From contig NZ_JABEKV010000002.1 of the NCBI RefSeq assembly GCF_013283645.1, positions 1,247,798-1,311,797 of the forward strand: a stretch of DNA of 64,000 nucleotides. The letters are read 5' to 3'. Below, piece by piece: positions 1 through 64,000 of this stretch. A program made the position numbers and the translations under genes. Under the pieces are notes generated by a model. The model had not been told where the DNA came from and did no database searches. It worked only from the letters and a program-made list of their open reading frames with translations. This stretch comes from Sinorhizobium psoraleae (GTDB taxonomy: Bacteria > Pseudomonadota > Alphaproteobacteria > Rhizobiales > Rhizobiaceae). Positions within the stretch are counted from its first letter, which is position 1. Each line of letters starts with the position of its first letter.

Positions 1-112
1 AAAAACATGACTATTAAAGTTAACATGTATGTGAAGAGAGCGTGAAAGGCCGGTTGTTACCACCCCGAAGCACCGATATGGTTTGAGCGCATGCGCGAAT
101 AGGAAACCTGAG

Positions 113-394
113 ATGAGCGAAAAACCCCGCGTCACGATCCTCTATTGCACCCAGTGCAACTGGCTGCTGCGCGCCGGCTGGATGGCGCAGGAGCTGCTGT
201 CGACCTTTGCTGATACGCTGGGCGAAGTCGCGCTTATCCCCGGTACCGGCGGCAATTTCGAGATCCGTGTCGATGGCGAGCTCGTCTGGGAGCGCAAGCG
301 CGATGGCGGTTTCCCCGGGCCGAAGGAACTGAAGCAGCGAATCCGCGACGTGATCGAGCCGGAGCGCGATCTCGGCCACGTCGACAGGAGCTGA
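113..394 (+). CDS. SelT/SelW/SelH (Rdx) family selenoprotein-like protein
   Basis: This is a small thioredoxin-fold protein of the Rdx family, 93 residues from the ATG at 113. A CxxC redox motif (YCTQCNW) near residues 10-14 stands where the animal relatives carry Cys-x-x-Sec. A typical C-terminal VWERKRDGGFPGPKELKQ-type segment follows (Gly-Gly-Phe-Pro). Length matches the bacterial family. An upstream TTG at 83 in the same frame would add ten residues that do not look conserved, so the ATG is preferred. The physiological substrate of bacterial members is not known to me; a redox role is inferred from the CxxC. Its stop overlaps the beginning of the following yqaA-like frame, which suggests co-transcription. 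Confidence 0.85.
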   Translation: MSEKPRVTILYCTQCNWLLRAGWMAQELLSTFADTLGEVALIPGTGGNFEIRVDGELVWERKRDGGFPGPKELKQRIRDVIEPERDLGHVDRS

Positions 395-823
395 GCCTGG
401 ACTTCGGCATCATCTCCGGCGTCTTTGCGGCGGCCTTCCTCTCGGCGACGCTGCTCTTCGGTCTTTCGGAAGCGGCGATCGTCGCAGCGGCGCTTGCGGG
501 CGAGACAAGCCGCACCGCCCTCTTCCTGGCAGCGACCGCGGGCAACGTGCTTGGCGCCACCGTCAACTTCGGCCTTGGCCGCTTTCTCATTCGTTTTGAG
601 AACCGCCGCTGGGTTTCCGGTTTCGGCGACGGCGCGGAAAAGAGCCGAGGCGCTCTTCCGGCGCTACGGCCAGCCCGTCTTGCTTTTTTCCTGGCTGCCA
701 GTCGTCGGCGATCCGTTGACGCTTGCCGCCGGCCTGCTAAGGACGCCGCTCACGCTGTTTCTGATCTTCGTGACGATCGGCAAGGCGGCGCGCTATGCCA
801 TCGTCCTGTGGCTGATGCCGTAA
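391..823 (+). pseudogene. YqaA/DedA-like small membrane protein, frameshifted
   Basis: The N-terminal half is read in the frame of base 391 (SATLLFGLSEAAIVAA, then GNVLGATVNFGLGRFL). The C-terminal half continues only in the next frame (AEALFRRYGQPVLLFSWLPVVGD, then GKAARYAIVLWLMP, stop at 821-823). Joined, they give a protein like E. coli YqaA, a short SNARE-associated/DedA-type membrane protein. Removing one G from the GGG at 611-613 restores a single frame through RRWFPVSATARKRAEALF. No ATG is visible at the 5' end; a CTG or other weak start next to the preceding stop is possible, so the start is approximate. The break is either a true pseudogene or a homopolymer sequencing error. Confidence 0.75.
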
Positions 824-826
824 ACG

Positions 827-1453
827 TCAGCTATGGGCGAAGATGTCCGTTTCTTCCCAGCCGAGCAGGTCGAGCTTGGCGCGTGTCGGCAGGAAGGTGA
901 AACAGGCTTCGGCATGCTCCATGCGGCCATCGCGCAAGAGACGCGCCATCAGCTTGTCGCGCAGCGCATGGAGGTGAAGCACGTCGGAAGCGGCGTATTC
1001 GAGCTGTGCCGGCGAGAGGATGTCGGCTGCCCAGTCCGACGACTGCTGTTGCTTGGAAATATCGACGTCGAGCATTTCCTTCAGGTTGTCCTTGAGCCCG
1101 TGCCGATCGGTATAAGTGCGCGTCAGCCGTGAGGCGATCTTGGTGCAGAAGACCGGGGTCGTCGTGACGCCGAAGGTGTGGAAAAGCACGGCGATATCGA
1201 AGCGTCCGAAGTGGAAGATCTTCAGGCGCGTCGGGTCAGCGAGCATGGCAACAAGGTTCGGCGCCTGCTTCTGTCCGGCGGCGATGCGGATCACGTCAGC
1301 AGTGCCGTCGCCTGGTGAAAGCTGCACCACGCAAAGGCGGTCGCGGCGTGGGACAAGGCCCAGCGTTTCCGTGTCGATCGCGATAGCGCCCGTGTAGCGG
1401 GCGGCATCGGCCGCGGAAATATCGCCTTCGTGGAACCTTATTGTATTCGCCAT
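827..1453 (-). CDS. rnd: Ribonuclease D (short form)
   Basis: This is a DEDDy-type 3'-5' exoribonuclease that trims tRNA and other small RNAs. Exo I is seen as IAIDTETLGL (DxE) near residue 25, Exo II around IFHFGRFDIAVL, and Exo III as YAASDVLHL with the Tyr and Asp expected for DEDDy. The protein is 208 residues, so it has the catalytic domain but none of the C-terminal HRDC domains found in E. coli RNase D; this short form is common in alphaproteobacteria. The ATG at 1453 is preferred because homology begins there (MANTIRFHEGD) and a GGGG-rich ribosome site precedes it. The longer open frame upstream is low-complexity Arg/Pro/Ala. Confidence 0.9.
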   Translation of the reverse strand: MANTIRFHEGDISAADAARYTGAIAIDTETLGLVPRRDRLCVVQLSPGDGTADVIRIAAGQKQAPNLVAMLADPTRLKIFHFGRFDIAVLFHTFGVTTTPVFCTKIASRLTRTYTDRHGLKDNLKEMLDVDISKQQQSSDWAADILSPAQLEYAASDVLHLHALRDKLMARLLRDGRMEHAEACFTFLPTRAKLDLLGWEETDIFAHS

Positions 1454-1584
1454 CGAAAATCCCCAGATGAATTTAGCAAGTGAATTGGAACACAGTTGGC
1501 CTATAGCGCAAGTTTGCCAGAGGCAATACCGTACATTCTCCCGTGCGGCCCTGCCGATCCCCTTCCCGAGAAAGCCCCGAGAGC

Positions 1585-1911
1585 ATGATTTCGCTTCGAT
1601 CCGTCCTGGTGCCTGCCTCCACCGCCTTCCTCCTGAGCGTTTCGACGGGCGCTGCGCTCGCGACGCAACGCGCGCCGCAGTTGGCTCAAGCCTACTATGA
1701 CCTTCCGGGCGTGCGGGCCGAGGATCCGCTGCGGGATCCGCCGAGGGTGGCTTGCGAGCAGGTCTTCGTCGACCGCTGGGCGCCATTCGAGTCCTCGCGC
1801 GGGCCGGGCTACGACACGGTCTACAAGTGCCGCGAGGGCGACGGCCCGGCTTTTCGGGGAAGTCGATTGCCGCCCTCACTCGAGCGGCAGAAGCGGGGTT
1901 TGGGCTATTAA
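1585..1911 (+). CDS. Small secreted hypothetical protein
   Basis: A 108-residue protein starts at ATG 1585 with a signal-like hydrophobic segment (VLVPASTAFLLSVSTGAALAT). The mature part is Arg/Asp/Pro-rich, with two Cys residues (VACEQVF and YKCREGD) that could form a disulfide in the periplasm. I do not recognise the family. It is divergent from the RNase D gene, about 130 bases away, and is followed by the cyclase gene. The frame is supported by the signal peptide and by alternative frames lacking structure. Function is unknown. Confidence 0.6.
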   Translation: MISLRSVLVPASTAFLLSVSTGAALATQRAPQLAQAYYDLPGVRAEDPLRDPPRVACEQVFVDRWAPFESSRGPGYDTVYKCREGDGPAFRGSRLPPSLERQKRGLGY

Positions 1912-2066
1912 CCGGCTGTCCCACGCGATCTCCACGTAAGCAATTGCTTACGTTTCGGATCCAACCCGCGTCTCTCCCCTACGGCTGCCGCGCCAATTAA
2001 CAAGTTCTATGCAAACGCCGTGCAATACTGCAAAGATTGGCGGCGAACTTACAGACGGGAAAACGC

Positions 2067-4034
2067 ATGCGCGGCTCCGACGAGAACAGGCACCCCGCGA
2101 TCTGGACGCACTCTCTCCGATCCCTGTTTGCCCTCGTGATGGTTGCGATGCTCATCGTGGTATCCGCCACGCTGGTCGGCCTTGATTACCGCCGGTCGCG
2201 CAATGCCGCGATCGAAGATGCCGAAGCCAGCATGCGCGCCTTCGTCAGTCGTCTCGTCGACCGGCTCGGGGTCCTTTCGGGTGACACATCGGCATTGGTC
2301 GGCCTTGTCGCATCGGTGGCCAATTCCTTCCTTGTGCCGCCGCCGGAACGGCAGAACGACAAGATCGCGATTCTGCGCGAAGGCATCATGCGGTCTCCGC
2401 ATATCGACGGGATCTATGTTGGCTATCCCGATGGCAGGTTCTTCCAAGTCGTCGATCTGGCAATGCCCGCGTGGCGCATGGCGCTCGATGCGCCACGCGG
2501 CGCGATGCTTGCCGTGCGCTCGATGGAAAAAGACGGCGAAGGAAAGCCGGTCAACCGCCTCCTGTTCCTCGATGCAGCCGGCATACACTTTGCCGAGCGC
2601 CGAGCGACACCGACCGGCTTCGACCCGCAAACCCGCCCCTGGTATCAGGCCGCTGTCGACGGGAAAGCTCCCGTGTCGATCGGACCTTACGAAATGGCCA
2701 CGACCGGCAAGCTGGGAATGACGATATCGCAAGCCCATCACGGAAACGGAAAAATCGTCATCGGCGCGGACGTCGTTCTTGACACGATCACCGACTTCCT
2801 CTCGCGCGAGCGGCTCACCGACGGTTCCGTTTCATTCATCCTCGACGCGGTCGGACGGCCGATCATCCACTCTGATCCCGCCATGATGCGGCGTATCATG
2901 GCGGCAAAACAGAAATATGACCCGGTCGCTGCGCCGCAACACGATTCCCTCGTCCAAAGCATCCGGCTCAACCCCCCTCCCCCGGGCAAGGCGAGCTTCG
3001 TCGACGTCGGCGATCGCACTTATCTTGTCATGGTGACGCCGCTGGCGTCGGCCTTGCTGCTTTCCGGGCATCGGGTCGTCGTCGCCGCCCCCCTTGACGA
3101 ACTGATGGCGACCGCCAACTCCGTCCTGCTCCAGGGCCTCGCGGTCTCGGGTGCCGTCGTGGTGCTCGCCGTCCTCAGCGCACTCGTTCTCGCGCACCTG
3201 ATTACGAAGTCCCTCCATCAGCTGACCGCCAGTGCCAACCGCCTGCAGGATCTGGACTTCACGACACCGATCGACGTGCCCTCGCGCGTCACGGAAATCT
3301 CGACGCTGAACGGCGCGATGAACAAGGCCCGCGACGCGATCTCCACTTTCGCGCTCTATGTGCCCAAGGAACTGGTGCGCCGGGGCGTCGAATCCGGGCA
3401 ATTCAGCGGCCGCGCCGCCTGGCGCCAGGAGGTGACGGCGCTTTTCACCGATATCTACGATTTCACCACCATCAGCGAGCGCCATGCTCCAGAGGACGTG
3501 GTGGCAATGCTTTCGGAATATTTCGATATTTTCAGCGAGATGGTCGACGCTCACAGCGGCACGATCATCCAGTTCCTCGGCGACTCGGTCTTTGCCATGT
3601 GGAACGCACCGGTCGCCGACGAACGACATGCCGAACATGCCTGTCGCTGCGCCCTCGCCGTTGAGGAAAGGCTGCGGGCATTCAACGAAAAACAAAGAGC
3701 AAGGGGCCTACCAGAATTCCGCACGCGCTTCGGAATTCATACCGGGATGGCGGTTGTCGGCAGCGTCGGCGCGAAGGAGCGGCTGCAATATACGGCGATG
3801 GGCGACACGGTAAATGTCGCCTCCCGGCTTGAGGGCATGAACAAGGATTTCGCCACGGCGATCATGGCGAGCGGCGCGGTCGTTGCCCAATGCAAGGACG
3901 TCATCGCATTCCGCCCGCTCGGCGCAGCGCAGGCCAAGGGACGGGCCACGGCCCTCGACGTCTACGAGGTCCTGAGTGCGAGTCCCGTCGTCGAAGTGAA
4001 AAGGGTGGAAGCGCAAACCGGAACTGCAGCCTAG
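2067..4034 (+). CDS. Membrane class III adenylate/guanylate cyclase with dCache sensor and HAMP
   Basis: The protein has 655 residues from ATG 2067. TM1 lies near residues 18-40. A periplasmic dCache-type sensor follows, with FDPQTRPWYQAA near 185-195, then TM2 near 353-380 and a HAMP linker. The cyclase domain covers roughly 450-640. Metal-binding Asp residues are present in LFTDIYDF and FLGDSVFAMW, and the Asn/Arg pair of the transition state in GDTVNVASRLE. The residue that is usually the base-recognising Lys before the second motif (KxxGD) appears to be Gln (IIQFLGDS), and its partner is Thr (YTAMGDT). It should make cAMP or cGMP in response to an extracellular signal, but nucleotide choice is uncertain. 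A TTG at 2037 would add ten residues; ATG 2067 has a GGGA upstream. Confidence 0.88.
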   Translation: MRGSDENRHPAIWTHSLRSLFALVMVAMLIVVSATLVGLDYRRSRNAAIEDAEASMRAFVSRLVDRLGVLSGDTSALVGLVASVANSFLVPPPERQNDKIAILREGIMRSPHIDGIYVGYPDGRFFQVVDLAMPAWRMALDAPRGAMLAVRSMEKDGEGKPVNRLLFLDAAGIHFAERRATPTGFDPQTRPWYQAAVDGKAPVSIGPYEMATTGKLGMTISQAHHGNGKIVIGADVVLDTITDFLSRERLTDGSVSFILDAVGRPIIHSDPAMMRRIMAAKQKYDPVAAPQHDSLVQSIRLNPPPPGKASFVDVGDRTYLVMVTPLASALLLSGHRVVVAAPLDELMATANSVLLQGLAVSGAVVVLAVLSALVLAHLITKSLHQLTASANRLQDLDFTTPIDVPSRVTEISTLNGAMNKARDAISTFALYVPKELVRRGVESGQFSGRAAWRQEVTALFTDIYDFTTISERHAPEDVVAMLSEYFDIFSEMVDAHSGTIIQFLGDSVFAMWNAPVADERHAEHACRCALAVEERLRAFNEKQRARGLPEFRTRFGIHTGMAVVGSVGAKERLQYTAMGDTVNVASRLEGMNKDFATAIMASGAVVAQCKDVIAFRPLGAAQAKGRATALDVYEVLSASPVVEVKRVEAQTGTAA

Positions 4035-4136
4035 AGCGCCGTGCGTTCAGATGAACGCACAAAGGACGCTCTAGCACTTTGATTCTAGAGCATCTTATCC
4101 GCTTTCAGTGACTCTACCCGAAAGCGGGATGCTCTG
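4033..4136. repeat. RIME-like intergenic repeat (family A arm plus second palindrome)
   Basis: The first half has palindromic arms GTGCGTTCA/TGAACGCAC followed by AAAGGACGCT and TAGCACTTTGA, the signature seen in about a dozen other places in this window. The second half (4087-4136) is a separate palindrome, AGAGCATC...GATGCTCT, with an AAAGCGGG core. The repeat begins at the cyclase stop and ends just before the terminator of the tRNA-Leu gene. Such mosaic elements are known from Rhizobium as RIME; membership is by eye. Confidence 0.75.
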
Positions 4137-4167
4137 GGCATCAGCGGCAAGTCCAACTCGCAGGCAA

Positions 4168-4196
4168 CAAAAAAGCCCGGATAACCGGGCTCTTTT
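4168..4196 (-). terminator. Rho-independent terminator of tRNA-Leu
   Basis: A perfect 7-bp stem (AGCCCGG at 4174-4180, CCGGGCT at 4185-4191) with a four-base loop is flanked by A and T runs on both sides. It works in either direction, and lies about 40 bases downstream of the minus-strand tRNA-Leu. Confidence 0.8.
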
Positions 4197-4235
4197 TGCG
4201 TTTCACGACCGCGAGAGGCAGTCTGAAATCGGAAA

Positions 4236-4320
4236 TGGTGCCCAGAAGAGGACTCGAACCTCCACGCCTCGCGGCACAGGTACCTGAAACCTGCGCGTCT
4301 ACCAATTCCGCCATCTGGGC
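4236..4320 (-). tRNA. tRNA-Leu (anticodon CAG)
   Basis: On the minus strand an 85-base class II tRNA begins GCCCAGATGG and ends with an encoded CCA (4236-4238). The acceptor arms GCCCAGA/TCTGGGC pair. The anticodon stem CAGGT/ACCTG encloses the loop TTCAGGT, giving anticodon CAG, and the T-arm contains GGTTCGAGTCC. The long variable arm fits leucine. Confidence 0.96.
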
Positions 4321-4330
4321 GACGGACCGG

Positions 4331-4359
4331 CATGTAAAAGGCCGGGGGCGAAGTGTCAA
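4331..4359 (-). promoter_or_regulatory. Sigma70-like promoter of tRNA-Leu
   Basis: On the minus strand a consensus -35 TTGACA (4354-4359) is separated by exactly 17 bases from TACATG (4331-4336), ten bases before the tRNA 5' end. The position and near-consensus boxes fit a strong tRNA promoter. Confidence 0.7.
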
Positions 4360-4580
4360 CAGGCATTTTGAAGTTTTCACGCCCGGACGCGAAAAAGCAC
4401 CGGAGAGTGGCGCCGCCTCGTCGAGCCCCGCCTTCCGCGGTCCGGTCGGGTTAGTTCAACCCGTAAAGATAGGGCGAGAATTTCAGTGACATGAGTGCCA
4501 GTGAGGCGCATGCTTCCTCCGACGGCTGATCGGCGCGGAAATCCGGCGGCTCCGCACGCGTGCGCGCGATCCGACGTCAC

Positions 4581-4606
4581 GGAATAAACCAAACAAGACA
4601 AACGTT
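4581..4606 (+). promoter_or_regulatory. EcfG/RpoE2-like general-stress promoter
   Basis: GGAAT (4581-4585) and CGTT (4603-4606) are separated by 17 bases, close to the alphaproteobacterial EcfG/RpoE2 consensus GGAAC-N16/17-CGTT. It stands about 50 bases upstream of the Tyr/Gly-rich secreted protein. The last base of the -35 box differs from consensus, so this is a candidate. The rest of the 4321-4657 gap holds the tRNA promoter and nothing else I recognise. Confidence 0.5.
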
Positions 4607-4657
4607 TATGGAGCAGGGACAAACCGGAAAGCACGTCTTTCGGAAAGTGAGGAAAAA

Positions 4658-5104
4658 ATGACGGGATTTCGGAATTTCGTTATGAGCTGCGCGCTGGCGG
4701 CCGCCTCCATGATCCCCCCTGTCGCGCCGGCCCAGGCCATGCCGCGTCCGGTGCTCGATATCGGGTCAGCCGCAGATGTCCAGACCGTCACCCATCGCGG
4801 CCGGGGCTATTATCCGCGCTGGCGGGGTGGCTATTACGGCGGCTGGCCGGGCTATCATCCCGGCTATCGCCGGGCCGGCATCAGCTTCTATTTCGGGCCG
4901 GGCCCCGGATACTATCCGCGGCGCTACTACTACGGGAACCGGTATTATTACGGGACCCGCTATTACGGTCCGGGCTATTACCCCGGTTACTACCCCTACC
5001 GATATAATCGCGGCTACTATCCATACCGATACCACGGCCCCGGTTATTACGGCCATCGGTATTACCGGCCTGGCTATTATGGGGGCTTCGCCCCGGGCTG
5101 GTAA
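4658..5104 (+). CDS. Tyr/Gly/Arg-rich secreted protein
   Basis: A 148-residue protein starts with a signal peptide (MSCALAAASM... cleavage near APAQA-MPRP). A mature region from about residue 45 is built almost wholly of Tyr, Gly, Arg, His and Pro. The units are irregular short repeats such as RGGYYGGW, GPGYYP, RYYYGNRYYYG and GHRYYRPGYYGG. Proteins of this kind are annotated as hypothetical envelope or exported proteins in rhizobia. The ATG at 4658 follows GTGAGGAAAAA, a good ribosome site. A stress-sigma promoter candidate lies upstream. Function is unknown; a structural or surface-associated role is inference only. Confidence 0.75.
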   Translation: MTGFRNFVMSCALAAASMIPPVAPAQAMPRPVLDIGSAADVQTVTHRGRGYYPRWRGGYYGGWPGYHPGYRRAGISFYFGPGPGYYPRRYYYGNRYYYGTRYYGPGYYPGYYPYRYNRGYYPYRYHGPGYYGHRYYRPGYYGGFAPGW

Positions 5105-5161
5105 GGCTCGCTCGAACGAGGCGCGGCCGCAGCTTTCGCCGGGCCTCCTTGGTTTTTGAAG

Positions 5162-5341
5162 CTACGAACGGGCAGACTGCCGCGTCGGGCATCGCAGAAG
5201 CGCGGGCCTATCGCCTTCCGGCGATCCGAGGCTGGCCGTGACCGCCTTCGGAAGGCCGTAGCTGCGCATCGCGGCACTGTCGCGCATGCCGCACATCCCG
5301 CGCTGTGCCGCTTCCTGAACACTGACATCATTAAGGCGCAG
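5162..5341 (-). pseudogene. Remnant of a DUF6665-like gene (C-terminal part)
   Basis: Read on the minus strand, the open stretch contains RGMCGMRDSAAMRSYGLP followed by KAVTASLG. This matches the C-terminus of the intact gene at 6498-6830 (REICGLRDSRDAVRRYGIP, KEVMARVG) apart from a one-residue gap. There is no start codon in the open stretch and a stop lies just upstream, so only a fragment remains. It flanks the other side of the unrecognised gene at 5398-6444, which suggests a local duplication followed by decay. Confidence 0.6.
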
Positions 5342-5397
5342 TTAACTTCGGCCGCCTATCGTTTCAGACCGGTACAATCAGATGGCGGATTGAAACG

Positions 5398-6444
5398 ATG
5401 CTGCTTCCGACACAGCAGGCAAGCGCGACCGTCTCGACCACCCTCGTGGGTTCGATCATCGAGGACATCGAAAAGCGTCGCGCAGAGGAAGAGGAAAAGG
5501 CAAGAGCCACCAAGGAGGACAAGATCCTCAAGGCGCGGATCAAATCGGACGAGGCGCAGAAGGCTGCCAACGACAAGATCAACAACCACTTCTTCAATCG
5601 CGCCGTGGTCGACGTCACCGAGCTCAAGCTGGAACTGATCGGCAAGCTAGGCGAACTCCTCGACCTTGAGCGCGCGGATGGTCAATCCGCCTATGCCTAT
5701 GGCCGCCAACTCGAAGAGGCGCTCTCCGGCCTGCAACCCGAGCAGGTCCGCATGGTCGAGAAGACGCTCGGCCTCGACGCGCTCGACCTCTCGCTTGCGG
5801 AAGTCCTGGCCGCGATCAAGAACCCCTATGGCACGGAAGACGACAAGCTTGAGGCCGCGCTGCAAACCAAGACGCAAGATGGAGGTCTCACCGCCATCGA
5901 AACGGCGAAGGTCCTGCAGCGGTTGGAGGATGCCGCCAATCCGAAATCGCTTGAGGAACTGAAACTTGAACGGACCGAAAGCGATCCGACGCGCGTCGAG
6001 GATGAGGAAACCCATGCCGAGCGCGAAAAGGCGATCCGCGCGCTGGAGGCGAAGGACAATCTCGACGACGTCAAGGAGCTTCACGAGGCTGTAAAGAAGC
6101 GGAACGAGGTTGCCGCCGACATCGACGCCGGGAAGACCCCGCCAGACGGGCAAGGCGTCGATGCGACCGAGATGCTGACGGTTCTCGCCGCTGGCGCCGA
6201 GGTCGCCGAAACCCAGGCGCGAAACGACGGTAGCGACCACCGGCAGGCCACGCTGGAGAGCCAAGGCAGCGAGCGCGACAATGCCGGCATCACGGAGGAA
6301 GAAGCGAGCCTCATGGCAGCACTCCACGAGGACGGCTCACAGCAAACCCAGCGGGCGACGGAGGCCCGGGATCTGTTCGTTCTTCACGTCGACGAGGACG
6401 GCATCTACGATTTCATCAGGCGCAAGTTGACTGGATCACAATGA
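5398..6444 (+). CDS. Conserved hypothetical coiled-coil-rich protein
   Basis: A 348-residue, highly charged, predominantly helical protein. The N-terminus (MLLPTQQASATVSTTLVGSI) is followed by a heptad-like Glu/Lys/Ala stretch at roughly residues 20-60 (IEKRRAEEEEKARATKEDK), so a coiled coil is likely. The C-terminus ends in FLVLHVDEDGIYDFIRR-like text (read VLHVDEDGIYDFIRRKL). There is no signal peptide or membrane segment. I do not recognise the family. Codon use looks native. It is flanked on both sides by minus-strand DUF6665 sequence, a remnant upstream and an intact gene downstream. Function is unknown. Confidence 0.7.
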   Translation: MLLPTQQASATVSTTLVGSIIEDIEKRRAEEEEKARATKEDKILKARIKSDEAQKAANDKINNHFFNRAVVDVTELKLELIGKLGELLDLERADGQSAYAYGRQLEEALSGLQPEQVRMVEKTLGLDALDLSLAEVLAAIKNPYGTEDDKLEAALQTKTQDGGLTAIETAKVLQRLEDAANPKSLEELKLERTESDPTRVEDEETHAEREKAIRALEAKDNLDDVKELHEAVKKRNEVAADIDAGKTPPDGQGVDATEMLTVLAAGAEVAETQARNDGSDHRQATLESQGSERDNAGITEEEASLMAALHEDGSQQTQRATEARDLFVLHVDEDGIYDFIRRKLTGSQ

Positions 6445-6497
6445 TGGTCGCATCGAGCCGATCGGCAATATGATTGCTTCTGACGCGCCTGGCCCGA

Positions 6498-6830
6498 TCA
6501 TCGCTTCCTGACGATCCCGACACGAGCCATGACCTCCTTCGGAATGCCGTAGCGGCGCACCGCATCTCGACTGTCGCGCAGGCCGCATATCTCGCGTTGG
6601 ATCAGGAAAGCCCAGACGGCATCGGCCGCTTCGTCGAGAAGCCTCTGGCGGGCGGACGGCCCGTGCTTGCTGGCATCGTAGCCATTCAGCGCCGCAAGTG
6701 CCTTCTCCACCTTCAAGCCATGACGACCCAGCGCGTCCGCACGCTCCGCCATCAGCTCATATTCGAGCACGTTCACACCGCCTCTGACGGTATCGAATCG
6801 GCTCAGCGATTGCGGTGGGCGAAATGTCAT
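6498..6830 (-). CDS. DUF6665 family protein
   Basis: A 110-residue soluble protein beginning MTFRPPQSLSRFDTV. The middle part is helical (ELMAERADALGRHGLKVEKA) and the conserved C-terminus reads ICGLRDSRDAVRRYGIPKEV. I associate this pattern with the rhizobial family of unknown function DUF6665, from memory. No catalytic motif is evident. The ATG at 6830 is followed immediately by conserved sequence. A decayed copy of its C-terminus lies at 5162-5341. Function is unknown. Confidence 0.75.
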   Translation of the reverse strand: MTFRPPQSLSRFDTVRGGVNVLEYELMAERADALGRHGLKVEKALAALNGYDASKHGPSARQRLLDEAADAVWAFLIQREICGLRDSRDAVRRYGIPKEVMARVGIVRKR

Positions 6831-6847
6831 TGGCAGCTCCGTGAAGG

Positions 6848-6956
6848 CTACTGCATGATTCCTTAAATCGGAATCGATTTAAGGACAAAACATGCGGCAA
6901 TTCAAAGTGCTACAGCGACCTTAGCGCGTCCGGTCGGATGCGTGGCGCTGTAGGGG
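6848..6956. repeat. RIME-like repeat, family A
   Basis: A full copy in reverse orientation contains CTGCATGATTCCTTAAATCG, the palindrome AAATCGGAATCGATTT, then CAATTCAAAGTGCTACAG and a GCGCGTCC/GGATGCGTGGCGCTGTAG hairpin. The sequence 6957-7167 behind it, up to a second partial copy, holds no gene I can support. Confidence 0.8.
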
Positions 6957-7167
6957 CAGCATGGACCGGCAATGGTCTTCACGCAAGTGGCCCGCGGCTC
7001 CCGGCTCGTCGGCACTATGGTTAAGATTTCATAAACTTCTTCAGCTTAGTCTTTGCGATCATGCCCCAATTATCCACGGCCAGCCGTGGCTGGCCCGGCC
7101 GACCGGCCGTTGCGCGCATGAGGCGCTCTCCGACAGCAATCATGAAAGTCCGCCAGCATCGGGGTGA

Positions 7168-7212
7168 CTGCAGCGACCTTTGCGCATCCGAAGAGGTGCG
7201 AGGCGCCGCTTG
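7168..7212. repeat. Partial family A repeat
   Basis: CTGCAGCGACCTTTGCGCATCC and AGAGGTGCGAGGCGCCGCT match the second half of family A with several mismatches. It lies shortly upstream of the gene at 7250. Confidence 0.45.
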
Positions 7213-7249
7213 AAAGATATGACATTGCTGCGGCGAAGTGGAAACCAGG

Positions 7250-8908
7250 ATGCTGCCCATTCTCACGATCAGAAATGCGGCCGGCCCACGCGACGAAAGC
7301 ACCGCGCAGGCCCGCCATGCGGCACTTCCGTCAGGTCAGCGCGCCGAGGCGATCCAGAAAATTCTCGATGCGCTCGGCCGTCATCTGTCCGGCAAGGAGG
7401 TTCTGTCCAGGGACGCGCTGGTGCGGCTGATGGAGGATCTCGCGCGCATCCTCAAATTTCCACCCTTGCCGCAGGAAAGCGGCCGCGATTTCGTCAAACG
7501 CCTGATCGGCTTTCTCGAATCCATGCCGATGCCGGAGCGGCTGCTCCTGGAGCGGCAACTCGGCGGGCGTAGCCTCGCGCACCGCATCGCCGTCCTGACC
7601 GCAGTGTCGAACCGGGGCCAAGCATCCGCATCGATAGCCGCGAGCGCAATGCCCTCTTCACCTCAGCCGCAGGACGCGACCGCCATCCGCAACCTGCCGG
7701 TGCAAACCGCCGTTCCGCCCCAGTTCGCGGCGATAAAGGCGTCCGCATCGAGCGACCTCGTATTGCTTCAATCGATCTTGAAGAAGACCTTCAGTGCCGA
7801 CGAAGAAGGGGGGCCGGTCGCGGCGATGCTTCAAGGCGCAATGAACGAGATGCCTGAAGACGCGGCCGAGACAGGACGACCTTCGAAGGCTTCGGAGTCA
7901 CGCGCGCGCCCACCCCAATTCTCAGCCGCTGCGAACAGGGAAGCGACGGCGGCGCTTGGGGGCGATCTCGCGCAGCGTGAACTCGCCGCGTTGGATACGG
8001 CACTCCCGCTGCCGCAGCCAGAAAGCGAGGGAGCAGACACCAGAGGTGGCGCTGCGGAGCCCCGGAGCTTGGCTGGCGGGCCGGTGAATCCCGAGCCCAC
8101 TCCGTCCGATATGCCCCTCGCCACCCAACCGGACGACACCGAACAAGTGGGAAACAACACCGAGACGGGCTTGCTTGAGCAGGGGGCCGATGAAACTGGA
8201 TACGATGACGGGCTCGAGGCGGACGGCACCTACGGCCGTCCCCTGCCCGACACGGAAGACGGCCGGCAGCAGACGCAGCCTCGGGCTTCACGCGGAGAAC
8301 CAAGTGGCCAGTCCGCACGCTCCTTGGCCGACGCCATGAAGGTGATCATCCGCGACGGCATAGCCCTTCCGGAATTCGTCGACGAAGGTGGAAGGCCGGC
8401 GGCGGAACCGGAAAACGGTGACACTCGGCAGCAGACAGCCGCAGCGCCATCCAAGAGTGACCCGGAGGAACGTTCACGGGACGCCGGCATCCGCTCCCGT
8501 AACGGGACCGAAGCCCCAATCGCCGACCACGCCCCCACCGACGAGCCCGACAAGGAAGCGCAACGTTCGCCGATGCAAGCTCGGGGTCAAAACCCCGGCA
8601 ATGATCCGGCCATGCAGCAGATGCTCTCCAGGCTCGTCGAAAGCGGACTTCCCCGGGAGGCGATACCCTTCGCCATGGTCCCGTATCCTCCTGCGAAGGT
8701 GGAGGTCGACGACGCAACGGACACGACCGACCGGCGCGAACAGGCCGGCGACGGCGAGAGCGACACCGGAGCGGACGCAGAGGATAGCGAGGATGATCGC
8801 GAAGCGCCGGCAAAAGGAAGCCTAGATGACGGAAAGGAAGACCCGGGAGACGAACCCGCCGCAATCGACGCCTACGGCCTCTACAGAAAGCTCGGCGATC
8901 TCGGCTAG
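7250..8908 (+). CDS. Large, mostly disordered hypothetical protein
   Basis: About 552 residues from ATG 7250 (a GTG at 7238 would add four). An ordered N-terminal part (residues about 25-125) contains IQKILDALGRHLSGKEVL, LMEDLARILKFPPLP and ERLLLERQLGGRSL, looking like a helical bundle. The remaining 400 residues are rich in Asp, Glu, Pro, Gly, Ser and Thr and very likely disordered. Acidic runs such as TGADAEDSEDDREAPAKG occur near the C-terminus, which ends AYGLYRKLGDLG. No signal peptide or membrane segment is seen and I do not recognise a family. Low complexity across the body makes homology detection hard, but the frame is open over 1.6 kb. Confidence 0.65.
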   Translation: MLPILTIRNAAGPRDESTAQARHAALPSGQRAEAIQKILDALGRHLSGKEVLSRDALVRLMEDLARILKFPPLPQESGRDFVKRLIGFLESMPMPERLLLERQLGGRSLAHRIAVLTAVSNRGQASASIAASAMPSSPQPQDATAIRNLPVQTAVPPQFAAIKASASSDLVLLQSILKKTFSADEEGGPVAAMLQGAMNEMPEDAAETGRPSKASESRARPPQFSAAANREATAALGGDLAQRELAALDTALPLPQPESEGADTRGGAAEPRSLAGGPVNPEPTPSDMPLATQPDDTEQVGNNTETGLLEQGADETGYDDGLEADGTYGRPLPDTEDGRQQTQPRASRGEPSGQSARSLADAMKVIIRDGIALPEFVDEGGRPAAEPENGDTRQQTAAAPSKSDPEERSRDAGIRSRNGTEAPIADHAPTDEPDKEAQRSPMQARGQNPGNDPAMQQMLSRLVESGLPREAIPFAMVPYPPAKVEVDDATDTTDRREQAGDGESDTGADAEDSEDDREAPAKGSLDDGKEDPGDEPAAIDAYGLYRKLGDLG

Positions 8909-8930
8909 CTCCCTTTCTTCGCCCGCTCAA

Positions 8931-8966
8931 AGAAAAAGCCCGCGGAGATCGCTCTCCGCGGGCTCG
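8931..8966 (-). terminator. Rho-independent terminator of rpsA
   Basis: An 11-bp GC-rich stem (GCCCGCGGAGA at 8940-8950, TCTCCGCGGGC at 8955-8965) is followed on the minus strand by a U-rich tract (8931-8939). It lies 20 bases past the rpsA stop and between convergent genes. Confidence 0.88.
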
Positions 8967-8987
8967 TTATTTCCAGTTCAGCAACGA

Positions 8988-10694
8988 TTATTCGTTGGTC
9001 TGGCGGTTCTTCAGAGCGGCGCCCAGGATGTCGCCGAGCGAAGCGCCGGAGTCGGACGAACCGAACTGAGCGACGGCTTCCTTCTCTTCCGCGATTTCCA
9101 GAGCCTTGATCGACAGCTGGATCTTGCGGTCCTTCTTGGAGAAGTTGGTGACGCGGGCGTCAACAACCTGGCCAACCGAGAAGCGCTCCGGACGCTGTTC
9201 GTCACGGTCACGCGACAGATCCGCACGACGGATGAACGCAGTGATGTCTTCGTGGTTGACGAGCTTCACTTCGATGCCACCATCGTTGACTGCGATGACT
9301 TCGGCCGAAACGACGGCGTTCTTGCGCAGTTCGCCGGAAGCGGCAGCTTCACCGACCGCATCCTTGCCGAGCTGCTTGATGCCGAGCGAGATGCGCTCCT
9401 TCTCGACGTCCACATCGAGAACGACAGCACGGACGACATCGCCCTTGTTGAATTCTTCGATGACCTGCTCGCCCGGACGGTTCCAGTCGAGGTCGGAGAG
9501 GTGGACCATGCCGTCGACATCGCCATCGAGGCCGATGAACAGGCCGAATTCGGTCTTGTTCTTGACTTCACCTTCGACTTCGGTGCCAGCCGGGTGGCTG
9601 TGCGCGAATGCCTGCCACGGGTTCTCGAGCGTCTGCTTGAGGCCGAGGGAGATACGACGCTTGGTCGGATCGACTTCGAGAACGACAACGTCGACTTCCT
9701 GGCTGGTGGACAGGATCTTGCCGGGATGAACGTTCTTCTTGGTCCAGGACATTTCCGAGATGTGAATCAGGCCTTCGATGCCCGGCTCCAGCTCGACGAA
9801 CGCACCGTAGTCGGTGATGTTCGTGACGGTACCGGAGATCTTCTTGCCGACCGGATACTTCGCGCCGATGCCATCCCACGGATCGGACTCGAGCTGCTTC
9901 ATGCCGAGCGAGATGCGGTGGGTTTCCTGGTTGATGCGGATGATCTGAACCTTGACCTGCTGGCCGATGTTCAGGATTTCCGACGGATGGTTGACGCGAC
10001 GCCATGCCATGTCGGTGACGTGCAGCAGGCCATCGATGCCGCCGAGATCGACGAATGCACCGTAGTCGGTGATGTTCTTGACGACACCCTCGACGACCTG
10101 GCCTTCCTCGAGGTTCTGAACGATTTCAGAACGCTGCTCGGCACGGGACTCTTCCAGAACCGTACGGCGCGAAACCACGATGTTGCCGCGGCGCTTGTCC
10201 ATCTTGAGGATTTCGAAGGGCTGCGGGTTGTGCATCAGCGGGGTCACGTCGCGGATCGGACGGATATCGACCTGGCTGCGCGGCAGGAAGGCTACGGCGC
10301 CGTCGAGATCGACGGTGAAGCCGCCCTTGACCTGGTTGAAAATGATGCCTTCGACGCGTTCGCCGGCTTCGAACTTCACTTCCAGGCGCTGCCAGCTTTC
10401 TTCGCGGCGAGCCTTCTCGCGCGAAAGAACGGCTTCGCCGAGGGCGTTTTCGATACGCTCAACGTAGACTTCGACTTCGTCGCCGACCTTGAGCGAGCCG
10501 TCCTTGGCCTTGGCACCGAATTCCTTCAGCGGTACGCGGCCTTCGACCTTCAGACCGACGTCGACGATGGCGACGTCCTTTTCGATCGCGGTGATGATGC
10601 CCTTGGCAACATAACCTTCGGCGAGGTCCGTCTTGGCGAAGGACTCTTCGAGAAGCGCTGCGAAATCATCACGGGTGGGGTTGGTTGCAGACAT
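8988..10694 (-). CDS. rpsA: 30S ribosomal protein S1
   Basis: S1 unwinds and delivers mRNA to the 30S subunit. The 568-residue product starts MSATNPTRDDFAALLEESF and contains six S1/OB repeats; the later ones show the repeating YGAFVDLGGIDGLLHVTDM, YGAFVELEPGIEGLIHISEM and FGLFIGLDGDVDGMVHLSDL units. The C-terminus ends ALKNRQTNE. ATG 10694 is chosen because an AGGAG sits seven bases upstream and homologues start there; the open frame extends 12 codons further. Gene order cmk-rpsA is conserved in alphaproteobacteria, and a strong terminator follows. Confidence 0.98.
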   Translation of the reverse strand: MSATNPTRDDFAALLEESFAKTDLAEGYVAKGIITAIEKDVAIVDVGLKVEGRVPLKEFGAKAKDGSLKVGDEVEVYVERIENALGEAVLSREKARREESWQRLEVKFEAGERVEGIIFNQVKGGFTVDLDGAVAFLPRSQVDIRPIRDVTPLMHNPQPFEILKMDKRRGNIVVSRRTVLEESRAEQRSEIVQNLEEGQVVEGVVKNITDYGAFVDLGGIDGLLHVTDMAWRRVNHPSEILNIGQQVKVQIIRINQETHRISLGMKQLESDPWDGIGAKYPVGKKISGTVTNITDYGAFVELEPGIEGLIHISEMSWTKKNVHPGKILSTSQEVDVVVLEVDPTKRRISLGLKQTLENPWQAFAHSHPAGTEVEGEVKNKTEFGLFIGLDGDVDGMVHLSDLDWNRPGEQVIEEFNKGDVVRAVVLDVDVEKERISLGIKQLGKDAVGEAAASGELRKNAVVSAEVIAVNDGGIEVKLVNHEDITAFIRRADLSRDRDEQRPERFSVGQVVDARVTNFSKKDRKIQLSIKALEIAEEKEAVAQFGSSDSGASLGDILGAALKNRQTNE

Positions 10695-10856
10695 AAAATC
10701 TCCTGATGCATCTCCTGAAGAGACGCACATGCGCCGGGGGTTAGCGTTAAACTGGCCTGAACCCAGTCCGCCCCATTTGAAGGAGCAATCCGGCGCGTGG
10801 ACGGAATTTCAGGCTTTTCAAGAAGGCGATCCGGCAGGAGCCGATGATGGCTTTCT

Positions 10857-11492
10857 TCAAATCTTCTTTTGCAGGGCCGCGTCGATCAGCGTCTTCGCCC
10901 CCTGGAATGCCGCCTCTATACTCATTTCGGAAGTGTCAAGCAAGTGCGCATCCTCGGCAGGCCGCAAGGGGCTGTCGGCGCGGCCCATATCGCGCTCGTC
11001 GCGCTTTTTCACATCCTCGAAGATCGCGTCGTAATCGGCCGAGCCACCGCCGGCAACGATCTCGTCGTAACGCCGTTTCGCCCTGACCTCGGGCGAAGCC
11101 GTCACGTAGAGTTTCACGGCCGCGTCGGGGCAAACAACGGTACCTATGTCGCGTCCGTCGAGCACGGTTCCCGGCTCCCGCTGCGAAAAGGCGCGCTGCG
11201 CCTCGACCAGCGCGCGGCGAACAGCCGGCATGACGGCGATCTTCGACGCCGCCTCGCCGATCGCATGGGCGGAAAGCACCGACCGGTCGAGACCGGCGAG
11301 TTCGACATTGCGCGCCATCTTCTCGGCAACCGCCTCGTCATCAAGCGGCAGCCCGGCATCGAGGAGCGCCTTGGCGGTGGCGCGATAGGTGAGCCCGGTG
11401 TCGAGATGATGAAATCCATATTCCTCGGCGATCCGACGCGAGAGCGTTCCCTTGCCGGCCGCCGCGGGCCCGTCGATGGCGATGGTGATCAT
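10857..11492 (-). CDS. cmk: Cytidylate kinase
   Basis: This cytosolic enzyme phosphorylates CMP and dCMP with ATP, feeding nucleotide pools. The 211-residue protein begins [20 protein letters not shown], containing the P-loop GPAAAGKGT, followed by the CMP-site text [11 protein letters not shown] and [14 protein letters not shown]. It ends with a typical Lid and C-terminal helix ([17 protein letters not shown]). It lies upstream of rpsA on the same strand, 160 bases apart. In most relatives I know, aroA precedes it directly; here three unrelated membrane-protein genes separate them. Confidence 0.97.
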
Positions 11493-11567
11493 GATTGGTC
11501 CTGCGATCCTTTCTGCGGGCCTGTTAGATCAAAATCGCCGGAGAATCTACGCTTGCAGGCAGCTGTT

Positions 11568-12530
11568 CTATTTTTCGCGGCCGTTTCGCAGACGTCCGAT
11601 GATCACCAAGGCAAGCCAAGCTATGGCAAACAGGCTGCAGCCCCACACCAGAGCGGGGACGATCGGGCCGACGGGAATAGGAAGGTCGGCCCAATAAATG
11701 GACTTACCATTAGCAAGGGAAACCAGAGTCCCGTTAGCAGCCCTAAAACTTAGGACGGCGATGCAGATCAGAATGAGGAGCATACGCCCGGATGTCTCGC
11801 CCAACCGCCGCCGGAGCACTGCATTAACAACCCCAATCAGTTGTGTGGCCTCCAGCGGTGGCTGGATATCGGTTCGGTTTGGCGCCCGCGGCACATTTGC
11901 CAATATTGCACTGCGCTGCCTCCGCAATCTTGCGACCAAAAGAATATTGAAACCCGCTATCGCCAATAGCGCCAACATTGCGGTTCCATTGCTCATGTCG
12001 CCGACCCACCGGTAACCATCGATAAGGACGGCGACGAGCAGGCTTACGAATAACGACGAGGCAACGTGGCCATTGCTTTTTCCGATAGCCGCAAACTGCA
12101 CGCCGGTCAAAACGACGGGCTCAGTGGCGGCGCGAGGCCAGTAGTGAACCGATCCGTCGTCCAGCGTCTCCCAACTGCGGCCATTGCGAGGAGCCTTGAA
12201 GGGTTGAATTTCCTCTGCTGATCGCTTGGCACGGCGAAGCGTCGCCTCGATCTTGCGCTCGACTGACCTGAAGTAAAGATAAGAGAACACGGCTCCACCC
12301 AGGAATGCAACAAGGGGAACGGCAATCGAGACGTAACCGTGCCTCGCGAAAACGGCAAGCGATACGGCAGGAAGCAGCGTCAAAAACGACATCAGCGGGA
12401 TCAGCAACCTGAATCGTAAGATCTGGCCGAGCGCGCGCTCGTCAATGACGAAGGTCGGGTCGGATGGTGCGCGCCGGTAAAGGATCGTGCCGTCTTCCTG
12501 CCTTTTCCAATTCAATCCGTGATCAAACAT
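11568..12530 (-). CDS. Multi-pass membrane protein with duplicated W-DG-Y-R module
   Basis: A 320-residue protein with two repeats of the same architecture. A short soluble motif (NWKRQEDGTILYRR near residue 7; SWETLDDGSVHYWPR near residue 118) is followed by two hydrophobic helices, then a basic stretch. More hydrophobic segments follow near the C-terminus (LLILICIAVLSF and IVPALVWGCSLFAIAWLALVII). A third instance of the module begins the protein encoded at 13173-13757. No known family is recognised. The start overlaps the stop of the broken middle gene by eight bases, so the three look translationally coupled. Function is unknown. Confidence 0.7.
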   Translation of the reverse strand: MFDHGLNWKRQEDGTILYRRAPSDPTFVIDERALGQILRFRLLIPLMSFLTLLPAVSLAVFARHGYVSIAVPLVAFLGGAVFSYLYFRSVERKIEATLRRAKRSAEEIQPFKAPRNGRSWETLDDGSVHYWPRAATEPVVLTGVQFAAIGKSNGHVASSLFVSLLVAVLIDGYRWVGDMSNGTAMLALLAIAGFNILLVARLRRQRSAILANVPRAPNRTDIQPPLEATQLIGVVNAVLRRRLGETSGRMLLILICIAVLSFRAANGTLVSLANGKSIYWADLPIPVGPIVPALVWGCSLFAIAWLALVIIGRLRNGREK

Positions 12531-13189
12531 TCAAACTTCCCTTCAAACGCCGCCAGATCTCGCGCAGAAACAGGAGCAGCAACAGGACGATGCCGACCAT
12601 CAGGAGCATCGGAAAGAGCGGGCCATCCGGCACATAGGGTGCAAGCAACTGGTCGATGTAGTGGGCAACGCGATAGCGACGATGCCTGTAAGCGCTGACC
12701 GGCCACTCACGGGACGGCAGGCCATCAAGCAGCCTTTCAACCCGTGCCACAGGCCGAACATGAGGAGAAGCAGAACCGCGATGACGAAGAGAATCTTCCA
12801 GCTGCTCGCGCTAATCCGCTCGGCCTCAGGGTTCGGCGAAACGAGGCTGTAGACAGTCTCTCGCTCGTTAAATGCTGCCACCACCGCCGCCCCGCGCCGG
12901 CTCAGCCGGCGGAGTTCCAGCAGGCCCGCAACGAATGGCAGTACCAGCGCCGCGGCAAGGCAGAGGGCTGAGACACCACCGATGTTGCTACCCACCAATG
13001 GCCGGCGATCGCCTTAAGTGCGATCAACCCCGGAAGCGCTCCCAGGGCGAGCGCGAAAAGCACCATCCAATATCGGTCGCTCTCCCGCCTGGACAGGCCC
13101 TCCAAGGGACTGCGGCGGAACCGCGGCGGCTCCCCTTCGATCGGCGGCTTCTTCCGGATGATGGGACGGAAATTACGCCTGCGCTTCAT
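12523..13189 (-). pseudogene. Membrane protein gene broken by two frameshifts
   Basis: Three overlapping open pieces line up as one gene. Piece one runs from ATG 13189 (MKRRRNFRPIIRKKPPIEGE) to GHWW near 12992. Piece two carries GSNIGGVSALCLAAALVLPF through LLLMFGLWHG. Piece three carries RLLDGLPSREWPVSAYRHRR to the stop at 12523. One extra G in each of two GGG runs (near 12990 and near 12735) would restore a single membrane protein of about 220 residues with four hydrophobic helices. The start overlaps the upstream gene by 17 bases and the end overlaps the downstream gene, as in an intact operon. Decay or sequencing error cannot be told apart here. Confidence 0.65.
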
Positions 13190-13757
13190 CTTTCCGCCGA
13201 CGCCGCTCCTTCGTCACCGCATAGAGATTGAGGGCGCTGAAAAGAGCTACGGCGGCAAGCTGATCCGGTTTGGCCAACTCTTGTGGTAGCTGACTTGACA
13301 GGCCGAACGTCACCTTCGCGATCATCCAGAGAGAAGCAACGAAGACTACGCCCCAAAAGAGGCTGTGGCCAAGCAGCTTTGCGTTCGAGACGTTCCGATA
13401 GGGATTGAAACCTATCTTCCTGAACTCAAATTCCGCCTTCGCCGGCTTGGCGTCGCGCAAAAGAAGGCGGAGTCTTCGTTTCACAGCCAGATGCACGGCA
13501 AGATTGGCGGCAATCAGCACGCCCGTGGCGGCTGCAGAGACGCCGATGCTCACCTTTCCTTCAAACCAAAATACCCAAAGCGGCAAAAGCGGAACGAGCG
13601 ACATCGCGAAGACATGCTCGAAGGTTCTCAGCTTTCTGGCTGCCACAACGGTCTTCTCGGAAACATTTAGGGTTGGGGAACGCGTGTGAGTTCGCCAAAA
13701 ATATGTTCCATCCGGAAGCTTCCGCCAGTTTGGGCCCTGGTCAGTGAGCGAGGTCAC
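13173..13757 (-). CDS. Membrane protein with W-DG-R module, paralogue of the 11568 gene
   Basis: The 194-residue product opens with NWRKLPDGTYFWRTHTRSP, the same module as in the protein at 11568-12530. Two hydrophobic helices follow near residues 50-90 (VPLLPLWVFWF, VLIAANLAVHLAV), then a basic segment (KRRLRLLLRDAKPAKAE). Two more helices come near 130-180, and a Lys/Arg-rich tail closes the protein. It is the first gene of the three-gene cassette inserted between aroA and cmk. No family is recognised and the role is unknown. Confidence 0.7.
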   Translation of the reverse strand: MTSLTDQGPNWRKLPDGTYFWRTHTRSPTLNVSEKTVVAARKLRTFEHVFAMSLVPLLPLWVFWFEGKVSIGVSAAATGVLIAANLAVHLAVKRRLRLLLRDAKPAKAEFEFRKIGFNPYRNVSNAKLLGHSLFWGVVFVASLWMIAKVTFGLSSQLPQELAKPDQLAAVALFSALNLYAVTKERRRRKDEAQA

Positions 13758-13891
13758 GCGCGCGGATCCTTCAGCGATCCGAAGGCAGCTGAATCTAAGT
13801 CACGTAACAAGGCGTTTTCCCCCTTTGGATTCAAGGAATCCATAAGAGGGAAAGCTTAAGGTCGAGTACACGTATTTGGTGCAAATGTAAC

Positions 13892-15355
<1,464 letters not shown>

Positions 15356-15528
15356 TCATCTCCCGGCGCGAAGAAAATGAGGGGCCGGCCGGCGACGGAA
15401 GTTTGCCTTTGACAGATGCTGTCAAGACGATTATGGGGACCGGCTAATCATCATAAGCTTGATACCCTTTCCACCCGCCGGCTGACCGGCAAGAGCCGGC
15501 TCGTCCGGCCATTCAAGAGGCTTTGACT

Positions 15529-15918
15529 GTGGCAAAACCGGAACTTGGAACAAAGCGCATCGACCCGGAAACGGGGCGCAAATTCTACGATCTGAACCGT
15601 GATCCGATCGTTTCCCCCTATACCGGCAAGTCCTATCCGCTGTCCTTCTTCGAGGAGAGCTCCGTCGCCAAGGTGCTCGAGAAGGAAGAAGAGGAAGACG
15701 TAACGGAAGTCGACGCAGAGAACACCGAAGTCGAACTCGTTTCGCTCGAGGATGCCGACGACGAGGCATCGGGCGGCGACGACCTGCCGGATCTTGGCGA
15801 TGACGACGTCGAAATCGACGGCGACGACGACGACACGTTCCTCGAAGCCGACGACGAAGACGACGACGACGATATGAGCGACCTCATCGGCGTCTCCGAC
15901 GAGGATGAAGACGTCTGA
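15529..15918 (+). CDS. TIGR02300 family acidic protein
   Basis: A 129-residue protein begins with the conserved domain AKPELGTKRIDPETGRKFYD, then YTGKSYPLSFFE. The whole second half is extremely acidic, ending in runs of Asp and Glu (for example ADDEDDDDDMSDL). This is the alphaproteobacterial TIGR02300 pattern, whose function is unknown. The start is taken as GTG 15529, eight bases after AAGAGG, because the family begins AKPELGTKR; a TTG at 15523 is also in frame. It is divergent from aroA and upstream of tRNA-Ala. Confidence 0.88.
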   Translation: MAKPELGTKRIDPETGRKFYDLNRDPIVSPYTGKSYPLSFFEESSVAKVLEKEEEEDVTEVDAENTEVELVSLEDADDEASGGDDLPDLGDDDVEIDGDDDDTFLEADDEDDDDDMSDLIGVSDEDEDV

Positions 15919-16073
15919 TAGTTTCGGGGACGTAGGCGGAAGAACCACCGCACGCATTTCCGCACTAAGCGTTTAAAAACACGCACGAAAGCTGCCCCGC
16001 CCGCTGCAACACCTCGCGGTCGGGGCGTTTCCCGGAACGAGAAATAAAATCGCACCGGCTTTGAATTTTCGGC

Positions 16074-16102
16074 TTGCCATCCGCGAAAAGCAGAAGTAAT
16101 AA
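16074..16102 (+). promoter_or_regulatory. Sigma70-like promoter of tRNA-Ala
   Basis: TTGCCA (16074-16079) and TAATAA (16097-16102) are separated by 17 bases, about 60 bases upstream of the tRNA-Ala 5' end. Confidence 0.5.
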
Positions 16103-16164
16103 GCCGCCACTCGCCGGGCACAAAGCCCGACGATTTCCCGGAACCGGCATTGCCGGACCCTGAT

Positions 16165-16240
<76 letters not shown>

Positions 16241-16502
16241 AAATTCCTATTACAGCTGAAACAATTAGGTTTCCGCGCAAGACGTTGCACGTCTTCATCG
16301 GGCAACAGGAGCTCCGGACACAATTTGCCGAACGGCTGCGTCGTCCATGACGAATGCCCAAATCCGTAGAGCCGCAGGGGCGGGCGTTGCGCGAGGAATC
16401 GTGTTCGGATCTTGTTCGGGTGAGCCGAGGCGATCAGGGCGAGCTACACCGCCATCATCATGATCTGATCGATCACCCGCTCACGACGAGGGGGAGCGGT
16501 CA

Positions 16503-16537
16503 GAGGCCTGCCGCCAGCACAATCCCCGGCAGGCCTC
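16503..16537 (-). terminator. Strong hairpin after the 16566 gene
   Basis: A perfect 11-bp inverted repeat (GAGGCCTGCCG at 16503-16513, CGGCAGGCCTC at 16527-16537) lies just past the stop of the small minus-strand gene. No U tract follows on either strand, so its role as a terminator is uncertain. Apart from this hairpin, 16241-16565 shows nothing I can support. Confidence 0.4.
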
Positions 16538-16565
16538 GCCCGGAGCCGGAAATCTCACGTTCTCG

Positions 16566-16787
16566 CTAGTCTTCGCCGTACTTTCGTGCAGTCAACATCT
16601 GTATCAGCGACAGCTCGCCGCGGATGCCCTGCTGATACAAACTGAACAGCATCTTCCCGATGTCTAATCCCTGCTCGCTTTCGGGCTCCACATCGTTGAT
16701 GCCGCATGCATGTGAATGAACCCTCTGGAGCATCGCAATTTCTTCGTCACCAATGGCCAGTTCTGAAAAGCGCAGATCCATTTCCAC
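16566..16787 (-). CDS. Small hypothetical protein
   Basis: A 73-residue acidic protein (MEMDLRFSELAIGDEEIAML, then SLYQQGIRGELSLIQML). The GTG at 16787 follows GGAGGG by about five bases; an ATG two codons later is also possible. It looks helical with one CGIND segment and no membrane helix. No family is recognised. The good ribosome site and the hairpin downstream support a real gene. Confidence 0.5.
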   Translation of the reverse strand: MEMDLRFSELAIGDEEIAMLQRVHSHACGINDVEPESEQGLDIGKMLFSLYQQGIRGELSLIQMLTARKYGED

Positions 16788-16950
16788 CTTGACCCTCCAA
16801 TCAAAGTAGCTTTGTTGATGATCTGCAAAAATTGGTAATCACCCGGCGCGATTCCAAGAGGGCGCTGTTTCAAATGACGAACCATGGAATCACGGGTCGC
16901 TTGTGCCGCGCATTTGCTGAATATTAACCAGGCGCCAGAACAGTTGCCTC

Positions 16951-17739
16951 ATGTTTCTTGCCTCCAAGATCTTCTGGCTCCTTGCCCAGCCGCTTTCGCT
17001 CGCTTTCTTCAGCGTCCTCATCGGCTTTCTGCTGGCGCTGCGGGGCCGCAGGCGCATCGGCGGTTTCTTCGGCTCGCTTGGGCTGACAGTGCTGTTCACC
17101 AGCTTGTTCACGACTGCCGGGTCCTATTTCCTGCAGATCCTCGAGGACCGGTTTACCCGCCCCTCTCCGGAACCCGCAGAACTCTCCTGCATCATCGTGC
17201 TTGGCGGCGCCTTCGAGAACGTGGTTATTGCCGGGCGCGGCGGGATCGAACTCAACCAGGCAGCGGAGCGCTTCGTCGAGACCGTCCGGCTTGCCAAGGC
17301 CCATCCTGCCGCGCGCATCCTCGTTTCGGGCGGGGACGGCTCCTTGAGCGGCGGCTATGCGGGCGACGCCGAGATCTCGAGGACTTTCTTCGAGGCGTTT
17401 GACATCGCCCCCGGCCGCCTGATCCGTGAGGAGGAATCGCGGACCACCTTCGAGAATGCACGAAACACGAAGGATCTGCTGAACGCGAATGGGATGGAGC
17501 GTTGCGCGCTCGTCACCTCGGCCTACCACATGCCGCGCTCGATCGGCCTCTTTCGTTCGTTCGGCATCGACGTGATGCCCTGGCCGGCGGACTATCGAAC
17601 GAGCGGCAACGTGCGGCTCGGTTTCGACTTCACCCAGCCCTCGCTCAATGCGCAACTGGCGACGACGGCGGCCAAGGAATGGACGGGACTGCTTGCCTAC
17701 TATCTCCTCGGCCGGACGCAAACGATCCTGCCGCGATAA
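16951..17739 (+). CDS. YdcF/ElyC-like DUF218 protein
   Basis: A 262-residue protein with two N-terminal hydrophobic helices (FFSVLIGFLLAL and GLTVLFTSLFTTAGSYFL) and a DUF218 domain after residue 75. The domain shows IIVLGGAFEN, ARILVSGGDGSLSGG, EEESRTTFENARNTKDLL and the closing VTSAYHMPRSIGLFRSFG with the characteristic HMPR. Relatives include ElyC and SanA, which affect envelope integrity in enterobacteria. The enzymatic activity is not established to my knowledge. It precedes the TRIC channel gene by about 100 bases on the same strand. Confidence 0.88.
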   Translation: MFLASKIFWLLAQPLSLAFFSVLIGFLLALRGRRRIGGFFGSLGLTVLFTSLFTTAGSYFLQILEDRFTRPSPEPAELSCIIVLGGAFENVVIAGRGGIELNQAAERFVETVRLAKAHPAARILVSGGDGSLSGGYAGDAEISRTFFEAFDIAPGRLIREEESRTTFENARNTKDLLNANGMERCALVTSAYHMPRSIGLFRSFGIDVMPWPADYRTSGNVRLGFDFTQPSLNAQLATTAAKEWTGLLAYYLLGRTQTILPR

Positions 17740-17846
17740 CGCAGCGCCCGAGTAACGCTTGCTGCCCGCTGATTTGTTAGGAAGCTTGCGGTAAAAATCA
17801 TGGTGCGCATCGATTCCGGATCGACGCGGCACAGAGCGGAGCATCC

Positions 17847-18482
17847 ATGCCGATCCTCGAAATCCTCGACTATGCCGGTGTGGCCGTCTTCGCGGCGACC
17901 GGCGCGCTTTCGGCATCCCGCAAGCAGCTCGATATCATCGGCTATCTCTTCCTGGCGTCGGTCACGGGGATCGGCGGCGGCACGATGCGCGACGTGATCC
18001 TGGGTGCCACGCCCGTGTTCTGGGTGCTCAACCCGACCTATCTGCTCGTTTGCGCCTCGGTGGGCCTGATCCTGTTCTTCACGGCCCATCTTTTCGACTC
18101 GCGCTATCGCATGCTGGTGTGGCTCGATGCGATCGGTCTTTCCGCCTATTGCGTCATGGGGGCAGCGAAGGGCCTGGCGGCGACGGGTTCGCCGACCGTC
18201 GCCCTTGTCACCGGCATGCTGACGGCGACCTTCGGCGGCATTCTCCGCGACCTGCTGGCGGGCGAGCCGTCCGTGTTGCTGAGGCCGGAAGTCTATGTCA
18301 CCGCCGCGCTCGTCGGCGCCGGCGCCTTCGTGTTCGCCACAATGATCGGCATGCCGCTCATCGCGACCTCGGCACTCGGCGTGCTCTCCGCCTTCGCGGT
18401 GCGCGGCGGCGCACTGAAATACGGCTGGACCTTGCCGACCGGCAGGGCAGGCCCGGGGCGCGACCCGAGCGACGTGATGTAG
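17847..18482 (+). CDS. Trimeric intracellular cation channel family protein (UPF0126)
   Basis: A 211-residue integral membrane protein with seven predicted helices and two homologous halves. Each half contains the family signature: GIGGGTMRDVILG near residue 45 and TFGGILRDLLAGEP near residue 130. Bacterial TRIC proteins conduct K+/Na+; the transport role here is inferred from family. It ends only 11 bases before the convergent irr gene. Confidence 0.9.
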   Translation: MPILEILDYAGVAVFAATGALSASRKQLDIIGYLFLASVTGIGGGTMRDVILGATPVFWVLNPTYLLVCASVGLILFFTAHLFDSRYRMLVWLDAIGLSAYCVMGAAKGLAATGSPTVALVTGMLTATFGGILRDLLAGEPSVLLRPEVYVTAALVGAGAFVFATMIGMPLIATSALGVLSAFAVRGGALKYGWTLPTGRAGPGRDPSDVM

Positions 18483-18493
18483 CAGGTAAAGGG

Positions 18494-18916
18494 TTAGCGG
18501 TCGGACTTGCGGCGCAGGCGGACCACGACGTCGACATGCGAGATCTCCATGCCTTCCGGAGGCTCCGGAAGATTGTCGATCTGGATGTTGCTCACCGGAA
18601 TGTCGAGCACCTCATTCTGTCCTTCGACGAAGAAATGATGGTGATCGGAAACATTGGTGTCGAAGTAGGTCTTGGCGCTTTCGACCGCGAGCACGCGGAT
18701 CATTCCCGCTTCGGTGAATTGGTGAAGCGTGTTGTAGACGGTCGCGAGTGAAACCGGAACGCCGGCCTCGACCGCCTCCTCGTGCAGTTCCTCGACGGTC
18801 AGATGACGGTCGCCCTTTGCGAAAATGAGGTCCGCAAGCGCGATACGCTGGCGCGTCGGGCGCAAACCCGAGTTGCGCAGCCTGTCCTGCGAACACATTT
18901 GTGGTGCTTTCGTCAT
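18494..18916 (-). CDS. irr: Iron response regulator Irr (Fur family)
   Basis: A 140-residue Fur-type regulator with the winged-helix recognition text VPVSLATVYNTLHQFTEAGMI and the His-rich SDHHHFFVEG typical of Irr. In rhizobia Irr represses iron-consuming genes when haem is low. The Bradyrhizobium-type Cys-Pro haem regulatory motif near the N-terminus is absent here. The ATG at 18916 (MTKAPQMCSQDRL) is chosen because family members start there; the frame runs 11 codons further upstream. It is divergent from fabA, with a 490-base gap containing a RIME-like repeat. Confidence 0.92.
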   Translation of the reverse strand: MTKAPQMCSQDRLRNSGLRPTRQRIALADLIFAKGDRHLTVEELHEEAVEAGVPVSLATVYNTLHQFTEAGMIRVLAVESAKTYFDTNVSDHHHFFVEGQNEVLDIPVSNIQIDNLPEPPEGMEISHVDVVVRLRRKSDR

Positions 18917-19172
18917 GCGCAGCCGCTTTGGTATCCTGGCCAAATTCACAGATTATCTGTTTGCGATATAACTTCTGCTGGCGCCGCTTTCAATAGATTC
19001 CGAGCTTCCAGGGGCGCAAACGCCTGAAAATCGGCCCAAAGCGGGGGAAGGCTGGCATTTAACTCTGGTCGTGCCCACATTCATATTGTAAGCGACGGCG
19101 CAACGATATCGCCAATAAGGGCCGGATGAGAGAAAATGTGAGGCGGCATTCCGCCGGCATCCGTACTAACCT

Positions 19173-19277
19173 ACTGCATGTTTCCTTAAATCGGAGCCGA
19201 TTTAAGGATAAAAACATTCAGCAACTCAAAGTGCTACAGTGCCCTTTGCGCGTCTGACAAGACACGCGGCGCTGTAG
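19173..19277. repeat. RIME-like repeat, family A
   Basis: A full reverse-oriented copy: CTGCATGTTTCCTTAAATCG, palindrome AAATCGGAGCCGATTT, then CAACTCAAAGTGCTACAG and a GCGCGTCT.../AGACACGCGGCGCTGTAG hairpin. It fills the middle of the irr-fabA gap; the flanks of the gap (18917-19172, 19278-19403) hold nothing else I can name. Confidence 0.85.
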
Positions 19278-19403
19278 GGGTCTCGCGGGAGCGCAATCTG
19301 CGACAGGCGGCATAGCCATTGGCGCAGGCCACGCTTCAATTTAATCCGAACTTGCACTAAAGCAGGTCGGAGAACATTCAGTCGATCGGGGAAACAACCA
19401 TTC

Positions 19404-19919
19404 ATGACGACCAGACAATCCAGCTTCAGCTATGAGGAAATCCTGACCTGCGGCCGAGGTGAAATGTTTGGCCCCGGCAATGCCCAGCTTCCGTTGCCGC
19501 CGATGCTGATGTTCAACCGCATCACCGATATCTCGGAAACCGGCGGCCCCCACGATAAGGGTTACGTCCGCGCCGAGTTCGACATCACGCCGGATCTCTG
19601 GTTCTTCCCCTGCCATTTCATGGGCGATCCCGTCATGCCCGGCTGCCTTGGTCTCGATGCCATGTGGCAGCTGACCGGCTTCTTCCTCGGCTGGCTCGGC
19701 GAGCCCGGCAAGGGCCGCGCGATCTCCACAGGCGAGGTAAAATTCACAGGCATGGTGACGCCGAAGAACAAGCTGGTCGAATACGGCATCGACTTCAAGC
19801 GCGTGATGCGGGGCCGCCTGGTGCTCGGCATTGCCGACGGCTGGATGAAGGCCGACGGCGAAGTGATCTACAAGGCCAGCGATCTCAGGGTCGGTCTTTT
19901 CCAGGAAAAGGCCGACTGA
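19404..19919 (+). CDS. fabA: 3-hydroxydecanoyl-ACP dehydratase/isomerase
   Basis: FabA dehydrates 3-hydroxydecanoyl-ACP and isomerises trans-2- to cis-3-decenoyl-ACP, starting anaerobic-type unsaturated fatty-acid synthesis. The 171-residue protein has the hot-dog fold catalytic pair: His in [14 protein letters not shown] and Asp in [11 protein letters not shown]. Length matches E. coli FabA. It is followed 47 bases later by fabB and then by fabI, as in other Rhizobiaceae, and is divergent from irr. Confidence 0.97.
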
Positions 19920-19966
19920 GCCGCAAAAGGCCAGGACGGGTTCAAGTTTAAGAAAAGGTCATTACC

Positions 19967-21187
19967 ATGAGACGGGTTGTTGTCACGGGCCTCGGCATCG
20001 TTTCCTCGATCGGTAACAATGCCGACGAAGTCACCGCGTCGCTGCGCGATGCGAAGTCGGGCATCACGTTTTCCCCGGATTTCGCCGAGAATGGCTTCAA
20101 GTGCCAGGTCTGGGGCGCGCCGTCGCTCGACCCGACGGAACTCGTCGACCGGCGTGCCATGCGCTTCCTGTCCCAGGGAGGTGCCTGGAACCACGTTGCG
20201 ATGAAGCAGGCAATCGCGGACTCGGGACTCGAGGCCGGCGACATCACCAACGAACGCACCGGCATCATCATGGGCTCGGGCGGTCCCTCGACGCGCACCA
20301 TCGTCGAGGCTGCCGACGTCACTCGCAAGAACGTGAGCCCGAAGCGCATCGGCCCGTTCGCGGTCCCGAAGGCAATGTCGTCGACGGCCTCGGCCACGCT
20401 TGCGACCTGGTTCCAGATCCATGGCGTCAACTACTCGATCTCGTCGGCCTGCTCGACCTCGGCGCATTGCATCGGCAATGCCGCGGAAATGATCCAGTGG
20501 GGCAAGCAGGACGTGATGTTCGCCGGCGGCCACGAGGATCTCGACTGGACCATGTCCAACCTGTTCGATGCCATGGGCGCGATGTCCTCGAAGTTCAACG
20601 AGACGCCGTCGTCGGCCTCGCGCGCCTATGACGTCAACCGCGACGGTTTCGTGATTGCCGGCGGCGCCGGCGTGCTGGTGCTCGAGGAGCTGGAGCGTGC
20701 CAAGGCCCGCGGAGCCACGATCTACGCCGAAATCGTCGGCTATGGCGCGACCTCAGACGGTTACGACATGGTCGCTCCCTCCGGCGAAGGTGCCGTGCGC
20801 TGCATGCGTCAGGCGCTCGCCACGGTGAAGGGCGACGTGGATTACATCAACACCCACGGAACCTCCACCCCGGTCGGCGACTCCAAGGAAATCGGCGCCA
20901 TTCGTGAAGTGTTCGGCACCAACATGCCGCACATCCAGTCGACCAAGTCCCTGACCGGCCACTCCCTGGGTGCTGCCGGCGTGCAGGAATCGATCTATGG
21001 CCTATTGATGATGCAGGCCGGCTTCATCGGCGAAAGCGCGCATATCAGCGAGCTCGACCCCGAGTTCGAAGGCGTACCGATCGTTCGCAAGCGGATCGAC
21101 AACGCAAAGATCGACACGGTTCTTTCGAACTCCTTCGGTTTCGGCGGCACCAACGCCACGCTCGTCTTCCAGCGCTACAACGGATAA
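19967..21187 (+). CDS. fabB: 3-oxoacyl-ACP synthase I
   Basis: FabB condenses malonyl-ACP with acyl-ACP and is needed to elongate the cis-unsaturated intermediate made by FabA. The 406-residue product starts [16 protein letters not shown] and carries the Cys-His-His triad in [21 protein letters not shown] and [12 protein letters not shown]. The spacing to fabI (four bases) shows an operon. Confidence 0.97.
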
Positions 21188-21191
21188 CACA

Positions 21192-21998
21192 ATGAACGGA
21201 CTGATGAACGGAAAGCGCGGCCTCATCATGGGTGTGGCCAACAACCATTCTATTGCCTGGGGAATCTCCAAGGCACTGGCCGCGCAGGGCGCCGAACTTG
21301 CTTTCACCTATCAGGGCGAAGCGCTCGGCAAGCGCGTGAAGCCGCTCGCCGCCGAGGTCGGTTCCGACTTCCTGCTGCCCTGCGACGTCGAGGATATCGC
21401 CTCCGTCGACGCGGTCATTGCCGCCATCAAGGAGCGTTGGGGCCGACTCGATTTCGTCGTCCACGCGATCGGTTTCTCCGACAAGAGCGAGTTGAAGGGT
21501 CTTTACGCGGACACCACGCGCGACAATTTCAGCCGCACCATGGTCATCTCCTGCTTCTCCTTCACCGAGATCGCCAGGCGGGCCGCCGAGCTGATGAGCG
21601 AAGGCGGCACGATGCTGACGCTGACCTATGGCGGCTCGACACGGGTCATGCCGAACTACAACGTAATGGGTGTTGCCAAGGCGGCGCTCGAAGCCTCGGT
21701 GCGCTATCTCGCCGCCGACTACGGCACGCGCGGCATCCGCGTCAACGCGATCTCCGCCGGGCCGATCCGCACGCTCGCCGGCGCCGGCATCTCGGACGCA
21801 CGCGCGATGCTTTCCTGGCAGCAGAAGAATTCGCCCTTGCGCCGCACCGTGACGATCGACGACGTCGGCAATTCCGCGCTATACCTTCTTTCGGACCTTT
21901 CGCGCGGCGTGACCGGCGAGATCCACTATGTGGATTCCGGCTACAACATCACCTCGATGCCGACGCTCGAGGCGTTGCGCACGGCCGACGCGGAGTAA
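21192..21998 (+). CDS. fabI: Enoyl-ACP reductase (NADH), FabI
   Basis: FabI reduces enoyl-ACP in the last step of each elongation cycle. The 268-residue SDR protein has the nucleotide site KRGLIMGVANNHSIAWG and the catalytic Tyr-x6-Lys in PNYNVMGVAKAALE. Residues around SAGPIRTLAGAGI match the substrate loop. It closes the fabA-fabB-fabI operon and is followed by a hairpin. Confidence 0.96.
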   Translation: MNGLMNGKRGLIMGVANNHSIAWGISKALAAQGAELAFTYQGEALGKRVKPLAAEVGSDFLLPCDVEDIASVDAVIAAIKERWGRLDFVVHAIGFSDKSELKGLYADTTRDNFSRTMVISCFSFTEIARRAAELMSEGGTMLTLTYGGSTRVMPNYNVMGVAKAALEASVRYLAADYGTRGIRVNAISAGPIRTLAGAGISDARAMLSWQQKNSPLRRTVTIDDVGNSALYLLSDLSRGVTGEIHYVDSGYNITSMPTLEALRTADAE

Positions 21999-22005
21999 GG
22001 TAGCC

Positions 22006-22030
22006 GATCCGGGTTGTCGCAACCCGGATC
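22006..22030. terminator. Perfect 11-bp hairpin between convergent genes
   Basis: GATCCGGGTTG (22006-22016) and CAACCCGGATC (22020-22030) pair perfectly around TCG. No U tract follows on either strand. Its place directly after fabI and at the stop of the convergent small gene fits a bidirectional terminator that may need Rho. Confidence 0.55.
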
Positions 22031-22271
22031 AGGCCGCTGTCCAAGCCCAAACCAATCCCAGCAGGATAGCCGCCAGCGCGAGCCCGACAACGGTGGACGC
22101 GCCGCGCATGTATCTCAGTCTTGCCGGCACCAGCGGCACGCGATAGAGACTGCGCAAGAACGGCAAGGGAACTTCCGCCGTAGCGCCATGTCCCTCGGCG
22201 TTCTTGATATCGCGCGCGATCACCTCTTCAACATCTTCCATCATAGGGGGTCGAGCGGGTCCAAATCCCAT
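22029..22271 (-). CDS. Small membrane-anchored hypothetical protein
   Basis: An 80-residue protein starting at ATG 22271 (MGFGPARPPMMEDVEEV) after GAGGAGCAGGCT. The N-terminal half is soluble. The only hydrophobic helix is near the C-terminus (VVGLALAAILLGLVWAW), giving a tail-anchored look. No family is recognised. An upstream in-frame start would extend it to 102 residues, but the ribosome site favours 22271. Confidence 0.55.
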   Translation of the reverse strand: MGFGPARPPMMEDVEEVIARDIKNAEGHGATAEVPLPFLRSLYRVPLVPARLRYMRGASTVVGLALAAILLGLVWAWTAA

Positions 22272-22406
22272 AGCCTGCTCCTCTACGGTCACCATGGCCG
22301 ACATCAACATGGTGTGCCCGATCGTTCTTTCTGGCAACAGGAAAGCGGCGCGTCACAAGGAAGCGACACGCCATCCGGACAGACCGGATCAACCGCTAGC
22401 GTAACG

Positions 22407-22476
22407 CCTTAAATCGGAGTCAGACATACAGCAGCACTCCGCGCCCTTTGTGCACGCACGCCGCTGCAAAGCGGCG
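22407..22476. repeat. Degenerate family A repeat
   Basis: CCTTAAATCGGAGTC, GCAGCACTCCGCGCCCTTTGTGC and CACGCCGCTGCAAAGCGG resemble family A with losses. It fills the space upstream of the small membrane protein gene and past the rsmC-like stop. Confidence 0.45.
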
Positions 22477-22495
22477 CAAGCCGACCTGAATTGCT

Positions 22496-23512
22496 CTACC
22501 GTTTTGCCCAGAGCACCTTGAAGCGCGCGTTGCGGCAGGTCTCGCCGCTCTCCTTGAAATTTTCCGCGAGAACCTGCTCATAGGGCAGGCCGCGATTGGC
22601 GACCAGCATCAGCTTGCCACCGTGCTTTAGAGCCTTGGCAGCGGACTTGATGATCGCGGCGCCGAGCGATGGTTCTGCGGCATGTCCCTCGTGGAAGGGC
22701 GGATTCATAACGATCAGGTCGTACTTGTCGCGCGTCTCCTCGGTGGTCAGGTCGTGCCAATAGAAACGGGCCGGCGTCGAGGGTGCGTTCGCCATCATGT
22801 TGATGCGCGCCGCCTCCAGCGCTTCATAATCCGCCTCGAAGAGATCGATGCCCTTCAGCCCAGGCGAGGCATGGGCGAGCATCACCGACAGATAACCCCA
22901 ACCGGCACCGAAATCCGCCGCATGGCCGGTAAGATCTTTGGGCAGGCGGGAGGCAAGAAGCTCGGAACCCGCATCTACGCGGTCGTGGGAGAACATGCCG
23001 GGCGACGCCTCGAACAGCCCATCGACACGCACCGGCACCTTGGCGAGCGCCGACACGGCTTCCGAGACATCTTCAGGCCGCGTGAACCAGAAGGCAACGC
23101 CATGGTATTTCGGCAGAGAATCCCCGTCCCAGCCGAATTTGCCGATCTTCTTGCGCAGCGGCTGGATGCCGTCCTCCTTGCCGCCTGCCACCACGATCAG
23201 CGCGCCACCGCGGGTGCGCTTAAGCGCCTCGGCGATCCGGTCCTCGTTCTCGCCCTTGTGCTTGCCGCAGAGCACCAGTGCCGCGTCATAGCCCTCGCCC
23301 TCGGCAAGAGGCGTCACGTCGGCACGCGCCGCTTCCAGCGCGCGATAGAGAGACTTGAGCGGCTGCACGGCGGCGATCGACGCGGAAAAGTCCCGCGGCA
23401 GCCTGTAGCCCGCCTCCGCCCCAAGGAAAAGCACGCGCTCGCCCTCCCCCGGCGGATCGATGACACCGGTATCGAAAGGGTGGAACAGGGTTTTCAGTGC
23501 GTCGCGGCTCAT
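22496..23512 (-). CDS. RsmC-like 16S rRNA (guanine-N2) methyltransferase
   Basis: A 338-residue class I SAM methyltransferase of the RsmC/RlmG type. The N-terminal pseudo-domain (residues about 1-165) is followed by a catalytic domain with AADFGAGWGYLSVML (motif I) and LIVMNPPFHEGHA, the NPPF tetrad of amino-N methyltransferases. It likely methylates a guanine of 16S rRNA at N2; the exact target cannot be read from sequence. It is downstream of pnp on the same strand, but a terminator separates them. Confidence 0.85.
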   Translation of the reverse strand: MSRDALKTLFHPFDTGVIDPPGEGERVLFLGAEAGYRLPRDFSASIAAVQPLKSLYRALEAARADVTPLAEGEGYDAALVLCGKHKGENEDRIAEALKRTRGGALIVVAGGKEDGIQPLRKKIGKFGWDGDSLPKYHGVAFWFTRPEDVSEAVSALAKVPVRVDGLFEASPGMFSHDRVDAGSELLASRLPKDLTGHAADFGAGWGYLSVMLAHASPGLKGIDLFEADYEALEAARINMMANAPSTPARFYWHDLTTEETRDKYDLIVMNPPFHEGHAAEPSLGAAIIKSAAKALKHGGKLMLVANRGLPYEQVLAENFKESGETCRNARFKVLWAKR

Positions 23513-23540
23513 GGGATCGAATCCGTTCTTTGCTTACAGA

Positions 23541-23574
23541 AAGGGGGCGCGAAGCGATCCGCTCCGCGCCCCCG
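23541..23574 (-). terminator. Terminator of pnp
   Basis: A long GC-rich hairpin (GGGGGCGCG.AGCG pairing with CGCT.CGCGCCCCC) is followed on the minus strand by TTTCTG. It stands 20 bases past the pnp stop. Confidence 0.7.
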
Positions 23575-23594
23575 AGCACCTTGGCGGGGCCGGC

Positions 23595-25748
23595 TTATTC
23601 AGCCGCTTCGCCGCCGTCCTTCTTCTCGGCCTTCTCGGCGACGACTTCCTTGCCGGTCGCCTGATCGACGACCTTCATGGAGAGGCGAACCTTGCCGCGC
23701 TCGTCGAAGCCCATCAGCTTGACCCAGACCTTGTCGCCTTCCTTGACGACATCGGTCGTCTTGGCGACGCGCTCGGAAGCGAGCTGCGAGATATGGACGA
23801 GGCCGTCACGGGCGCCGAAGAAGTTGACGAAAGCACCGAAGTCGGCGGTTTTGACGACCGTGCCTTCATAGATCTGGCCGACTTCCGGCTCGGCAACGAT
23901 CGAGTGGATCCACTTGCGGGCCGCTTCGATCTCCTTGGCGGAGGAGGATGCGATCTTGACCGTACCGTCGTCCTCGATGTTGATCTTGGCGCCGGTCTTT
24001 TCGACGATTTCGCGGATGACCTTGCCGCCCGAGCCGATGACTTCGCGGATCTTGTCGACCGGGATGTTCATCACTTCGATGCGCGGCGCGAATTCGCCAA
24101 GCTGGCCACGGCTCTCGGAGATGGCCTTGGCCATTTCGCCCAGAATGTGCAGACGGCCGCCCTTCGCCTGGTTGAGCGCTACACCCATGATCTCTTCGGT
24201 GATGCCCTCGATCTTGATGTCCATCTGCAGCGAGGTGATACCGGCGTCGGTGCCTGCAACCTTGAAGTCCATGTCGCCGAGATGATCTTCGTCACCGAGA
24301 ATGTCGGAGAGAACGGCGAAGCGGTCATCTTCCTTGATGAGGCCCATGGCGATACCGGCGACGGGCTTGGCAAGCGGGACGCCTGCATCCATCAGCGCCA
24401 GAGAGGTGCCGCAGACGGTGGCCATCGAGGAGGAGCCGTTGGACTCGGTGATTTCGGAAACGACGCGCAGCGTATAGGGGAACTGTTCCGCCGTCGGCAG
24501 CATCGGGTGGATGGCGCGCCAAGCGAGCTTGCCGTGGCCGATTTCGCGGCGTCCCGGGGAACCCATGCGGCCCGTTTCACCGACCGAGAAGGGCGGGAAG
24601 TTGTAGTGCAGCATGAAGTTTTCCTTGTACATGCCGGTCAAGGAATCAACATACTGCTCGTCTTCGCCAGTGCCGAGGGTCGCAACGACGATCGCCTGGG
24701 TTTCACCGCGGGTGAAGAGCGAGGAACCGTGCGTGCGCGGCAGGATGCCGACTTCGGCGACGATCGGGCGGACCGTGACGAGATCGCGGCCATCGATACG
24801 GCTCTGCGTATCGAGAATGTTCCAGCGAACGATCTTGGCCTGCAGGTGCTTGAAGACCGAAGCGATCTCTTCGGCCGTGTGAGCAGGGTTCTCGATGCCT
24901 TCCGGCAGGAAGTGTTCCTTCACCTTGGCTTTGACGGCATCGACCGCAGCGTAGCGGGCGGCCTTCTCGGTGATCTTGTAGGCATTGCGCAGCTCGTCTT
25001 CGGCAATCGAGAGCATGGCGTTCTCAAGCGCGGAATGATCTTCCGGTTCGAATTCGCGCGGTTCCTTGGCAGCGACTTCGGCGAGCTTGATGATCGCGTC
25101 GATCACCGCCTGGAAGCCCTTCTGACCGAAGACAACAGCGCCGAGCATGATGTCTTCCGGCAACTCCTTGGCTTCCGATTCGACCATCAGCACGGCTTCC
25201 TGCGTGCCTGCGACGACGAGGTCGAGAGAGGATTCGTCCATCTCGTCCAGGTGCGGATTCAGCACATATTCGCCATTGATGTAGCCAACACGGGCACCGC
25301 CGATCGGCCCCATGAACGGAATGCCGGAAAGCGTCAGCGCGGCGGAGGCGGCGACCATGGAAACGACGTCCGGATTGTTTTCCAGGTCATGCTGCATGAC
25401 CGTGACGATCACCTGGGTGTCGTTCTTGTAGCCTTCCGGGAAGAGCGGGCGGATCGGCCGGTCGATCAGACGGGAAACGAGCGTTTCGTTTTCGCTCGGG
25501 CGGCCTTCACGCTTGAAATAACCGCCGGGAATCTTGCCGGCAGCATAGGTCTTTTCCTGGTAGTTGACGGTAAGCGGGAAGAAGTCCTGGCCGGGCTTCG
25601 GCGCCTTGGCCGAAACGACGGTGGCAAGCACCACGGTTTCGCCGTAGGTCGCGAGAACGGCACCGTCAGCCTGACGTGCGATCTTGCCGGTTTCGAGCTT
25701 GAGCGGACGCCCTGCCCATTCGATTTCTACCTTGTGGGTCTCGAACAT
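23595..25748 (-). CDS. pnp: Polyribonucleotide nucleotidyltransferase (PNPase)
   Basis: PNPase degrades RNA phosphorolytically from the 3' end and is part of the degradosome. The 717-residue protein contains two RNase PH domains. The first starts [20 protein letters not shown]; the second includes [15 protein letters not shown] and [12 protein letters not shown]. These are followed by KH ([16 protein letters not shown]) and S1 ([20 protein letters not shown]). Length is typical. It follows rpsO on the same strand, as in most proteobacteria, with a RIME-like repeat and terminator between them. Confidence 0.98.
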
Positions 25749-26055
25749 GTTCTGTCCTTCGTGTGCGGGAGACCTTCCGCGGCTGTTGCAGCGCGGATGA
25801 TCTGAATGCCGCTTGGTGGTGGCGCATCACGGGCAAGACAACGGGAGGCTTCAAAAAGAACCGGCTCGTTACCGCTTTGCCGCGCTGCCCGTGTGGCAGC
25901 GCTCCGGCAAGCAGGCGCCGAAGCATCCTGCAATCCTGCCCCATGACGGGCCATCGGTTGATCCGCGATACCGGCCCATCCGGTCCGCTGGACGTTCTCT
26001 CCCGGTCCTGCGCCTCCGGCGCCCGAGGAGAGATAATCAAGGCGATCAAACGCCC

Positions 26056-26158
26056 TGCTGCATGCTTCCTTAAACCGACCGATCCAAGTACAAAACATGC
26101 AGCGATTTCAAAGTGCTACAACGACCTTGTGCGTCTGAAAAGACCCACGGCGCTGTAG
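26056..26158. repeat. RIME-like repeat, family A
   Basis: A full copy in reverse orientation (CTGCATGCTTCCTTAAACCG, ATGCAGCGATTTCAAAGTGC, then TGCGTCTGAAAAGACCCACGG and GCGCTGTAG). It lies between pnp and rpsO and abuts the rpsO terminator. The rest of 25749-26055 holds no gene I support. Confidence 0.8.
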
Positions 26159-26192
26159 AAAAAAAGCCGGCGGACCGCAAGCGGCCCGCCGG
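26156..26192 (-). terminator. Terminator of rpsO
   Basis: The minus-strand hairpin CCGGCGGGCCGCTTGCGGTC with its partner is followed by a run of seven U residues, ten bases beyond the rpsO stop. It may reduce read-through into pnp. Confidence 0.88.
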
Positions 26193-26202
26193 ACAAAGTC
26201 GT

Positions 26203-26472
26203 TTAGCGACGGATGCCCAGGGCACCGATCAGCTTGGTGTAGCGCGCTTCGTCTTTCTTCTTCAGATAGTCGAGGAGCGAACGACGGCTGGAAACCATCG
26301 CGAGAAGACCACGGCGGGAATGGTTGTCCTTCTTGTGGCCCTTGAAGTGTTCGGTCAGGTTGTTGATCCGTTCCGTCAGGAGCGCAACCTGGACTTCCGG
26401 AGAACCGGTGTCGCCTTCAGCGGTCGCGAATTCCTTGATGAGCTGAGCCTTGCGCTCTGTTGTAATCGACAT
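26203..26472 (-). CDS. rpsO: 30S ribosomal protein S15
   Basis: The 89-residue S15 binds the central domain of 16S rRNA. Family text is clear: [40 protein letters not shown] and [21 protein letters not shown]. It sits between the translation operon and pnp. Confidence 0.98.
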
Positions 26473-26670
26473 CGGATGATCCTTTCAGTTCGAGGATTTC
26501 GGGTCGCCGGCAGCCGGGATGTCGTCCAGCCGCGGCCGTTAATACGAAGAGGCAGCGCCTTTCGCTGGCGTGCCTATAAACGAAATGTATCGAAAAGGAA
26601 AGGGTCATGAAACCCGCGATACGAAGCGCACTCGCCATGCTTCAATTGCCGATTTGCCGCGGGGGCACGG

Positions 26671-26776
26671 GCTATAGCGCCGCACGTCTTATCCGACGCG
26701 CGAAGGACGTTGTGGCACTTCGAATTGCTGACTGTCTTCACCCTTAAATCGGCCAGGATCCAAGGAAACATGCAGG
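26671..26776. repeat. RIME-like repeat, family A (downstream of HWE kinase)
   Basis: A forward copy: TATAGCGCCGCACGTC, GACGCGCGAAGGACG, GTGGCACTTCGAATTGCTGA, then CCTTAAATCGGCC and AAGGAAACATGCAGGAG. It has the same orientation as the copy at 28763-28829, so the two form direct repeats around the kinase gene. Confidence 0.8.
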
Positions 26777-26799
26777 AGACCCAAGCGTTGAGGGCGTCG

Positions 26800-28539
26800 T
26801 CAATTTCCGGTTTCGGCCGCTCCGTCGTCCCTGCCGCCGCGCGGAATCCGGATGGTCCACTCGATGCCGTCGGGGTGCATGGTCCTTTCGAGTTCGGCTC
26901 CGAGCGCCATGCCGAGCATGCGCTCGAGCACGACCGTTCCGAAGCCCGTTCGCGCCGGCGCCTGCCCGGGTGCTCGCTTGGGCGGCGCGGCGATATCCGC
27001 CCCCTCCTCGCGCCAGCGAATGGCGATCATTCCATCCGACACCGACCAATCGAGCCTGATGACACCGGTCGCGTTGGCCAGTGCGCCGTGTTTGGTCGCG
27101 TTGGTCGCAAGTTCATGCAGCGCCATGCCGAGCATCTGCGCCACCTGTGTTTCCAACCGCAAGGCGGGACCGCTGAGGACGATGCGTTGCGGATCGTCGG
27201 GTGCAAACGGCTGCAGCTGGTTCTGCGCCAGTTCACGGAGATCCACGCCGAGGGCGGCGTTTGCGACCATCAGGTCGGTCGATCGGGCAAGGCCCGCTAT
27301 ACGTTTTCGAAATGCCTCGGCGAATTCCGATGCGTTCTCGGTGGAAGAGGCGGACTGGTTCAACATCGACTGAATGACGGTGAGCTGATTCTTCGAGCGG
27401 TGCGCGACCTCTCTCATCAGAAAACGGATTTCCCCTTCGGCCTTGCTGCGGGCCGCCGCCGCCCTGGCGAGGGCGCTCGATACGTCTTCGACCTCGGTGA
27501 TCAGGTATCGACGTGGTTTGATCGGCTCGCCGGCACCGAGACGTCGTGCGTCCATGGCAAGCAGCTTCACCCCTTGCGAGAGCAGGCGGGCGACGGTCAA
27601 CGATCCCGCCACGGCGATGCTCGCGAAGATGATGCCGCCAAGCGACAGCCACAAGAACGACCACAGTATCGGCGCGTCGACGACCGCTCGCGGCGCCCAG
27701 GCGGCGATGCGCCAGCCGGTCACCACGGAGAATTCCGTCGCGACGCGATAGTCCGTGCCGTTTTCGCTGATATTGGCGACGCCGATGCTGATCGCCGGCA
27801 GCTTGTCCAGGAAGAACACTTCGCCCGATTTGACGGCGGCATCCGAAGAAACGATCACCTTGCCTTCGCCGTCCACCAATGCGGCATTCCAGCCGGGCGA
27901 CAGCGTGTTGCGATTGACGGCCTTGGCCATGCCCGCGGCATTCTGCGTCAAGCCCAGCAGATAGCTCTCCCCTGTCGGTAAGCTCACCGGAAGATAGACG
28001 TTGAAGACCCATCGCCCGTCGGTATTGTCGAAGAACACGCCCGAGACGAGCGGACCCTTGTTCTTGAAGGCAAGTTCGATCGACTCCGGATCCGATGCCC
28101 GTCCAAGCGGTGCGCCAAAGGGAAGGCGGGTATTCAGTCTCTGATGGTGATTCCTGTCTATGACGACCAGATCGGAATCGCTGTCGGCCAAGGCGACCGA
28201 AGCCTGATCGTAGAAGACACGCATGTCGCGAAGCTCGATCGCACTCGATGCCGACAGCACCTTGAGCGTCGTCAGCATGCCCTCGATCTCGCGCTCGACG
28301 ATGCGCGTCACTGAGCCCGTCGAGGCTTTCAGGAGCGATGTCACGACCTGCTCCTGCGCATCCACGCTGCGCTTCAAGATGACGAAAGCGAAGATGAAGG
28401 AAGGCACGATCGCGATCAGCAGCAGCGAGATGAGGTAAAAGCTGAACGGCCGGCGCAGACGGTCCCGAACGAACGCCGCCGCAGCCTGCAGGCCGCCGCG
28501 CGAAGCTTCTCCCTGGTCTTTCCCTGACACCTCAGTCAC
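26800..28539 (-). CDS. HWE-family membrane sensor histidine kinase
   Basis: A 579-residue kinase with TM1 near residues 34-54 (YLISLLLIAIVPSFIFAFVI) and a periplasmic dCache-like sensor to about 280. TM2 follows (LWLSLGGIIFASIAVAGSL), then a HAMP region. The H-box reads EVAHRSKNQLTVIQSMLNQS, the N-box ALHELATNATKHGAL and the family WxE text is IRWREEGAD, with a truncated ATP lid, all typical of the HWE class. No response regulator is adjacent, so the partner is unknown. It lies between rpsO and truB, where rhizobia I know have none, and is flanked by direct copies of the family A repeat. Confidence 0.88.
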   Translation of the reverse strand: MTEVSGKDQGEASRGGLQAAAAFVRDRLRRPFSFYLISLLLIAIVPSFIFAFVILKRSVDAQEQVVTSLLKASTGSVTRIVEREIEGMLTTLKVLSASSAIELRDMRVFYDQASVALADSDSDLVVIDRNHHQRLNTRLPFGAPLGRASDPESIELAFKNKGPLVSGVFFDNTDGRWVFNVYLPVSLPTGESYLLGLTQNAAGMAKAVNRNTLSPGWNAALVDGEGKVIVSSDAAVKSGEVFFLDKLPAISIGVANISENGTDYRVATEFSVVTGWRIAAWAPRAVVDAPILWSFLWLSLGGIIFASIAVAGSLTVARLLSQGVKLLAMDARRLGAGEPIKPRRYLITEVEDVSSALARAAAARSKAEGEIRFLMREVAHRSKNQLTVIQSMLNQSASSTENASEFAEAFRKRIAGLARSTDLMVANAALGVDLRELAQNQLQPFAPDDPQRIVLSGPALRLETQVAQMLGMALHELATNATKHGALANATGVIRLDWSVSDGMIAIRWREEGADIAAPPKRAPGQAPARTGFGTVVLERMLGMALGAELERTMHPDGIEWTIRIPRGGRDDGAAETGN

Positions 28540-28762
28540 CCGGGCCGCCTCTCACCGTCTGTTGTCGTGCCCCGGTGACCATGACAAGGGTCCCGTGCAC
28601 TCCACGCGTCGGCCATACAACCGCTACGGGTTGACGCGAATGGCGTAATCGCGATCTCGGATTGGCCTCGACTGCCACGAATGGCCATATCCGCAGCTTG
28701 CGCCGAACAGATCGAATCGTCACCAGCCGATCATGCGTCAGCGTTCCGCCAAACGCAAACCG

Positions 28763-28829
28763 TCTACAGCGGCGCGCGTCTTTTCAGACGCGCAAAGGAC
28801 GCTGTAACATTTGGAATTGTTGCATGTTC
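28763..28829. repeat. RIME-like repeat, family A (upstream of HWE kinase)
   Basis: A forward half-copy with a clean hairpin GCGCGTCTTTTCAGACGCGC followed by AAAGGACGCTGTAACATTTG and GAATTGTTGCATG. It overlaps the end of truB by about two bases; 28540-28762 contains only kinase upstream sequence. Confidence 0.8.
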
Positions 28830-29763
28830 AAGACGTGGCAAATACCCGCTTCGGTCGGAATTCGCCTTCGGCGACCTCGCCGATCGCCACGAGCTTGCCC
28901 CGCGCCGTCGCATAGGCCTCGGGAGTGGGCAGAGGTGCCTCGCGGCCGCGCAGGATGATCGGATTGCCCATCTTTAGGCGATGGGCCTGGTCATCGCTGA
29001 CGGCAATGTGCGGCAATCCGGAAAGAGCTTGACCCGTCTCGATCAAGAAATCGTCCAGCGCCGCGAGCCGCTCGGCCTCGTCCTCGACCTTCTCCAGCGC
29101 AACGAGATCGGCAAGCGCCACCATGTCGTCCTCGCCGAAGGGGGCCACGAAAGTGCGGCGCAGCGAGGCGATATGACCGAAACAGCCGAGGTCGCGGCCC
29201 ATATCGCGGGCAAGCGATCGGACATAGGTTCCCTTGCCGCATTCGATCTCGAAGTGCGCGAGATGCGGCGTGCATCCGATCAGCGAAAGCCGGAAGACCT
29301 CCACCTCGCGGGCCGGAATTTCGACCGCCTCCCCGTCGCGGGCGAGATCGTAGGCGCGTTCGCCGTCAATCTTGATCGCGGAGAATTGCGGCGGCACCTG
29401 GCTGATCACGCCGGTATATTTCGGCAGCAGCGCGCGGATCGCCTCTTCCGTCGGCCGTTCAGCAGACGAACGGGCGACTTCGCCCTCGAGATCGTCGGTT
29501 GTCCGCTCCTCGCCCCAGGCGACGGTGAACTCGTAGATCTTCCGGCCATCCATCACGTAGGGGACGGTTTTCGTCGCGTCGCCAAGCGCGATCGGCAGCA
29601 TGCCGGAGGCCAGCGGATCAAGCGTGCCGGCATGGCCCGCCTTTTGCGCCTTGAACAGCCACTTGATCTTCGAAACGGCCTCGGTGGAACCAAAATCGAG
29701 CGGCTTGTCGAGAATAAGCCAGCCCGAGACCGGGCGCCCCTTCGGTTTGCGTGGTTTGGACAT
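28828..29763 (-). CDS. truB: tRNA pseudouridine-55 synthase
   Basis: TruB makes pseudouridine 55 in the T-loop of tRNAs. The 311-residue protein has [18 protein letters not shown], the catalytic Asp in [20 protein letters not shown] and the TruB-type [12 protein letters not shown] and [12 protein letters not shown] segments. Start ATG 29763 lies 11 bases after the rbfA stop, so the two are co-transcribed. The stop region touches a RIME-like repeat. Confidence 0.96.
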
Positions 29764-29774
29764 CGTTGCCTGTT

Positions 29775-30185
29775 CTATTCTTCGTCGTCGGCATCGGGAT
29801 CGAGATCGCGGCTCACCTCGGGCGAGCGCAGCAGCGCATCGATCTTCTGATAGTTGTCGAAGCTCGTGTCGTCCCTGAAACGGACGTCCGGCATGTATTT
29901 CATCTGACGGAGCTGCGGTCCGAGCCGTCCGCGAATGAACTTCGCGTTGCGGTTCAATGCCTCGATCACCGCGCCATGATCGGTCATGCCGAGCGGAGTG
30001 ACATAGGCGGTAGCGATCTTCAGATCCGGCGACATGCGAACCTCGGAAATGGAAATCACCGTCTTTTCGATCAACGGATCGCGCACCTCGCCACGCTGCA
30101 GGACCTGCGTGATCGCGGCGCGCACCTGTTCCCCGACGCGCAGCATGCGCTGGGAAGGAGCGGAGGATGTGGATTTAGTCATCAT
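29775..30185 (-). CDS. rbfA: Ribosome-binding factor A
   Basis: RbfA assists late 16S rRNA maturation and cold adaptation. The 136-residue protein has the KH-like fold text [41 protein letters not shown] and [17 protein letters not shown]. Two consecutive ATG codons start it; the first is spaced five bases from GAGG. It is in the infB-rbfA-truB order found widely, but a repeat lies between infB and rbfA. Confidence 0.96.
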
Positions 30186-30194
30186 GCTTACCTC

Positions 30195-30304
30195 GGATCA
30201 CGTCGTGATCTTGGATTGAATTAGCTCAAAATCACAAACGGGATCGATATCTAATCAAACGCGGGATGCGGGCGGAGACCGCCCGCGCTTCTCGTCCCGC
30301 TCCA
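30195..30304. repeat. Dispersed repeat, family B
   Basis: GGATCACG..GTGATC, AGCTCAAAATCACAAACG and then ACGCGGGATGCGGGCGGA with a distal TCGTCCCGCTCCA. The same modules in the same order occur at 44022-44134. It occupies the infB-rbfA intergenic space, within an operon. Confidence 0.7.
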
Positions 30305-30360
30305 AAAAGCGCGAGCGCCGAAGCTCAGTCGGCGCTCGCACGATCTCAACCGGACGGATA

Positions 30361-33021
30361 TCAGAGTGTGCGCGTCACATGTTCGACGCGGAAGCACTCG
30401 ATCGTATCGCCGGCGCGGATGTCTTCGTAGTTCTCGAAGGCCATGCCGCATTCCTGGCCGGCCTGAACTTCCGAAACTTCGTCCTTGAAGCGCTTGAGCG
30501 TCTTGAGCTTGCCTTCGTGGATGACGACGTTGTCGCGCACCAGGCGGACGCCCACGCCACGCTCGACCTTGCCCTCGGTGACACGGCAACCCGCGACCTT
30601 GCCGACCTTGGTGATGTTGAACACCTCCAGGATCTCGGCATTGCCGAGGAAGGTTTCGCGCCGTTCGGGCGACAGCAGACCGGACATCGCCGCCTTCACG
30701 TCATCCACCAGATCGTAGATGATGTTGTAGTAGCGGATTTCGATGCCGGCGCGTTCGGCCGCATCGCGCGCCTGCTTGTTGGCGCGGACGTTGAAGCCGA
30801 TGATCGCGGCGTTCGAGGCTTCGGCAAGCGAGATATCCGACTCGGTGATACCGCCCGCGCCCGAATGCACGATGCGCGCGCGCACCTCGTCGGTCCCGAG
30901 CTTCTCCAGAGCGCCGGCAATCGCTTCGATCGAGCCCTGCACGTCGCCCTTGATGACCAGCGGGAACTCCTTCATGCCGGAGGTTTGGAGCTGGGTCATC
31001 ATCTGCTCGAGCGAACCGCGCGAGCCAGACTGGCGCGCAACCATCTTTTCACGCGCAAGCCGCTGGCGATATTCGGAAATCTCGCGCGCACGGCTTTCGT
31101 TCTCGACGACCGCGAACTTGTCGCCGGCGGCCGGCGTACCGGACAGACCGAGGACTTCAACCGGCGTCGACGGGCCGGCGGACTTCACATGCTCGCCCTT
31201 GTCGTTGACGAGAGCGCGCACGCGACCCCACTGGTCGCCGGCGACGATGATCTGGCCGGGGGCAAGCGTACCCTTCTGGACGAGAACGGTGGCGACCGCA
31301 CCGCGGCCGCGATCGAGCTCGGCTTCCACCACCGTTCCTTCGGCCGTCCGGTTCGGATTGGCCTTGAGGTCGAGGATTTCGGCCTGCAGCAGGATCGCCT
31401 CGAGCAGCTTGTCGAGGTTGGTATGGTTCTTCGCCGAGACTTCGACGTCGAGAACTTCACCGCCCATCGATTCAACGAAGACTTCGTGCTGCAGCAACTC
31501 GGTGCGAACCTTCTGCGGGTTCGCCGTCGGCTTGTCGATCTTGTTGATCGCCACGATGATCGGCACGTTGGCCGCCTTGGCGTGGTTGATCGACTCGATC
31601 GTCTGCGGCATCACGCTGTCATCGGCCGCCACCACGAGGACGGCAATGTCCGTCGCCTGGGCACCGCGAGCACGCATGGCCGTGAAGGCGGCGTGGCCGG
31701 GAGTGTCGATGAAGGTGATCTTCTGACCGTTCTGCTCGACCTGATAGGCGCCGATGTGCTGGGTGATCCCACCCGCTTCGCCGGCAACCACATTGGCGTG
31801 GCGGATCGCATCGAGCAGCGACGTCTTGCCGTGGTCGACGTGACCCATGATCGTGACGATCGGCGGACGTGAATCCATGTTCTCTTCGGTGTCGGAGATG
31901 TTGAAAATGCCTTCCTCGACGTCGGATTCGGAAACGCGCTTGACCGTGTGCCCGAATTCGCCGGCGATGAGCTCGGCGAGATCGGCATCGATCAGGTCGC
32001 CCGGCTTCATCATCTGGCCTTCCTTCATCAGGAACTTGATGACGTCGACGGCGCGTTCGGACATGCGCTGCGACAGCTCCTGAATGGTGATCGTTTCCGG
32101 CAGAACGACTTCGCGCGAGATCTTCTCGCGGGTCTCCTGCATCTGGCTCCGCTTGAACTTTTCCTGCCGGCGACGCATCGCCGAGAGCGAACGTCCGCGC
32201 TGACCGCCGTCTTCGTCGACGGCAGCCGTCAATGTCAGCTTGCCCTGGCGACGGCCGTCATCGCCCTTGGGACGCGTGACCGGCTTTGCGGGTTCCGGAC
32301 GCACGACCTTGCCTCGCACGGGACCGGCGCCGCGTGCACCGCGCTCCTCCACCTCCTCGTCACCCGCGCGACGGCCGCGAGGCGCGGCTGCGGCGGGCGC
32401 CGACGGCGCTGCGGGAGCCGGACGCGGTGGTTGCGGGCGATTGTCAGGACGGCGTTCCGCAGTGACGGTCGGTGCGGCAGCGGCCGGCTGCGCTTCCTCG
32501 ACCTTTTCAGCGGCAACTGCCGGACGTGCGGCCTCTTCGGCGGCGCGGCGAGCAGCCTCTTCCCGCTCGCGGGCAGCACGCTCTTCTTCCTCGCGCCGAC
32601 GGCGGGCTTCCTCTTCAGCGCGGCGCTTGGCTTCCTCGGCATCGCGAACCTGGGCTTCCGCCAAGGCGCGACGGCGGGCTTCCATCTCACCTGCGGAAAG
32701 ATCGTTCAGCACAACGCCGACGCGCGGGCGGTTCTGCTCCTGGCGCGGCTGATGCGGTTGCGGCTGCGGCGCCGGGCGGCCGGACGGCTGCGGCGGCATC
32801 GGGCGCTGTTCCGGCGCACGCGCTGCAGGCGTGACGGGCGTAATGGGCCGTTCGTCTTCCGGACGGGAATGACGCCGCTTCTTGGTTTCAACCACTACCG
32901 CCTTGGTGCGGCCGCGGCCCATATCCTGACGCACTGTCCCCTGCTGAACCCCGGAGGGCTTCAGGGTCAGCGTCTTCTTGCCCGCTACGCTGATTGTCTT
33001 GTCGTCTTTGTTGTCGGTCAT
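30361..33021 (-). CDS. infB: Translation initiation factor IF-2
   Basis: IF-2 brings fMet-tRNA to the 30S subunit and promotes subunit joining. The 886-residue protein has a long charged Ala/Arg/Glu/Pro-rich N-terminal region (about 1-300, with [20 protein letters not shown]) and an IF2_N domain. The G domain follows ([30 protein letters not shown]), then domains II-IV ending [14 protein letters not shown]. It is in the nusA-ylxR-infB-rbfA cluster, all minus strand. Confidence 0.98.
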
Positions 33022-33126
33022 TCCGTTCCGTTCCTAGCGATCAGGGCCGGATACGAAACACCTGACCCTGTCTTCCAAATTGTCTCAAACAATGCTCGCG
33101 ATGCCGGCCTTTGCCGGTGACGCGTG

Positions 33127-33819
33127 TCATTGCTGTGGCTTGCCAGCGCCGCCTTCGGCCCGGACCGGGACAGATCCTCGGTACTTTTCGAGCATGATTG
33201 CGCGCTTCACTACACCCTCACCCGCCTGCCCTGCAAGCGCTGCGGCATGGATAAAAGCATTACTTCCCAAAAGCCCGTCCATTTCTGCCCCCGTGAAGGG
33301 GCGGAACGCGGCTATTTCCTTTCCGTCTTCGGCGACGAAACTCATCGCCTTGCGGGCTTGATCGATCTTGCGCACCCCGTCGGCGGCGGCATCGATGGCA
33401 TGGAAGACAGCGAGCGCCGCGAGACCCCGCACCGCCTGTTCCGTCTTCGTCGCCCCGGAGATGAACTGGCCCGCCTTGCGCGCCATGTTCATCATTCCGG
33501 CAAGCTGCTCGGCGAGCAGCCTGTCGATATCGTCCGCCAGCGCGGCGTCCGCCTTGACGTCGGCCTTGAGAGCACGGGCGAAGAGCTTCTTCGCCACCGC
33601 CTTCTCGACAAGCGCCCGTTCCGCCTTGATCCAGCATCCGCGCCCGGGAAGCTGTCGCTTCAGGTCCGGCACGACGCGCTCGTCGGGACCGGCAACGAAG
33701 CGGATCAACTCGTCAGGCGACCCGCTCTCGCGGCTGACGATGCAGGTCCGGCTGCTGCCGCTCCGATCCTTCGGACCCTTGTCCGAAGGCAGGGTGTCAG
33801 CATCGGTTTCCGCAATCAT
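33127..33819 (-). CDS. YlxR/DUF448 RNA-binding protein
   Basis: A 230-residue protein. Residues about 20-95 form a YlxR domain (RTCIVSRESGSPDELIRFV, LPGRGCWIKAERALVEKAV). The rest resembles the L7Ae-like part seen in alphaproteobacterial versions (MMNMARKAGQFISGATKTE). It probably binds RNA; YlxR is linked to the nusA-infB operon in many bacteria. The start at ATG 33819 lies five bases after the nusA stop. The open frame extends upstream into nusA in another frame and is not used. Confidence 0.88.
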   Translation of the reverse strand: MIAETDADTLPSDKGPKDRSGSSRTCIVSRESGSPDELIRFVAGPDERVVPDLKRQLPGRGCWIKAERALVEKAVAKKLFARALKADVKADAALADDIDRLLAEQLAGMMNMARKAGQFISGATKTEQAVRGLAALAVFHAIDAAADGVRKIDQARKAMSFVAEDGKEIAAFRPFTGAEMDGLLGSNAFIHAAALAGQAGEGVVKRAIMLEKYRGSVPVRAEGGAGKPQQ

Positions 33820-33824
33820 CGTGA

Positions 33825-35435
33825 TCAGGCGTCCTGCTCGGCGCCTTCGGCGACCTCGATCGGCTCTTCCGCCTCGCTCGCCAGATCCTCTTCGGTGATC
33901 CAGCCAGCTGCCAGACGCGCCTGGACGATCATCGCCTCGGCCTCTTCGCGGGTTACCTCGAACTTCGAGAAGATGCCCTCGAAGCGCTTGGTCTCGCCGT
34001 CCTTGCGCTCGGTCCAGCCGACGAGGTCGTCGGCGGCGCAACCGGCGAAGTCCTCGACGGTCTTGATGCCCTCTTCGCCGAGCGCAACCAGCATCTGGCT
34101 GGTCAGCCCGTTGATCGTGCGCAGTTCATCGGCGACGCCGAGTTCCTTGCGCTTCGCGTCCATCTCCGCCTCGATCTTGTCCAGGTACTCGCGGGCGCGG
34201 GTCTGGATCTCCGTCGCTGTCTCATCGTCGAAGCCATCGATCGATGAGATTTCGTCGAGCTCTACATAGGCGAGTTCGTCGACCTGGGCAAAACCTTCGG
34301 AGGCGAGCACCTGGCCGACCATCTCGTCGACGTCAAGCGCTTCCATGAAGAGCTGGGTCCGCTCGTTGAATTCCTTCTGACGGCGCTCGCTTTCCTCCTG
34401 CTCGGTGAGGATATCGATATCCCAGCCGGTCAGTTGGGAGGCGAGGCGGACGTTCTGGCCGCGGCGGCCGATGGCAAGCGAAAGCTGCTCGTCCGGAACC
34501 ACGACTTCGATGCGCTCGGCATCCTCGTCGAGAACCACCTTGGCGACTTCCGCCGGCTGCAGCGCGTTGACGATGAACGAGGCCGGATCCTGCGACCACG
34601 GAATGATGTCGATCTTCTCGCCCTGAAGCTCGCCGACGACGGCCTGAACGCGGGAGCCACGCATACCGACGCAGGCGCCGACCGGATCGATCGACGAGTC
34701 GTTGGAGACAACGGCGATCTTGGCGCGCGAGCCGGGATCGCGAGCAACCGACTTGATCTGGATGATGCCGTCGTAGATTTCCGGCACTTCCATGGTGAAG
34801 AGCTTGACCATGAACTGCGGATGCGTGCGCGACAGGAAAATCTGCGGGCCCCGCTGTTCGCGGCGGACATCGTAGACGAACGCGCGGACGCGGTCGCCGT
34901 AGCGCATGTTTTCGCGCGGGATCATCTCGTCGCGGCGGATGATGCCTTCGCCACGGCCGAGATCGACGATGACGTTGCCGTATTCGACGCGCTTCACCGT
35001 GCCGTTGACGATCTCGCCGACGCGGTCCTTGAACTCCTCGTACTGGCGGTCACGCTCGGCTTCGCGAACCTTCTGCACGATCACCTGCTTGGCCGACTGC
35101 GCGGCGATGCGGCCGAAATCCATCGGAGGCAGCGGATCCGCTATGAAATCGCCGATCTTGGCGTCGGGATTGCGATCACGCGCAAGCTCCAGCGGGATCT
35201 GCGTCGAATAGTCGTCAGCCTTCTCGACCACTTCCAGAAGGCGCTGCAGACGGATTTCGCCGGTCTTCGAATTGATGTCCGCGCGAATGTTCGATTCCGA
35301 GCCATAACGCGAACGAGCCGCCTTCTGGATCGCATCCGCCATCGCGGCCAGAACGATCTCGCGGTCGATCACCTTTTCGCGTGCCACAGCATCTGCGATC
35401 TGCAGAAGTTCGAGCCGGTTAGCACTGACTGCCAT
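33825..35435 (-). CDS. nusA: Transcription termination/antitermination factor NusA
   Basis: NusA binds RNA polymerase and modulates pausing, termination and antitermination. The 536-residue protein has the N-terminal domain ([20 protein letters not shown]), S1 ([20 protein letters not shown]), KH1/KH2 ([19 protein letters not shown] and [19 protein letters not shown]). Two helix-hairpin-helix-like acidic repeats follow at the C-terminus, which ends EGAEQDA. It follows rimP by 45 bases. Confidence 0.98.
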
Positions 35436-35480
35436 GTCTTGTCTCCGTCTGGTTGCAGGGGCCTTGAAGCGCGCCCTGCC

Positions 35481-36098
35481 TTATTCGATAGGTGAATCTT
35501 CGTCTTCGAAATTCTCGTTGGCGGCGCGCGCCGCCTTCGCCTTCTTGTCGGCCGTCAGCGCATCGCGGATCAGGTCGTCAGTCAGGATCAGGCGCGCATC
35601 CGAAAGCGCCGTGAACGGGATTGCGACAACCGCCTCCTCGCCATAGGCGGGCTGGTCCCGCTCAAGACGGAAGCCGTCCTCGTCCACCGACACGATCTTG
35701 CCGCGAAACCGCTTGCGACCGTCGACCATCACCGAAGTCTCACATTTCATCAGGTGGCCCTGCCAGCGGAAGAAATCGGACTTGCGCACCATCGGGCGGT
35801 CGATGCCCGGCGACGACACTTCCAGATGATACGCCTTGTCGATCGGATCTTCCACATCGAGAACAGGCGAAATGGCCTTGGAAACCTCTTCGCAATCCTC
35901 GACGGTCATGGTGCCGTCGTTGCGCTCCGTCATGATCTGCAGCGTCAAACCGTTCTGGCCGGACATGCGGACGCGCACGAGGCGGAAGCCCATCTGCACG
36001 AGCACGGGCTCGATGATGTCTGCAACACGCTGATCGAGACCGGTTTCGGTGATCAACCGCGGTTCATTTGCGTTTTCAGCCGTTGTCTTATCGGACAA
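35481..36098 (-). CDS. rimP: Ribosome maturation factor RimP
   Basis: RimP is needed for maturation of the 30S subunit. The 205-residue protein contains [42 protein letters not shown] and [16 protein letters not shown]. The apparent start codon is TTG (36098), with AGGAG eight bases upstream and no better codon in frame. It opens the rimP-nusA-ylxR-infB operon. Upstream is a promoter and a terminator-like hairpin that could attenuate the operon. Confidence 0.95.
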
Positions 36099-36125
36099 AC
36101 GATCGTCTCCTCATCGGACCGGCGA

Positions 36126-36158
36126 ATAAAAAAGAGCGGGTCCTGTCGGGCCCACTCT
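36126..36158 (-). promoter_or_regulatory. Terminator-like attenuator in the rimP leader
   Basis: On the minus strand the stem AGAGTGGG (36151-36158) pairs with CCCGCTCT (36133-36140) around a ten-base loop and is followed by a run of six U residues. It lies about 30 bases upstream of the rimP start codon. No minus-strand gene lies upstream of it, so it is best read as a leader terminator. Whether it is regulated by RNA structure or a ligand is unknown. Confidence 0.6.
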
Positions 36159-36186
36159 TCATCTAACCGATCAAGAATTTGAGGCT

Positions 36187-36215
36187 CATATACGCTTCAT
36201 CGCCGCAAATTGCAA
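36187..36215 (-). promoter_or_regulatory. Sigma70-like promoter of the rimP operon
   Basis: On the minus strand TTGCAA (36210-36215) and TATATG (36187-36192) are separated by exactly 17 bases. Transcription would begin near 36180, giving a leader of about 80 bases that contains the hairpin at 36126-36158. Confidence 0.65.
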
Positions 36216-36376
36216 GGCTTGTGGCCGCGGCCCGGGGACGGCGGCCGAGAGCGGGGTCGCTTTCCGGTCCGATTGTAAATTTCAGCGGCTGGCACGCCAC
36301 ATTTCGCAGTCTATAAGGAAGCATCCGCTTCGCTACGCTTTGGTCAAACGAAAGAGAAGACGAGGTGACGAACCGC

Positions 36377-37993
36377 ATGTCGCCCCTGGCCCCCTTTAAA
36401 CACGACACATTCCGGATCATCTGGATCGCCAGTCTTGCCTCCAATTTCGGCGGCCTGATCCAGGCGGTGGGCGCTGCCTGGCTGATGACCTCCATCTCGC
36501 AGTCGGTGAACATGGTGGCGCTGGTGCAGGCCTCCACCGCGCTGCCGATCATGCTTTTCTCGCTGGTGTCGGGTGCGCTTGCCGACAATTTCGACCGGCG
36601 GCGGATCATGCTCATCGCACAGGGTTTCATGCTCAGCGTCTCGGCCGTGCTGACGGTCTGCGCCTATTTCGGCCTGATCACGCCGTGGCTCCTTCTGCTC
36701 TTCACTTTCCTGATCGGCTGCGGCACGGCGCTCAACAATCCATCCTGGCAGGCTTCGGTCGGCGACATGGTGCCGCGCGATGACCTGCCGGCGGCGGTGG
36801 CGCTGAACAGCATGGGCTTCAACATTACCCGCAGCGTCGGTCCGGCGATCGGCGGCGCGATCGTTGCAGCCGCAGGTGCCGCCGCAGCCTTCGCGGCCAA
36901 CACACTCAGCTATTTCGCGATCCTCTTCGCCGTTGCCCGCTGGAAACGGGACATTCCGGAAAACTCCTTGCCGCGAGAAACACTCGGCCGGGCGGTTTCG
37001 GCCGGGCTTCGCTACGTCGCGATGTCGCCCAACATCGGCAAGGTCCTGCTGCGAGGCTTCGTCTTCGGCCTGTCGGCAAGCGCCATCCTCGCGCTGCTGC
37101 CGCTTGTCGCCCGCGATCTGGTCGGCGGCGGTCCGCTCACCTACGGCATCATGCTTGGTGCCTTCGGGTTCGGCGCGATCGGCGGCGCGCTCCTCAGCGC
37201 CAGGCTTCGCGAACACCTGTCAAGCGAGGCGATCGTGCGCTACGCCTTCGCCGGCTTTGCCGTAAGCGCGGCGATTACGGCGATCAGCACTGAGGCGTGG
37301 CTGACCTCGCTCGGCCTCACCGTCTCCGGCGCCTGCTGGGTGCTGGCGCTGTCGCTGTTCAACACCACGGTTCAGCTCTCGACTCCGCGCTGGGTGGTCG
37401 GGCGGGCGCTTTCCCTCTACCAGACCATGACCTTCGGCGGGATTGCCGGCGGCAGTTGGCTCTGGGGCGTTGCCGCCGAGCAATACGGGGCCGCCAACGC
37501 GCTCATCGGCTCCTGTCTCCTCATGCTTGCCGGAGCGGCCGTCGGCTTACGTTTCGCCCTGCCGGAATTCAGGTCGCTGAACCTCGACCCGCTCAACCGT
37601 TTCAACGAGCCGCCGCTCGAACTCGATCTCAAGCCGCGCAGCGGCCCGATCGTCATCATGATCGACTACGAGATCCACGAACCTGACATCCCCGAATTCC
37701 TGACGACCATGGCGGAACGCCGGCGCATCCGCATCCGCGACGGCGCGGGGCACTGGGCGCTGATGCGCGACCTCGAAAACCCGACGACCTGGACCGAGAC
37801 CTATCATGTGCCGACCTGGGTCGAATATGTCCGCCACAACCAGCGGCGCACGCAGGCCGACGCGGCGGTCGGCGACAAGCTGACGGCGCTGCACCGGGGC
37901 ACCGCTCCGCCGCGCGTCCATCGGATGATCGAACGGCAGACCATCGTTCCGGAACACTATGAGCGGTACAAGCGGCCGGTCGAAATGCATTGA
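36377..37993 (+). CDS. MFS transporter (MFS_3/EntS-like) with C-terminal ABM-like extension
   Basis: The protein has twelve hydrophobic helices over the first 400 residues, with APFKHDTFRIIWIASLASNF at the start and the A-like motif GALADNFDRRRIMLIAQ near residue 75. A soluble tail of about 120 residues follows (VIMIDYEIHEPDIPEFLTTM ... PEHYERYKRPVEMH), typical of this MFS subgroup. The substrate is not determinable; relatives include siderophore exporters. The ATG at 36377 follows GAGGTG by nine bases; a GTG at 36365 is also in frame. It is divergent from rimP. Confidence 0.88.
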   Translation: MSPLAPFKHDTFRIIWIASLASNFGGLIQAVGAAWLMTSISQSVNMVALVQASTALPIMLFSLVSGALADNFDRRRIMLIAQGFMLSVSAVLTVCAYFGLITPWLLLLFTFLIGCGTALNNPSWQASVGDMVPRDDLPAAVALNSMGFNITRSVGPAIGGAIVAAAGAAAAFAANTLSYFAILFAVARWKRDIPENSLPRETLGRAVSAGLRYVAMSPNIGKVLLRGFVFGLSASAILALLPLVARDLVGGGPLTYGIMLGAFGFGAIGGALLSARLREHLSSEAIVRYAFAGFAVSAAITAISTEAWLTSLGLTVSGACWVLALSLFNTTVQLSTPRWVVGRALSLYQTMTFGGIAGGSWLWGVAAEQYGAANALIGSCLLMLAGAAVGLRFALPEFRSLNLDPLNRFNEPPLELDLKPRSGPIVIMIDYEIHEPDIPEFLTTMAERRRIRIRDGAGHWALMRDLENPTTWTETYHVPTWVEYVRHNQRRTQADAAVGDKLTALHRGTAPPRVHRMIERQTIVPEHYERYKRPVEMH

Positions 37994-38113
37994 GGTGCGG
38001 ATACGAAAATCTCGCACTTAGTACCGGGGAGGAAATTCCGGTTTTGCCCTTAGGACATCCCCACCCAGCAACCAGGCATTCTACAATCAAAATCGAACCG
38101 AGTGACTGCACCG

Positions 38114-38617
38114 ATGAGAGCGATAGAGATTGTTGATTACAACCCAGCATGGCCCGGTCTATTTGAGGAGGGAAAGAGTCGGATCATGGAACTGATCGGT
38201 GGCATGGTGGATGAGATTCACCATGTCGGGAGCACATCGGTCGTCGGCCTTTGTGCGAAGCCCAAAATTGACATCGACGCAGTGCTTCGCAGCAATGCGA
38301 TGGTTGTCGAGGCAGTCGAGCGAGTGAAGGTGTGCTCCGACTTTACCTTCCACGGCGATCCATACAGTGATGGTATGTGGACCTTCACCTCAGGCCACGG
38401 CTCCTATGGCACTCGGCTCTATCTCTGCGGGCCGGAGAACCCCACGCACTTCAAACGCATGCTATTTCGCGATTGGCTCCGTGCTCATCCGGTTGACGCT
38501 GCCGAATATGCCGCTTTGAAGCGCAAACTGGCAGCGGAGGCAAACGGCGACTGGAAATTCTACACTGGCGGCAAATCTGATTTCGTCGCGAAGATCGTGC
38601 GACAAGCGTCCGCCTAG
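38114..38617 (+). CDS. GrpB family protein
   Basis: A 167-residue GrpB-type protein with the nucleotidyltransferase-like fold text IEIVDYNPAWPGLFEEGK, IHHVGSTSVVGLCAKPKIDID (Gly-Ser-Thr-Ser) and DWLRAHPVDAAEYAALKRKL. The family is related to minimal nucleotidyltransferases; biochemical role is not established. It looks more AT-rich than its neighbours, a hint of recent acquisition. An in-frame GTG at 38102 would add four residues. Confidence 0.82.
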   Translation: MRAIEIVDYNPAWPGLFEEGKSRIMELIGGMVDEIHHVGSTSVVGLCAKPKIDIDAVLRSNAMVVEAVERVKVCSDFTFHGDPYSDGMWTFTSGHGSYGTRLYLCGPENPTHFKRMLFRDWLRAHPVDAAEYAALKRKLAAEANGDWKFYTGGKSDFVAKIVRQASA

Positions 38618-38701
38618 TACGGTTTACCAGAGGGCGACTGTCCACCCAAAGCAGAGTCTGCGTCGGGCCGAAGGGTCCAGTTTTCACCACGAGACCCAAA
38701 G

Positions 38702-39940
38702 TCAGCGCAGCTGCGCCTTCAGCGAGGCAGCCGGGAAGCAGGTGGCGGACAAGCCGTTCTTCGCCTGCCAGTCGCCGAGCGACCGGCGCGTCTTATAGCC
38801 CGGCAGGCCATCCACCTTGCCGACGTCGTAGCCCTTAGAGACGAGCGCCTTCTGCATCGCCAGCACGTCGGAACGCAGCATGTTTCCGACAGCACCCCAT
38901 TCTCCCCGAAAGGCGCCGGCGCCGGAAGCGATGCGATCGGCCAGGTTGCCGATGAAGAGCGCGTAGAGATCCGAATTATTGTATTCCTTGATCACGTAGA
39001 AATTCGGCGTGACGATGAATTGCGGTCCATGGATCCCGGCCGGCACCAGCATCATGCCGGACGCCGAGCGTTCCGCCGGCGGAAAAGCCTTGCCGGAGAT
39101 GCGGGCGATGCCCATGCCGGCCCAGTCGGTGATCGGGCGCGCCAGATCCGGCCCTTCCTGGGCGCAGGAAACGCCCTCGGGGATCAGGACTTCAAAGCCC
39201 CAGTCACGACCGCCCTGCCAGCCCTTCTTCGAAAGGTAGTTGGCGATCGAAGCCAGGCTGTCCGGCACCGAATTCCAGATGTCGCGGCGTCCGTCGCCGT
39301 CGAAATCCACGGCATATTTCAGGAAGCTCGACGGCAGGAATTGCGGCTGGCCCATGGCGCCGGCCCAGGAGCCGCGCATCTGCGTCTCCCGGACGTCGCC
39401 GCTTTCGAGAATGTGCAGCGCGGCAATCAGTTCGCGCCGAAAAAGCTCGGGCCGCGTCGACATGAAGGCCTTGGTCGCCAGGACGTCCATGATCGGATGC
39501 GGGATCTTCGCCCGCCCGAAGCCGGATTCCCGACCCCAGATGGCCAGTACGATCGGCCCGGGAACGCCGTATGTGCGTTCGATGCGCTTCAAGGTCGGGG
39601 CGTGGGCGGAGGCGAGGCTTCGGCCGGTCGCCGCCAATCCCTGCAGTCGCTTCTCCGAAAAGTAGGCGCCCGGCGACGAAAATTCCGCCTGGCTCTGCTT
39701 GCGCTCCTTCGCCTTGGGAAAACCGGGAGGCGCAAGGTCGGGCAGATCCCAATTGAGCGTCACATCGGCAAAGGCCGCCTTGAAGGATGTCACCGAGATG
39801 CCGGATTTCTGCGCCTCGGGCCAGAGGTCGTTCTGCAGCCATTGCCGGAACTGCCCCTCCACGTCGGCTTTCGAAGCCGCGAAGGAAAGACCGGCAAAAG
39901 AGGTAAGAGAAAGGATCAAGGCAGAAAGGAGTTTCAGCAT
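38702..39940 (-). CDS. Lytic murein transglycosylase (MltB-type SLT_2) with peptidoglycan-binding domain
   Basis: This periplasmic enzyme cleaves peptidoglycan with formation of 1,6-anhydro sugars. The 412-residue protein has a signal peptide (LLSALILSLTSFAGLSFAASK). The SLT_2 domain contains the catalytic Glu in AIWGRESGFGRAKI and the GAMGQPQFLPSSFLKYAVDFDGDGR text. A PG_binding_1 domain closes the protein (AMQKALVSKGYDVGKVDGLP). It may remodel the cell wall for growth; the exact class is not determined beyond family. Confidence 0.94.
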   Translation of the reverse strand: MLKLLSALILSLTSFAGLSFAASKADVEGQFRQWLQNDLWPEAQKSGISVTSFKAAFADVTLNWDLPDLAPPGFPKAKERKQSQAEFSSPGAYFSEKRLQGLAATGRSLASAHAPTLKRIERTYGVPGPIVLAIWGRESGFGRAKIPHPIMDVLATKAFMSTRPELFRRELIAALHILESGDVRETQMRGSWAGAMGQPQFLPSSFLKYAVDFDGDGRRDIWNSVPDSLASIANYLSKKGWQGGRDWGFEVLIPEGVSCAQEGPDLARPITDWAGMGIARISGKAFPPAERSASGMMLVPAGIHGPQFIVTPNFYVIKEYNNSDLYALFIGNLADRIASGAGAFRGEWGAVGNMLRSDVLAMQKALVSKGYDVGKVDGLPGYKTRRSLGDWQAKNGLSATCFPAASLKAQLR

Positions 39941-39982
39941 CTGGCTTCCTGAAATGAGGTGTCGCGCACGAGGCGCACAGCG

Positions 39983-40588
39983 TCAGATTGTGGTGCGCGC
40001 CCGCAAGGCGGCCGTCAACGTTCCCTCGTCAAGATAGTCGAGCTCGCCGCCGACCGGAACGCCGTGGGCAAGACGGGTGATCTTCAAATCCATGCCTTCG
40101 AGCTGGTCGGTGATGTAGTGGGCCGTCGTTTGTCCCTCGACCGTCGCATTGACAGCGATGATCAGCTCTCGCACGCCGCCCTTTGCTACACGGTCCACCA
40201 GGCCCTTGATGTTGAGGTCGTCCGGTCCGATGCCGTCCAGCGGCGAGAGCGTGCCGCCGAGCACGTGATAGGCGGCATTCATCGCTCCTGCGCGCTCCAG
40301 CGCCCAGAGGTCGGCGACATCCTCGACGACGATGATAACCGACTGGTCGCGCCGCTCGTCTGTGCAGACCGTGCAGGGATCGATCGTGTCGACATTGCCG
40401 CAGCAGGAGCAGACGCGGACCTTGCGATGCGCCTCGCCCATCGCTTCGGCCAGCGGTCCGAGCAGTTGCTCCTTCTTCTTGACGAGGTGCAGCGCCGCCC
40501 GGCGGGCGGAACGGGGGCCGAGGCCCGGCACTTTCGCCAGAAGCTGGATGAGTTTTTCGATTTCGGGGCCGGTGACTCGCTTTGCCAT
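39983..40588 (-). CDS. recR: Recombination protein RecR
   Basis: RecR with RecF and RecO loads RecA at gaps. The 201-residue protein has the helix-hairpin-helix [19 protein letters not shown], the zinc finger with four Cys ([16 protein letters not shown]) and the Toprim domain ([20 protein letters not shown]). Gene order dnaX-ybaB-(LysE)-recR fits, with a LysE-type gene inserted. Confidence 0.97.
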
Positions 40589-40638
40589 GCCGGGCTTTTA
40601 GCTCAATTCATTGGCGAACGGAATCGATTTGACGCCGA

Positions 40639-41250
40639 TCAGCGCACGGCGATTGCGACCGCAGCGCCGGCCATCGTGCCGGCGCTGGCGCGGTTGGCGA
40701 TCCGGACCGCACGGCGGCTTCTCAGGAACTGGCGCGCCTTGGCGGCCATCACCACCCAGCCGAGATCGATCGCGACGAGCACGACGAACATTGTCGCCAC
40801 CAGTTCCGTCCAGCCGAGGAAAGTGACCGAACCGAGATCGATGATCGACGGCAGCAGCGCCACGTAGAACATCATGATCTTGGGATTGCCAAGCGTGACT
40901 GTGAGGCCGGCGAAGAAGAGCTTCGACGCCGACCGGGTTTCCGGCAGGTTGTCGCCCGGCAGTTCCGGCTCAGCCGACCACATCTTCCAGGCGAGGAACA
41001 GAAGATAGGCCACACCCGCCCATTTGATTGCGGCGAACATCCAGTGGAAGGTCTCGGCGATCGCCGCAAGGCCGGCAACGGCGAAGGAAAGCCAGATCGC
41101 CTCGCCAATCCACATGGCGGCGAGGAAGGGAAGCACGTCGCGCGCCCCCTTGGAAAGCACACGGGCGACAAGCGCCGCGATGCTCGGCCCCGGTGATCCG
41201 GCTGCAATCAGCAACGCTCCCGCAAAGACGAGCAGTGACGCAAGACTCAC
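40639..41250 (-). CDS. LysE/RhtB family amino-acid exporter
   Basis: A six-helix exporter of 203 residues beginning at GTG 41250 (SLASLLVFAGALLIAAGSPGP, the hallmark GPS). Other family text includes GARDVLPFLAAMWIGEAIWL and FAGLTVTLGNPKIMMFYVALLP. It probably exports an amino acid or derivative; the substrate is unknown. The frame upstream of 41250 lies partly in a RIME-like repeat, so the shorter start is taken. It interrupts ybaB-recR. Confidence 0.85.
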   Translation of the reverse strand: MSLASLLVFAGALLIAAGSPGPSIAALVARVLSKGARDVLPFLAAMWIGEAIWLSFAVAGLAAIAETFHWMFAAIKWAGVAYLLFLAWKMWSAEPELPGDNLPETRSASKLFFAGLTVTLGNPKIMMFYVALLPSIIDLGSVTFLGWTELVATMFVVLVAIDLGWVVMAAKARQFLRSRRAVRIANRASAGTMAGAAVAIAVR

Positions 41251-41266
41251 GGCCTGTTGCTCCCTC

Positions 41267-41364
41267 CTGCATTCCCTAAATCGCAGCCGATTCAAGGACA
41301 CATGCAGCAATTCAAAGTGTTACAATGTTCCTTGCGCGCCTGATTAGGGCGGGCGGCGCTGTGG
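41267..41364. repeat. RIME-like repeat, family A
   Basis: Full reverse copy: CTGCATTCCCTAAATCGCAG, CATGCAGCAATTCAAAGTG, TTACAATGTTCCTTGCGCGC and GGGCGGGCGGCGCTGTGGG. It lies between ybaB and the LysE-type gene. Confidence 0.8.
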
Positions 41365-41447
41365 GCCGGCAAGGTAGCACGCTTTTTGCTTGTGCCACCA
41401 CCCGCTCGGCGGAGTACCGTAGCCGCATACTTAGAAGAGCCGCTTAA

Positions 41448-41771
41448 TCAGAAGGGCAGCTTCATGCCGGGCGGAATCGGCAGGCCAGCGGTCAATTCGC
41501 GGGTCTTTTCCGCCTGTACGGCCTCGGCCTTGTCCTTGGCATCCTTGTGCGCGGCGACGATCAGATCCTCGAGGATCTCGACATCGTCTTCCTTGAAGAG
41601 GGAAGGATCGATCTTCAGGCTCTTCATATGGCCCTTACCATCGAGACGGACGGTAACGAGGCCACCGCCGGATGTCCCGTCGATTTCGAGCGCGGCGATC
41701 TCCGCCTGCAGCTTCTCCATCTTGGCCTGCATTTCCTTGACCTTGCCCATCATGCCCATGATGTCGCGCAT
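41448..41771 (-). CDS. ybaB: YbaB/EbfC nucleoid-associated protein
   Basis: A 107-residue YbaB-family DNA-binding protein: [20 protein letters not shown] (coiled coil), [20 protein letters not shown] and [12 protein letters not shown] at the end. It is in the classic dnaX-ybaB-recR arrangement and binds DNA as a dimer. Start ATG 41771. Confidence 0.95.
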
Positions 41772-41807
41772 CGTCGTCTCCTGTCCTTCGTATTCTCTTC
41801 CAAGAAG

Positions 41808-41907
41808 CTACTGCGTGTCCTAGAATCGGAGCCGACTCAAAACATGCAGCGATTTCAAAGCGCTACAGCGACCTTTGTGCGTCTGAAAAGAGGCACGGCG
41901 CAGTAGT
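41808..41907. repeat. RIME-like repeat, family A
   Basis: A reverse copy with CTACTGCGTGTCCTAGAATCG, palindrome AATCGGAGCCGACT, CATGCAGCGATTTCAAAGCG and TGCGTCTGAAAAGAGGCACG. It sits between dnaX and ybaB. Confidence 0.8.
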
Positions 41908-41910
41908 GGA

Positions 41911-43776
41911 TTATTCGATGTCGTCGCCCGGGACGATATCGCCGTCTTCCGATTCGGCCGCTGCCGGAGCGACACTTTCGATTTCCTGTTCCGCCGCGCG
42001 GATGCGCACGTCGGTGATCCTGGCGCCCGGAAAGCGCGCGAGAATTGCCGCGACATCCGGGTCCTGGCGGGCGTCGTTGACCCGCTGCTCCTGCGCGCGC
42101 TGCTCCGCCTCGATCAATGTCGGCTCGCCCGTCTCGCGGCTATAGCTGACGACCCAATGAATGCCGGTCCATTCCTTGAGCTTGACGGCGAGCTCGCCGA
42201 GCAGCGTTTTCGGCGCGTCGTCCGGCACGTTGACGTCGAGCCGGCCGGGCTCGATATGGACGAGCCTCAGGAAACCGCGCACCAGCGTCTTCAGCTTGAT
42301 GTCCCTGTTCTTCCCGCAGAGATCGGCGATGTCGCTGATGGAGTTGACCGGAACCTTCGGCTGCGGCTTTGCGGCGCTCACCGGCGCGGGCCGCTCCTCG
42401 ATGCGGCCGACACTCATCGGCTGAGGCGCTGCATCCGGCACGGCACGCAGCATGGTGGCGCCATTGCCCGACGATCGGTGAACGGGCGCCGTCTCAACGG
42501 AACGCGCCTGCGTGGAGGGGCCTGCCTGGGCCTGATTTCCGCCGCCATTGCTGCGTGGCATGGGGCGATCGCCGGCTCCCTCGCCGTCCGAAAGCTCCAG
42601 CAGCCGGCGTGCAGCGTCTTCCGGCGACGGCAGATGGGCCGCATGGGCGAGCCTGATCAGCACCATTTCCGCGGCACCGGCGGGGCGCGACGAGCTTTCC
42701 GCCTCCGGAATGCCCTTCAAAAGCATCTGCCAGATGCGCGAAAGCGCGGTCACCGCGACGTTGCCGGCGAATTCGGCGCCGCGCACGCGCTCTATCTCGC
42801 TCAGCGACTGGTCACTGGCTGCGTCGGGAACATATTTCATCCGGGTGACGAGGTGGGTGAAATCGGCAAGGTCGGTAAGCACGACAGTCGGATTGGCGCC
42901 CGCCTCGTATTGCGCAGCGAACTCCTGAAGCGCCGCCGTCACGTCGCCTTTGACGATATGCTCGAAAAGATCGACGATGCGGGCACGGTCGGCAAGTCCG
43001 AGCATGGAACGCACGGTTTCAAGCTCCACCGAGCCTCCGCCGTGGGCGATCGCCTGGTCCAGCAGGGAAAGGCCGTCGCGTGCCGAGCCTTCGGCCGCGC
43101 GCGCGACCATGGCCAGCGCCTCGGGATCGAAGGGCACGCCTTCCTTGGCCAGGATCGTGGAGAAGAGACCGACGAGGTCCGACGCCCCGATGCGGCGCAG
43201 GTCGAAGCGCTGGCAGCGCGACAGGACAGTAATCGGAACCTTACGGATTTCGGTGGTCGCGAAGATGAACTTCACATGCTCCGGCGGCTCCTCGAGCGTC
43301 TTCAACAGGCCATTGAAGGCCTGCGTCGAGAGCATGTGCACTTCGTCGATGATATAGACCTTGTAGCGGGCGGAAACCGGGCGGTAGCGCACCTGCTCGA
43401 TGATCTCGCGGATATCGTCGATGCCTGTGTGCGACGCGGCGTCCATCTCGATCACGTCGACATGGCGGCCGTCCATGATCGCCTGGCAATGCTCGCCCGG
43501 CACGCGCAGATCAATCGTCGGCTTGTCGATCTCAGCGGTCTTATAGTTGAGCGCGCGCGCCAGTATCCGGGCGGTCGTCGTTTTGCCGACGCCGCGGACA
43601 CCTGTCAGCATATAGGCCTGCGCGATCCGGCCGGTCTCGAAAGCGTTGGTGAGCGTACGCACCATCGGCTCCTGCCCGACCATCAGATCGGAGAAGTCCT
43701 TGGGCCGATATTTACGCGCCAGAACACGGTAGGCGGCTGGCTTTTGTTCGGATGAAAAAGACGTTTCGTCGCTCAT
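41911..43776 (-). CDS. dnaX: DNA polymerase III subunits gamma/tau
   Basis: The clamp-loader ATPase of 621 residues has the Walker A text MLTGVRGVGKTTTARILARA, Walker B VYIIDEVHMLS, sensor text and the AAA+ domain to about residue 360. A Pro/Ala-rich linker and a C-terminal tau-like domain follow (SISDIADLCGKNRDIKLKTL). The usual zinc-finger Cys cluster between Walker A and B is mostly replaced (GEHCQAIMDGRHVDVIEMDA). It is preceded by the SRP RNA gene on the same strand. Confidence 0.96.
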   Translation of the reverse strand: MSDETSFSSEQKPAAYRVLARKYRPKDFSDLMVGQEPMVRTLTNAFETGRIAQAYMLTGVRGVGKTTTARILARALNYKTAEIDKPTIDLRVPGEHCQAIMDGRHVDVIEMDAASHTGIDDIREIIEQVRYRPVSARYKVYIIDEVHMLSTQAFNGLLKTLEEPPEHVKFIFATTEIRKVPITVLSRCQRFDLRRIGASDLVGLFSTILAKEGVPFDPEALAMVARAAEGSARDGLSLLDQAIAHGGGSVELETVRSMLGLADRARIVDLFEHIVKGDVTAALQEFAAQYEAGANPTVVLTDLADFTHLVTRMKYVPDAASDQSLSEIERVRGAEFAGNVAVTALSRIWQMLLKGIPEAESSSRPAGAAEMVLIRLAHAAHLPSPEDAARRLLELSDGEGAGDRPMPRSNGGGNQAQAGPSTQARSVETAPVHRSSGNGATMLRAVPDAAPQPMSVGRIEERPAPVSAAKPQPKVPVNSISDIADLCGKNRDIKLKTLVRGFLRLVHIEPGRLDVNVPDDAPKTLLGELAVKLKEWTGIHWVVSYSRETGEPTLIEAEQRAQEQRVNDARQDPDVAAILARFPGARITDVRIRAAEQEIESVAPAAAESEDGDIVPGDDIE

Positions 43777-43832
43777 CGACCCTGCCGCTGCTCGAACTCT
43801 TGTCCCGACAGGACGGAGACACGAAGATAAGG

Positions 43833-43931
43833 TGGGAGGCTGGCACGATGACCCGTGCCGGGGCTCGTTAGGGCTGCTTCCTTCCGGACCTGACCCGGTT
43901 GGCGAGTGGCTCGTCCACCACCAACCTCCCG
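43833..43931 (-). ncRNA. ffs: Signal recognition particle RNA (small, 4.5S-type)
   Basis: On the minus strand the apical core GGTCAGGTCCGGAAGGAAGC is present, with the closing ends GGGAGG and CCTCCC forming the terminal stem. The length of about 100 bases fits the bacterial small SRP RNA that binds Ffh. It lies directly upstream of dnaX. A promoter is visible just upstream. Confidence 0.96.
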
Positions 43932-43936
43932 GCTTT

Positions 43937-43965
43937 CATATCGGCAATATCGAAAGCAAATGCAA
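43937..43965 (-). promoter_or_regulatory. Sigma70-like promoter of ffs
   Basis: On the minus strand TTGCAT (43960-43965) and GATATG (43937-43942) have a 17-base spacer, placing the start near 43930, exactly at the SRP RNA 5' end. Confidence 0.65.
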
Positions 43966-44021
43966 GCCAAGCCTTCAAAAAACTGGTATCGATATGCAAA
44001 ACAAGGGCGAATCCGCGCCCT

Positions 44022-44134
44022 GGATCACGATGATTCTGGGTCGAAAACGGCCCAAAATCATAAAGGTGCTTGGTTCTAAAGAGTTGACGCGGGATGCGGG
44101 CGGAAAACCGAACACACTTTCCTCATCCCGCTCC
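44022..44134. repeat. Dispersed repeat, family B
   Basis: GGATCACGATGATTCTGGG, GGCCCAAAATCATAAAGG, GACGCGGGATGCGGGCGGAAA and TCATCCCGCTCCA match the copy at 30195-30304 module by module. It abuts the ribosome site of the HIT gene. Confidence 0.7.
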
Positions 44135-44150
44135 AGCCGAGGATATCCTG

Positions 44151-44555
44151 TTGACGACCTTTCCTCTCGACGAGCGACTTCAGCGCGACGGCATACCGAT
44201 CGCCTCAATCGGTCTTTGCCAATTGCGGCTGATGAATGACCGCCGTTGGCCGTGGCTGATCCTCATTCCCCAGCGCCCCGACATTTCAGAGACTTTCGAG
44301 CTGACGCCGCTCGACCAGACGATGCTGACCTTCGAGACCAACATGGTGGCAGCCGCGCTGAAAAAGGTCACAGCCGCCGACAAGATCAATATCGGCGCGC
44401 TCGGCAATATCGTCCGGCAGCTTCATGTGCATATCATAGCCCGCCGGGAAGGCGATCCGAACTGGCCAGGGCCGGTGTGGGGCTTCGGCAAGGCCGAGCC
44501 GTGGCCGGCGGACGAGCATCAGGCATTCACAGCACGCATTCTGGAAAATCTCTGA
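44151..44555 (+). CDS. HIT domain protein
   Basis: A 134-residue nucleotide-binding protein of the histidine triad superfamily, ending with LGNIVRQLHVHIIARREGDP (His-x-His-x-x motif). The N-terminal half includes FPLDERLQRDGIPIASIGLC and TPLDQTMLTFETNMVAAALK. The start is taken as TTG 44151, seven bases after GAGGA; the upstream ATG at 44094 lies in repeat B and would add poorly conserved residues. It ends two bases before the nudC start, so the two form an operon. Confidence 0.82.
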   Translation: MTTFPLDERLQRDGIPIASIGLCQLRLMNDRRWPWLILIPQRPDISETFELTPLDQTMLTFETNMVAAALKKVTAADKINIGALGNIVRQLHVHIIARREGDPNWPGPVWGFGKAEPWPADEHQAFTARILENL

Positions 44556-44557
44556 AG

Positions 44558-45538
44558 ATGACGAAAACAATTTTTGACCTTCGAAGCCCGCATCCGGAGC
44601 CGAGCACCCTCGTCGCCTTTGCGGAAAACCACCTGGACCGGCAATCCGAGCACCGCCCAGACGATTGCGTCGAGGTGGCGTCGAGACATCCGGGCGCGCA
44701 TTTCCTCGCCTTTTCCGGCGCGAAGCTGATCGTCAAGCACGACGAGAAGATCATCGATCCGCTCTTCGCACCCTATGAACTCGAAGGTCTGGAGCCGGCG
44801 CTCGACGAGGCGATCCTGCTCGGATACCTGCCGAATGGCGAGCCGCGGCTGGCCGTGCCGTCAGGGCTGACCGAGGAAACGCTGCCCGGGCCGTTCAAGA
44901 TTGCCGACGCGCGCATGCTCTACCGGCAGCAGATGCTGCCCGAAGAATTGCTCGGCCAGTTCGCACAGGGATCGAGCCTGATCGTGTGGAACGCCAACAA
45001 CCGCTTTTGCGGCCGCTGCGGCGGGCCGATGGACGGCGCGGCGGGCGGTTACCGTCGCGTGTGCACGGCTTGCAACCACATGGTCTTTCCCCGCACCGAT
45101 CCTGTCGTCATCATGCTGGCGATCGATCTCGAGCGCGATCTCTGCCTGCTTGGCCGCAGCCCGCATTTCGTGCCGGGTATGTATTCCTGCCTCGCGGGCT
45201 TCGTCGAGCCGGGCGAGACGATCGAGAACGCCGTACGCCGCGAAACGCGGGAGGAGTCCGGCATCCGCATCGGCCGGGTGCGCTATCACGCCTCGCAGCC
45301 CTGGCCGTTGCCGCATTCGCTGATGATCGGCTGCTACGCGGAAGCGAAATCGACCGTGATCAAGCGCGACGAGCAGGAACTCGAAGACGTCCGCTGGTTC
45401 ACGCGGGCGGAGACCGAAGCGATGCTCGAACGCACGACCGGCGTGGCCGACACCGGCGACGAGCACATTCCGCCGCCGAAGGGCGCCATCGCCCATCAGC
45501 TGATGCGCGACTGGCTTGCCTGGCCGGAACGGAGCTGA
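44558..45538 (+). CDS. nudC: NAD(H) pyrophosphatase NudC
   Basis: NudC hydrolyses NADH, and removes NAD caps from RNA in E. coli. The 326-residue protein has a zinc ribbon (CGRCGGPM and RVCTACNHMVFPRTDP) and a Nudix domain with GFVEPGETIENAVRRETREE (GX5EX7REUXEE). The NudC-specific SQPWPLPHSLMIG follows. ATG 44558 begins two bases after the HIT stop. Confidence 0.95.
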   Translation: MTKTIFDLRSPHPEPSTLVAFAENHLDRQSEHRPDDCVEVASRHPGAHFLAFSGAKLIVKHDEKIIDPLFAPYELEGLEPALDEAILLGYLPNGEPRLAVPSGLTEETLPGPFKIADARMLYRQQMLPEELLGQFAQGSSLIVWNANNRFCGRCGGPMDGAAGGYRRVCTACNHMVFPRTDPVVIMLAIDLERDLCLLGRSPHFVPGMYSCLAGFVEPGETIENAVRRETREESGIRIGRVRYHASQPWPLPHSLMIGCYAEAKSTVIKRDEQELEDVRWFTRAETEAMLERTTGVADTGDEHIPPPKGAIAHQLMRDWLAWPERS

Positions 45539-45653
45539 AGCGCGGGCGCGACTACTGCTGACATATTCGTCACCCTCGATCTGGACGGACATCGCCCGGG
45601 TCTGTCTTTACGACGAATGACAAGCCCAAAAGGGCACGGCGGTTCTGAGGTAT

Positions 45654-45693
45654 AAAAACACTCACACCCCGCGCGGGAGGCCGGCGGGGTGTG
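45654..45693 (-). terminator. Hairpin terminator downstream of DUF1127 gene
   Basis: A 10-bp stem CACACCCCGC (45663-45672) with GCGGGGTGTG (45684-45693) is followed on the minus strand by GAGTGTTTTTAT. It could end the minus-strand transcript from 45829. On the plus strand the same hairpin lies 125 bases after nudC but lacks a U tract. Confidence 0.55.
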
Positions 45694-45701
45694 GAAGACT
45701 T

Positions 45702-45798
45702 GCAGCGCCGTGCGTCCTTTCAGACGCACAAAGTCGCTTTGAATGCTGCATGTTTCCATCCTGAAATCGGTTCCGATTTCAGGAAACATCCAGAGCGC
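45702..45798. repeat. RIME-like repeat, family A
   Basis: A forward copy: GCAGCGCCGTGCGTCC, TTTCAGACGCACAAAG, GAATGCTGCATGTTTCC, then palindrome TGAAATCGGTTCCGATTTCA and GGAAACATCCAG. It lies between the hairpin at 45654 and the DUF1127 gene. Confidence 0.85.
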
Positions 45799-45828
45799 CG
45801 CCCGCCTGCCTTGGCGCGCGGCATTTTA

Positions 45829-45966
45829 TTAGCGACCGTAAACGGCAGCGTGAATCTGAGAACGGGAAATACCGATGTCGCTCAGCACATGGTCGTCGAG
45901 AGCGTTCAGCTCGCGGACAGCGCGGCGCATCTTTGCGTATTCCATGATCTTCTGGCGGATCTTCAT
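45829..45966 (-). CDS. DUF1127 small protein
   Basis: A 45-residue Arg-rich protein, MKIRQKIMEYAKMRRAVREL with the conserved LDDHVLSDIGISRSQI motif and VYGR end. DUF1127 mini-proteins in rhizobia and agrobacteria affect RNA turnover or phosphate and carbon metabolism. The role of this copy is unknown. ATG 45966 is separated from GGAGTG by six bases. Confidence 0.88.
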   Translation of the reverse strand: MKIRQKIMEYAKMRRAVRELNALDDHVLSDIGISRSQIHAAVYGR

Positions 45967-46206
45967 CTTTGACACTCCATATCTTGATGAAGGTCAAATA
46001 GGCATTTGCCTAAGATTTAAGTAGTTCCATGATTGCAAATTAGGCATGCACCAGACGCGTAGCCAGTTAACGAAATTTCGCCATCTTTCCGTCCGCGGGC
46101 CCTCGATTGCCAAAATCCTGGCGCAGTCCGGATCATCACAAGTCAAGGGGGCAGGCATCGAGCCAGCTCTACACCCCGATATCGCCTGACGGGCGCGATG
46201 GTCCGC

Positions 46207-47061
46207 TTAGAGTACGCCGCGCATCGGATGTGCCCGGTAGGTGCCGAGGATGCGCACCTTCTCCGAGAAAAAGCGCAGCTCGTCCATCGCATGACGGACG
46301 GGCGTGTCGTCCGGGTGGCCCTCGATATCGGCGTAGAACTGGGTGGCGACGAACTTGCCGCCGAGCTGGTAGCTCTCGAGCTTCGTCATGTTGATGCCGT
46401 TGGTGGCAAAGCCGCCCATCGCCTTGTAGAGCGCGGCCGGAATATTGCGCACGTTGAAAACGAAGGTGGTGATGATCAGTTCATCGTCCGAGGTCCGCGC
46501 GATCCGCTGCTCTTCCCGCGAAAGCACGACGAATCGAGTGACGTTGCTGTCGGTGTCCTCGACGTTCTCGGCGATGATGTCGAGTCCGTAGAGGTCGGCG
46601 GCGAGGCGCGGAGCCAGGGCCGCCATGGAGCGGTCGCCGGTTTCCGCTACCAGCTTTGCCGCACCGGCCGTGTCACCCGCGACCACCGGCTTCCAGCCGT
46701 TGGCGCGAACGATCTTGCGGCACTGGCCAAGGGCATGGATATGGCTGTGCACCGTACGGATCTCTTCGCGGGAGACGCCTGGCAGCACCATCAATTGAAA
46801 GCGAATCGGCATGAAATATTCGCCAACGATGTGCAGGCGCGATTCCGGCAGCAGGTGATGGATGTCGGCGACACGCCCGGCGATGGTGTTTTCGATCGGG
46901 ATCATGGCGAGATCGGCGTCGCCGTTCTCCACCGCCACGAAGGCATCCTCGAAGGTCTGGCACGGCAGCGGTTCCATCGACGGGAACATGTCGCGGCAAG
47001 CCATATCGGAATTGGCACCGAAGTCGCCCTGGAAGGAAATCCTGTTGGTCTTGACGGTCAC
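46207..47061 (-). CDS. pheA: Prephenate dehydratase
   Basis: It converts prephenate to phenylpyruvate in phenylalanine synthesis. The 284-residue monofunctional form has RISFQGDFGANSDMACRDMF, MIPIENTIAGRVADIHHLL, the catalytic text SNVTRFVVLSREE (Thr-Arg-Phe) and a C-terminal ACT domain with KLESYQLGGKF for Phe feedback. The apparent start is GTG 47061. It follows kdsB by 15 bases. Confidence 0.96.
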   Translation of the reverse strand: MTVKTNRISFQGDFGANSDMACRDMFPSMEPLPCQTFEDAFVAVENGDADLAMIPIENTIAGRVADIHHLLPESRLHIVGEYFMPIRFQLMVLPGVSREEIRTVHSHIHALGQCRKIVRANGWKPVVAGDTAGAAKLVAETGDRSMAALAPRLAADLYGLDIIAENVEDTDSNVTRFVVLSREEQRIARTSDDELIITTFVFNVRNIPAALYKAMGGFATNGINMTKLESYQLGGKFVATQFYADIEGHPDDTPVRHAMDELRFFSEKVRILGTYRAHPMRGVL

Positions 47062-47076
47062 TTTTCGAATTCCTTC

Positions 47077-47829
47077 TCAGGCTTTCACGGAGAGAATGCG
47101 GCGGGCCTTTTCGAGGTCTTCCGGCGTGTCGACACCGAGGGGGACCGAGTCGACGACCTCGACGTCGATGCGCATCCCTGCCTCGAGCGCCCGCAATTGT
47201 TCGAGCGACTCGCGCTTTTCGAGGACCGAAGGTTTCAGCGACACGAAGGTTTCAAGCGCCTTGCGCCGATAGGCGTAGAGGCCGATGTGATGGTAGAGCG
47301 GGCCGGGGCCGTGCGGTGCGGTCGCGCGGGTGAAATAGAGAGCGCGCAGACGGCTCTCGGAAATCGGCGAGCCGACAACCTTCACGACATTGGGATTGGC
47401 CTTTTCATGCTCATCGGTGATCTCGACGGTGAGCGTCGCGATATCGGTCGCGGCGTTTTCGAGCGGCTTGAGCGCCGCGCGGATCGGGCCGGGCTCGATC
47501 GTCGGCAGGTCGCCCTGAACGTTGATCACGATCTCGGCATTCCCGTCGGGGTCCGCCTTCAGCAGGGCTTCATGGATACGGTCCGAGCCGGACTGATGGT
47601 CGACCCGCGTCATGATCGCCTCGAAACCGGCATCGCTGACCGCTTCGAACACGTCGCGGTGGTCAACGGCGACGACGATTCGCCCGACGTCCGCCTCGGC
47701 GGCGCGCTTGGCCACCTGCACAATCATCGGCAAGCCGCAAATGTCGGCCAGAGGTTTGCCGGGCAGGCGTGTGGACGCCATCCGCGCAGGAATGAGCACG
47801 AGAGCTTTGGCAGAATTTCCGCGATTCAT
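47077..47829 (-). CDS. kdsB: CMP-Kdo synthetase (3-deoxy-manno-octulosonate cytidylyltransferase)
   Basis: KdsB activates Kdo with CTP to CMP-Kdo for LPS and K-antigen synthesis. The 250-residue protein has [60 protein letters not shown] and [20 protein letters not shown]. It forms an operon with pheA. It lies about 15 kb from kpsF in the polysaccharide island. Confidence 0.96.
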
Positions 47830-47985
47830 TGTCTAGCCTTAAAAAACCCCGCTGAAAGTGTCAAAAAGTCTCACTTCAGGGGCCATAATCTCTGTTGCAA
47901 CGTAGAGCCAAAAGACATAGGTTCCGCGCGATTTCAAGATGGGCCGGGTTTTTGTTGACGCCGGTGGCAAAGGGAGCGTTTGCAG

Positions 47986-48633
47986 ATGAATTCATATGTG
48001 AACATGGGCGTGGGTGCCTTGCTGGGTACGGTCTTCGTTCTGATGTCTGTATCCATTGCATCGGAAGGCATTTTCCATTCCGAAGCTCCCGAGAAGGAAG
48101 GCTTCGCCATTGTCGCCGAGGAAACCGCGACCGAAGCCGGCGGTGCCGGCGCCGAAGAGGCGCAGTCCGAACCGATCGCGGCGCTGCTTGCCAAGGCCGA
48201 TGCCTCTGCCGGCGAAGCCGTGTTCAAGAAATGCGCGAGCTGTCACACCATCGAGAAGGGCGGAGCGAACAAGGTCGGCCCGAATCTCTGGGGCGTGATC
48301 AACCGCCCGGTCGCGTCGCATGAGGGCTTCAGCTATTCCGCCGGCATGCAGACCTTCGCCGAAGGCGGCAAGGTCGTATGGGACTATGACCACCTGAGCT
48401 TCTTCCTCGAAGCACCGAAGAAACATGTCCCGGGTACGGCCATGGGCTTTGCCGGTCTCAAGAAAGGCGACGAGCGCGCCAACCTGATCGCCTGGCTGCG
48501 CGAACAGGCCGATAGCCCTGCACCGCTTCCGGACCCGGCAGCAGCCGGCGATTCCGGCTCCAGCGAAGCAAAGCCCGCGGAAGGTCAGACCGCTCAGGAA
48601 GGTCAGGCCCCGGCACCCGCACCGGCGAACTAA
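47986..48633 (+). CDS. cycM: Membrane-anchored cytochrome c (CycM type)
   Basis: A 215-residue class I cytochrome c with an uncleaved N-terminal anchor ([20 protein letters not shown]), the haem motif [13 protein letters not shown] and the axial Met in [13 protein letters not shown] Pro/Ala-rich tail completes it. CycM passes electrons to cytochrome oxidase in rhizobia. ATG 47986 is preferred, with GGGAG about ten bases upstream; a TTG at 47980 is also in frame. It is divergent from kdsB. Confidence 0.92.
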
Positions 48634-48713
48634 CTCTCTGAAACGACGCAGTTCCGGGCGGAAAGCCGTTACGGAATTGCTCCAAGTCGCCAGACGAGAG
48701 ATCTGATTTTGGA

Positions 48714-48738
48714 AGCCCGGCCTTTGGCCGGGCTTTTT
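48714..48738 (+). terminator. Terminator of cycM
   Basis: AGCCCGGCC (48714-48722) and GGCCGGGCT (48726-48734) form a 9-bp stem followed by TTTTTCTTTT. It separates cycM from the convergent AEC gene. Confidence 0.9.
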
Positions 48739-48748
48739 CTTTTCCGGG

Positions 48749-49693
48749 TCACATCAGCAGATAGGCCCAGGCCGAAACGCTCAGCACGCCCAGCGCCGTC
48801 GTCAGCGTGATCGTCGACGAGGCGAGCGCATGACCGACGTTGAAATGATTGGCGATCAGCCAGGCATTGACGCCGGTCGGGACGGAGGAGGTCAGCACGA
48901 GCGCGGCCGTCCAACTCTCGTTGAGCCCCAGCAGATGACAGGCGCCAAAGACGACCCCCGGCAGCACAAGCAGCTTCAGCGTGCTGGTGACGGCCGCAAG
49001 ACCGGTATTTCCGGCCAGACCATATTTGTCGAGCGCCATGCCGATCGACACGAGCGCGGCTGGCGCCGCCGTGCCGGCGAGCTGGTCGACGACGGCCTTC
49101 GCCGGTCCCCCAAGCGGCTGCTCCAGGAGGTGAAAGAGTGCGCCAAAGGCGAGACCGATCACCAAGGGATTGCGAACGAGATTGCGCGCGACGCCGGCAA
49201 GCAGCTTCAAGGGGCTTTGCCCCGGCCTGCCGCTCGTTTTCCGGTCCGCACGCTCCATCAACACCGTGCCGGCGATCATCATGACGGGCAGATGGACGGA
49301 AAGCAGGATCGACAACGCCACGACCCCATCCTCGCCGACCACGCGCGACACCAGGGGCAGCCCGATGAACACGGTGTTGGCGAAGGCCGACGACACACCC
49401 GCGAGCACGCCCATGCGCGCATCGCGGCCGAAGGCAAAGGTCGCCGCCAGATGGCCGACCGTCCAGGTCACGGCGACGCCGGAAAAATAGGCGACCCAGA
49501 GCGGCCAGGGCGAGCCCTCCTTGAAATCGGCCTCGGCGATCGTACGGAACAAAAGAACCGGCACCGCGACGCGAAAGACGAAGTCGCCGAGCGCATCGCC
49601 GACGGCCGGTTTCAGATAACCGAGCTTCACGACCAGCCAGCCGGTCAGAATCAGAACGAAGATCGGGAGAACATTCAGGAAAATATCGGACAT
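48749..49693 (-). CDS. AEC family transporter (auxin efflux carrier type)
   Basis: The 314-residue protein has ten predicted helices in two five-helix halves, a mem_trans (PF03547) pattern. Landmarks are FLNVLPIFVLILTGWLVVKL at the N-terminus, GFAFANTVFIGLPL-like text (SSAFANTVFIGLPLVSRVVG) and VFGACHLLGLNESW. It probably exports a small organic compound; the substrate is not known. ATG 49693 is used because homologues begin there; the open frame continues 18 codons upstream. Confidence 0.88.
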   Translation of the reverse strand: MSDIFLNVLPIFVLILTGWLVVKLGYLKPAVGDALGDFVFRVAVPVLLFRTIAEADFKEGSPWPLWVAYFSGVAVTWTVGHLAATFAFGRDARMGVLAGVSSAFANTVFIGLPLVSRVVGEDGVVALSILLSVHLPVMMIAGTVLMERADRKTSGRPGQSPLKLLAGVARNLVRNPLVIGLAFGALFHLLEQPLGGPAKAVVDQLAGTAAPAALVSIGMALDKYGLAGNTGLAAVTSTLKLLVLPGVVFGACHLLGLNESWTAALVLTSSVPTGVNAWLIANHFNVGHALASSTITLTTALGVLSVSAWAYLLM

Positions 49694-49826
49694 GGTGAGC
49701 CTTGGGTGGGTGCTAGAGGCATAGACCCGTTCGATCGATCGAGGCAAGGGCGCATTCGTGAGGGCACACTCTCAAGGGCACATTCCGGGACAGGCCGCGG
49801 CACCGGCTCCGGGAGATATTGCAGGC

Positions 49827-49851
49827 GGAACATTCCGCCGGCGCAAGCGTT
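49827..49851 (+). promoter_or_regulatory. EcfG/RpoE2 general-stress promoter
   Basis: GGAAC (49827-49831) and CGTT (49848-49851) are separated by exactly 16 bases, matching the alphaproteobacterial general-stress sigma factor consensus. The start of the BON-domain gene follows 25 bases later. Confidence 0.72.
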
Positions 49852-49875
49852 CCGAAAGACGACGGGAAAACGCTG

Positions 49876-50151
49876 ATGGCGACAGATAAGTCCTTCTATT
49901 CGCATCGCGACGACGATCCGCATCTGACGGATGACGATCTGGCCGAGAAGGTACTGCGCTTCATTCGCTACGCAACCTTCGTGGACACGAGCGGGATTTC
50001 TGTCATGGCGCTTGGCGGCATGGTCGTGCTCTCCGGCAATGTCGCCGAAGAGGCAGACATTGCCTGCGCCGGAGAGGCCGCCGCCTCGGTCATCGGCGTC
50101 ACGAGCGTCGAGAACCGGCTGACGGTGCGGCCGGACGAAGCAGCCGACTGA
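49876..50151 (+). CDS. BON domain protein
   Basis: A 91-residue protein with a BON (OsmY-like) fold. The domain runs from residue 20: LTDDDLAEKVLRFIRYATFV, then SVMALGGMVVLSGNVAEEAD and VTSVENRLTVRP. BON proteins bind membranes or phospholipid and are often stress-induced. Unlike OsmY, no signal peptide is visible from ATG 49876, which follows GACGGGAAAAC. A perfect EcfG-type promoter lies upstream and a terminator follows. Confidence 0.85.
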   Translation: MATDKSFYSHRDDDPHLTDDDLAEKVLRFIRYATFVDTSGISVMALGGMVVLSGNVAEEADIACAGEAAASVIGVTSVENRLTVRPDEAAD

Positions 50152-50184
50152 GCACAACGGCCACCAGACAGCGCACATACGGAT

Positions 50185-50212
50185 AAAAGGCAACCTTTCG
50201 GTTGCCTTTTTC
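50185..50212 (+). terminator. Terminator of BON gene
   Basis: GGCAACC and GGTTGCC (50189-50206) form a hairpin flanked by AAAA and followed by TTTTTC. Its arms are repeated 45 bases downstream at 50234-50250. Confidence 0.85.
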
Positions 50213-50233
50213 GTTTCGACCTGCGAAGATATT

Positions 50234-50250
50234 GGCAACCTGGAGGTTGC
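50234..50250 (+). promoter_or_regulatory. Inverted repeat over the SRPBCC ribosome site
   Basis: GCAACC-TGGA-GGTTGC (50235-50250) is a perfect palindrome with the ribosome-binding GGAGG inside, three bases before the ATG at 50254. Its arms are the same as those of the terminator just upstream. It could be an operator for the ArsR-type regulator encoded two genes on, or an RNA hairpin that hides the ribosome site. Confidence 0.5.
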
Positions 50251-50253
50251 ATC

Positions 50254-50697
50254 ATGACGGATCGCATTCAAAAGAGTATCGAAATGGACGCGCCAGTCGA
50301 AAAGGTTTGGCATGCGCTCACGGACCACACGGCATTCGGCGAATGGTTCCGGGTAAGGCTCGACGGGCCCTTCGCCGTCGGAAAAGAAACAACCGGCGAA
50401 ATGACCTATCCCGGTCATGAGGGCACAAAGTGGAGGTCTGTGACGGAGCGGATGGAGGCGCCGACACTGTTTTCCTTCCGATGGCCGCATGCGGAGAATC
50501 CCGACGCCGATCTCTCGACGTCACCCACCACGCTCGTGGAATTCCGCCTTGAACCGATGGTGAAGGGCACGCGCCTGACCATCGTCGAGTCCGGTTTCGA
50601 GACGCTGCCGGAGGATCGCCGCATGGAAGCGTTGCGCGGCAATGAAGGCGGATGGGAGATTCAGGCGGGAAACATCAAGACCTATGTCGAAGCCTGA
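50254..50697 (+). CDS. SRPBCC/AHSA1-like protein
   Basis: A 147-residue START/Bet v1-fold protein with IQKSIEMDAPVEKVWHALTD, HTAFGEWFRVRLDGPFAVG and the Trp-rich tail NEGGWEIQAGNIKTYVEA. Such proteins bind hydrophobic ligands or help chaperones. The frame ends over the start of the ArsR-type gene, which is a common pairing (ArsR plus AHSA1). The ligand is unknown. Confidence 0.88.
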   Translation: MTDRIQKSIEMDAPVEKVWHALTDHTAFGEWFRVRLDGPFAVGKETTGEMTYPGHEGTKWRSVTERMEAPTLFSFRWPHAENPDADLSTSPTTLVEFRLEPMVKGTRLTIVESGFETLPEDRRMEALRGNEGGWEIQAGNIKTYVEA

Positions 50698-51016
50698 GCT
50701 TGGCGATCCCGGCCCCGTCGAGGTCTTCGCCGCGCTCGGCGACCCGACCCGCCTTTCGCTTCTGACGAAGCTCAGCGATGGCCAAACGCGGTCGATCGCC
50801 ACGCTTTCGACCGACACGAAGCTGACGCGGCAGGCCGTGACCAAACACCTGCACGTGCTGGAACGCGCCGGTCTCGTGGCAAGTGTCCGCGTCGGCCGCG
50901 AAAGCCAGTTCGGCTACCGCCCCGAGCCGGTAGCCGAGGCACGGTCGTATCTCGACAGGGTTTCCGCCCAATGGGACGAGGCCTTGACGCGGCTCAAGGC
51001 GCTGGTCGAGCGATGA
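50684..51016 (+). CDS. ArsR family transcriptional regulator
   Basis: A 110-residue winged-helix protein starting at ATG 50684 inside the preceding gene (14-base overlap). It has FAALGDPTRLSLLTKLSDGQ, the recognition text TDTKLTRQAVTKHLHVLERA and YRPEPVAEARSYLDRVSAQWDEAL. No metal-binding CxxD/CxCxxC is evident, so it is probably not a classic metal sensor. It likely controls its own SRPBCC-ArsR operon. Confidence 0.87.
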   Translation: MSKPELGDPGPVEVFAALGDPTRLSLLTKLSDGQTRSIATLSTDTKLTRQAVTKHLHVLERAGLVASVRVGRESQFGYRPEPVAEARSYLDRVSAQWDEALTRLKALVER

Positions 51017-51187
51017 TGGCGTCGGTGACCACTCTCGAGTTTGGTCGCTGAATTCGAGCGGCATCCGGCTAGACCGTTGCCGGGCAGGCAATTAGCCGGG
51101 CGTGCGTCTGTTCGCTTCGTACAGGCTCTTCCGGTCAAGTCCTGAAGATCGTATACACCACCTTTTAGGACATGCAGGAGAATCCCG

Positions 51188-52126
51188 ATGCATCGTCTCG
51201 GTTTCGTGGTCTTTCCCGGATTTCAGGTCATGAGCCTGTCCGTCCTGACGGTGTTCGAGGTGACGAACATCCATCTTGGCACACCCGTTTACGCGATCAC
51301 ATTGCTTTCGGAGAAAGGCGGACCGATGCGCTCGTCGGCGGGCTTCAGCGTCGACACAGAGGCGTTCGGCGATGCGACGTTCGACACGGTCGTTTTCGGC
51401 GCCGGAACCGAGATCGAGCCTTCGTCGCCCGGCCTTGTCGCCTTGGTCCGGCATTCGATGGAAACGGCGCGCCGCATCGCCGCGCCCTGCACCGGCGCCT
51501 TCGTCCTCGCGGATGCGGGCGTTCTCAAGGGACGACGCGTAACCACCCACTGGTACTTCGCCCGCGACCTGCAAAATCGCTTCCCGGATCTGAAGGTGGA
51601 GGAAGACCGGATCTACCTGATAGACGGGCCGGTCTGGACCTCGGCGGGAATGACCGCGGGCATCGACCTTGCGCTTGCCATGGTCGAGAAGGATCACGGT
51701 CAGGACGTGGCGCGCGCCGTCGCGCGGAAACTGGTCGTCTATCATCGAAGGGCCGGGGGCCAGTCGCAATTTTCGACGCTGCTCGAACTCGATCCGAAGT
51801 CGGATCGGATCCAGAGCGCGCTCAGCCATGCCCGGCGGAATCTGCGGAACACGCTGTCGGTGGAGGAGCTCGCCGATGCCGCCCGCCTCAGCCCGCGTCA
51901 GTTCAGCCGCGCATTTCGTGCGGAAACGGGCCAGTCGCCGGCGAAGGCCGTCGAGCATCTCCGTGTCGAGGCTGCACGCGTCATGATGGAAGAAGGGCGT
52001 CATCCCATGGATGTGATCGCTCGCGAGGCCGGCTTTGCCGACCGGGAGCGAATGCGCCGGGCCTTTGTCCGGGTCCTGGGGCAACCGCCCCAGACGGTCC
52101 GCCGCAATGCCAGAGGAATGGCCTGA
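51188..52126 (+). CDS. GlxA family transcriptional regulator (DJ-1/PfpI + AraC)
   Basis: A 312-residue regulator. Residues 1-165 are a DJ-1/PfpI-like domain (LGFVVFPGFQVMSLSVLTVFE; the nucleophile-position text AAPCTGAFVLADAG has Cys). Residues about 210-310 are an AraC HTH pair (LSVEELADAARLSPRQFSRA, MDVIAREAGFADRERMRRAF). GlxA-type regulators control catabolic operons, often for quaternary amines. The inducer is unknown here. The 51017-51187 gap holds no gene. Confidence 0.92.
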   Translation: MHRLGFVVFPGFQVMSLSVLTVFEVTNIHLGTPVYAITLLSEKGGPMRSSAGFSVDTEAFGDATFDTVVFGAGTEIEPSSPGLVALVRHSMETARRIAAPCTGAFVLADAGVLKGRRVTTHWYFARDLQNRFPDLKVEEDRIYLIDGPVWTSAGMTAGIDLALAMVEKDHGQDVARAVARKLVVYHRRAGGQSQFSTLLELDPKSDRIQSALSHARRNLRNTLSVEELADAARLSPRQFSRAFRAETGQSPAKAVEHLRVEAARVMMEEGRHPMDVIAREAGFADRERMRRAFVRVLGQPPQTVRRNARGMA

Positions 52127-52194
52127 CTCAGGACCGCGTCGCCAGCCGTCGAGCGAGGGAACGTCGGCCCGTTCGGCGTCAGTCGCTCTGTCCC

Positions 52195-52395
52195 CTAGCG
52201 ATTGAGGAACCAGAGGATCGCCGAAAGCACAATGCCGAAAAGCAGCCCGGTTGTGATGGGAACATAAATCGTAAAGTTCTCTCGCTGGATCAGAATATCG
52301 CCGGGCAGCCGGCCCAGGCCAATGCGCGTCAACCACGGCCAGAGAATACCGACCGCGACGATAACAAGTCCGACAATGATCAGGATCCGGGACAT
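52195..52395 (-). CDS. DUF2905 small membrane protein
   Basis: A 66-residue protein with two hydrophobic helices and a conserved loop, LGRLPGDILIQRENFTIYVP, typical of DUF2905. The first helix is IIVGLVIVAVGILWPWL and the second TTGLLFGIVLSAILWFL. Function is unknown. Confidence 0.88.
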   Translation of the reverse strand: MSRILIIVGLVIVAVGILWPWLTRIGLGRLPGDILIQRENFTIYVPITTGLLFGIVLSAILWFLNR

Positions 52396-52888
52396 GGCGC
52401 AGGCATGTTGTGTTTTGCGAATTCAACCGTCCGGCATGATGTTTGACTTCGCATCATATAACAATGTGATATGGCAACTCGCTCGTATTGCGGCAGCGAC
52501 GGCGAGCCGATCTCTCCGCTGTCAGTCAGCCATCGGGTATGTCTGTTGATGCGACGCCACGCGCCAGGCGCTGGTCCCGGATGAAGCGCCCCAGATGCTC
52601 GTTCCCCACCCGCATAATGAGTCCTGGCTTCAGGCCAAGCCGGGCAGCGTCGCAGGCGATGTTGGGCGGTGGTAACAGTGATCTGGGTGCTTATCTCTAT
52701 CTCGCGCATGCTGTGACGGCGAATGCTCAGTTGATCGGAAACACTCAGACTTGGCGGGGGCGCCGCTGGCAAGTAATTACGTCATGCAAGTCGCTCGTAC
52801 ACACCCACTGCGGCCGCCTCGGCGTCGTTGAAAGAGCACGCGAAGAACCGGTTCTGCAGAAATGCGCAGCAGGCGAGGAATGGAGCAA
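52396..52888. other. Gene-poor gap before the polysaccharide island
   Basis: About 490 bases without a supported gene. The minus strand reads RVGNEHLGRFIRDQRLARGV over 50 codons near 52540-52630, which may be a remnant of a DNA-binding protein, but start and extent are unclear. No RIME-like repeat is seen. It is the boundary at which GC falls. Confidence 0.35.
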
Positions 52889-53734
52889 ATGACCACGAAT
52901 GTTTTGGCAGCCAGCGGCGGCGTTAAGCAAGTGATCTGCATCAATTGGGGAACGAAGTATGGAGCCCCATTCATAAATAGACTTTACGCGATGGTGGCTC
53001 GCAACATTACGCCGCCATTCACCTTCACTTGCTTTACCGACAACCGTGCAGGTCTGCACTCCGAAATACTTTGCGAAGACTTGCCACCGCTCGACGTGGC
53101 GAACATGCCTACAAATACCAGAGGCATTTGGCCAAAGGCCCGACTCTGGGGGGCAACGCTGGGAAAGCTGAGAGGTCCAGTTCTTTTTCTCGATCTGGAT
53201 CTCGTGATCGTTTCCTCGCTCGACGCATTTTTTGACATTGGCAAGGCGGATGACATCGTCATGGCGAGAAATCAAACCACGCCCTTTGAGCGCCTCGGGC
53301 AAACGTCGCTCTTCCGCTTTCCCGTTGGGAAGCTCGTGCCGCTGCAGGAAAAATTTCGATCAGATCCACAGGGTGTAGCCGACGAGTACCGTTACGAGCA
53401 GCGCTTCGTAAGCCGCAACGCCCCCGGGGGCATAACATTCTTCCCACGAAAATGGGTTCTCCATTTTCGCCAGGACTGCCGTTGGCCATTCCCACTCAAC
53501 TACTTTCTTGCCCCACGTCTGCCGAGCGATGCACGTGTCGTTATTTTCCCGCGAGGCCTGCATCCACAGCATGCGATCGAGGGGCGATATGGAACCAAGG
53601 GTCCCCGCAAGACGGCTTTCAAACACATAGCGGGCATCTTCGATACGAAACAACGAAAGAACAAAGGCGCGCTGCAATATCTCCGACACTATATTCGTCC
53701 GACGCCTTGGGTGGCCGAGCACTGGCGCGAATAA
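52889..53734 (+). CDS. Glycosyltransferase-like protein (GT8-type fold)
   Basis: A 281-residue protein beginning MTTNVLAASGGVKQVICINW. The N-terminal nucleotide-sugar site (WGTKYGAPFINRLYAMVARN) is followed by the DxD-type LFLDLDLVIVSSLDAFFDIG near residue 105. The C-terminal half ends TPWVAEHWRE. This fits a small GT-A glycosyltransferase. Donor and acceptor are unknown. It is the first gene of the island and lower in GC than the core. Alternative starts lie at 52862 and 52880. Confidence 0.78.
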   Translation: MTTNVLAASGGVKQVICINWGTKYGAPFINRLYAMVARNITPPFTFTCFTDNRAGLHSEILCEDLPPLDVANMPTNTRGIWPKARLWGATLGKLRGPVLFLDLDLVIVSSLDAFFDIGKADDIVMARNQTTPFERLGQTSLFRFPVGKLVPLQEKFRSDPQGVADEYRYEQRFVSRNAPGGITFFPRKWVLHFRQDCRWPFPLNYFLAPRLPSDARVVIFPRGLHPQHAIEGRYGTKGPRKTAFKHIAGIFDTKQRKNKGALQYLRHYIRPTPWVAEHWRE

Positions 53735-53781
53735 GCGTGCGGCTCCTTTCGGACGCACAAAGGACGCTGTAGCACTTTGCA
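53734..53781. repeat. Partial family A repeat
   Basis: GCGTGCGGCTCCTTTCGGACGCAC, then AAAGGACGCTGTAGCACTTTG, matches the first half of family A. It lies directly after the stop of the preceding gene and before the ELM1-like gene. Confidence 0.75.
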
Positions 53782-53789
53782 GCAGCGTC

Positions 53790-54752
53790 CTACGGGCGGT
53801 AGAGCTGCGAACGGATTACCGAGGCGATCCGGCGCGTTTCGTCGAGAGGCTCGTAGCTGTAGGATTCGAGCTTTCCTTCGAACGGCCGCGTTAGCCGCAG
53901 TGTCTCATGCAGGTCCCGGTGATAGCGCTCGAACTTGTCCAGCCGCGGGCCTACAACTGGACTTAAGTCAAGTGTAAAGACCGGCTTGCCCGTCGCCAGT
54001 GCCTCGCAGGGCATTGTGATCGAGTCCTTTGCGATCAAGAACGCGTCGGCGGCGGCCATGTAGTCGAGATATGGGTTTTCGCTTCGCCTGTCCCACACGG
54101 CGATGTTTTCGCTGTTGAGTGCCGACAGGGCCTGCTGCGTGTGGTCTTCAGATCTGCGCGAGACCGACACAACGATGCGCCAACCCTCTTTCTCCAATTG
54201 CTCGATGGCGCTTCTTATATTCTGGTGGGTTCTGTCGTCGTATACATATGCGCCATTCGAGCCGCCTACGAAGACGGCGGCTATTGGGCGTCCGTCCGGC
54301 GAGAGTCGTCTGCGCGCGGCATCCCTGAGAGGCGCCAACCGCGCCCAGGTAATCTGATGCGGTACTCCGACCATTGAATGATAGTTCGGCCGCTCGTTCA
54401 ATTCGTCGACCCAATCGTGACGAGAGACGAAAACGAGATCATATCCTTCGATGCGCGGACGTTGGAGGTGCACGGTCAGAGGTTTGCCGCCATAGGCCGC
54501 CTTAATGTCAAGCACTGCCGGCTCAGCCCGAAAACCGCAGGAGATTACCAACTCGGGACGCTGTTCCTTTTTGCGAAAGAGTCTGGGTTCGAACAGCTTC
54601 CTCAGGCCGCGGGCCCGACTGATCAATTTGACCACGGGTTCCCGGTGAAACTCTTTTCCAACGCCAAGGCACTGCGTAAGCGTTCCCGCCTTGCTTTCCG
54701 CCACCGCCCATACGCAGGTCGTGTTCGACGTTGTCATCGCTTTATCTTGCAA
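53790..54752 (-). CDS. ELM1/GtrOC1 family putative glycosyltransferase
   Basis: A 320-residue protein of the ELM1 (DUF1022) type, GT-B-like. Family text includes AVAESKAGTLTQCLGVGKEF, PELVISCGFRAEPAVLDIK, VGVPHQITWARLAPLRDAA and the C-terminal DAFLIAKDSITMPCEALATG with the conserved SITMPCEA. Bacterial members often sit by LPS genes; activity is inferred. A TTG at 54752 has GGAG seven bases upstream; an ATG five codons later is an alternative. The next gene on the same strand is a GT92. Confidence 0.82.
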   Translation of the reverse strand: MQDKAMTTSNTTCVWAVAESKAGTLTQCLGVGKEFHREPVVKLISRARGLRKLFEPRLFRKKEQRPELVISCGFRAEPAVLDIKAAYGGKPLTVHLQRPRIEGYDLVFVSRHDWVDELNERPNYHSMVGVPHQITWARLAPLRDAARRRLSPDGRPIAAVFVGGSNGAYVYDDRTHQNIRSAIEQLEKEGWRIVVSVSRRSEDHTQQALSALNSENIAVWDRRSENPYLDYMAAADAFLIAKDSITMPCEALATGKPVFTLDLSPVVGPRLDKFERYHRDLHETLRLTRPFEGKLESYSYEPLDETRRIASVIRSQLYRP

Positions 54753-54797
54753 GCCTGAACTCCGATCTGACGCTTACTTCATTCCGCGCGGCTCAAA

Positions 54798-55712
54798 TCA
54801 CTGACCGAGGTCGATTCCATTTTGGTCGATGAATTCGAGCATGCTGCGGTCTTCGACGACGTTGGATTCAATATACTTGATGGTGGTAGCGACCTTGTTG
54901 CGGTATTTCTCTGCAGATCCGTCGAAAGACCAGCCTCTGTCTGTCTTTTCCTTCAGCTCCTCGATCGACTTCGCGTAATAATGGTTGAGCTGTACGAACT
55001 CCGCTGAGTAAAATTCGGCAGCCTTCCGCTTCTTCTTTGATACCACCTTCCCCGCATCATTTGCGGTTCTGTCGCCGTAGGAACGTGTTTGGAAGTGATG
55101 CACGCCCACTTTCGTGACCTCGACCGGATCGATAATGCACTTGAAATTACTTGCGTCGAGGTTCTGCTGCATCGGATCGGCGACCCGCATTTTGTAATTG
55201 AGGCATACAGGCCCTGCCGGTCGCGAGATGTGACCGCCATGGCCGAACATGTGCCAAGGCAAGGAGATGTTCGGAAACCCACCCGCTCCTCGTAGGGCTT
55301 CCTCCAACGTCCGACCTTTCTTGGGAAGCAAGAATTCATCGACGTCGATAAACGCCATCCGATCATATCTGCCGCCAAAGTTTAGAATCGCATGTGCGAA
55401 GGCAATCGTCTGCCCGTTCAAAAACTCACCACTTTCCTCGTCCCGCATGCGCAATTTCCAAGGGACGACGGTCAGTTGCTCGGGCTTCAGCGTCCGCTGA
55501 AGCACATCGAGCGTGCCATCAGTCGAGCCGTCTTCGTAGACATGAAAATGTCGAACGCCGACAGCTTGGTGAAAACGCACCCACTCCTCGATGTAGCTAG
55601 CTTCATTTTTCACGCAGGCGACAATCGCAATGCCGTGTCGGCTCAACTCTGCTGCCGGAGGCGTGATAGCAAGTTCTCTTGTAAGATGCCGTTTAGCCTT
55701 CAGTCCAAACAT
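54798..55712 (-). CDS. Glycosyltransferase family 92 protein
   Basis: A 304-residue GT92/DUF23 protein. It shows IAIVACVKNEASYIEEWVRF, HFHVYEDGSTDGTLDVL, the DxD text RMAFIDVDEFLLPKKG, and SLPWHMFGHGGHI near residue 170. The C-terminal part has GVHHFQTRSYGDRTANDAGK and NHYYAKSIEELKEK. The acceptor is unknown. It is transcribed with the ELM1-like gene, 45 bases apart. Confidence 0.9.
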   Translation of the reverse strand: MFGLKAKRHLTRELAITPPAAELSRHGIAIVACVKNEASYIEEWVRFHQAVGVRHFHVYEDGSTDGTLDVLQRTLKPEQLTVVPWKLRMRDEESGEFLNGQTIAFAHAILNFGGRYDRMAFIDVDEFLLPKKGRTLEEALRGAGGFPNISLPWHMFGHGGHISRPAGPVCLNYKMRVADPMQQNLDASNFKCIIDPVEVTKVGVHHFQTRSYGDRTANDAGKVVSKKKRKAAEFYSAEFVQLNHYYAKSIEELKEKTDRGWSFDGSAEKYRNKVATTIKYIESNVVEDRSMLEFIDQNGIDLGQ

Positions 55713-55952
55713 CTACGCCCCTTGGTTGCTAAACATGGAGTGGCTCATTTGTTGGCCGCATCTTAAGTCGGCGCAGAAGGAAGGGGAACTTTCAGCGCCG
55801 TTGAACATGCATTTTCCCGACTTATGAAGCGTGCCTGCTTTGATTTGGAATACATCACCCTTTATAGATGGGGCGAGCCGAACTTGGAATCCGAGCCTCG
55901 GAAATATCGAGAAGGCGCGCTGAAAGCACGCTAAGGTTGGGATGGGTTGTGA

Positions 55953-56783
55953 ATGGACTTTCCCGCTTCCGGAACGACGGAGAAGTTGACGACAACGGAG
56001 CAATGGCGTGCACTGTTTTCCGCGTTCTCACACATCATTCTCGTCGCCAACAGCGACCAGGTTAGCGTTAAGGAACTTCAGGCCGAATATCCGCGGACGG
56101 CTCTCTTTGTATTCTTCAACAAGGTCTACAAGGTTCTTGATGAACAATTTGCCGGCCGCTCGCTGCTGATATCACGCGCCCAGCCGAGAGGCGCCAACAT
56201 CGTCTACCGACAAGAGGTCGCTGACGTCGTCAAGCTGTTCGCGCCCCAAGCGTTTCTAGGTATCATGAACATCCGCCTGGCGGCGAGCGAGAGATTGAAC
56301 ACTAGCTCGGATTACCTGGGGACGCCCACCGGCCATTTGGATTTGACGGGCTTCTGCGCTGACTTTTACCCGCAGGATAAAGTCCCCACAAGCGGCTTCG
56401 CCATCGCCCTGTGGCTGGTGGACCAAGCCCTTCCGGCCGAGATCGTTCTGGCAGGGTTCTCGGCAAAGCGCAGCGAAAAGTGGCGGGTGGTGGCTGTTCA
56501 TGACTGGACTTTCGAGCAGGTCTTCTTGCGCCTCTTTGCAAGAGTGGGCAAGCTGACGATGCATGGTGGTATCACGACAAACAGTTACACATCGCTCGCT
56601 TCGCGTTTCCCGGAATTGCCCGCTGCTGAAATCTCCTCGACGATCGCTGAAGTCTTGTCATCGCGACTGAGCCAGACCGATGCGCAAGTCGACAAGTTGA
56701 TTTCTTTGACAAACGTATTGCGATCCATTGACGAATATTTACGGCGGCTGAAGCCGAAGTTTCTAAGGAAAACGAAGGTGTAG
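55953..56783 (+). CDS. Sialyltransferase-like protein (GT29-type motifs)
   Basis: A 276-residue soluble protein. The N-terminal Rossmann-like part shows IILVANSDQVSVKELQAEYP and TALFVFFNKVYKVL. The C-terminal half has PTSGFAIALWLVDQALPAEI followed by VLAGFSAKRSEKWRV and AVHDWTFEQVFLRLF. The S-motif-like PTSG...GF and the His-x4-Glu pattern (HDWTFE) recall the sialyltransferase VS motif. I cannot confirm the family without a search. It starts a three-gene operon with 56825 and 57619, in which similar motifs occur. Confidence 0.6.
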   Translation: MDFPASGTTEKLTTTEQWRALFSAFSHIILVANSDQVSVKELQAEYPRTALFVFFNKVYKVLDEQFAGRSLLISRAQPRGANIVYRQEVADVVKLFAPQAFLGIMNIRLAASERLNTSSDYLGTPTGHLDLTGFCADFYPQDKVPTSGFAIALWLVDQALPAEIVLAGFSAKRSEKWRVVAVHDWTFEQVFLRLFARVGKLTMHGGITTNSYTSLASRFPELPAAEISSTIAEVLSSRLSQTDAQVDKLISLTNVLRSIDEYLRRLKPKFLRKTKV

Positions 56784-56824
56784 TAGCATTACATTTGCCA
56801 AGTGCCGATTTCTGGTGAGGATAA

Positions 56825-57556
56825 ATGGGATCATCGATCTCCGATGCGCGCAAGCGCATATACCGAAATCTGAAGTACCGCATAATGCGTCCGGATCCGC
56901 CGGCTGCCCCCTTTCGATTCAATAGTCCCGTCGTGGTCGTCGGGTCCGCTCCCGTGTCCCATAAGCCGGCCGGATTGGACGAGAGCTTCAGGATCATTAC
57001 CGTGAACGGCTCTCAATCGGTCATCAGCAAGTGGGGCGTCGATGCGCCCGACATAACCATGATGATGTTCAACCAGGTCGAAGGAACCACTCCGAATGCG
57101 GTTGAAGTCAGACGTGTGCTAAAGGGGCAGCGCACTGGGACGCTCTATGTATTTCTCTGGCGAAAGGACGACCGCGCGCGGCTGGAGGAAGGCTTGCGGG
57201 CGTTCGATTACCAATACGACCGGCTGGAGATCGTTGATCGGTATGAGCGGATGGCGTTGCTGGACCGCGTGGCTAAGTTGCGTTCCCTTGAGATGGATGC
57301 AGATTCCAAATGCTCAAACGGAATGAACGCGGTTCTCTTTGCCCTTTATAACGGAGCCCCCGCCGTCATCATTACTGGAATAAACCCGAACTCAGCCGGC
57401 CATGCCTACAATTCAGTGGGTTTGACACGACTTCATGTCCAGATGGATAAAGTCCTCGTTTCGAAGCTAATTAGTCAAGGCCGCCCGATTTACACGGCGG
57501 ATCCGCCGGTTTCGGAAGAGCTCGGCATTCCGTTGTGGAGCGATCTAGGCCGCTGA
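56825..57556 (+). CDS. Sialyltransferase-like protein (GT42/DUF115-type motifs)
   Basis: A 243-residue protein. The start of the fold is VVVVGSAPVSHKPAGLDESF (Gly-Ser-x-Pro nucleotide-type loop), then RIITVNGSQSVISKWGV. A second conserved block is CSNGMNAVLFALYNGAPAVI, ITGINPNSAGHAYNSVG and a His-x4-Asp-like LHVQMDKVLVSKL. The same blocks in the same order are in the protein at 61077-62000. The order recalls bacterial sialyltransferases such as CstII, by eye. The gene lies 41 bases after 55953's gene. Function is inferred. Confidence 0.6.
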   Translation: MGSSISDARKRIYRNLKYRIMRPDPPAAPFRFNSPVVVVGSAPVSHKPAGLDESFRIITVNGSQSVISKWGVDAPDITMMMFNQVEGTTPNAVEVRRVLKGQRTGTLYVFLWRKDDRARLEEGLRAFDYQYDRLEIVDRYERMALLDRVAKLRSLEMDADSKCSNGMNAVLFALYNGAPAVIITGINPNSAGHAYNSVGLTRLHVQMDKVLVSKLISQGRPIYTADPPVSEELGIPLWSDLGR

Positions 57557-57618
57557 AGTTTTTTGATACTCACGCTGTTCTCATACTTGCCTGCTCAACG
57601 CCTGCGATAGAGAAATCA

Positions 57619-58554
57619 ATGCGTTCAAACCGCCCCTTTTCCCGTTCTTGCATCAAGATCGCCGTTCGTCTGCTATTAGGACGCTCCAAGGCACATGTGC
57701 AGGACTGGTTTCCCGGCCTCAAGCTCGAGCGTGCGACGGCAGAGCGAAATGGCATGATCCAGTATCGGGGCAAGTTGGTGGGACATCTCACGAACCACTC
57801 ACGCGCTTTGCAGGCAAAATCATCGAGCGTTCTTATCGTCGGCTCCGGTCCTTCGATCGCGCAATGCGACCTCACCCGCGCAGATGAGTCTTCCTGCGTT
57901 CTCTTGAACGGCGCGGTGCATCTTTTTCCCGCCGTAATAGCAAAGCCCCTGGCGGTTGCAATTGAAGACGAGCGGTTCGTATGGAGACACTTCGATCTTA
58001 TGAAGCGGGTCCCGGCCGGATGCGTGTGTCTCTTGTCAGTGAGCGTCATAAGGGCGATCTGTGAATTGGACAGCGCATGGTTGCGAGACAAAACGGTCAT
58101 ATTGATCGATAACCTGCGAAAGCCATATGGGCTGCCACGCCGGGACATCATGGAACTGCGCAAGCTGTCCCATGTGAGGTTGAGCGAGGACGGTGCGATA
58201 GGGTTTTCTGAGAATCCCTCCGCCGGTGTCTTCCAGGCAGGCTCAGTGGCCGTTTCAGCTACACAATTTGCCGTCGCTTGGAAGCCTCGCGCGATCGGGT
58301 TCGTGGGGATCGATATCAGTAATGCCGATGAGCCCAGATACTATGAAACAACCGATAGAGCCTATTCGGGAATCATCACGGCCCAAAAGTGGATTATCGA
58401 CCACTTGGTAATGGCTCGGAGCATAGCCGTCGAACGCGGCATCGAGATCGCAAATTACTCGCCTGTCTCGGCGCTTATCGAGGTGGGGTTTGGCTACAAC
58501 GCCACATTTGCCAAAGGCACGCGAGGCGGCGGGTCGTCTCCACCGCCCCGATGA
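57619..58554 (+). CDS. Sialyltransferase-like protein (GSGPS motif)
   Basis: A 311-residue protein from ATG 57619 (the open frame begins at 57535). It carries SVLIVGSGPSIAQCDLTRAD and LLNGAVHLFPAVIAKPLAVA. A second block reads AGVFQAGSVAVSATQFAVAW, then PRAIGFVGIDISNADEPRYY. GxGPS is a hallmark shared by GT42-type sialyltransferases and MptE-like/DUF115 proteins. It ends the three-gene operon 55953-58554. An N-terminal basic/amphipathic stretch (RSNRPFSRSCIKIAVRLLLG) may mediate membrane contact. Confidence 0.6.
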   Translation: MRSNRPFSRSCIKIAVRLLLGRSKAHVQDWFPGLKLERATAERNGMIQYRGKLVGHLTNHSRALQAKSSSVLIVGSGPSIAQCDLTRADESSCVLLNGAVHLFPAVIAKPLAVAIEDERFVWRHFDLMKRVPAGCVCLLSVSVIRAICELDSAWLRDKTVILIDNLRKPYGLPRRDIMELRKLSHVRLSEDGAIGFSENPSAGVFQAGSVAVSATQFAVAWKPRAIGFVGIDISNADEPRYYETTDRAYSGIITAQKWIIDHLVMARSIAVERGIEIANYSPVSALIEVGFGYNATFAKGTRGGGSSPPPR

Positions 58555-58577
58555 AAATGGCTCATGGTGTCGCGCGA

Positions 58578-59267
58578 TTAAGCCGAGCGCTGCATTACAT
58601 GAAGAACGCGATCACGTGCAGCGAACCATTCCTCGGCGTAGTCATCGTTCTTGTATTCATCGAAGTAAGGCCCGCCATCTGTGAAATGGACAAGCTTTGC
58701 ATCCGGCGAATATTCGTACTCGTTGACGAGCCAGTTCCAGTTCGCCGGCAGCTCGCCGATCAGGTCGTCGGAATCCAGCCATTTGAACTGATGCAACTCC
58801 AACCCAGTAGCGGTATTGACGTAATCCAGATCCAGCTTTCGGCACTTTGCGTTGTTGAACAGGATGACGCTCGACCAGTTCTTCTTTTCGTACTTGGTTT
58901 GGACTTGCCCCAGGAACTTCGTTTCGACTTTCGGAACGTAGTTGTGTTTTACACACATCGCCGCGTAGCGATCGTCTCTCAGCTCCCACAACTGGGCGAT
59001 ATCAGTTCGCATCAGCATGTCGCAGTCGACGAAAAGCGACCAACCCTCGTAGTTGCTCAGATAAGGCACGAGGAATCGCGAAAAGGAAAATTCGGTAGAT
59101 TGGAGAGGATTCCGCTCGCGCGTAAAAATCCTCTCGACGTTGCTCAGAGATATCGGCGTGAACGAGACCGGGATGGAGCTCTTTTCCAGAATACTTTGGC
59201 AAAGAACATGATAGGCAACGACTTCCTTGCTATCGAAGCCGATGTAAATATGAGCACTTTGCGTCAT
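58578..59267 (-). CDS. Glycosyltransferase family 8-like protein
   Basis: A 229-residue protein with AHIYIGFDSKEVVAYHVLCQ at the N-terminus, the DxD text SLFVDCDMLMRTDIAQLWEL near 85 and LDSDDLIGELPANWNWLVNE near 165. The end reads HFTDGGPYFDEYKNDDYAEE, as in small GT8-type LPS enzymes. ATG 59267 follows GGAGG by four bases (an adjacent GTG is less likely). It faces the 57619 gene convergently. Confidence 0.82.
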   Translation of the reverse strand: MTQSAHIYIGFDSKEVVAYHVLCQSILEKSSIPVSFTPISLSNVERIFTRERNPLQSTEFSFSRFLVPYLSNYEGWSLFVDCDMLMRTDIAQLWELRDDRYAAMCVKHNYVPKVETKFLGQVQTKYEKKNWSSVILFNNAKCRKLDLDYVNTATGLELHQFKWLDSDDLIGELPANWNWLVNEYEYSPDAKLVHFTDGGPYFDEYKNDDYAEEWFAARDRVLHVMQRSA

Positions 59268-59270
59268 CAC

Positions 59271-59607
59271 ACCTCCGATTATAGGTAGGCTTCAAAACTT
59301 CCTGGGTCTGGCTTGTTCCTCTAAGTGGCGAAACGACTTGAACTAACTTTGATTTGCGTCTCAACCCGATAACCGGTTTAGCCAAAAAAGGCGGCGGCGT
59401 GAAGCCTGGGACAGCGGATAACGTTCATCTCGCCGGCATACACCACTTCCATGTCGCAGGGTCTCGTCCTGTAGATGAAGCGAAATCTTGTGCTTTGTAG
59501 TTCGTAGCCATAGGAGGGCGTCTGGCAAATTCCTCCAACTTCGCCTAGTAGCTTGTCGCTTGACCGCTGGATTACGACCAGTGTGGGCGAGGACGATGGG
59601 AGGGGGA
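59271..59607. other. Intergenic region, possible gene fragment
   Basis: No complete gene is supported. The minus strand reads GGICQTPSYGYELQSTRFRF and DMEVVYAGEMNVIRCPRLHA before a stop at 59378, which looks like a real protein tail. But upstream it runs into the antisense of the next gene without a start, so at most a remnant exists. Confidence 0.3.
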
Positions 59608-61101
59608 ATGCGCAGTCTCCTGGTTCGACGACCGAACCTCTTATACGTTCTGATTGCCGGTTATTGCCTGCTGAGCATCGTCTTGAAAATACTGCGCCCG
59701 GATTCGCTCGAGATCGACGAGTCCGAACAAGCTCTGCTCTCTCAATATCTGCTTCTCGGATACGGAGCCCAGCCACCCTTCTACAACTGGCTTCAATATG
59801 GAGTCGTGGCCCTATTTGGAATCTCCGTCGCATCGCTGACTGTCGTAAAAACCGGACTTCTGTTCCTCTTTCTTCTGTTCTACGGCTTTACCGCGCGTGT
59901 ACTCGCGAGCAGTGAGCTCGCCCCGACGGTGGCGGTGCTGGGCGTCCTGACGCTGCCACCAGTTTTCCTTCTGTCGCAGCGCGACCTGTCCCATACCGTC
60001 GCAGCATTATTTGCGGTGTCGCTCTTCCTTTATGCCTTTTTTCGAGCTCTAAAGAGACCGCCCCGGCTTGGCCGCTACTTGCTTGTCGGCGTTGCCGTAG
60101 GGCTCGGGGCGATTTCCAAATACAACTTCGTTATACTCCCCGTCGCGGCATTGCTTGCCATTTTGCCGGAAGCGATGCTGCGCAAACATTTGTTTGACTG
60201 GCGTGTACTCGCTTCGGCTGCGGTTTGCGCGTTGATTGTGGCACCCCACGCCTTCTGGATCGTCAACAATATTGGCCATGCCACTGGTGTCACTGTCGCT
60301 GAGATGAAGGAGGGAGCGGACAGTGCACTGCTGCCGCACGCCATCCAGGGGCTTGTTTCCCTCGCAGTTGCAACACTCAAGGGCGTCGCGCTGATTCTTG
60401 CCGTCTTCGGGTTGATCTTCTATGCGGACATCGGGAAGATCCTGCGCGCCGAGAGTCTCTGGACGAGGGTCGTCGGCAGGATGCTTGTTGCCTGTTTCCT
60501 CATGGTCGCGGTTATCGTCGTCGCAATGGATGCGACCCACATTCGTCCGAAGTGGCTGGCGCTTTTTACGGCACTTCTCCCGCTTTATCTCACGCTAAAA
60601 ATCGATGCCGCGGGTCTGGATCCTGCCCGGCGCCTTCCCGCGCTTCTTTCGATAGCGGGCGTCCTCTCCGTCGGCGCCATCCTGATGCTGTGGGCAAGGG
60701 TCTTTATCGGTCCGATGATCGGCGACTATTCCTTCGCGCACACGCCCTATAGCGGCTTTGCCGCCGCTGTGCGCGCTGAGACCGGTGCGCCACCAGTGGC
60801 TATTGTCGTTGACGACCGAATCGTGGCGGGCAATTTCAGAATTCAGTTTCCAGACACTCCGATCATCCTGACCGGATTTTCCCAAGGGGCAGAGAAACGG
60901 CTTCCGGCAGGACGAATTCTGGCTGCTTGGTCGGCAGAGGGTAAAGGGCTCGAAGCGATTCCTCCTCGCATTTCGGTCCTGCTGGGATCCATGCCCATCA
61001 GAATGGCCGATTCGAAGCCGACGATCGTCTCAGTTCCCTACAACGCCGGGCGCCCGGGCGACGTATACACCTTTGCCTATGTTTGGGCGGACCTCCTGTG
61101 A
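59608..61101 (+). CDS. GT39/PMT-type membrane glycosyltransferase
   Basis: A 497-residue polytopic membrane protein with about 10-12 helices. The first periplasmic loop holds the acidic pair LEIDESEQALLSQYLLLGYG, then AQPPFYNWLQYGVVALFG, as in ArnT/PMT-type enzymes using lipid-linked sugar. LSQRDLSHTVAALFAVSLFL and KYNFVILPVAALLAILPEAM follow. A soluble C-terminal part closes it. ATG 59608 lies just after a GGGAGGGGG. The sugar is not known. Its stop overlaps the convergent 61077 gene by 25 bases. Confidence 0.85.
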   Translation: MRSLLVRRPNLLYVLIAGYCLLSIVLKILRPDSLEIDESEQALLSQYLLLGYGAQPPFYNWLQYGVVALFGISVASLTVVKTGLLFLFLLFYGFTARVLASSELAPTVAVLGVLTLPPVFLLSQRDLSHTVAALFAVSLFLYAFFRALKRPPRLGRYLLVGVAVGLGAISKYNFVILPVAALLAILPEAMLRKHLFDWRVLASAAVCALIVAPHAFWIVNNIGHATGVTVAEMKEGADSALLPHAIQGLVSLAVATLKGVALILAVFGLIFYADIGKILRAESLWTRVVGRMLVACFLMVAVIVVAMDATHIRPKWLALFTALLPLYLTLKIDAAGLDPARRLPALLSIAGVLSVGAILMLWARVFIGPMIGDYSFAHTPYSGFAAAVRAETGAPPVAIVVDDRIVAGNFRIQFPDTPIILTGFSQGAEKRLPAGRILAAWSAEGKGLEAIPPRISVLLGSMPIRMADSKPTIVSVPYNAGRPGDVYTFAYVWADLL

Positions 61102-62000
61102 AGCCGGTCCGGGCCGACCGAGCCGTCCATGTTGGCGGCAATGTCGCTTCTATCACGAACGAAAGGCAGACCGATATGCTCAGAGAGCTCCAACTCGGTC
61201 GTGAAGACATTTCCTCGATTTTTCAAACGCGTCAGAACGAAGGTGTCTTCGGCGATCTGCCGCCGGATTCTCCCCTTGTCGTCGTAAGAATGGCCCATCT
61301 TGGTGACTGAGAACCCGGCGAGGGTCACAGACGGCACCCCCACGAAAAGTCCGTAGCAGACGGCGGCAACTCCGTTCGTCACCTTCCCTAACTCCCCAAT
61401 ATCAGAGGGAAGCCCGCCGCTCACGACGTCTACGATAGCCTCGCGCTCATCCTTGGTGGCGCGCATCAGGCTCTTGTAACGCACGCGCGGCATTGAAAGA
61501 AGTTTCAGGTACATCACCCAAAGAGGCTTCGTATGGAGCCATAACAGACCTCTCGTCCTTACATAGGGATGCTCTTCCCAAGACTTCTTCCGCTTCCGGA
61601 ATGTCAAATCGGCGCGCGGGAGACCCAGTGCGTTGGCCGTCTTGCCCGAGTTATTAACGTCAACGCGCGCGCAATGTCCTATCAGATCCGGTGGTATCGT
61701 GGGGGACGGTGCGGAGCCGAGGATCAGCCACGGCCTATCGAGAATCCCGAGCCGCGAGAGCCAGCGGCGGTGCTTTTCTCGCAATGTTTCAAGCGCGTCA
61801 GGTTCAATCGTCATCACGAGTCCATTGGCCAAGTAGCGAAGGCGAGATTGACTTAGGGCTGCCCTTATGTCTCGCACAAGCCCGGCCACGTGTCCATTCG
61901 CCGCCCAGTCTTCGTCTTCGGGCTGTGGGCAGTATGCAACTTCCTGGTTTTTCTGTCGGTCACGCGCCAGAAAGTGTGGGATATACTCGCAAACTCGCAC
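61077..62000 (-). CDS. Sialyltransferase-like protein, paralogue of the 56825 gene
   Basis: A protein of up to 307 residues (GTG 62000; a later start is possible). The block LILGSAPSPTIPPDLIGHCA, then RVDVNNSGKTANALGLPRAD, aligns with VVGSAPVSHKPAGL and TVNGSQS of the protein at 56825. The block VTNGVAAVCYGLFVGVPSVT, LAGFSVTKMGHSYDDKG and LSEHIGLPFV aligns with NGMNAVLFALYNGAPAV, GHAYNSVG and SEELGIPLW. The position of the possible catalytic His is Arg here. It is divergent from kpsF by 67 bases. Family assignment is by eye. Confidence 0.6.
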   Translation of the reverse strand: MRVCEYIPHFLARDRQKNQEVAYCPQPEDEDWAANGHVAGLVRDIRAALSQSRLRYLANGLVMTIEPDALETLREKHRRWLSRLGILDRPWLILGSAPSPTIPPDLIGHCARVDVNNSGKTANALGLPRADLTFRKRKKSWEEHPYVRTRGLLWLHTKPLWVMYLKLLSMPRVRYKSLMRATKDEREAIVDVVSGGLPSDIGELGKVTNGVAAVCYGLFVGVPSVTLAGFSVTKMGHSYDDKGRIRRQIAEDTFVLTRLKNRGNVFTTELELSEHIGLPFVRDRSDIAANMDGSVGPDRLHRRSAQT

Positions 62001-62067
62001 AATTTAGCCATTTTGATTTGATTTCGAAGGTTCAACTCCAGCCATCGATAGTTCGGGCAGTGTAGAA

Positions 62068-63057
62068 ATGGATATGATTGTAAGCGACGCGATATTGGCG
62101 TCGATCCGTCGCACGATTGCCACTGCTGCTGACGGGATAGATGCGCTGGCGGTTTGTCTTGAGGGTGACGCGGCCCTGCGTAGTAGTTTCGTCGATGCCG
62201 TCGAACTGGTCGCCTCGAGGAGTGGCCGCGTCGTGGTCGCGGGCATAGGCAAGAGCGGTCACATCGGACGCAAGATCGCCGCAACGCTCGCTTCTACCGG
62301 CACGTCCGCCTATTTCGTGCATCCGACGGAAGCAAGTCACGGCGATCTTGGCATGATCACGGCGCAGGATCTGCTTATTCTGCTTTCATGGTCCGGTGAG
62401 ACCGTCGAACTCGGGAATATGCTTACTTACGCCAAGCGCTTCAATGTTCCCGTGATTTCCGTCACCTCGAATCCCGACAGTATAATCGCTCGCAACTCCA
62501 CGGTCGCGATTGTCCTGCCGAAAGTGTCGGAGGCATGCCCTCATGGGCTAGCCCCGACCACGTCCGCGATGCTGCAGTTGGCAGTGGGGGATGCTCTCGC
62601 AATAGCCTTGCTTGAGCGGAGAGGTTTTTCGGCTCAGGATTTCAAGACGTTTCATCCGGGCGGCAAACTCGGTTCTCAATTGCTTCTTGCACACGAGCTG
62701 GCCCATTCGGGCGAAGCCGTGCCCCTATTGCCGATTGGCAGTCCAATGAGCGAGGCGCTCATCCAGATGTCCTCGAAGGGTTTCGGGGTCGTCGGTGTAG
62801 TTGGTAGTGACGGTGATCTTGTTGGCGTGATTACCGACGGGGATCTGCGGCGGCATATGTCGGAGAATCTTTTGCTGCTCACTGTCGGGACCGTGATGTC
62901 ACATACGCCAAGGGTGATTACGGGTGGAATGCTGGCCAGCGCGGCAATGGAAATGATGCAGTCGCAAAAGATCACGGTGCTATTCCTGATCGATGATCTG
63001 CGTCGGCCGCTAGGCATCTTGCACGTCCACGATCTTCTGCGTGCCGGCGTTGCGTAA
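62068..63057 (+). CDS. kpsF: Arabinose-5-phosphate isomerase, KpsF/KdsD family
   Basis: It interconverts ribulose-5-phosphate and arabinose-5-phosphate, the first step toward Kdo. The 329-residue protein has a SIS domain (VVVAGIGKSGHIGRKIAATL, LLILLSWSGETVELGNML, ISVTSNPDSIIARNSTVAIV) and two CBS domains (SPMSEALIQMSSKGFGVVGV, GTVMSHTPRVITGGMLASAA). A K-antigen locus commonly has its own kpsF. Here it stands among glycosyltransferases and 15 kb from kdsB. Confidence 0.94.
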   Translation: MDMIVSDAILASIRRTIATAADGIDALAVCLEGDAALRSSFVDAVELVASRSGRVVVAGIGKSGHIGRKIAATLASTGTSAYFVHPTEASHGDLGMITAQDLLILLSWSGETVELGNMLTYAKRFNVPVISVTSNPDSIIARNSTVAIVLPKVSEACPHGLAPTTSAMLQLAVGDALAIALLERRGFSAQDFKTFHPGGKLGSQLLLAHELAHSGEAVPLLPIGSPMSEALIQMSSKGFGVVGVVGSDGDLVGVITDGDLRRHMSENLLLLTVGTVMSHTPRVITGGMLASAAMEMMQSQKITVLFLIDDLRRPLGILHVHDLLRAGVA

Positions 63058-63114
63058 GGCCGACTGGATGGCTGACGGGCCGGTGTCCTAAGTAGCGCAG
63101 CGTACTATTCAACT

Positions 63115-63215
63115 GATGATCCCTAGAGTTGGGATCAATTCAGGGACAAAACCATGTAGCAACTCAATGCTCTGCAGCGACTTTGCGCGTCTTATTGGAC
63201 GCACGGCTCTGCAGG
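63115..63215. repeat. RIME-like repeat, family A
   Basis: A diverged reverse copy: CTAGAGTTGGGATCAATTCA, ACCATGTAGCAACTCAATGC, and GCGCGTCTTATTGGACGCAC with GGCTCTGCAG. It lies between kpsF and the acyltransferase. Confidence 0.65.
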
Positions 63216-63258
63216 GATGAACGCAAATGCCGCTGGCTTTAGGCGGCAGGTCTCGGCA

Positions 63259-64000
63259 ATGGGGAGCAGCTTGGCAGTAACCCACCAAGACTTCGAATAT
63301 CGGCCGGACCTGGACGGTTTGCGAGCCGTGGCGATCTTGCCGGTGCTCCTCTTTCACGCCGGCTTCAGGTCGTTCTCAGGAGGATTCGTCGGGGTTGACG
63401 TTTTCTTTGTGCTGTCCGGGTTCTTCATGGCGAGGATCATCCTGACCGAGCTCGAGCGCGGCAGCTTTAGTTTCCGGGCGTTCTACGTTCGACGGATGAG
63501 GCGCATTTTCCCGGCTCTGTTCTCGATGATCGCGGTTTCAACCGTGGCAGCGTGGTTTTTGCTCATGCCGCAGGAGTTCCGCTACTTCGGCGATAGTGTT
63601 CAGGCCGCTGCTTTATTCACTTCGAACGTTCTGTTCCGTAGCGAAAGCGGTTATTTTGATGTTGCCGCAGAGATGAAGCCATTGCTCCATACCTGGTCTT
63701 TGTCTGTGGAAGAGCAATTTTACCTGATTTTTCCCGTCGCGGTCTTCCTTTGCTTCAAATTCGCGCGCAGGCACATATTTGCGATCGTGTTGGCGGTGGC
63801 ACTCCTGTCCTTCGGGGCAAGCACTTGGGGGATCACACACTCTCCCGAAAAAGCATTCTACTTGCTTCATTTTCGCATTTGGGAGTTACTGACCGGAGTT
63901 CTTGTTGCCATTGCTCCGCGCCCCGCCTATGCCGCTCGGGGGGCGCAGGTACTGGCGGCACTCGGACTGCTGGCGATATTCCTAGCTGTTTTTACCTATA
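63259..64000 (+). CDS. OafA/YrhL-type acyltransferase (5' part; cut by window end)
   Basis: The visible 247 residues show the start of an acyltransferase 3 domain: YRPDLDGLRAVAILPVLLFH, with the conserved Arg and His, GGFVGVDVFFVLSGFFMARI, RMRRIFPALFSMIAV and LHTWSLSVEEQFYLIFPVAV. Several membrane helices are seen. It probably O-acetylates a surface polysaccharide. The start is taken as ATG 63259; ATG 63217, which lies at the edge of the repeat, is also in frame. The 3' end lies outside the window. Confidence 0.88.
   Translation, partial: MGSSLAVTHQDFEYRPDLDGLRAVAILPVLLFHAGFRSFSGGFVGVDVFFVLSGFFMARIILTELERGSFSFRAFYVRRMRRIFPALFSMIAVSTVAAWFLLMPQEFRYFGDSVQAAALFTSNVLFRSESGYFDVAAEMKPLLHTWSLSVEEQFYLIFPVAVFLCFKFARRHIFAIVLAVALLSFGASTWGITHSPEKAFYLLHFRIWELLTGVLVAIAPRPAYAARGAQVLAALGLLAIFLAVFTY

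Follow-up and report, generated by a model that had tools for sequence, protein, structure and literature searches.

Passages of the literature on glycosyltransferase family GT29 describe bacterial GT29-like proteins, propose that the family reached eukaryotes from alphaproteobacteria and class its eukaryotic members as inverting (PMC5811610). The plant GT29 protein RCKT1 has been put forward as a CMP-beta-Kdo transferase in a text that also names 1RO7 as CstII (PMC11288761), and the passages cited for other systems state that Neisseria Lst adds KDO (PMC8092323), that Maf can use CMP-KDO (PMC11339370) and that KpsC-type beta-Kdo transferases are retaining (PMC10148158). In Sinorhizobium meliloti, whose capsule is given as beta-(2-7)-linked Kdo, "rkpA, kdsB2, smb20804, and smb20805" are among the genes with a reported effect on the Kdo capsule, and Tn-seq appears to tie such genes to plant-peptide sensitivity (PMC5539429).

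The window, i.e., the whole stretch of 64,000 nucleotides of Sinorhizobium psoraleae DNA analysed here, carries an island in which four proteins had been picked out from the letters as sialyltransferase-like. All four frames are present, and the motifs described for them are mostly kept across orthologues. Protein A (276 aa; 55953..56783, forward strand), by motifs and profile comparison a GT29-like putative CMP-Kdo transferase, is followed on the same strand by protein B (243 aa; 56825..57556), a GT42/GT29-like putative CMP-sugar transferase, and by protein C (311 aa; 57619..58554, from the ATG at 57619), a WaaZ-like putative Kdo transferase. Protein D (245 aa; 61077..61814, reverse strand) is a paralogue of B. 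Its start was corrected from 62000 and most likely lies at 61814, because a stop occurs at most 23 codons upstream of the common start in nine of 15 other loci; the D orthologue is annotated at 738 nt in S. meliloti records, in agreement with this start. The N-terminal loops proposed by the sequence-only reading were recovered (VANSD in A, VGSAP in B, VGSGPS in C, and LGSAPS in D), as was a second block of small residues (PTSGFA..AGFS, SNG..TGIN, GSVA..GID, and TNG..AGFS, respectively). The same island encodes a glycosyltransferase-like protein without a Pfam match whose relatives are annotated "glycosyl transferase" (52862..53734, forward), an ELM1/GtrOC1-type putative glycosyltransferase (PF06258; 53790..54752, reverse), a GT92 glycosyltransferase (PF01697; 54798..55712, reverse), a GT8-like hexosyltransferase (58578..59270, reverse; 24.1 bits in Pfam, just below the cut-off of 24.3), a GT39-like (PMT_2) membrane glycosyltransferase that is a variable member (59596..61101, forward), and an optional KpsF/KdsD-type arabinose-5-phosphate isomerase (62068..63057, forward).

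The homology suggested for B and D holds: tblastn aligns them at 25% identity (E 3e-13 within 22 loci, 3e-10 within their own genome), and profile-profile comparison does so at E 8.8e-15. Searched against the PDB, a B/D profile built from 45 rows less L081 (which has an in-frame stop and was kept as a stop-to-stop frame in the hhalign profile) retrieved entries of one GT42 enzyme, CstII, as the top seven of its 11 matches (best E 0.0017, over an aligned stretch of only about 44 residues) and a LOS alpha-2,3-sialyltransferase as the eighth (E 0.11); a shallower B/D profile retrieved no sialyltransferase from the PDB. The GHxY tyrosine of B aligns with the tyrosine of the CstII GSSY stretch and is kept in 44 of 45 B/D proteins. 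The histidine and the tyrosine of CstII are both catalytic, and the histidine has no certain counterpart in B/D. Although the GT42 enzymes CstII and CstI (PF06002) are the best solved relatives of B/D, PF06002 matched none of 36 B/D members and nothing in the window's own genome, and its search of 398 genomes found one relative only. B and D likewise matched no relevant Pfam family, the nine retrieved being at chance level (best E 0.06). The B/D profile also aligned with that of five bacterial GT29-like proteins (E 4.1e-6 and 1.5e-4) and with that of Maf (E 7e-4). As judged from these comparisons, B and D are related to GT42 and to GT29-like proteins.

In B, the GSAP donor-loop motif lies at 56942..56953 and the segment SNG...TGIN...GHxY...R202, H204, D208 at 57314..57448 (both forward). 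The His ahead of an Asp that had been read in B is a constant feature of B-type proteins (H204 and D208 in 26 of 26) and does not extend to D: D208 is kept in 45 of 45 B/D-type proteins, whereas His204 occurs in only four of 19 D-type proteins and is replaced by Gln in 15, including the window's D. The absence of this histidine would suit proteins that kept the fold without being transferases and that serve the other glycosyltransferases as partners or as regulators of chain length. Mutants in the S. meliloti genes are said to change polymerisation and not to abolish the capsule, which also counts for such a role. We nevertheless consider a nontransferase role highly doubtful, given that the candidate catalytic residues occur without exception in A and B and that a CMP-Kdo synthetase accompanies A.

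Protein C is related, on profile evidence, to two kinds of protein, Maf and the Kdo-III transferase WaaZ. All 13 C members match WaaZ_KDO_III (TIGR04437; best E 6.8e-18), the window's C with 35.3 bits (E 7.3e-9), far below the cut-off of 200 bits. A Klebsiella aerogenes record that carries the annotation RfaZ was among the tblastn matches of C (E 4e-4). The likeness runs along most of the domain, with GxGPS, NG, and GID..RFYE blocks common to C and its WaaZ-like relatives; WaaZ, however, is an enterobacterial LPS core enzyme and differs from C in genus and gene neighbourhood. In the window's C, the GSGPS loop lies at 57841..57855 and the GID...RYYE block, with G230, D232, R240, Y242, and E243 invariant in 13 of 13 rows, at 58306..58347 (both forward). 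A C profile from which proteins matching the Maf profile had been excluded aligned with Maf at E 6.6e-7 and with GT42 at 6e-5, and CstII/CstI were among the best solved relatives of C in the PDB (E 0.013). Maf glycosylates flagellin; profile kinship links the Maf/MptE-like proteins (PF01973) to C and B/D, but the open frames of this Maf/MptE-like group are mostly of 730-930 aa (range 265-1219), unlike the small proteins of the window. PF01973 matches all 13 C members weakly (best E 2.2e-4), which would be in keeping with an MptE/DUF115-type protein of unrelated function (pterin diphosphokinase). Such an assignment is most improbable: the window's C scores 18.3 bits, below the cut-off of 34.6, WaaZ matches better, and the genes sit among glycosyltransferase genes.

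Protein A is related, more weakly, to bacterial GT29-like proteins, as far as motifs and profiles tell. Its His-x4-Glu after the PTSG block proved conserved among A proteins: the VS-like motif HDWTFE (56499..56516) follows the S-like motif PTSG...AGF (56385..56459; both forward), and H183, W185, E188, N33, S34, G148, and F169 are each present in 46 of 46 proteins, P145 being kept in 40 and N56 in 37. This is the order of the GT29 S motif, P[ST]xG...G[FY], and VS motif, HxxxxE, and it stands in register with five bacterial GT29-like proteins (L153, L154, and L157-L159), with which B/D align too. At the L-motif site (VANSD loop, 56043..56057, forward), ANS and FFN occupy the right place, yet differ from the consensus GNS...RxN, ANS standing where GT29 has a GNS/GNA loop. 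No motif III was seen by eye in the A alignment, and PF00777 matched none of the 46 A members at E up to 10, the only families retrieved being nine at chance level (best E 0.019). A profile search of the PDB with A was without a match, no relevant match for A or B came from plain and shallow-profile searches of the PDB and Pfam, and single GT29-like sequences gave nothing significant against A. Against a first GT29-like profile of three sequences, A reached E 0.0014 and 0.0084, with one control at 0.0085; against the profile of five sequences, which was assembled after that result had been seen, it reached E 2.4e-4 and 2.8e-4, with the S- and VS-like motifs in register. L157-L159 entered the latter profile as relatives found with L153 and not by the PF00777 test, and L155 and L156, which match PF00777, were omitted because inspection showed no HxxxxE following their S-like stretch. 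One member of an earlier control set, the GT39-like gene, reached E 0.0023 against A.

Sixty-six profiles from other gene families of the same loci served as controls, with WaaZ outside this test; in the first large hhalign run, the control rows were tblastn segments with stops written as X. None of the 66 scored as high as A with B/D or GT29-like proteins, as B/D with C, Maf, GT42, or GT29-like proteins, or as C with Maf or GT42. One control equalled or exceeded the A-Maf comparison, one the C-GT29-like comparison, and 12 that of A with GT42. A and C were not linked, nine of 66 controls being equal or better in one direction and 36 in the other. Profile comparisons and controls thus support placement in a sialyltransferase-like superfamily for B, C, and D and, more weakly, for A.

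The computed steps are the homology of B and D, the kinship of B/D with GT42 and GT29-like proteins and of C with WaaZ and Maf, the weaker kinship of A with bacterial GT29-like proteins, the conserved motif residues, and the association of A with KdsB. We lean, with some reserve, toward a reading in which A to D are four divergent, putative inverting CMP-Kdo (alpha-Kdo) transferases of the sialyltransferase-like superfamily (GT29/GT42/Maf-MptE/WaaZ). They would be small cytosolic glycosyltransferases sharing this predicted fold, each most likely using CMP-activated Kdo, or the CMP form of a closely related 3-deoxy-ulosonic acid, and transferring the sugar with inversion, so as to leave an alpha linkage. 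The acceptor may be a glycan built by the co-encoded GT8, GT92, and ELM1-type enzymes, in a division of labour in which the beta-linked backbone of the capsule would more likely come from KpsC-type enzymes. What is apparently the kdsB2 gene of S. meliloti would then encode a transferase and not a CMP-Kdo synthetase. Counting against this reading, the S. meliloti capsule has beta-(2-7) linkages, which an inverting enzyme would not form from CMP-beta-Kdo.

By order and annotation, A-B-C appear to be kdsB2-smb20804-smb20805 of S. meliloti, with 92%, 92%, and 78% identity, respectively, to strain 1021. The place of A is labelled 3-deoxy-manno-octulosonate cytidylyltransferase there, as it is in Ensifer canadensis records; the apparent B orthologue SMb20804 is annotated "membrane-anchored protein," and SMb20805 is the apparent orthologue of C. 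No true KdsB was found in any S. meliloti pSymB record at E 1e-6. The set is therefore not wholly undescribed, contrary to what was initially proposed, because three of its four genes appear in print, in the passages cited, as affecting the Kdo capsule (PMC5539429). A description of them as sialyltransferase-like was absent from the open-licence matches listed. The naming of kdsB2, smb20804, and smb20805 among capsule-affecting genes (PMC5539429) would also be compatible with at least one of A-C directly polymerising the S. meliloti capsule of beta-(2-7)-linked Kdo. A 2009 abstract by Muller, which reportedly speaks of polymerisation, counts for this as well. It is distinctly unlikely: eukaryotic GT29 members, classed as inverting, would give alpha-Kdo, whereas the KpsC-type beta-Kdo transferases are retaining (PMC5811610, PMC10148158). 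Furthermore, PF05159 is without a match at E 1e-5 in 17 of 31 A-bearing genomes, among them the five that have an A-side KdsB, and A is spread over 31 of 151 genomes of the family and over Rhizobium, Neorhizobium, and Paracoccus records. As alpha-Kdo transferases, A to C would provide a testable enzymatic role for genes that appear to shape the symbiotic Kdo capsule and plant-peptide sensitivity (PMC5539429).

The four genes are not always together. Among 19 named loci, B is present in 19 (B was the query), A in 17, D orthologues in 15, and C in 12 (11 orthologues and, in L016, a 26% relative). A and a GT8 gene form the most constant pair (20 of 30 A neighbourhoods in the family); B/D-type genes occur in eight and C in two of these 30, and A is missing from the other two genomes that represent the genus of the window in the 151-genome set. 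As for the co-occurrence with kpsF that was to be checked, kpsF is not an obligate partner, because it is present in six of 19 named loci and in none of the 30 neighbourhoods.

Kdo as the donor is supported by KdsB near A in five of 31 genomes, by the WaaZ-like character of C, and by the effect on the capsule that has been published for the apparent orthologues in S. meliloti. The real CMP-Kdo synthetase KdsB of the window's genome (47077..47829, reverse; 419.6 bits on its own model) lies 8.1 kb from A. There are 36 full-length KdsB matches in the 31 A-bearing genomes, and none of these genomes but the five with an extra KdsB gene near A has a second such copy; three of the extra copies adjoin A and two lie within about 1.3 kb, KdsB not being near A in 25 of 30 neighbourhoods. 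Looking for occurrence without CMP-sugar genes, as the sequence-only reading advised, tells little because 31 of 31 A-bearing genomes carry KdsB. The name given to A in the S. meliloti and E. canadensis records would make it a true CMP-Kdo synthetase. We rejected this candidate, which has next to no probability: A has no cytidylyltransferase domain, CTP_transf_3 matching none of 46 A members at E up to 10 and no NCBIfam model matching A at E up to 1; the real KdsB scores high on its model; and A and a true KdsB stand near each other in five genomes. The preferred alpha-Kdo transferase reading would correct the function name that the A orthologues bear in those annotated records of Sinorhizobium and Ensifer that were inspected. 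The Kdo-transferase proposal as first drawn up fares well on superfamily, on the histidines of A and B, and on the Kdo donor, but not on novelty, kpsF, the constant set, or the histidine of D.

A wider conjecture, tentative and well short of probable, is that alphaproteobacteria harbour several families of Kdo transferases with a sialyltransferase fold, so far unrecognised as a set, which is centred on the A-GT8 pair and sometimes has its own KdsB, and that A is a divergent bacterial branch near GT29 with CMP-Kdo as the ancestral donor. If this is true and GT29 came from alphaproteobacteria, as the passages cited propose (PMC5811610), bacterial Kdo transferases would be the ancestors of animal sialyltransferases as well as of the Kdo transferases of plants. 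The KdsB-linked A family would offer a bacterial test case for GT29 having started as Kdo transferases.

The A-side KdsB proteins form a divergent group, with 154-180 bits to TIGR00466 versus 220 for housekeeping KdsB; all five score above the cut-offs of two subfamily models for KdsB and fall below the equivalog NF003948, and a Kdo variant is therefore possible. Elsewhere in the window's genome, CTP_transf_3 has a second match, which is partial (35 bits). Both observations would accommodate sialyltransferase-fold enzymes for another CMP-acid (pseudaminic, legionaminic, or another nonulosonate or 3-deoxy-ulosonate), and rhizobial K-antigens can hold nonulosonates, which also counts for such donors. 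We regard them as rather unlikely, since the CMP-sugar gene near A, in five of 30 neighbourhoods, is of KdsB type, C is WaaZ-like, and the apparent orthologues are reported to affect a Kdo homopolymer (PMC5539429).

The polysaccharide island of the window (contig C12; genome size, 7.4 Mb) opens with a glycosyltransferase-like gene (52862, plus strand), an ELM1-type gene (53790, minus) and a GT92 gene (54798, minus). These are followed by three of the putative CMP-Kdo transferases, A (55953, plus), B (56825, plus) and C (57619, plus), and then by a GT8-like gene (58578, minus), a GT39-like gene (59596, plus), the fourth candidate transferase D (61077, minus), KpsF (62068, plus) and a frame called acyltransferase-like from the annotation of its S. 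meliloti counterpart (63217, plus). The GT39-like gene leaves only a remnant match in one compared locus (L011, 12648-12740) and none in another (L006), with its neighbors kept in both. D most likely starts at 61814, since 9 of 15 other loci have a stop codon no more than 23 codons ahead of the start that they share.

The motifs that the sequence-only reading had claimed for A to D were found where it placed them, and the alignment it noted between B and D was borne out by tblastn (E 3e-13) and hhalign (E 8.8e-15 across 199 columns); by sequence, the two are paralogues and are treated here as a joint family, B/D. Conservation was counted in deeper families: 46 A proteins, whose identity to the A of the window ranges from 22 to 86%, and 45 B/D proteins. 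N33, S34, G148, F169, H183, W185 and E188 are invariant in A (46/46), as are G185 and D208 in B/D (45/45), where H193 (43/45), Y195 (44/45) and R202 (42/45) are nearly so. The His ahead of an Asp singled out in B (H204) is kept in all 26 B-type proteins but in only 4 of 19 D-type proteins, the other 15 having Gln.

A Pfam scan matched C weakly to an MptE-like family and B to a family at chance level; no family was matched by A or D. C clearly matched the Kdo-III transferase WaaZ (E 9.4e-9), and WaaZ_KDO_III was matched by all 13 C family members (best E 6.8e-18), the window's C scoring 35.3 bits, under the cut-off of 200. Plain tblastn with C reached Klebsiella aerogenes RfaZ (E 4e-4), and profile comparison related C to Maf (E 6.6e-7) and the GT42 domain (E 6e-5). 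The window's C also has a C-terminal extension (58516-58554) absent from 12 other aligned rows. A matched neither a PDB entry nor PF00777, whose cut-off was exceeded by proteins in 4 of 299 genomes. Against three PF00777-positive proteins, A gave E values of 0.0014 and 0.0084, with one control at 0.0085; against a five-protein GT29-like profile, which joined two of the four PF00777-positive proteins to three plasmid relatives that one of them had retrieved, the E values were 2.4e-4 (150 columns) and 2.8e-4 (57 columns). P[ST]xG, GF and HDFDRE-type stretches of the GT29-like proteins fall under PTSG, AGF and VHDWTFE of A. In a smaller control set, A matched the GT39-like gene at E 0.0023.

When a 44-row B/D profile was compared with the PDB, the best 7 of 11 matches were GT42 CstII (best E 0.0017), entries that represent one enzyme and hence are not independent; the eighth was a LOS sialyltransferase (E 0.11). 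TSG..GID..GSSY of CstII aligns there under SNG..TGIN..GHxY of B, and 36 closer B/D rows retrieved unrelated proteins only. On profile comparison, B/D sit between GT42 and GT29, since their E values against the five GT29-like proteins (4.1e-6 and 1.5e-4) were better than those against the GT42 domain (0.0035 and 4e-4). None of 66 control profiles, drawn from other gene families of the same loci and perhaps including spurious reading frames, equaled the pairings of A with the GT29-like proteins or B/D, any B/D pairing, or those of C with Maf or GT42; A-C, A-GT42, A-Maf and C-GT29-like fell inside the control range or close to it. In our reading, C and B/D can be placed quite safely in the sialyltransferase-like superfamily, to which A probably belongs on the GT29 side.

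The highest-identity named relatives of B are from Sinorhizobium/Ensifer, and S. meliloti pSymB has the same gene order as the island, with A, B and C of strain 1021 being 92, 92 and 78% identical to those of the window. Other S. meliloti strains annotate them as '3-deoxy-manno-octulosonate cytidylyltransferase', 'membrane-anchored protein' and 'glycosyl transferase', as does, similarly, Ensifer canadensis; the incomplete gene table of strain ABS7 has no gene entered at the place of A. A paper on the NCR247 peptide, citing Muller et al. 2009, attributes effects on the capsule, which is a beta-(2-7)-linked Kdo homopolymer, to rkpA, kdsB2, smb20804 and smb20805 (PMC5539429). Gene order, annotation and the lack of a true KdsB (CMP-Kdo synthetase) on S. 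meliloti pSymB records at E 1e-6 indicate with good probability that kdsB2 is A and that smb20804/smb20805 are B and C. In the window the housekeeping kdsB (47077-47829), beside a prephenate dehydratase gene, and the island are 8.1 kb apart, whereas S. meliloti has the island on pSymB and its kdsB match on a 3.7-Mb replicon. Of the seven Sinorhizobium records with a KdsB match, four are replicons sized 3.5-3.7 Mb and three are plasmids from S. chiapasense and S. mexicanum.

A was present in 3 of 249 genomes of an order sample and 31 of 151 of a family sample, in which the two further members of the genus of the window gave no A; B/D occurred in 5/249 of the order sample and 4/337 of a class sample. 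Because KdsB is present in all 31 A-bearing genomes, its presence alone is uninformative about the donor. These genomes hold 36 full-length KdsB matches, besides which four show partial matches of 84-108 bits. The five extra full-length copies (genomes G936, G1048, G960, G955 and G954) all lie near A, adjoining it in three and separated from it by a D-type gene in one and, in another, by a distance of about 1.3 kb that includes a GT8 gene. NCBIfam models assign these A-side KdsB to a divergent group of CMP-Kdo synthetases: all five score above NF009905 and NF003952 and below NF003948, and TIGR00466 gives 161-180 bits in four and 154.0 in one (cut-off, 155.2). A HAD-type phosphatase gene, possibly specifying Kdo-8-phosphate phosphatase, adjoins the A-side KdsB in three genomes (loci L140, L141 and L145).

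Other sialyltransferase families of this type invert. So does GT29 (PMC5811610), and the plant GT29 enzyme RCKT1 is proposed to form alpha-Kdo from CMP-beta-Kdo (PMC11288761). Inverting A to D would likewise turn CMP-beta-Kdo into alpha-Kdo linkages. KpsC-type beta-Kdo transferases are retaining (PMC10148158); PF05159 (KpsC/S-type) genes occur in 14 of the 31 A-bearing genomes, the window's included, but no such gene was found in the five genomes that carry an A-side KdsB. Since the capsule is beta-linked and KpsC-type enzymes retain, whereas sialyltransferase-type enzymes invert, and in view of the PF05159 distribution, we favor a division of labor in which KpsC-type enzymes would make the beta backbone where there is one, and A to D would put alpha-Kdo on a primer, core or end group and in this way might alter polymer length. 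WaaZ, Maf and GT42 are already known, as are bacterial GT29-like proteins (PMC5811610), and precedent exists for Kdo use by sialyltransferase-type enzymes. As far as searches of open-licence literature show, three points are new: that the A and B/D families belong to this superfamily, that they are linked to KdsB and GT8, and that a gene annotated as a cytidylyltransferase is to be reassigned.

KpsF is not an obligate partner of the set: it was near A in none of 30 neighborhoods, several of which end at contig boundaries, and occurred in 6 of 19 named loci. The same neighborhoods had GT8 in 20, B/D-like genes in 8 and C-like genes in 2, and the named loci had GT8 in 18 and GT92, ELM1 and the first glycosyltransferase in 16 each. 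A 624-aa frame of an order-mate (L077; G034:C3:420352-420930) fuses a GT42 (CST-I) domain and what was judged by eye to be a GT8-like stretch, in support of the idea that such enzymes pair with GT8; the hexose to which the acid is then attached may come from the GT8 enzyme. Three genomes have A-like genes in tandem or as a close pair (G1010:C18, G936:C4 and G960:C3), and on Paracoccus aminophilus pAMI5 (L037, 5419-9264) relatives of A, B and GT8 adjoin a 1281-aa glycosyltransferase.
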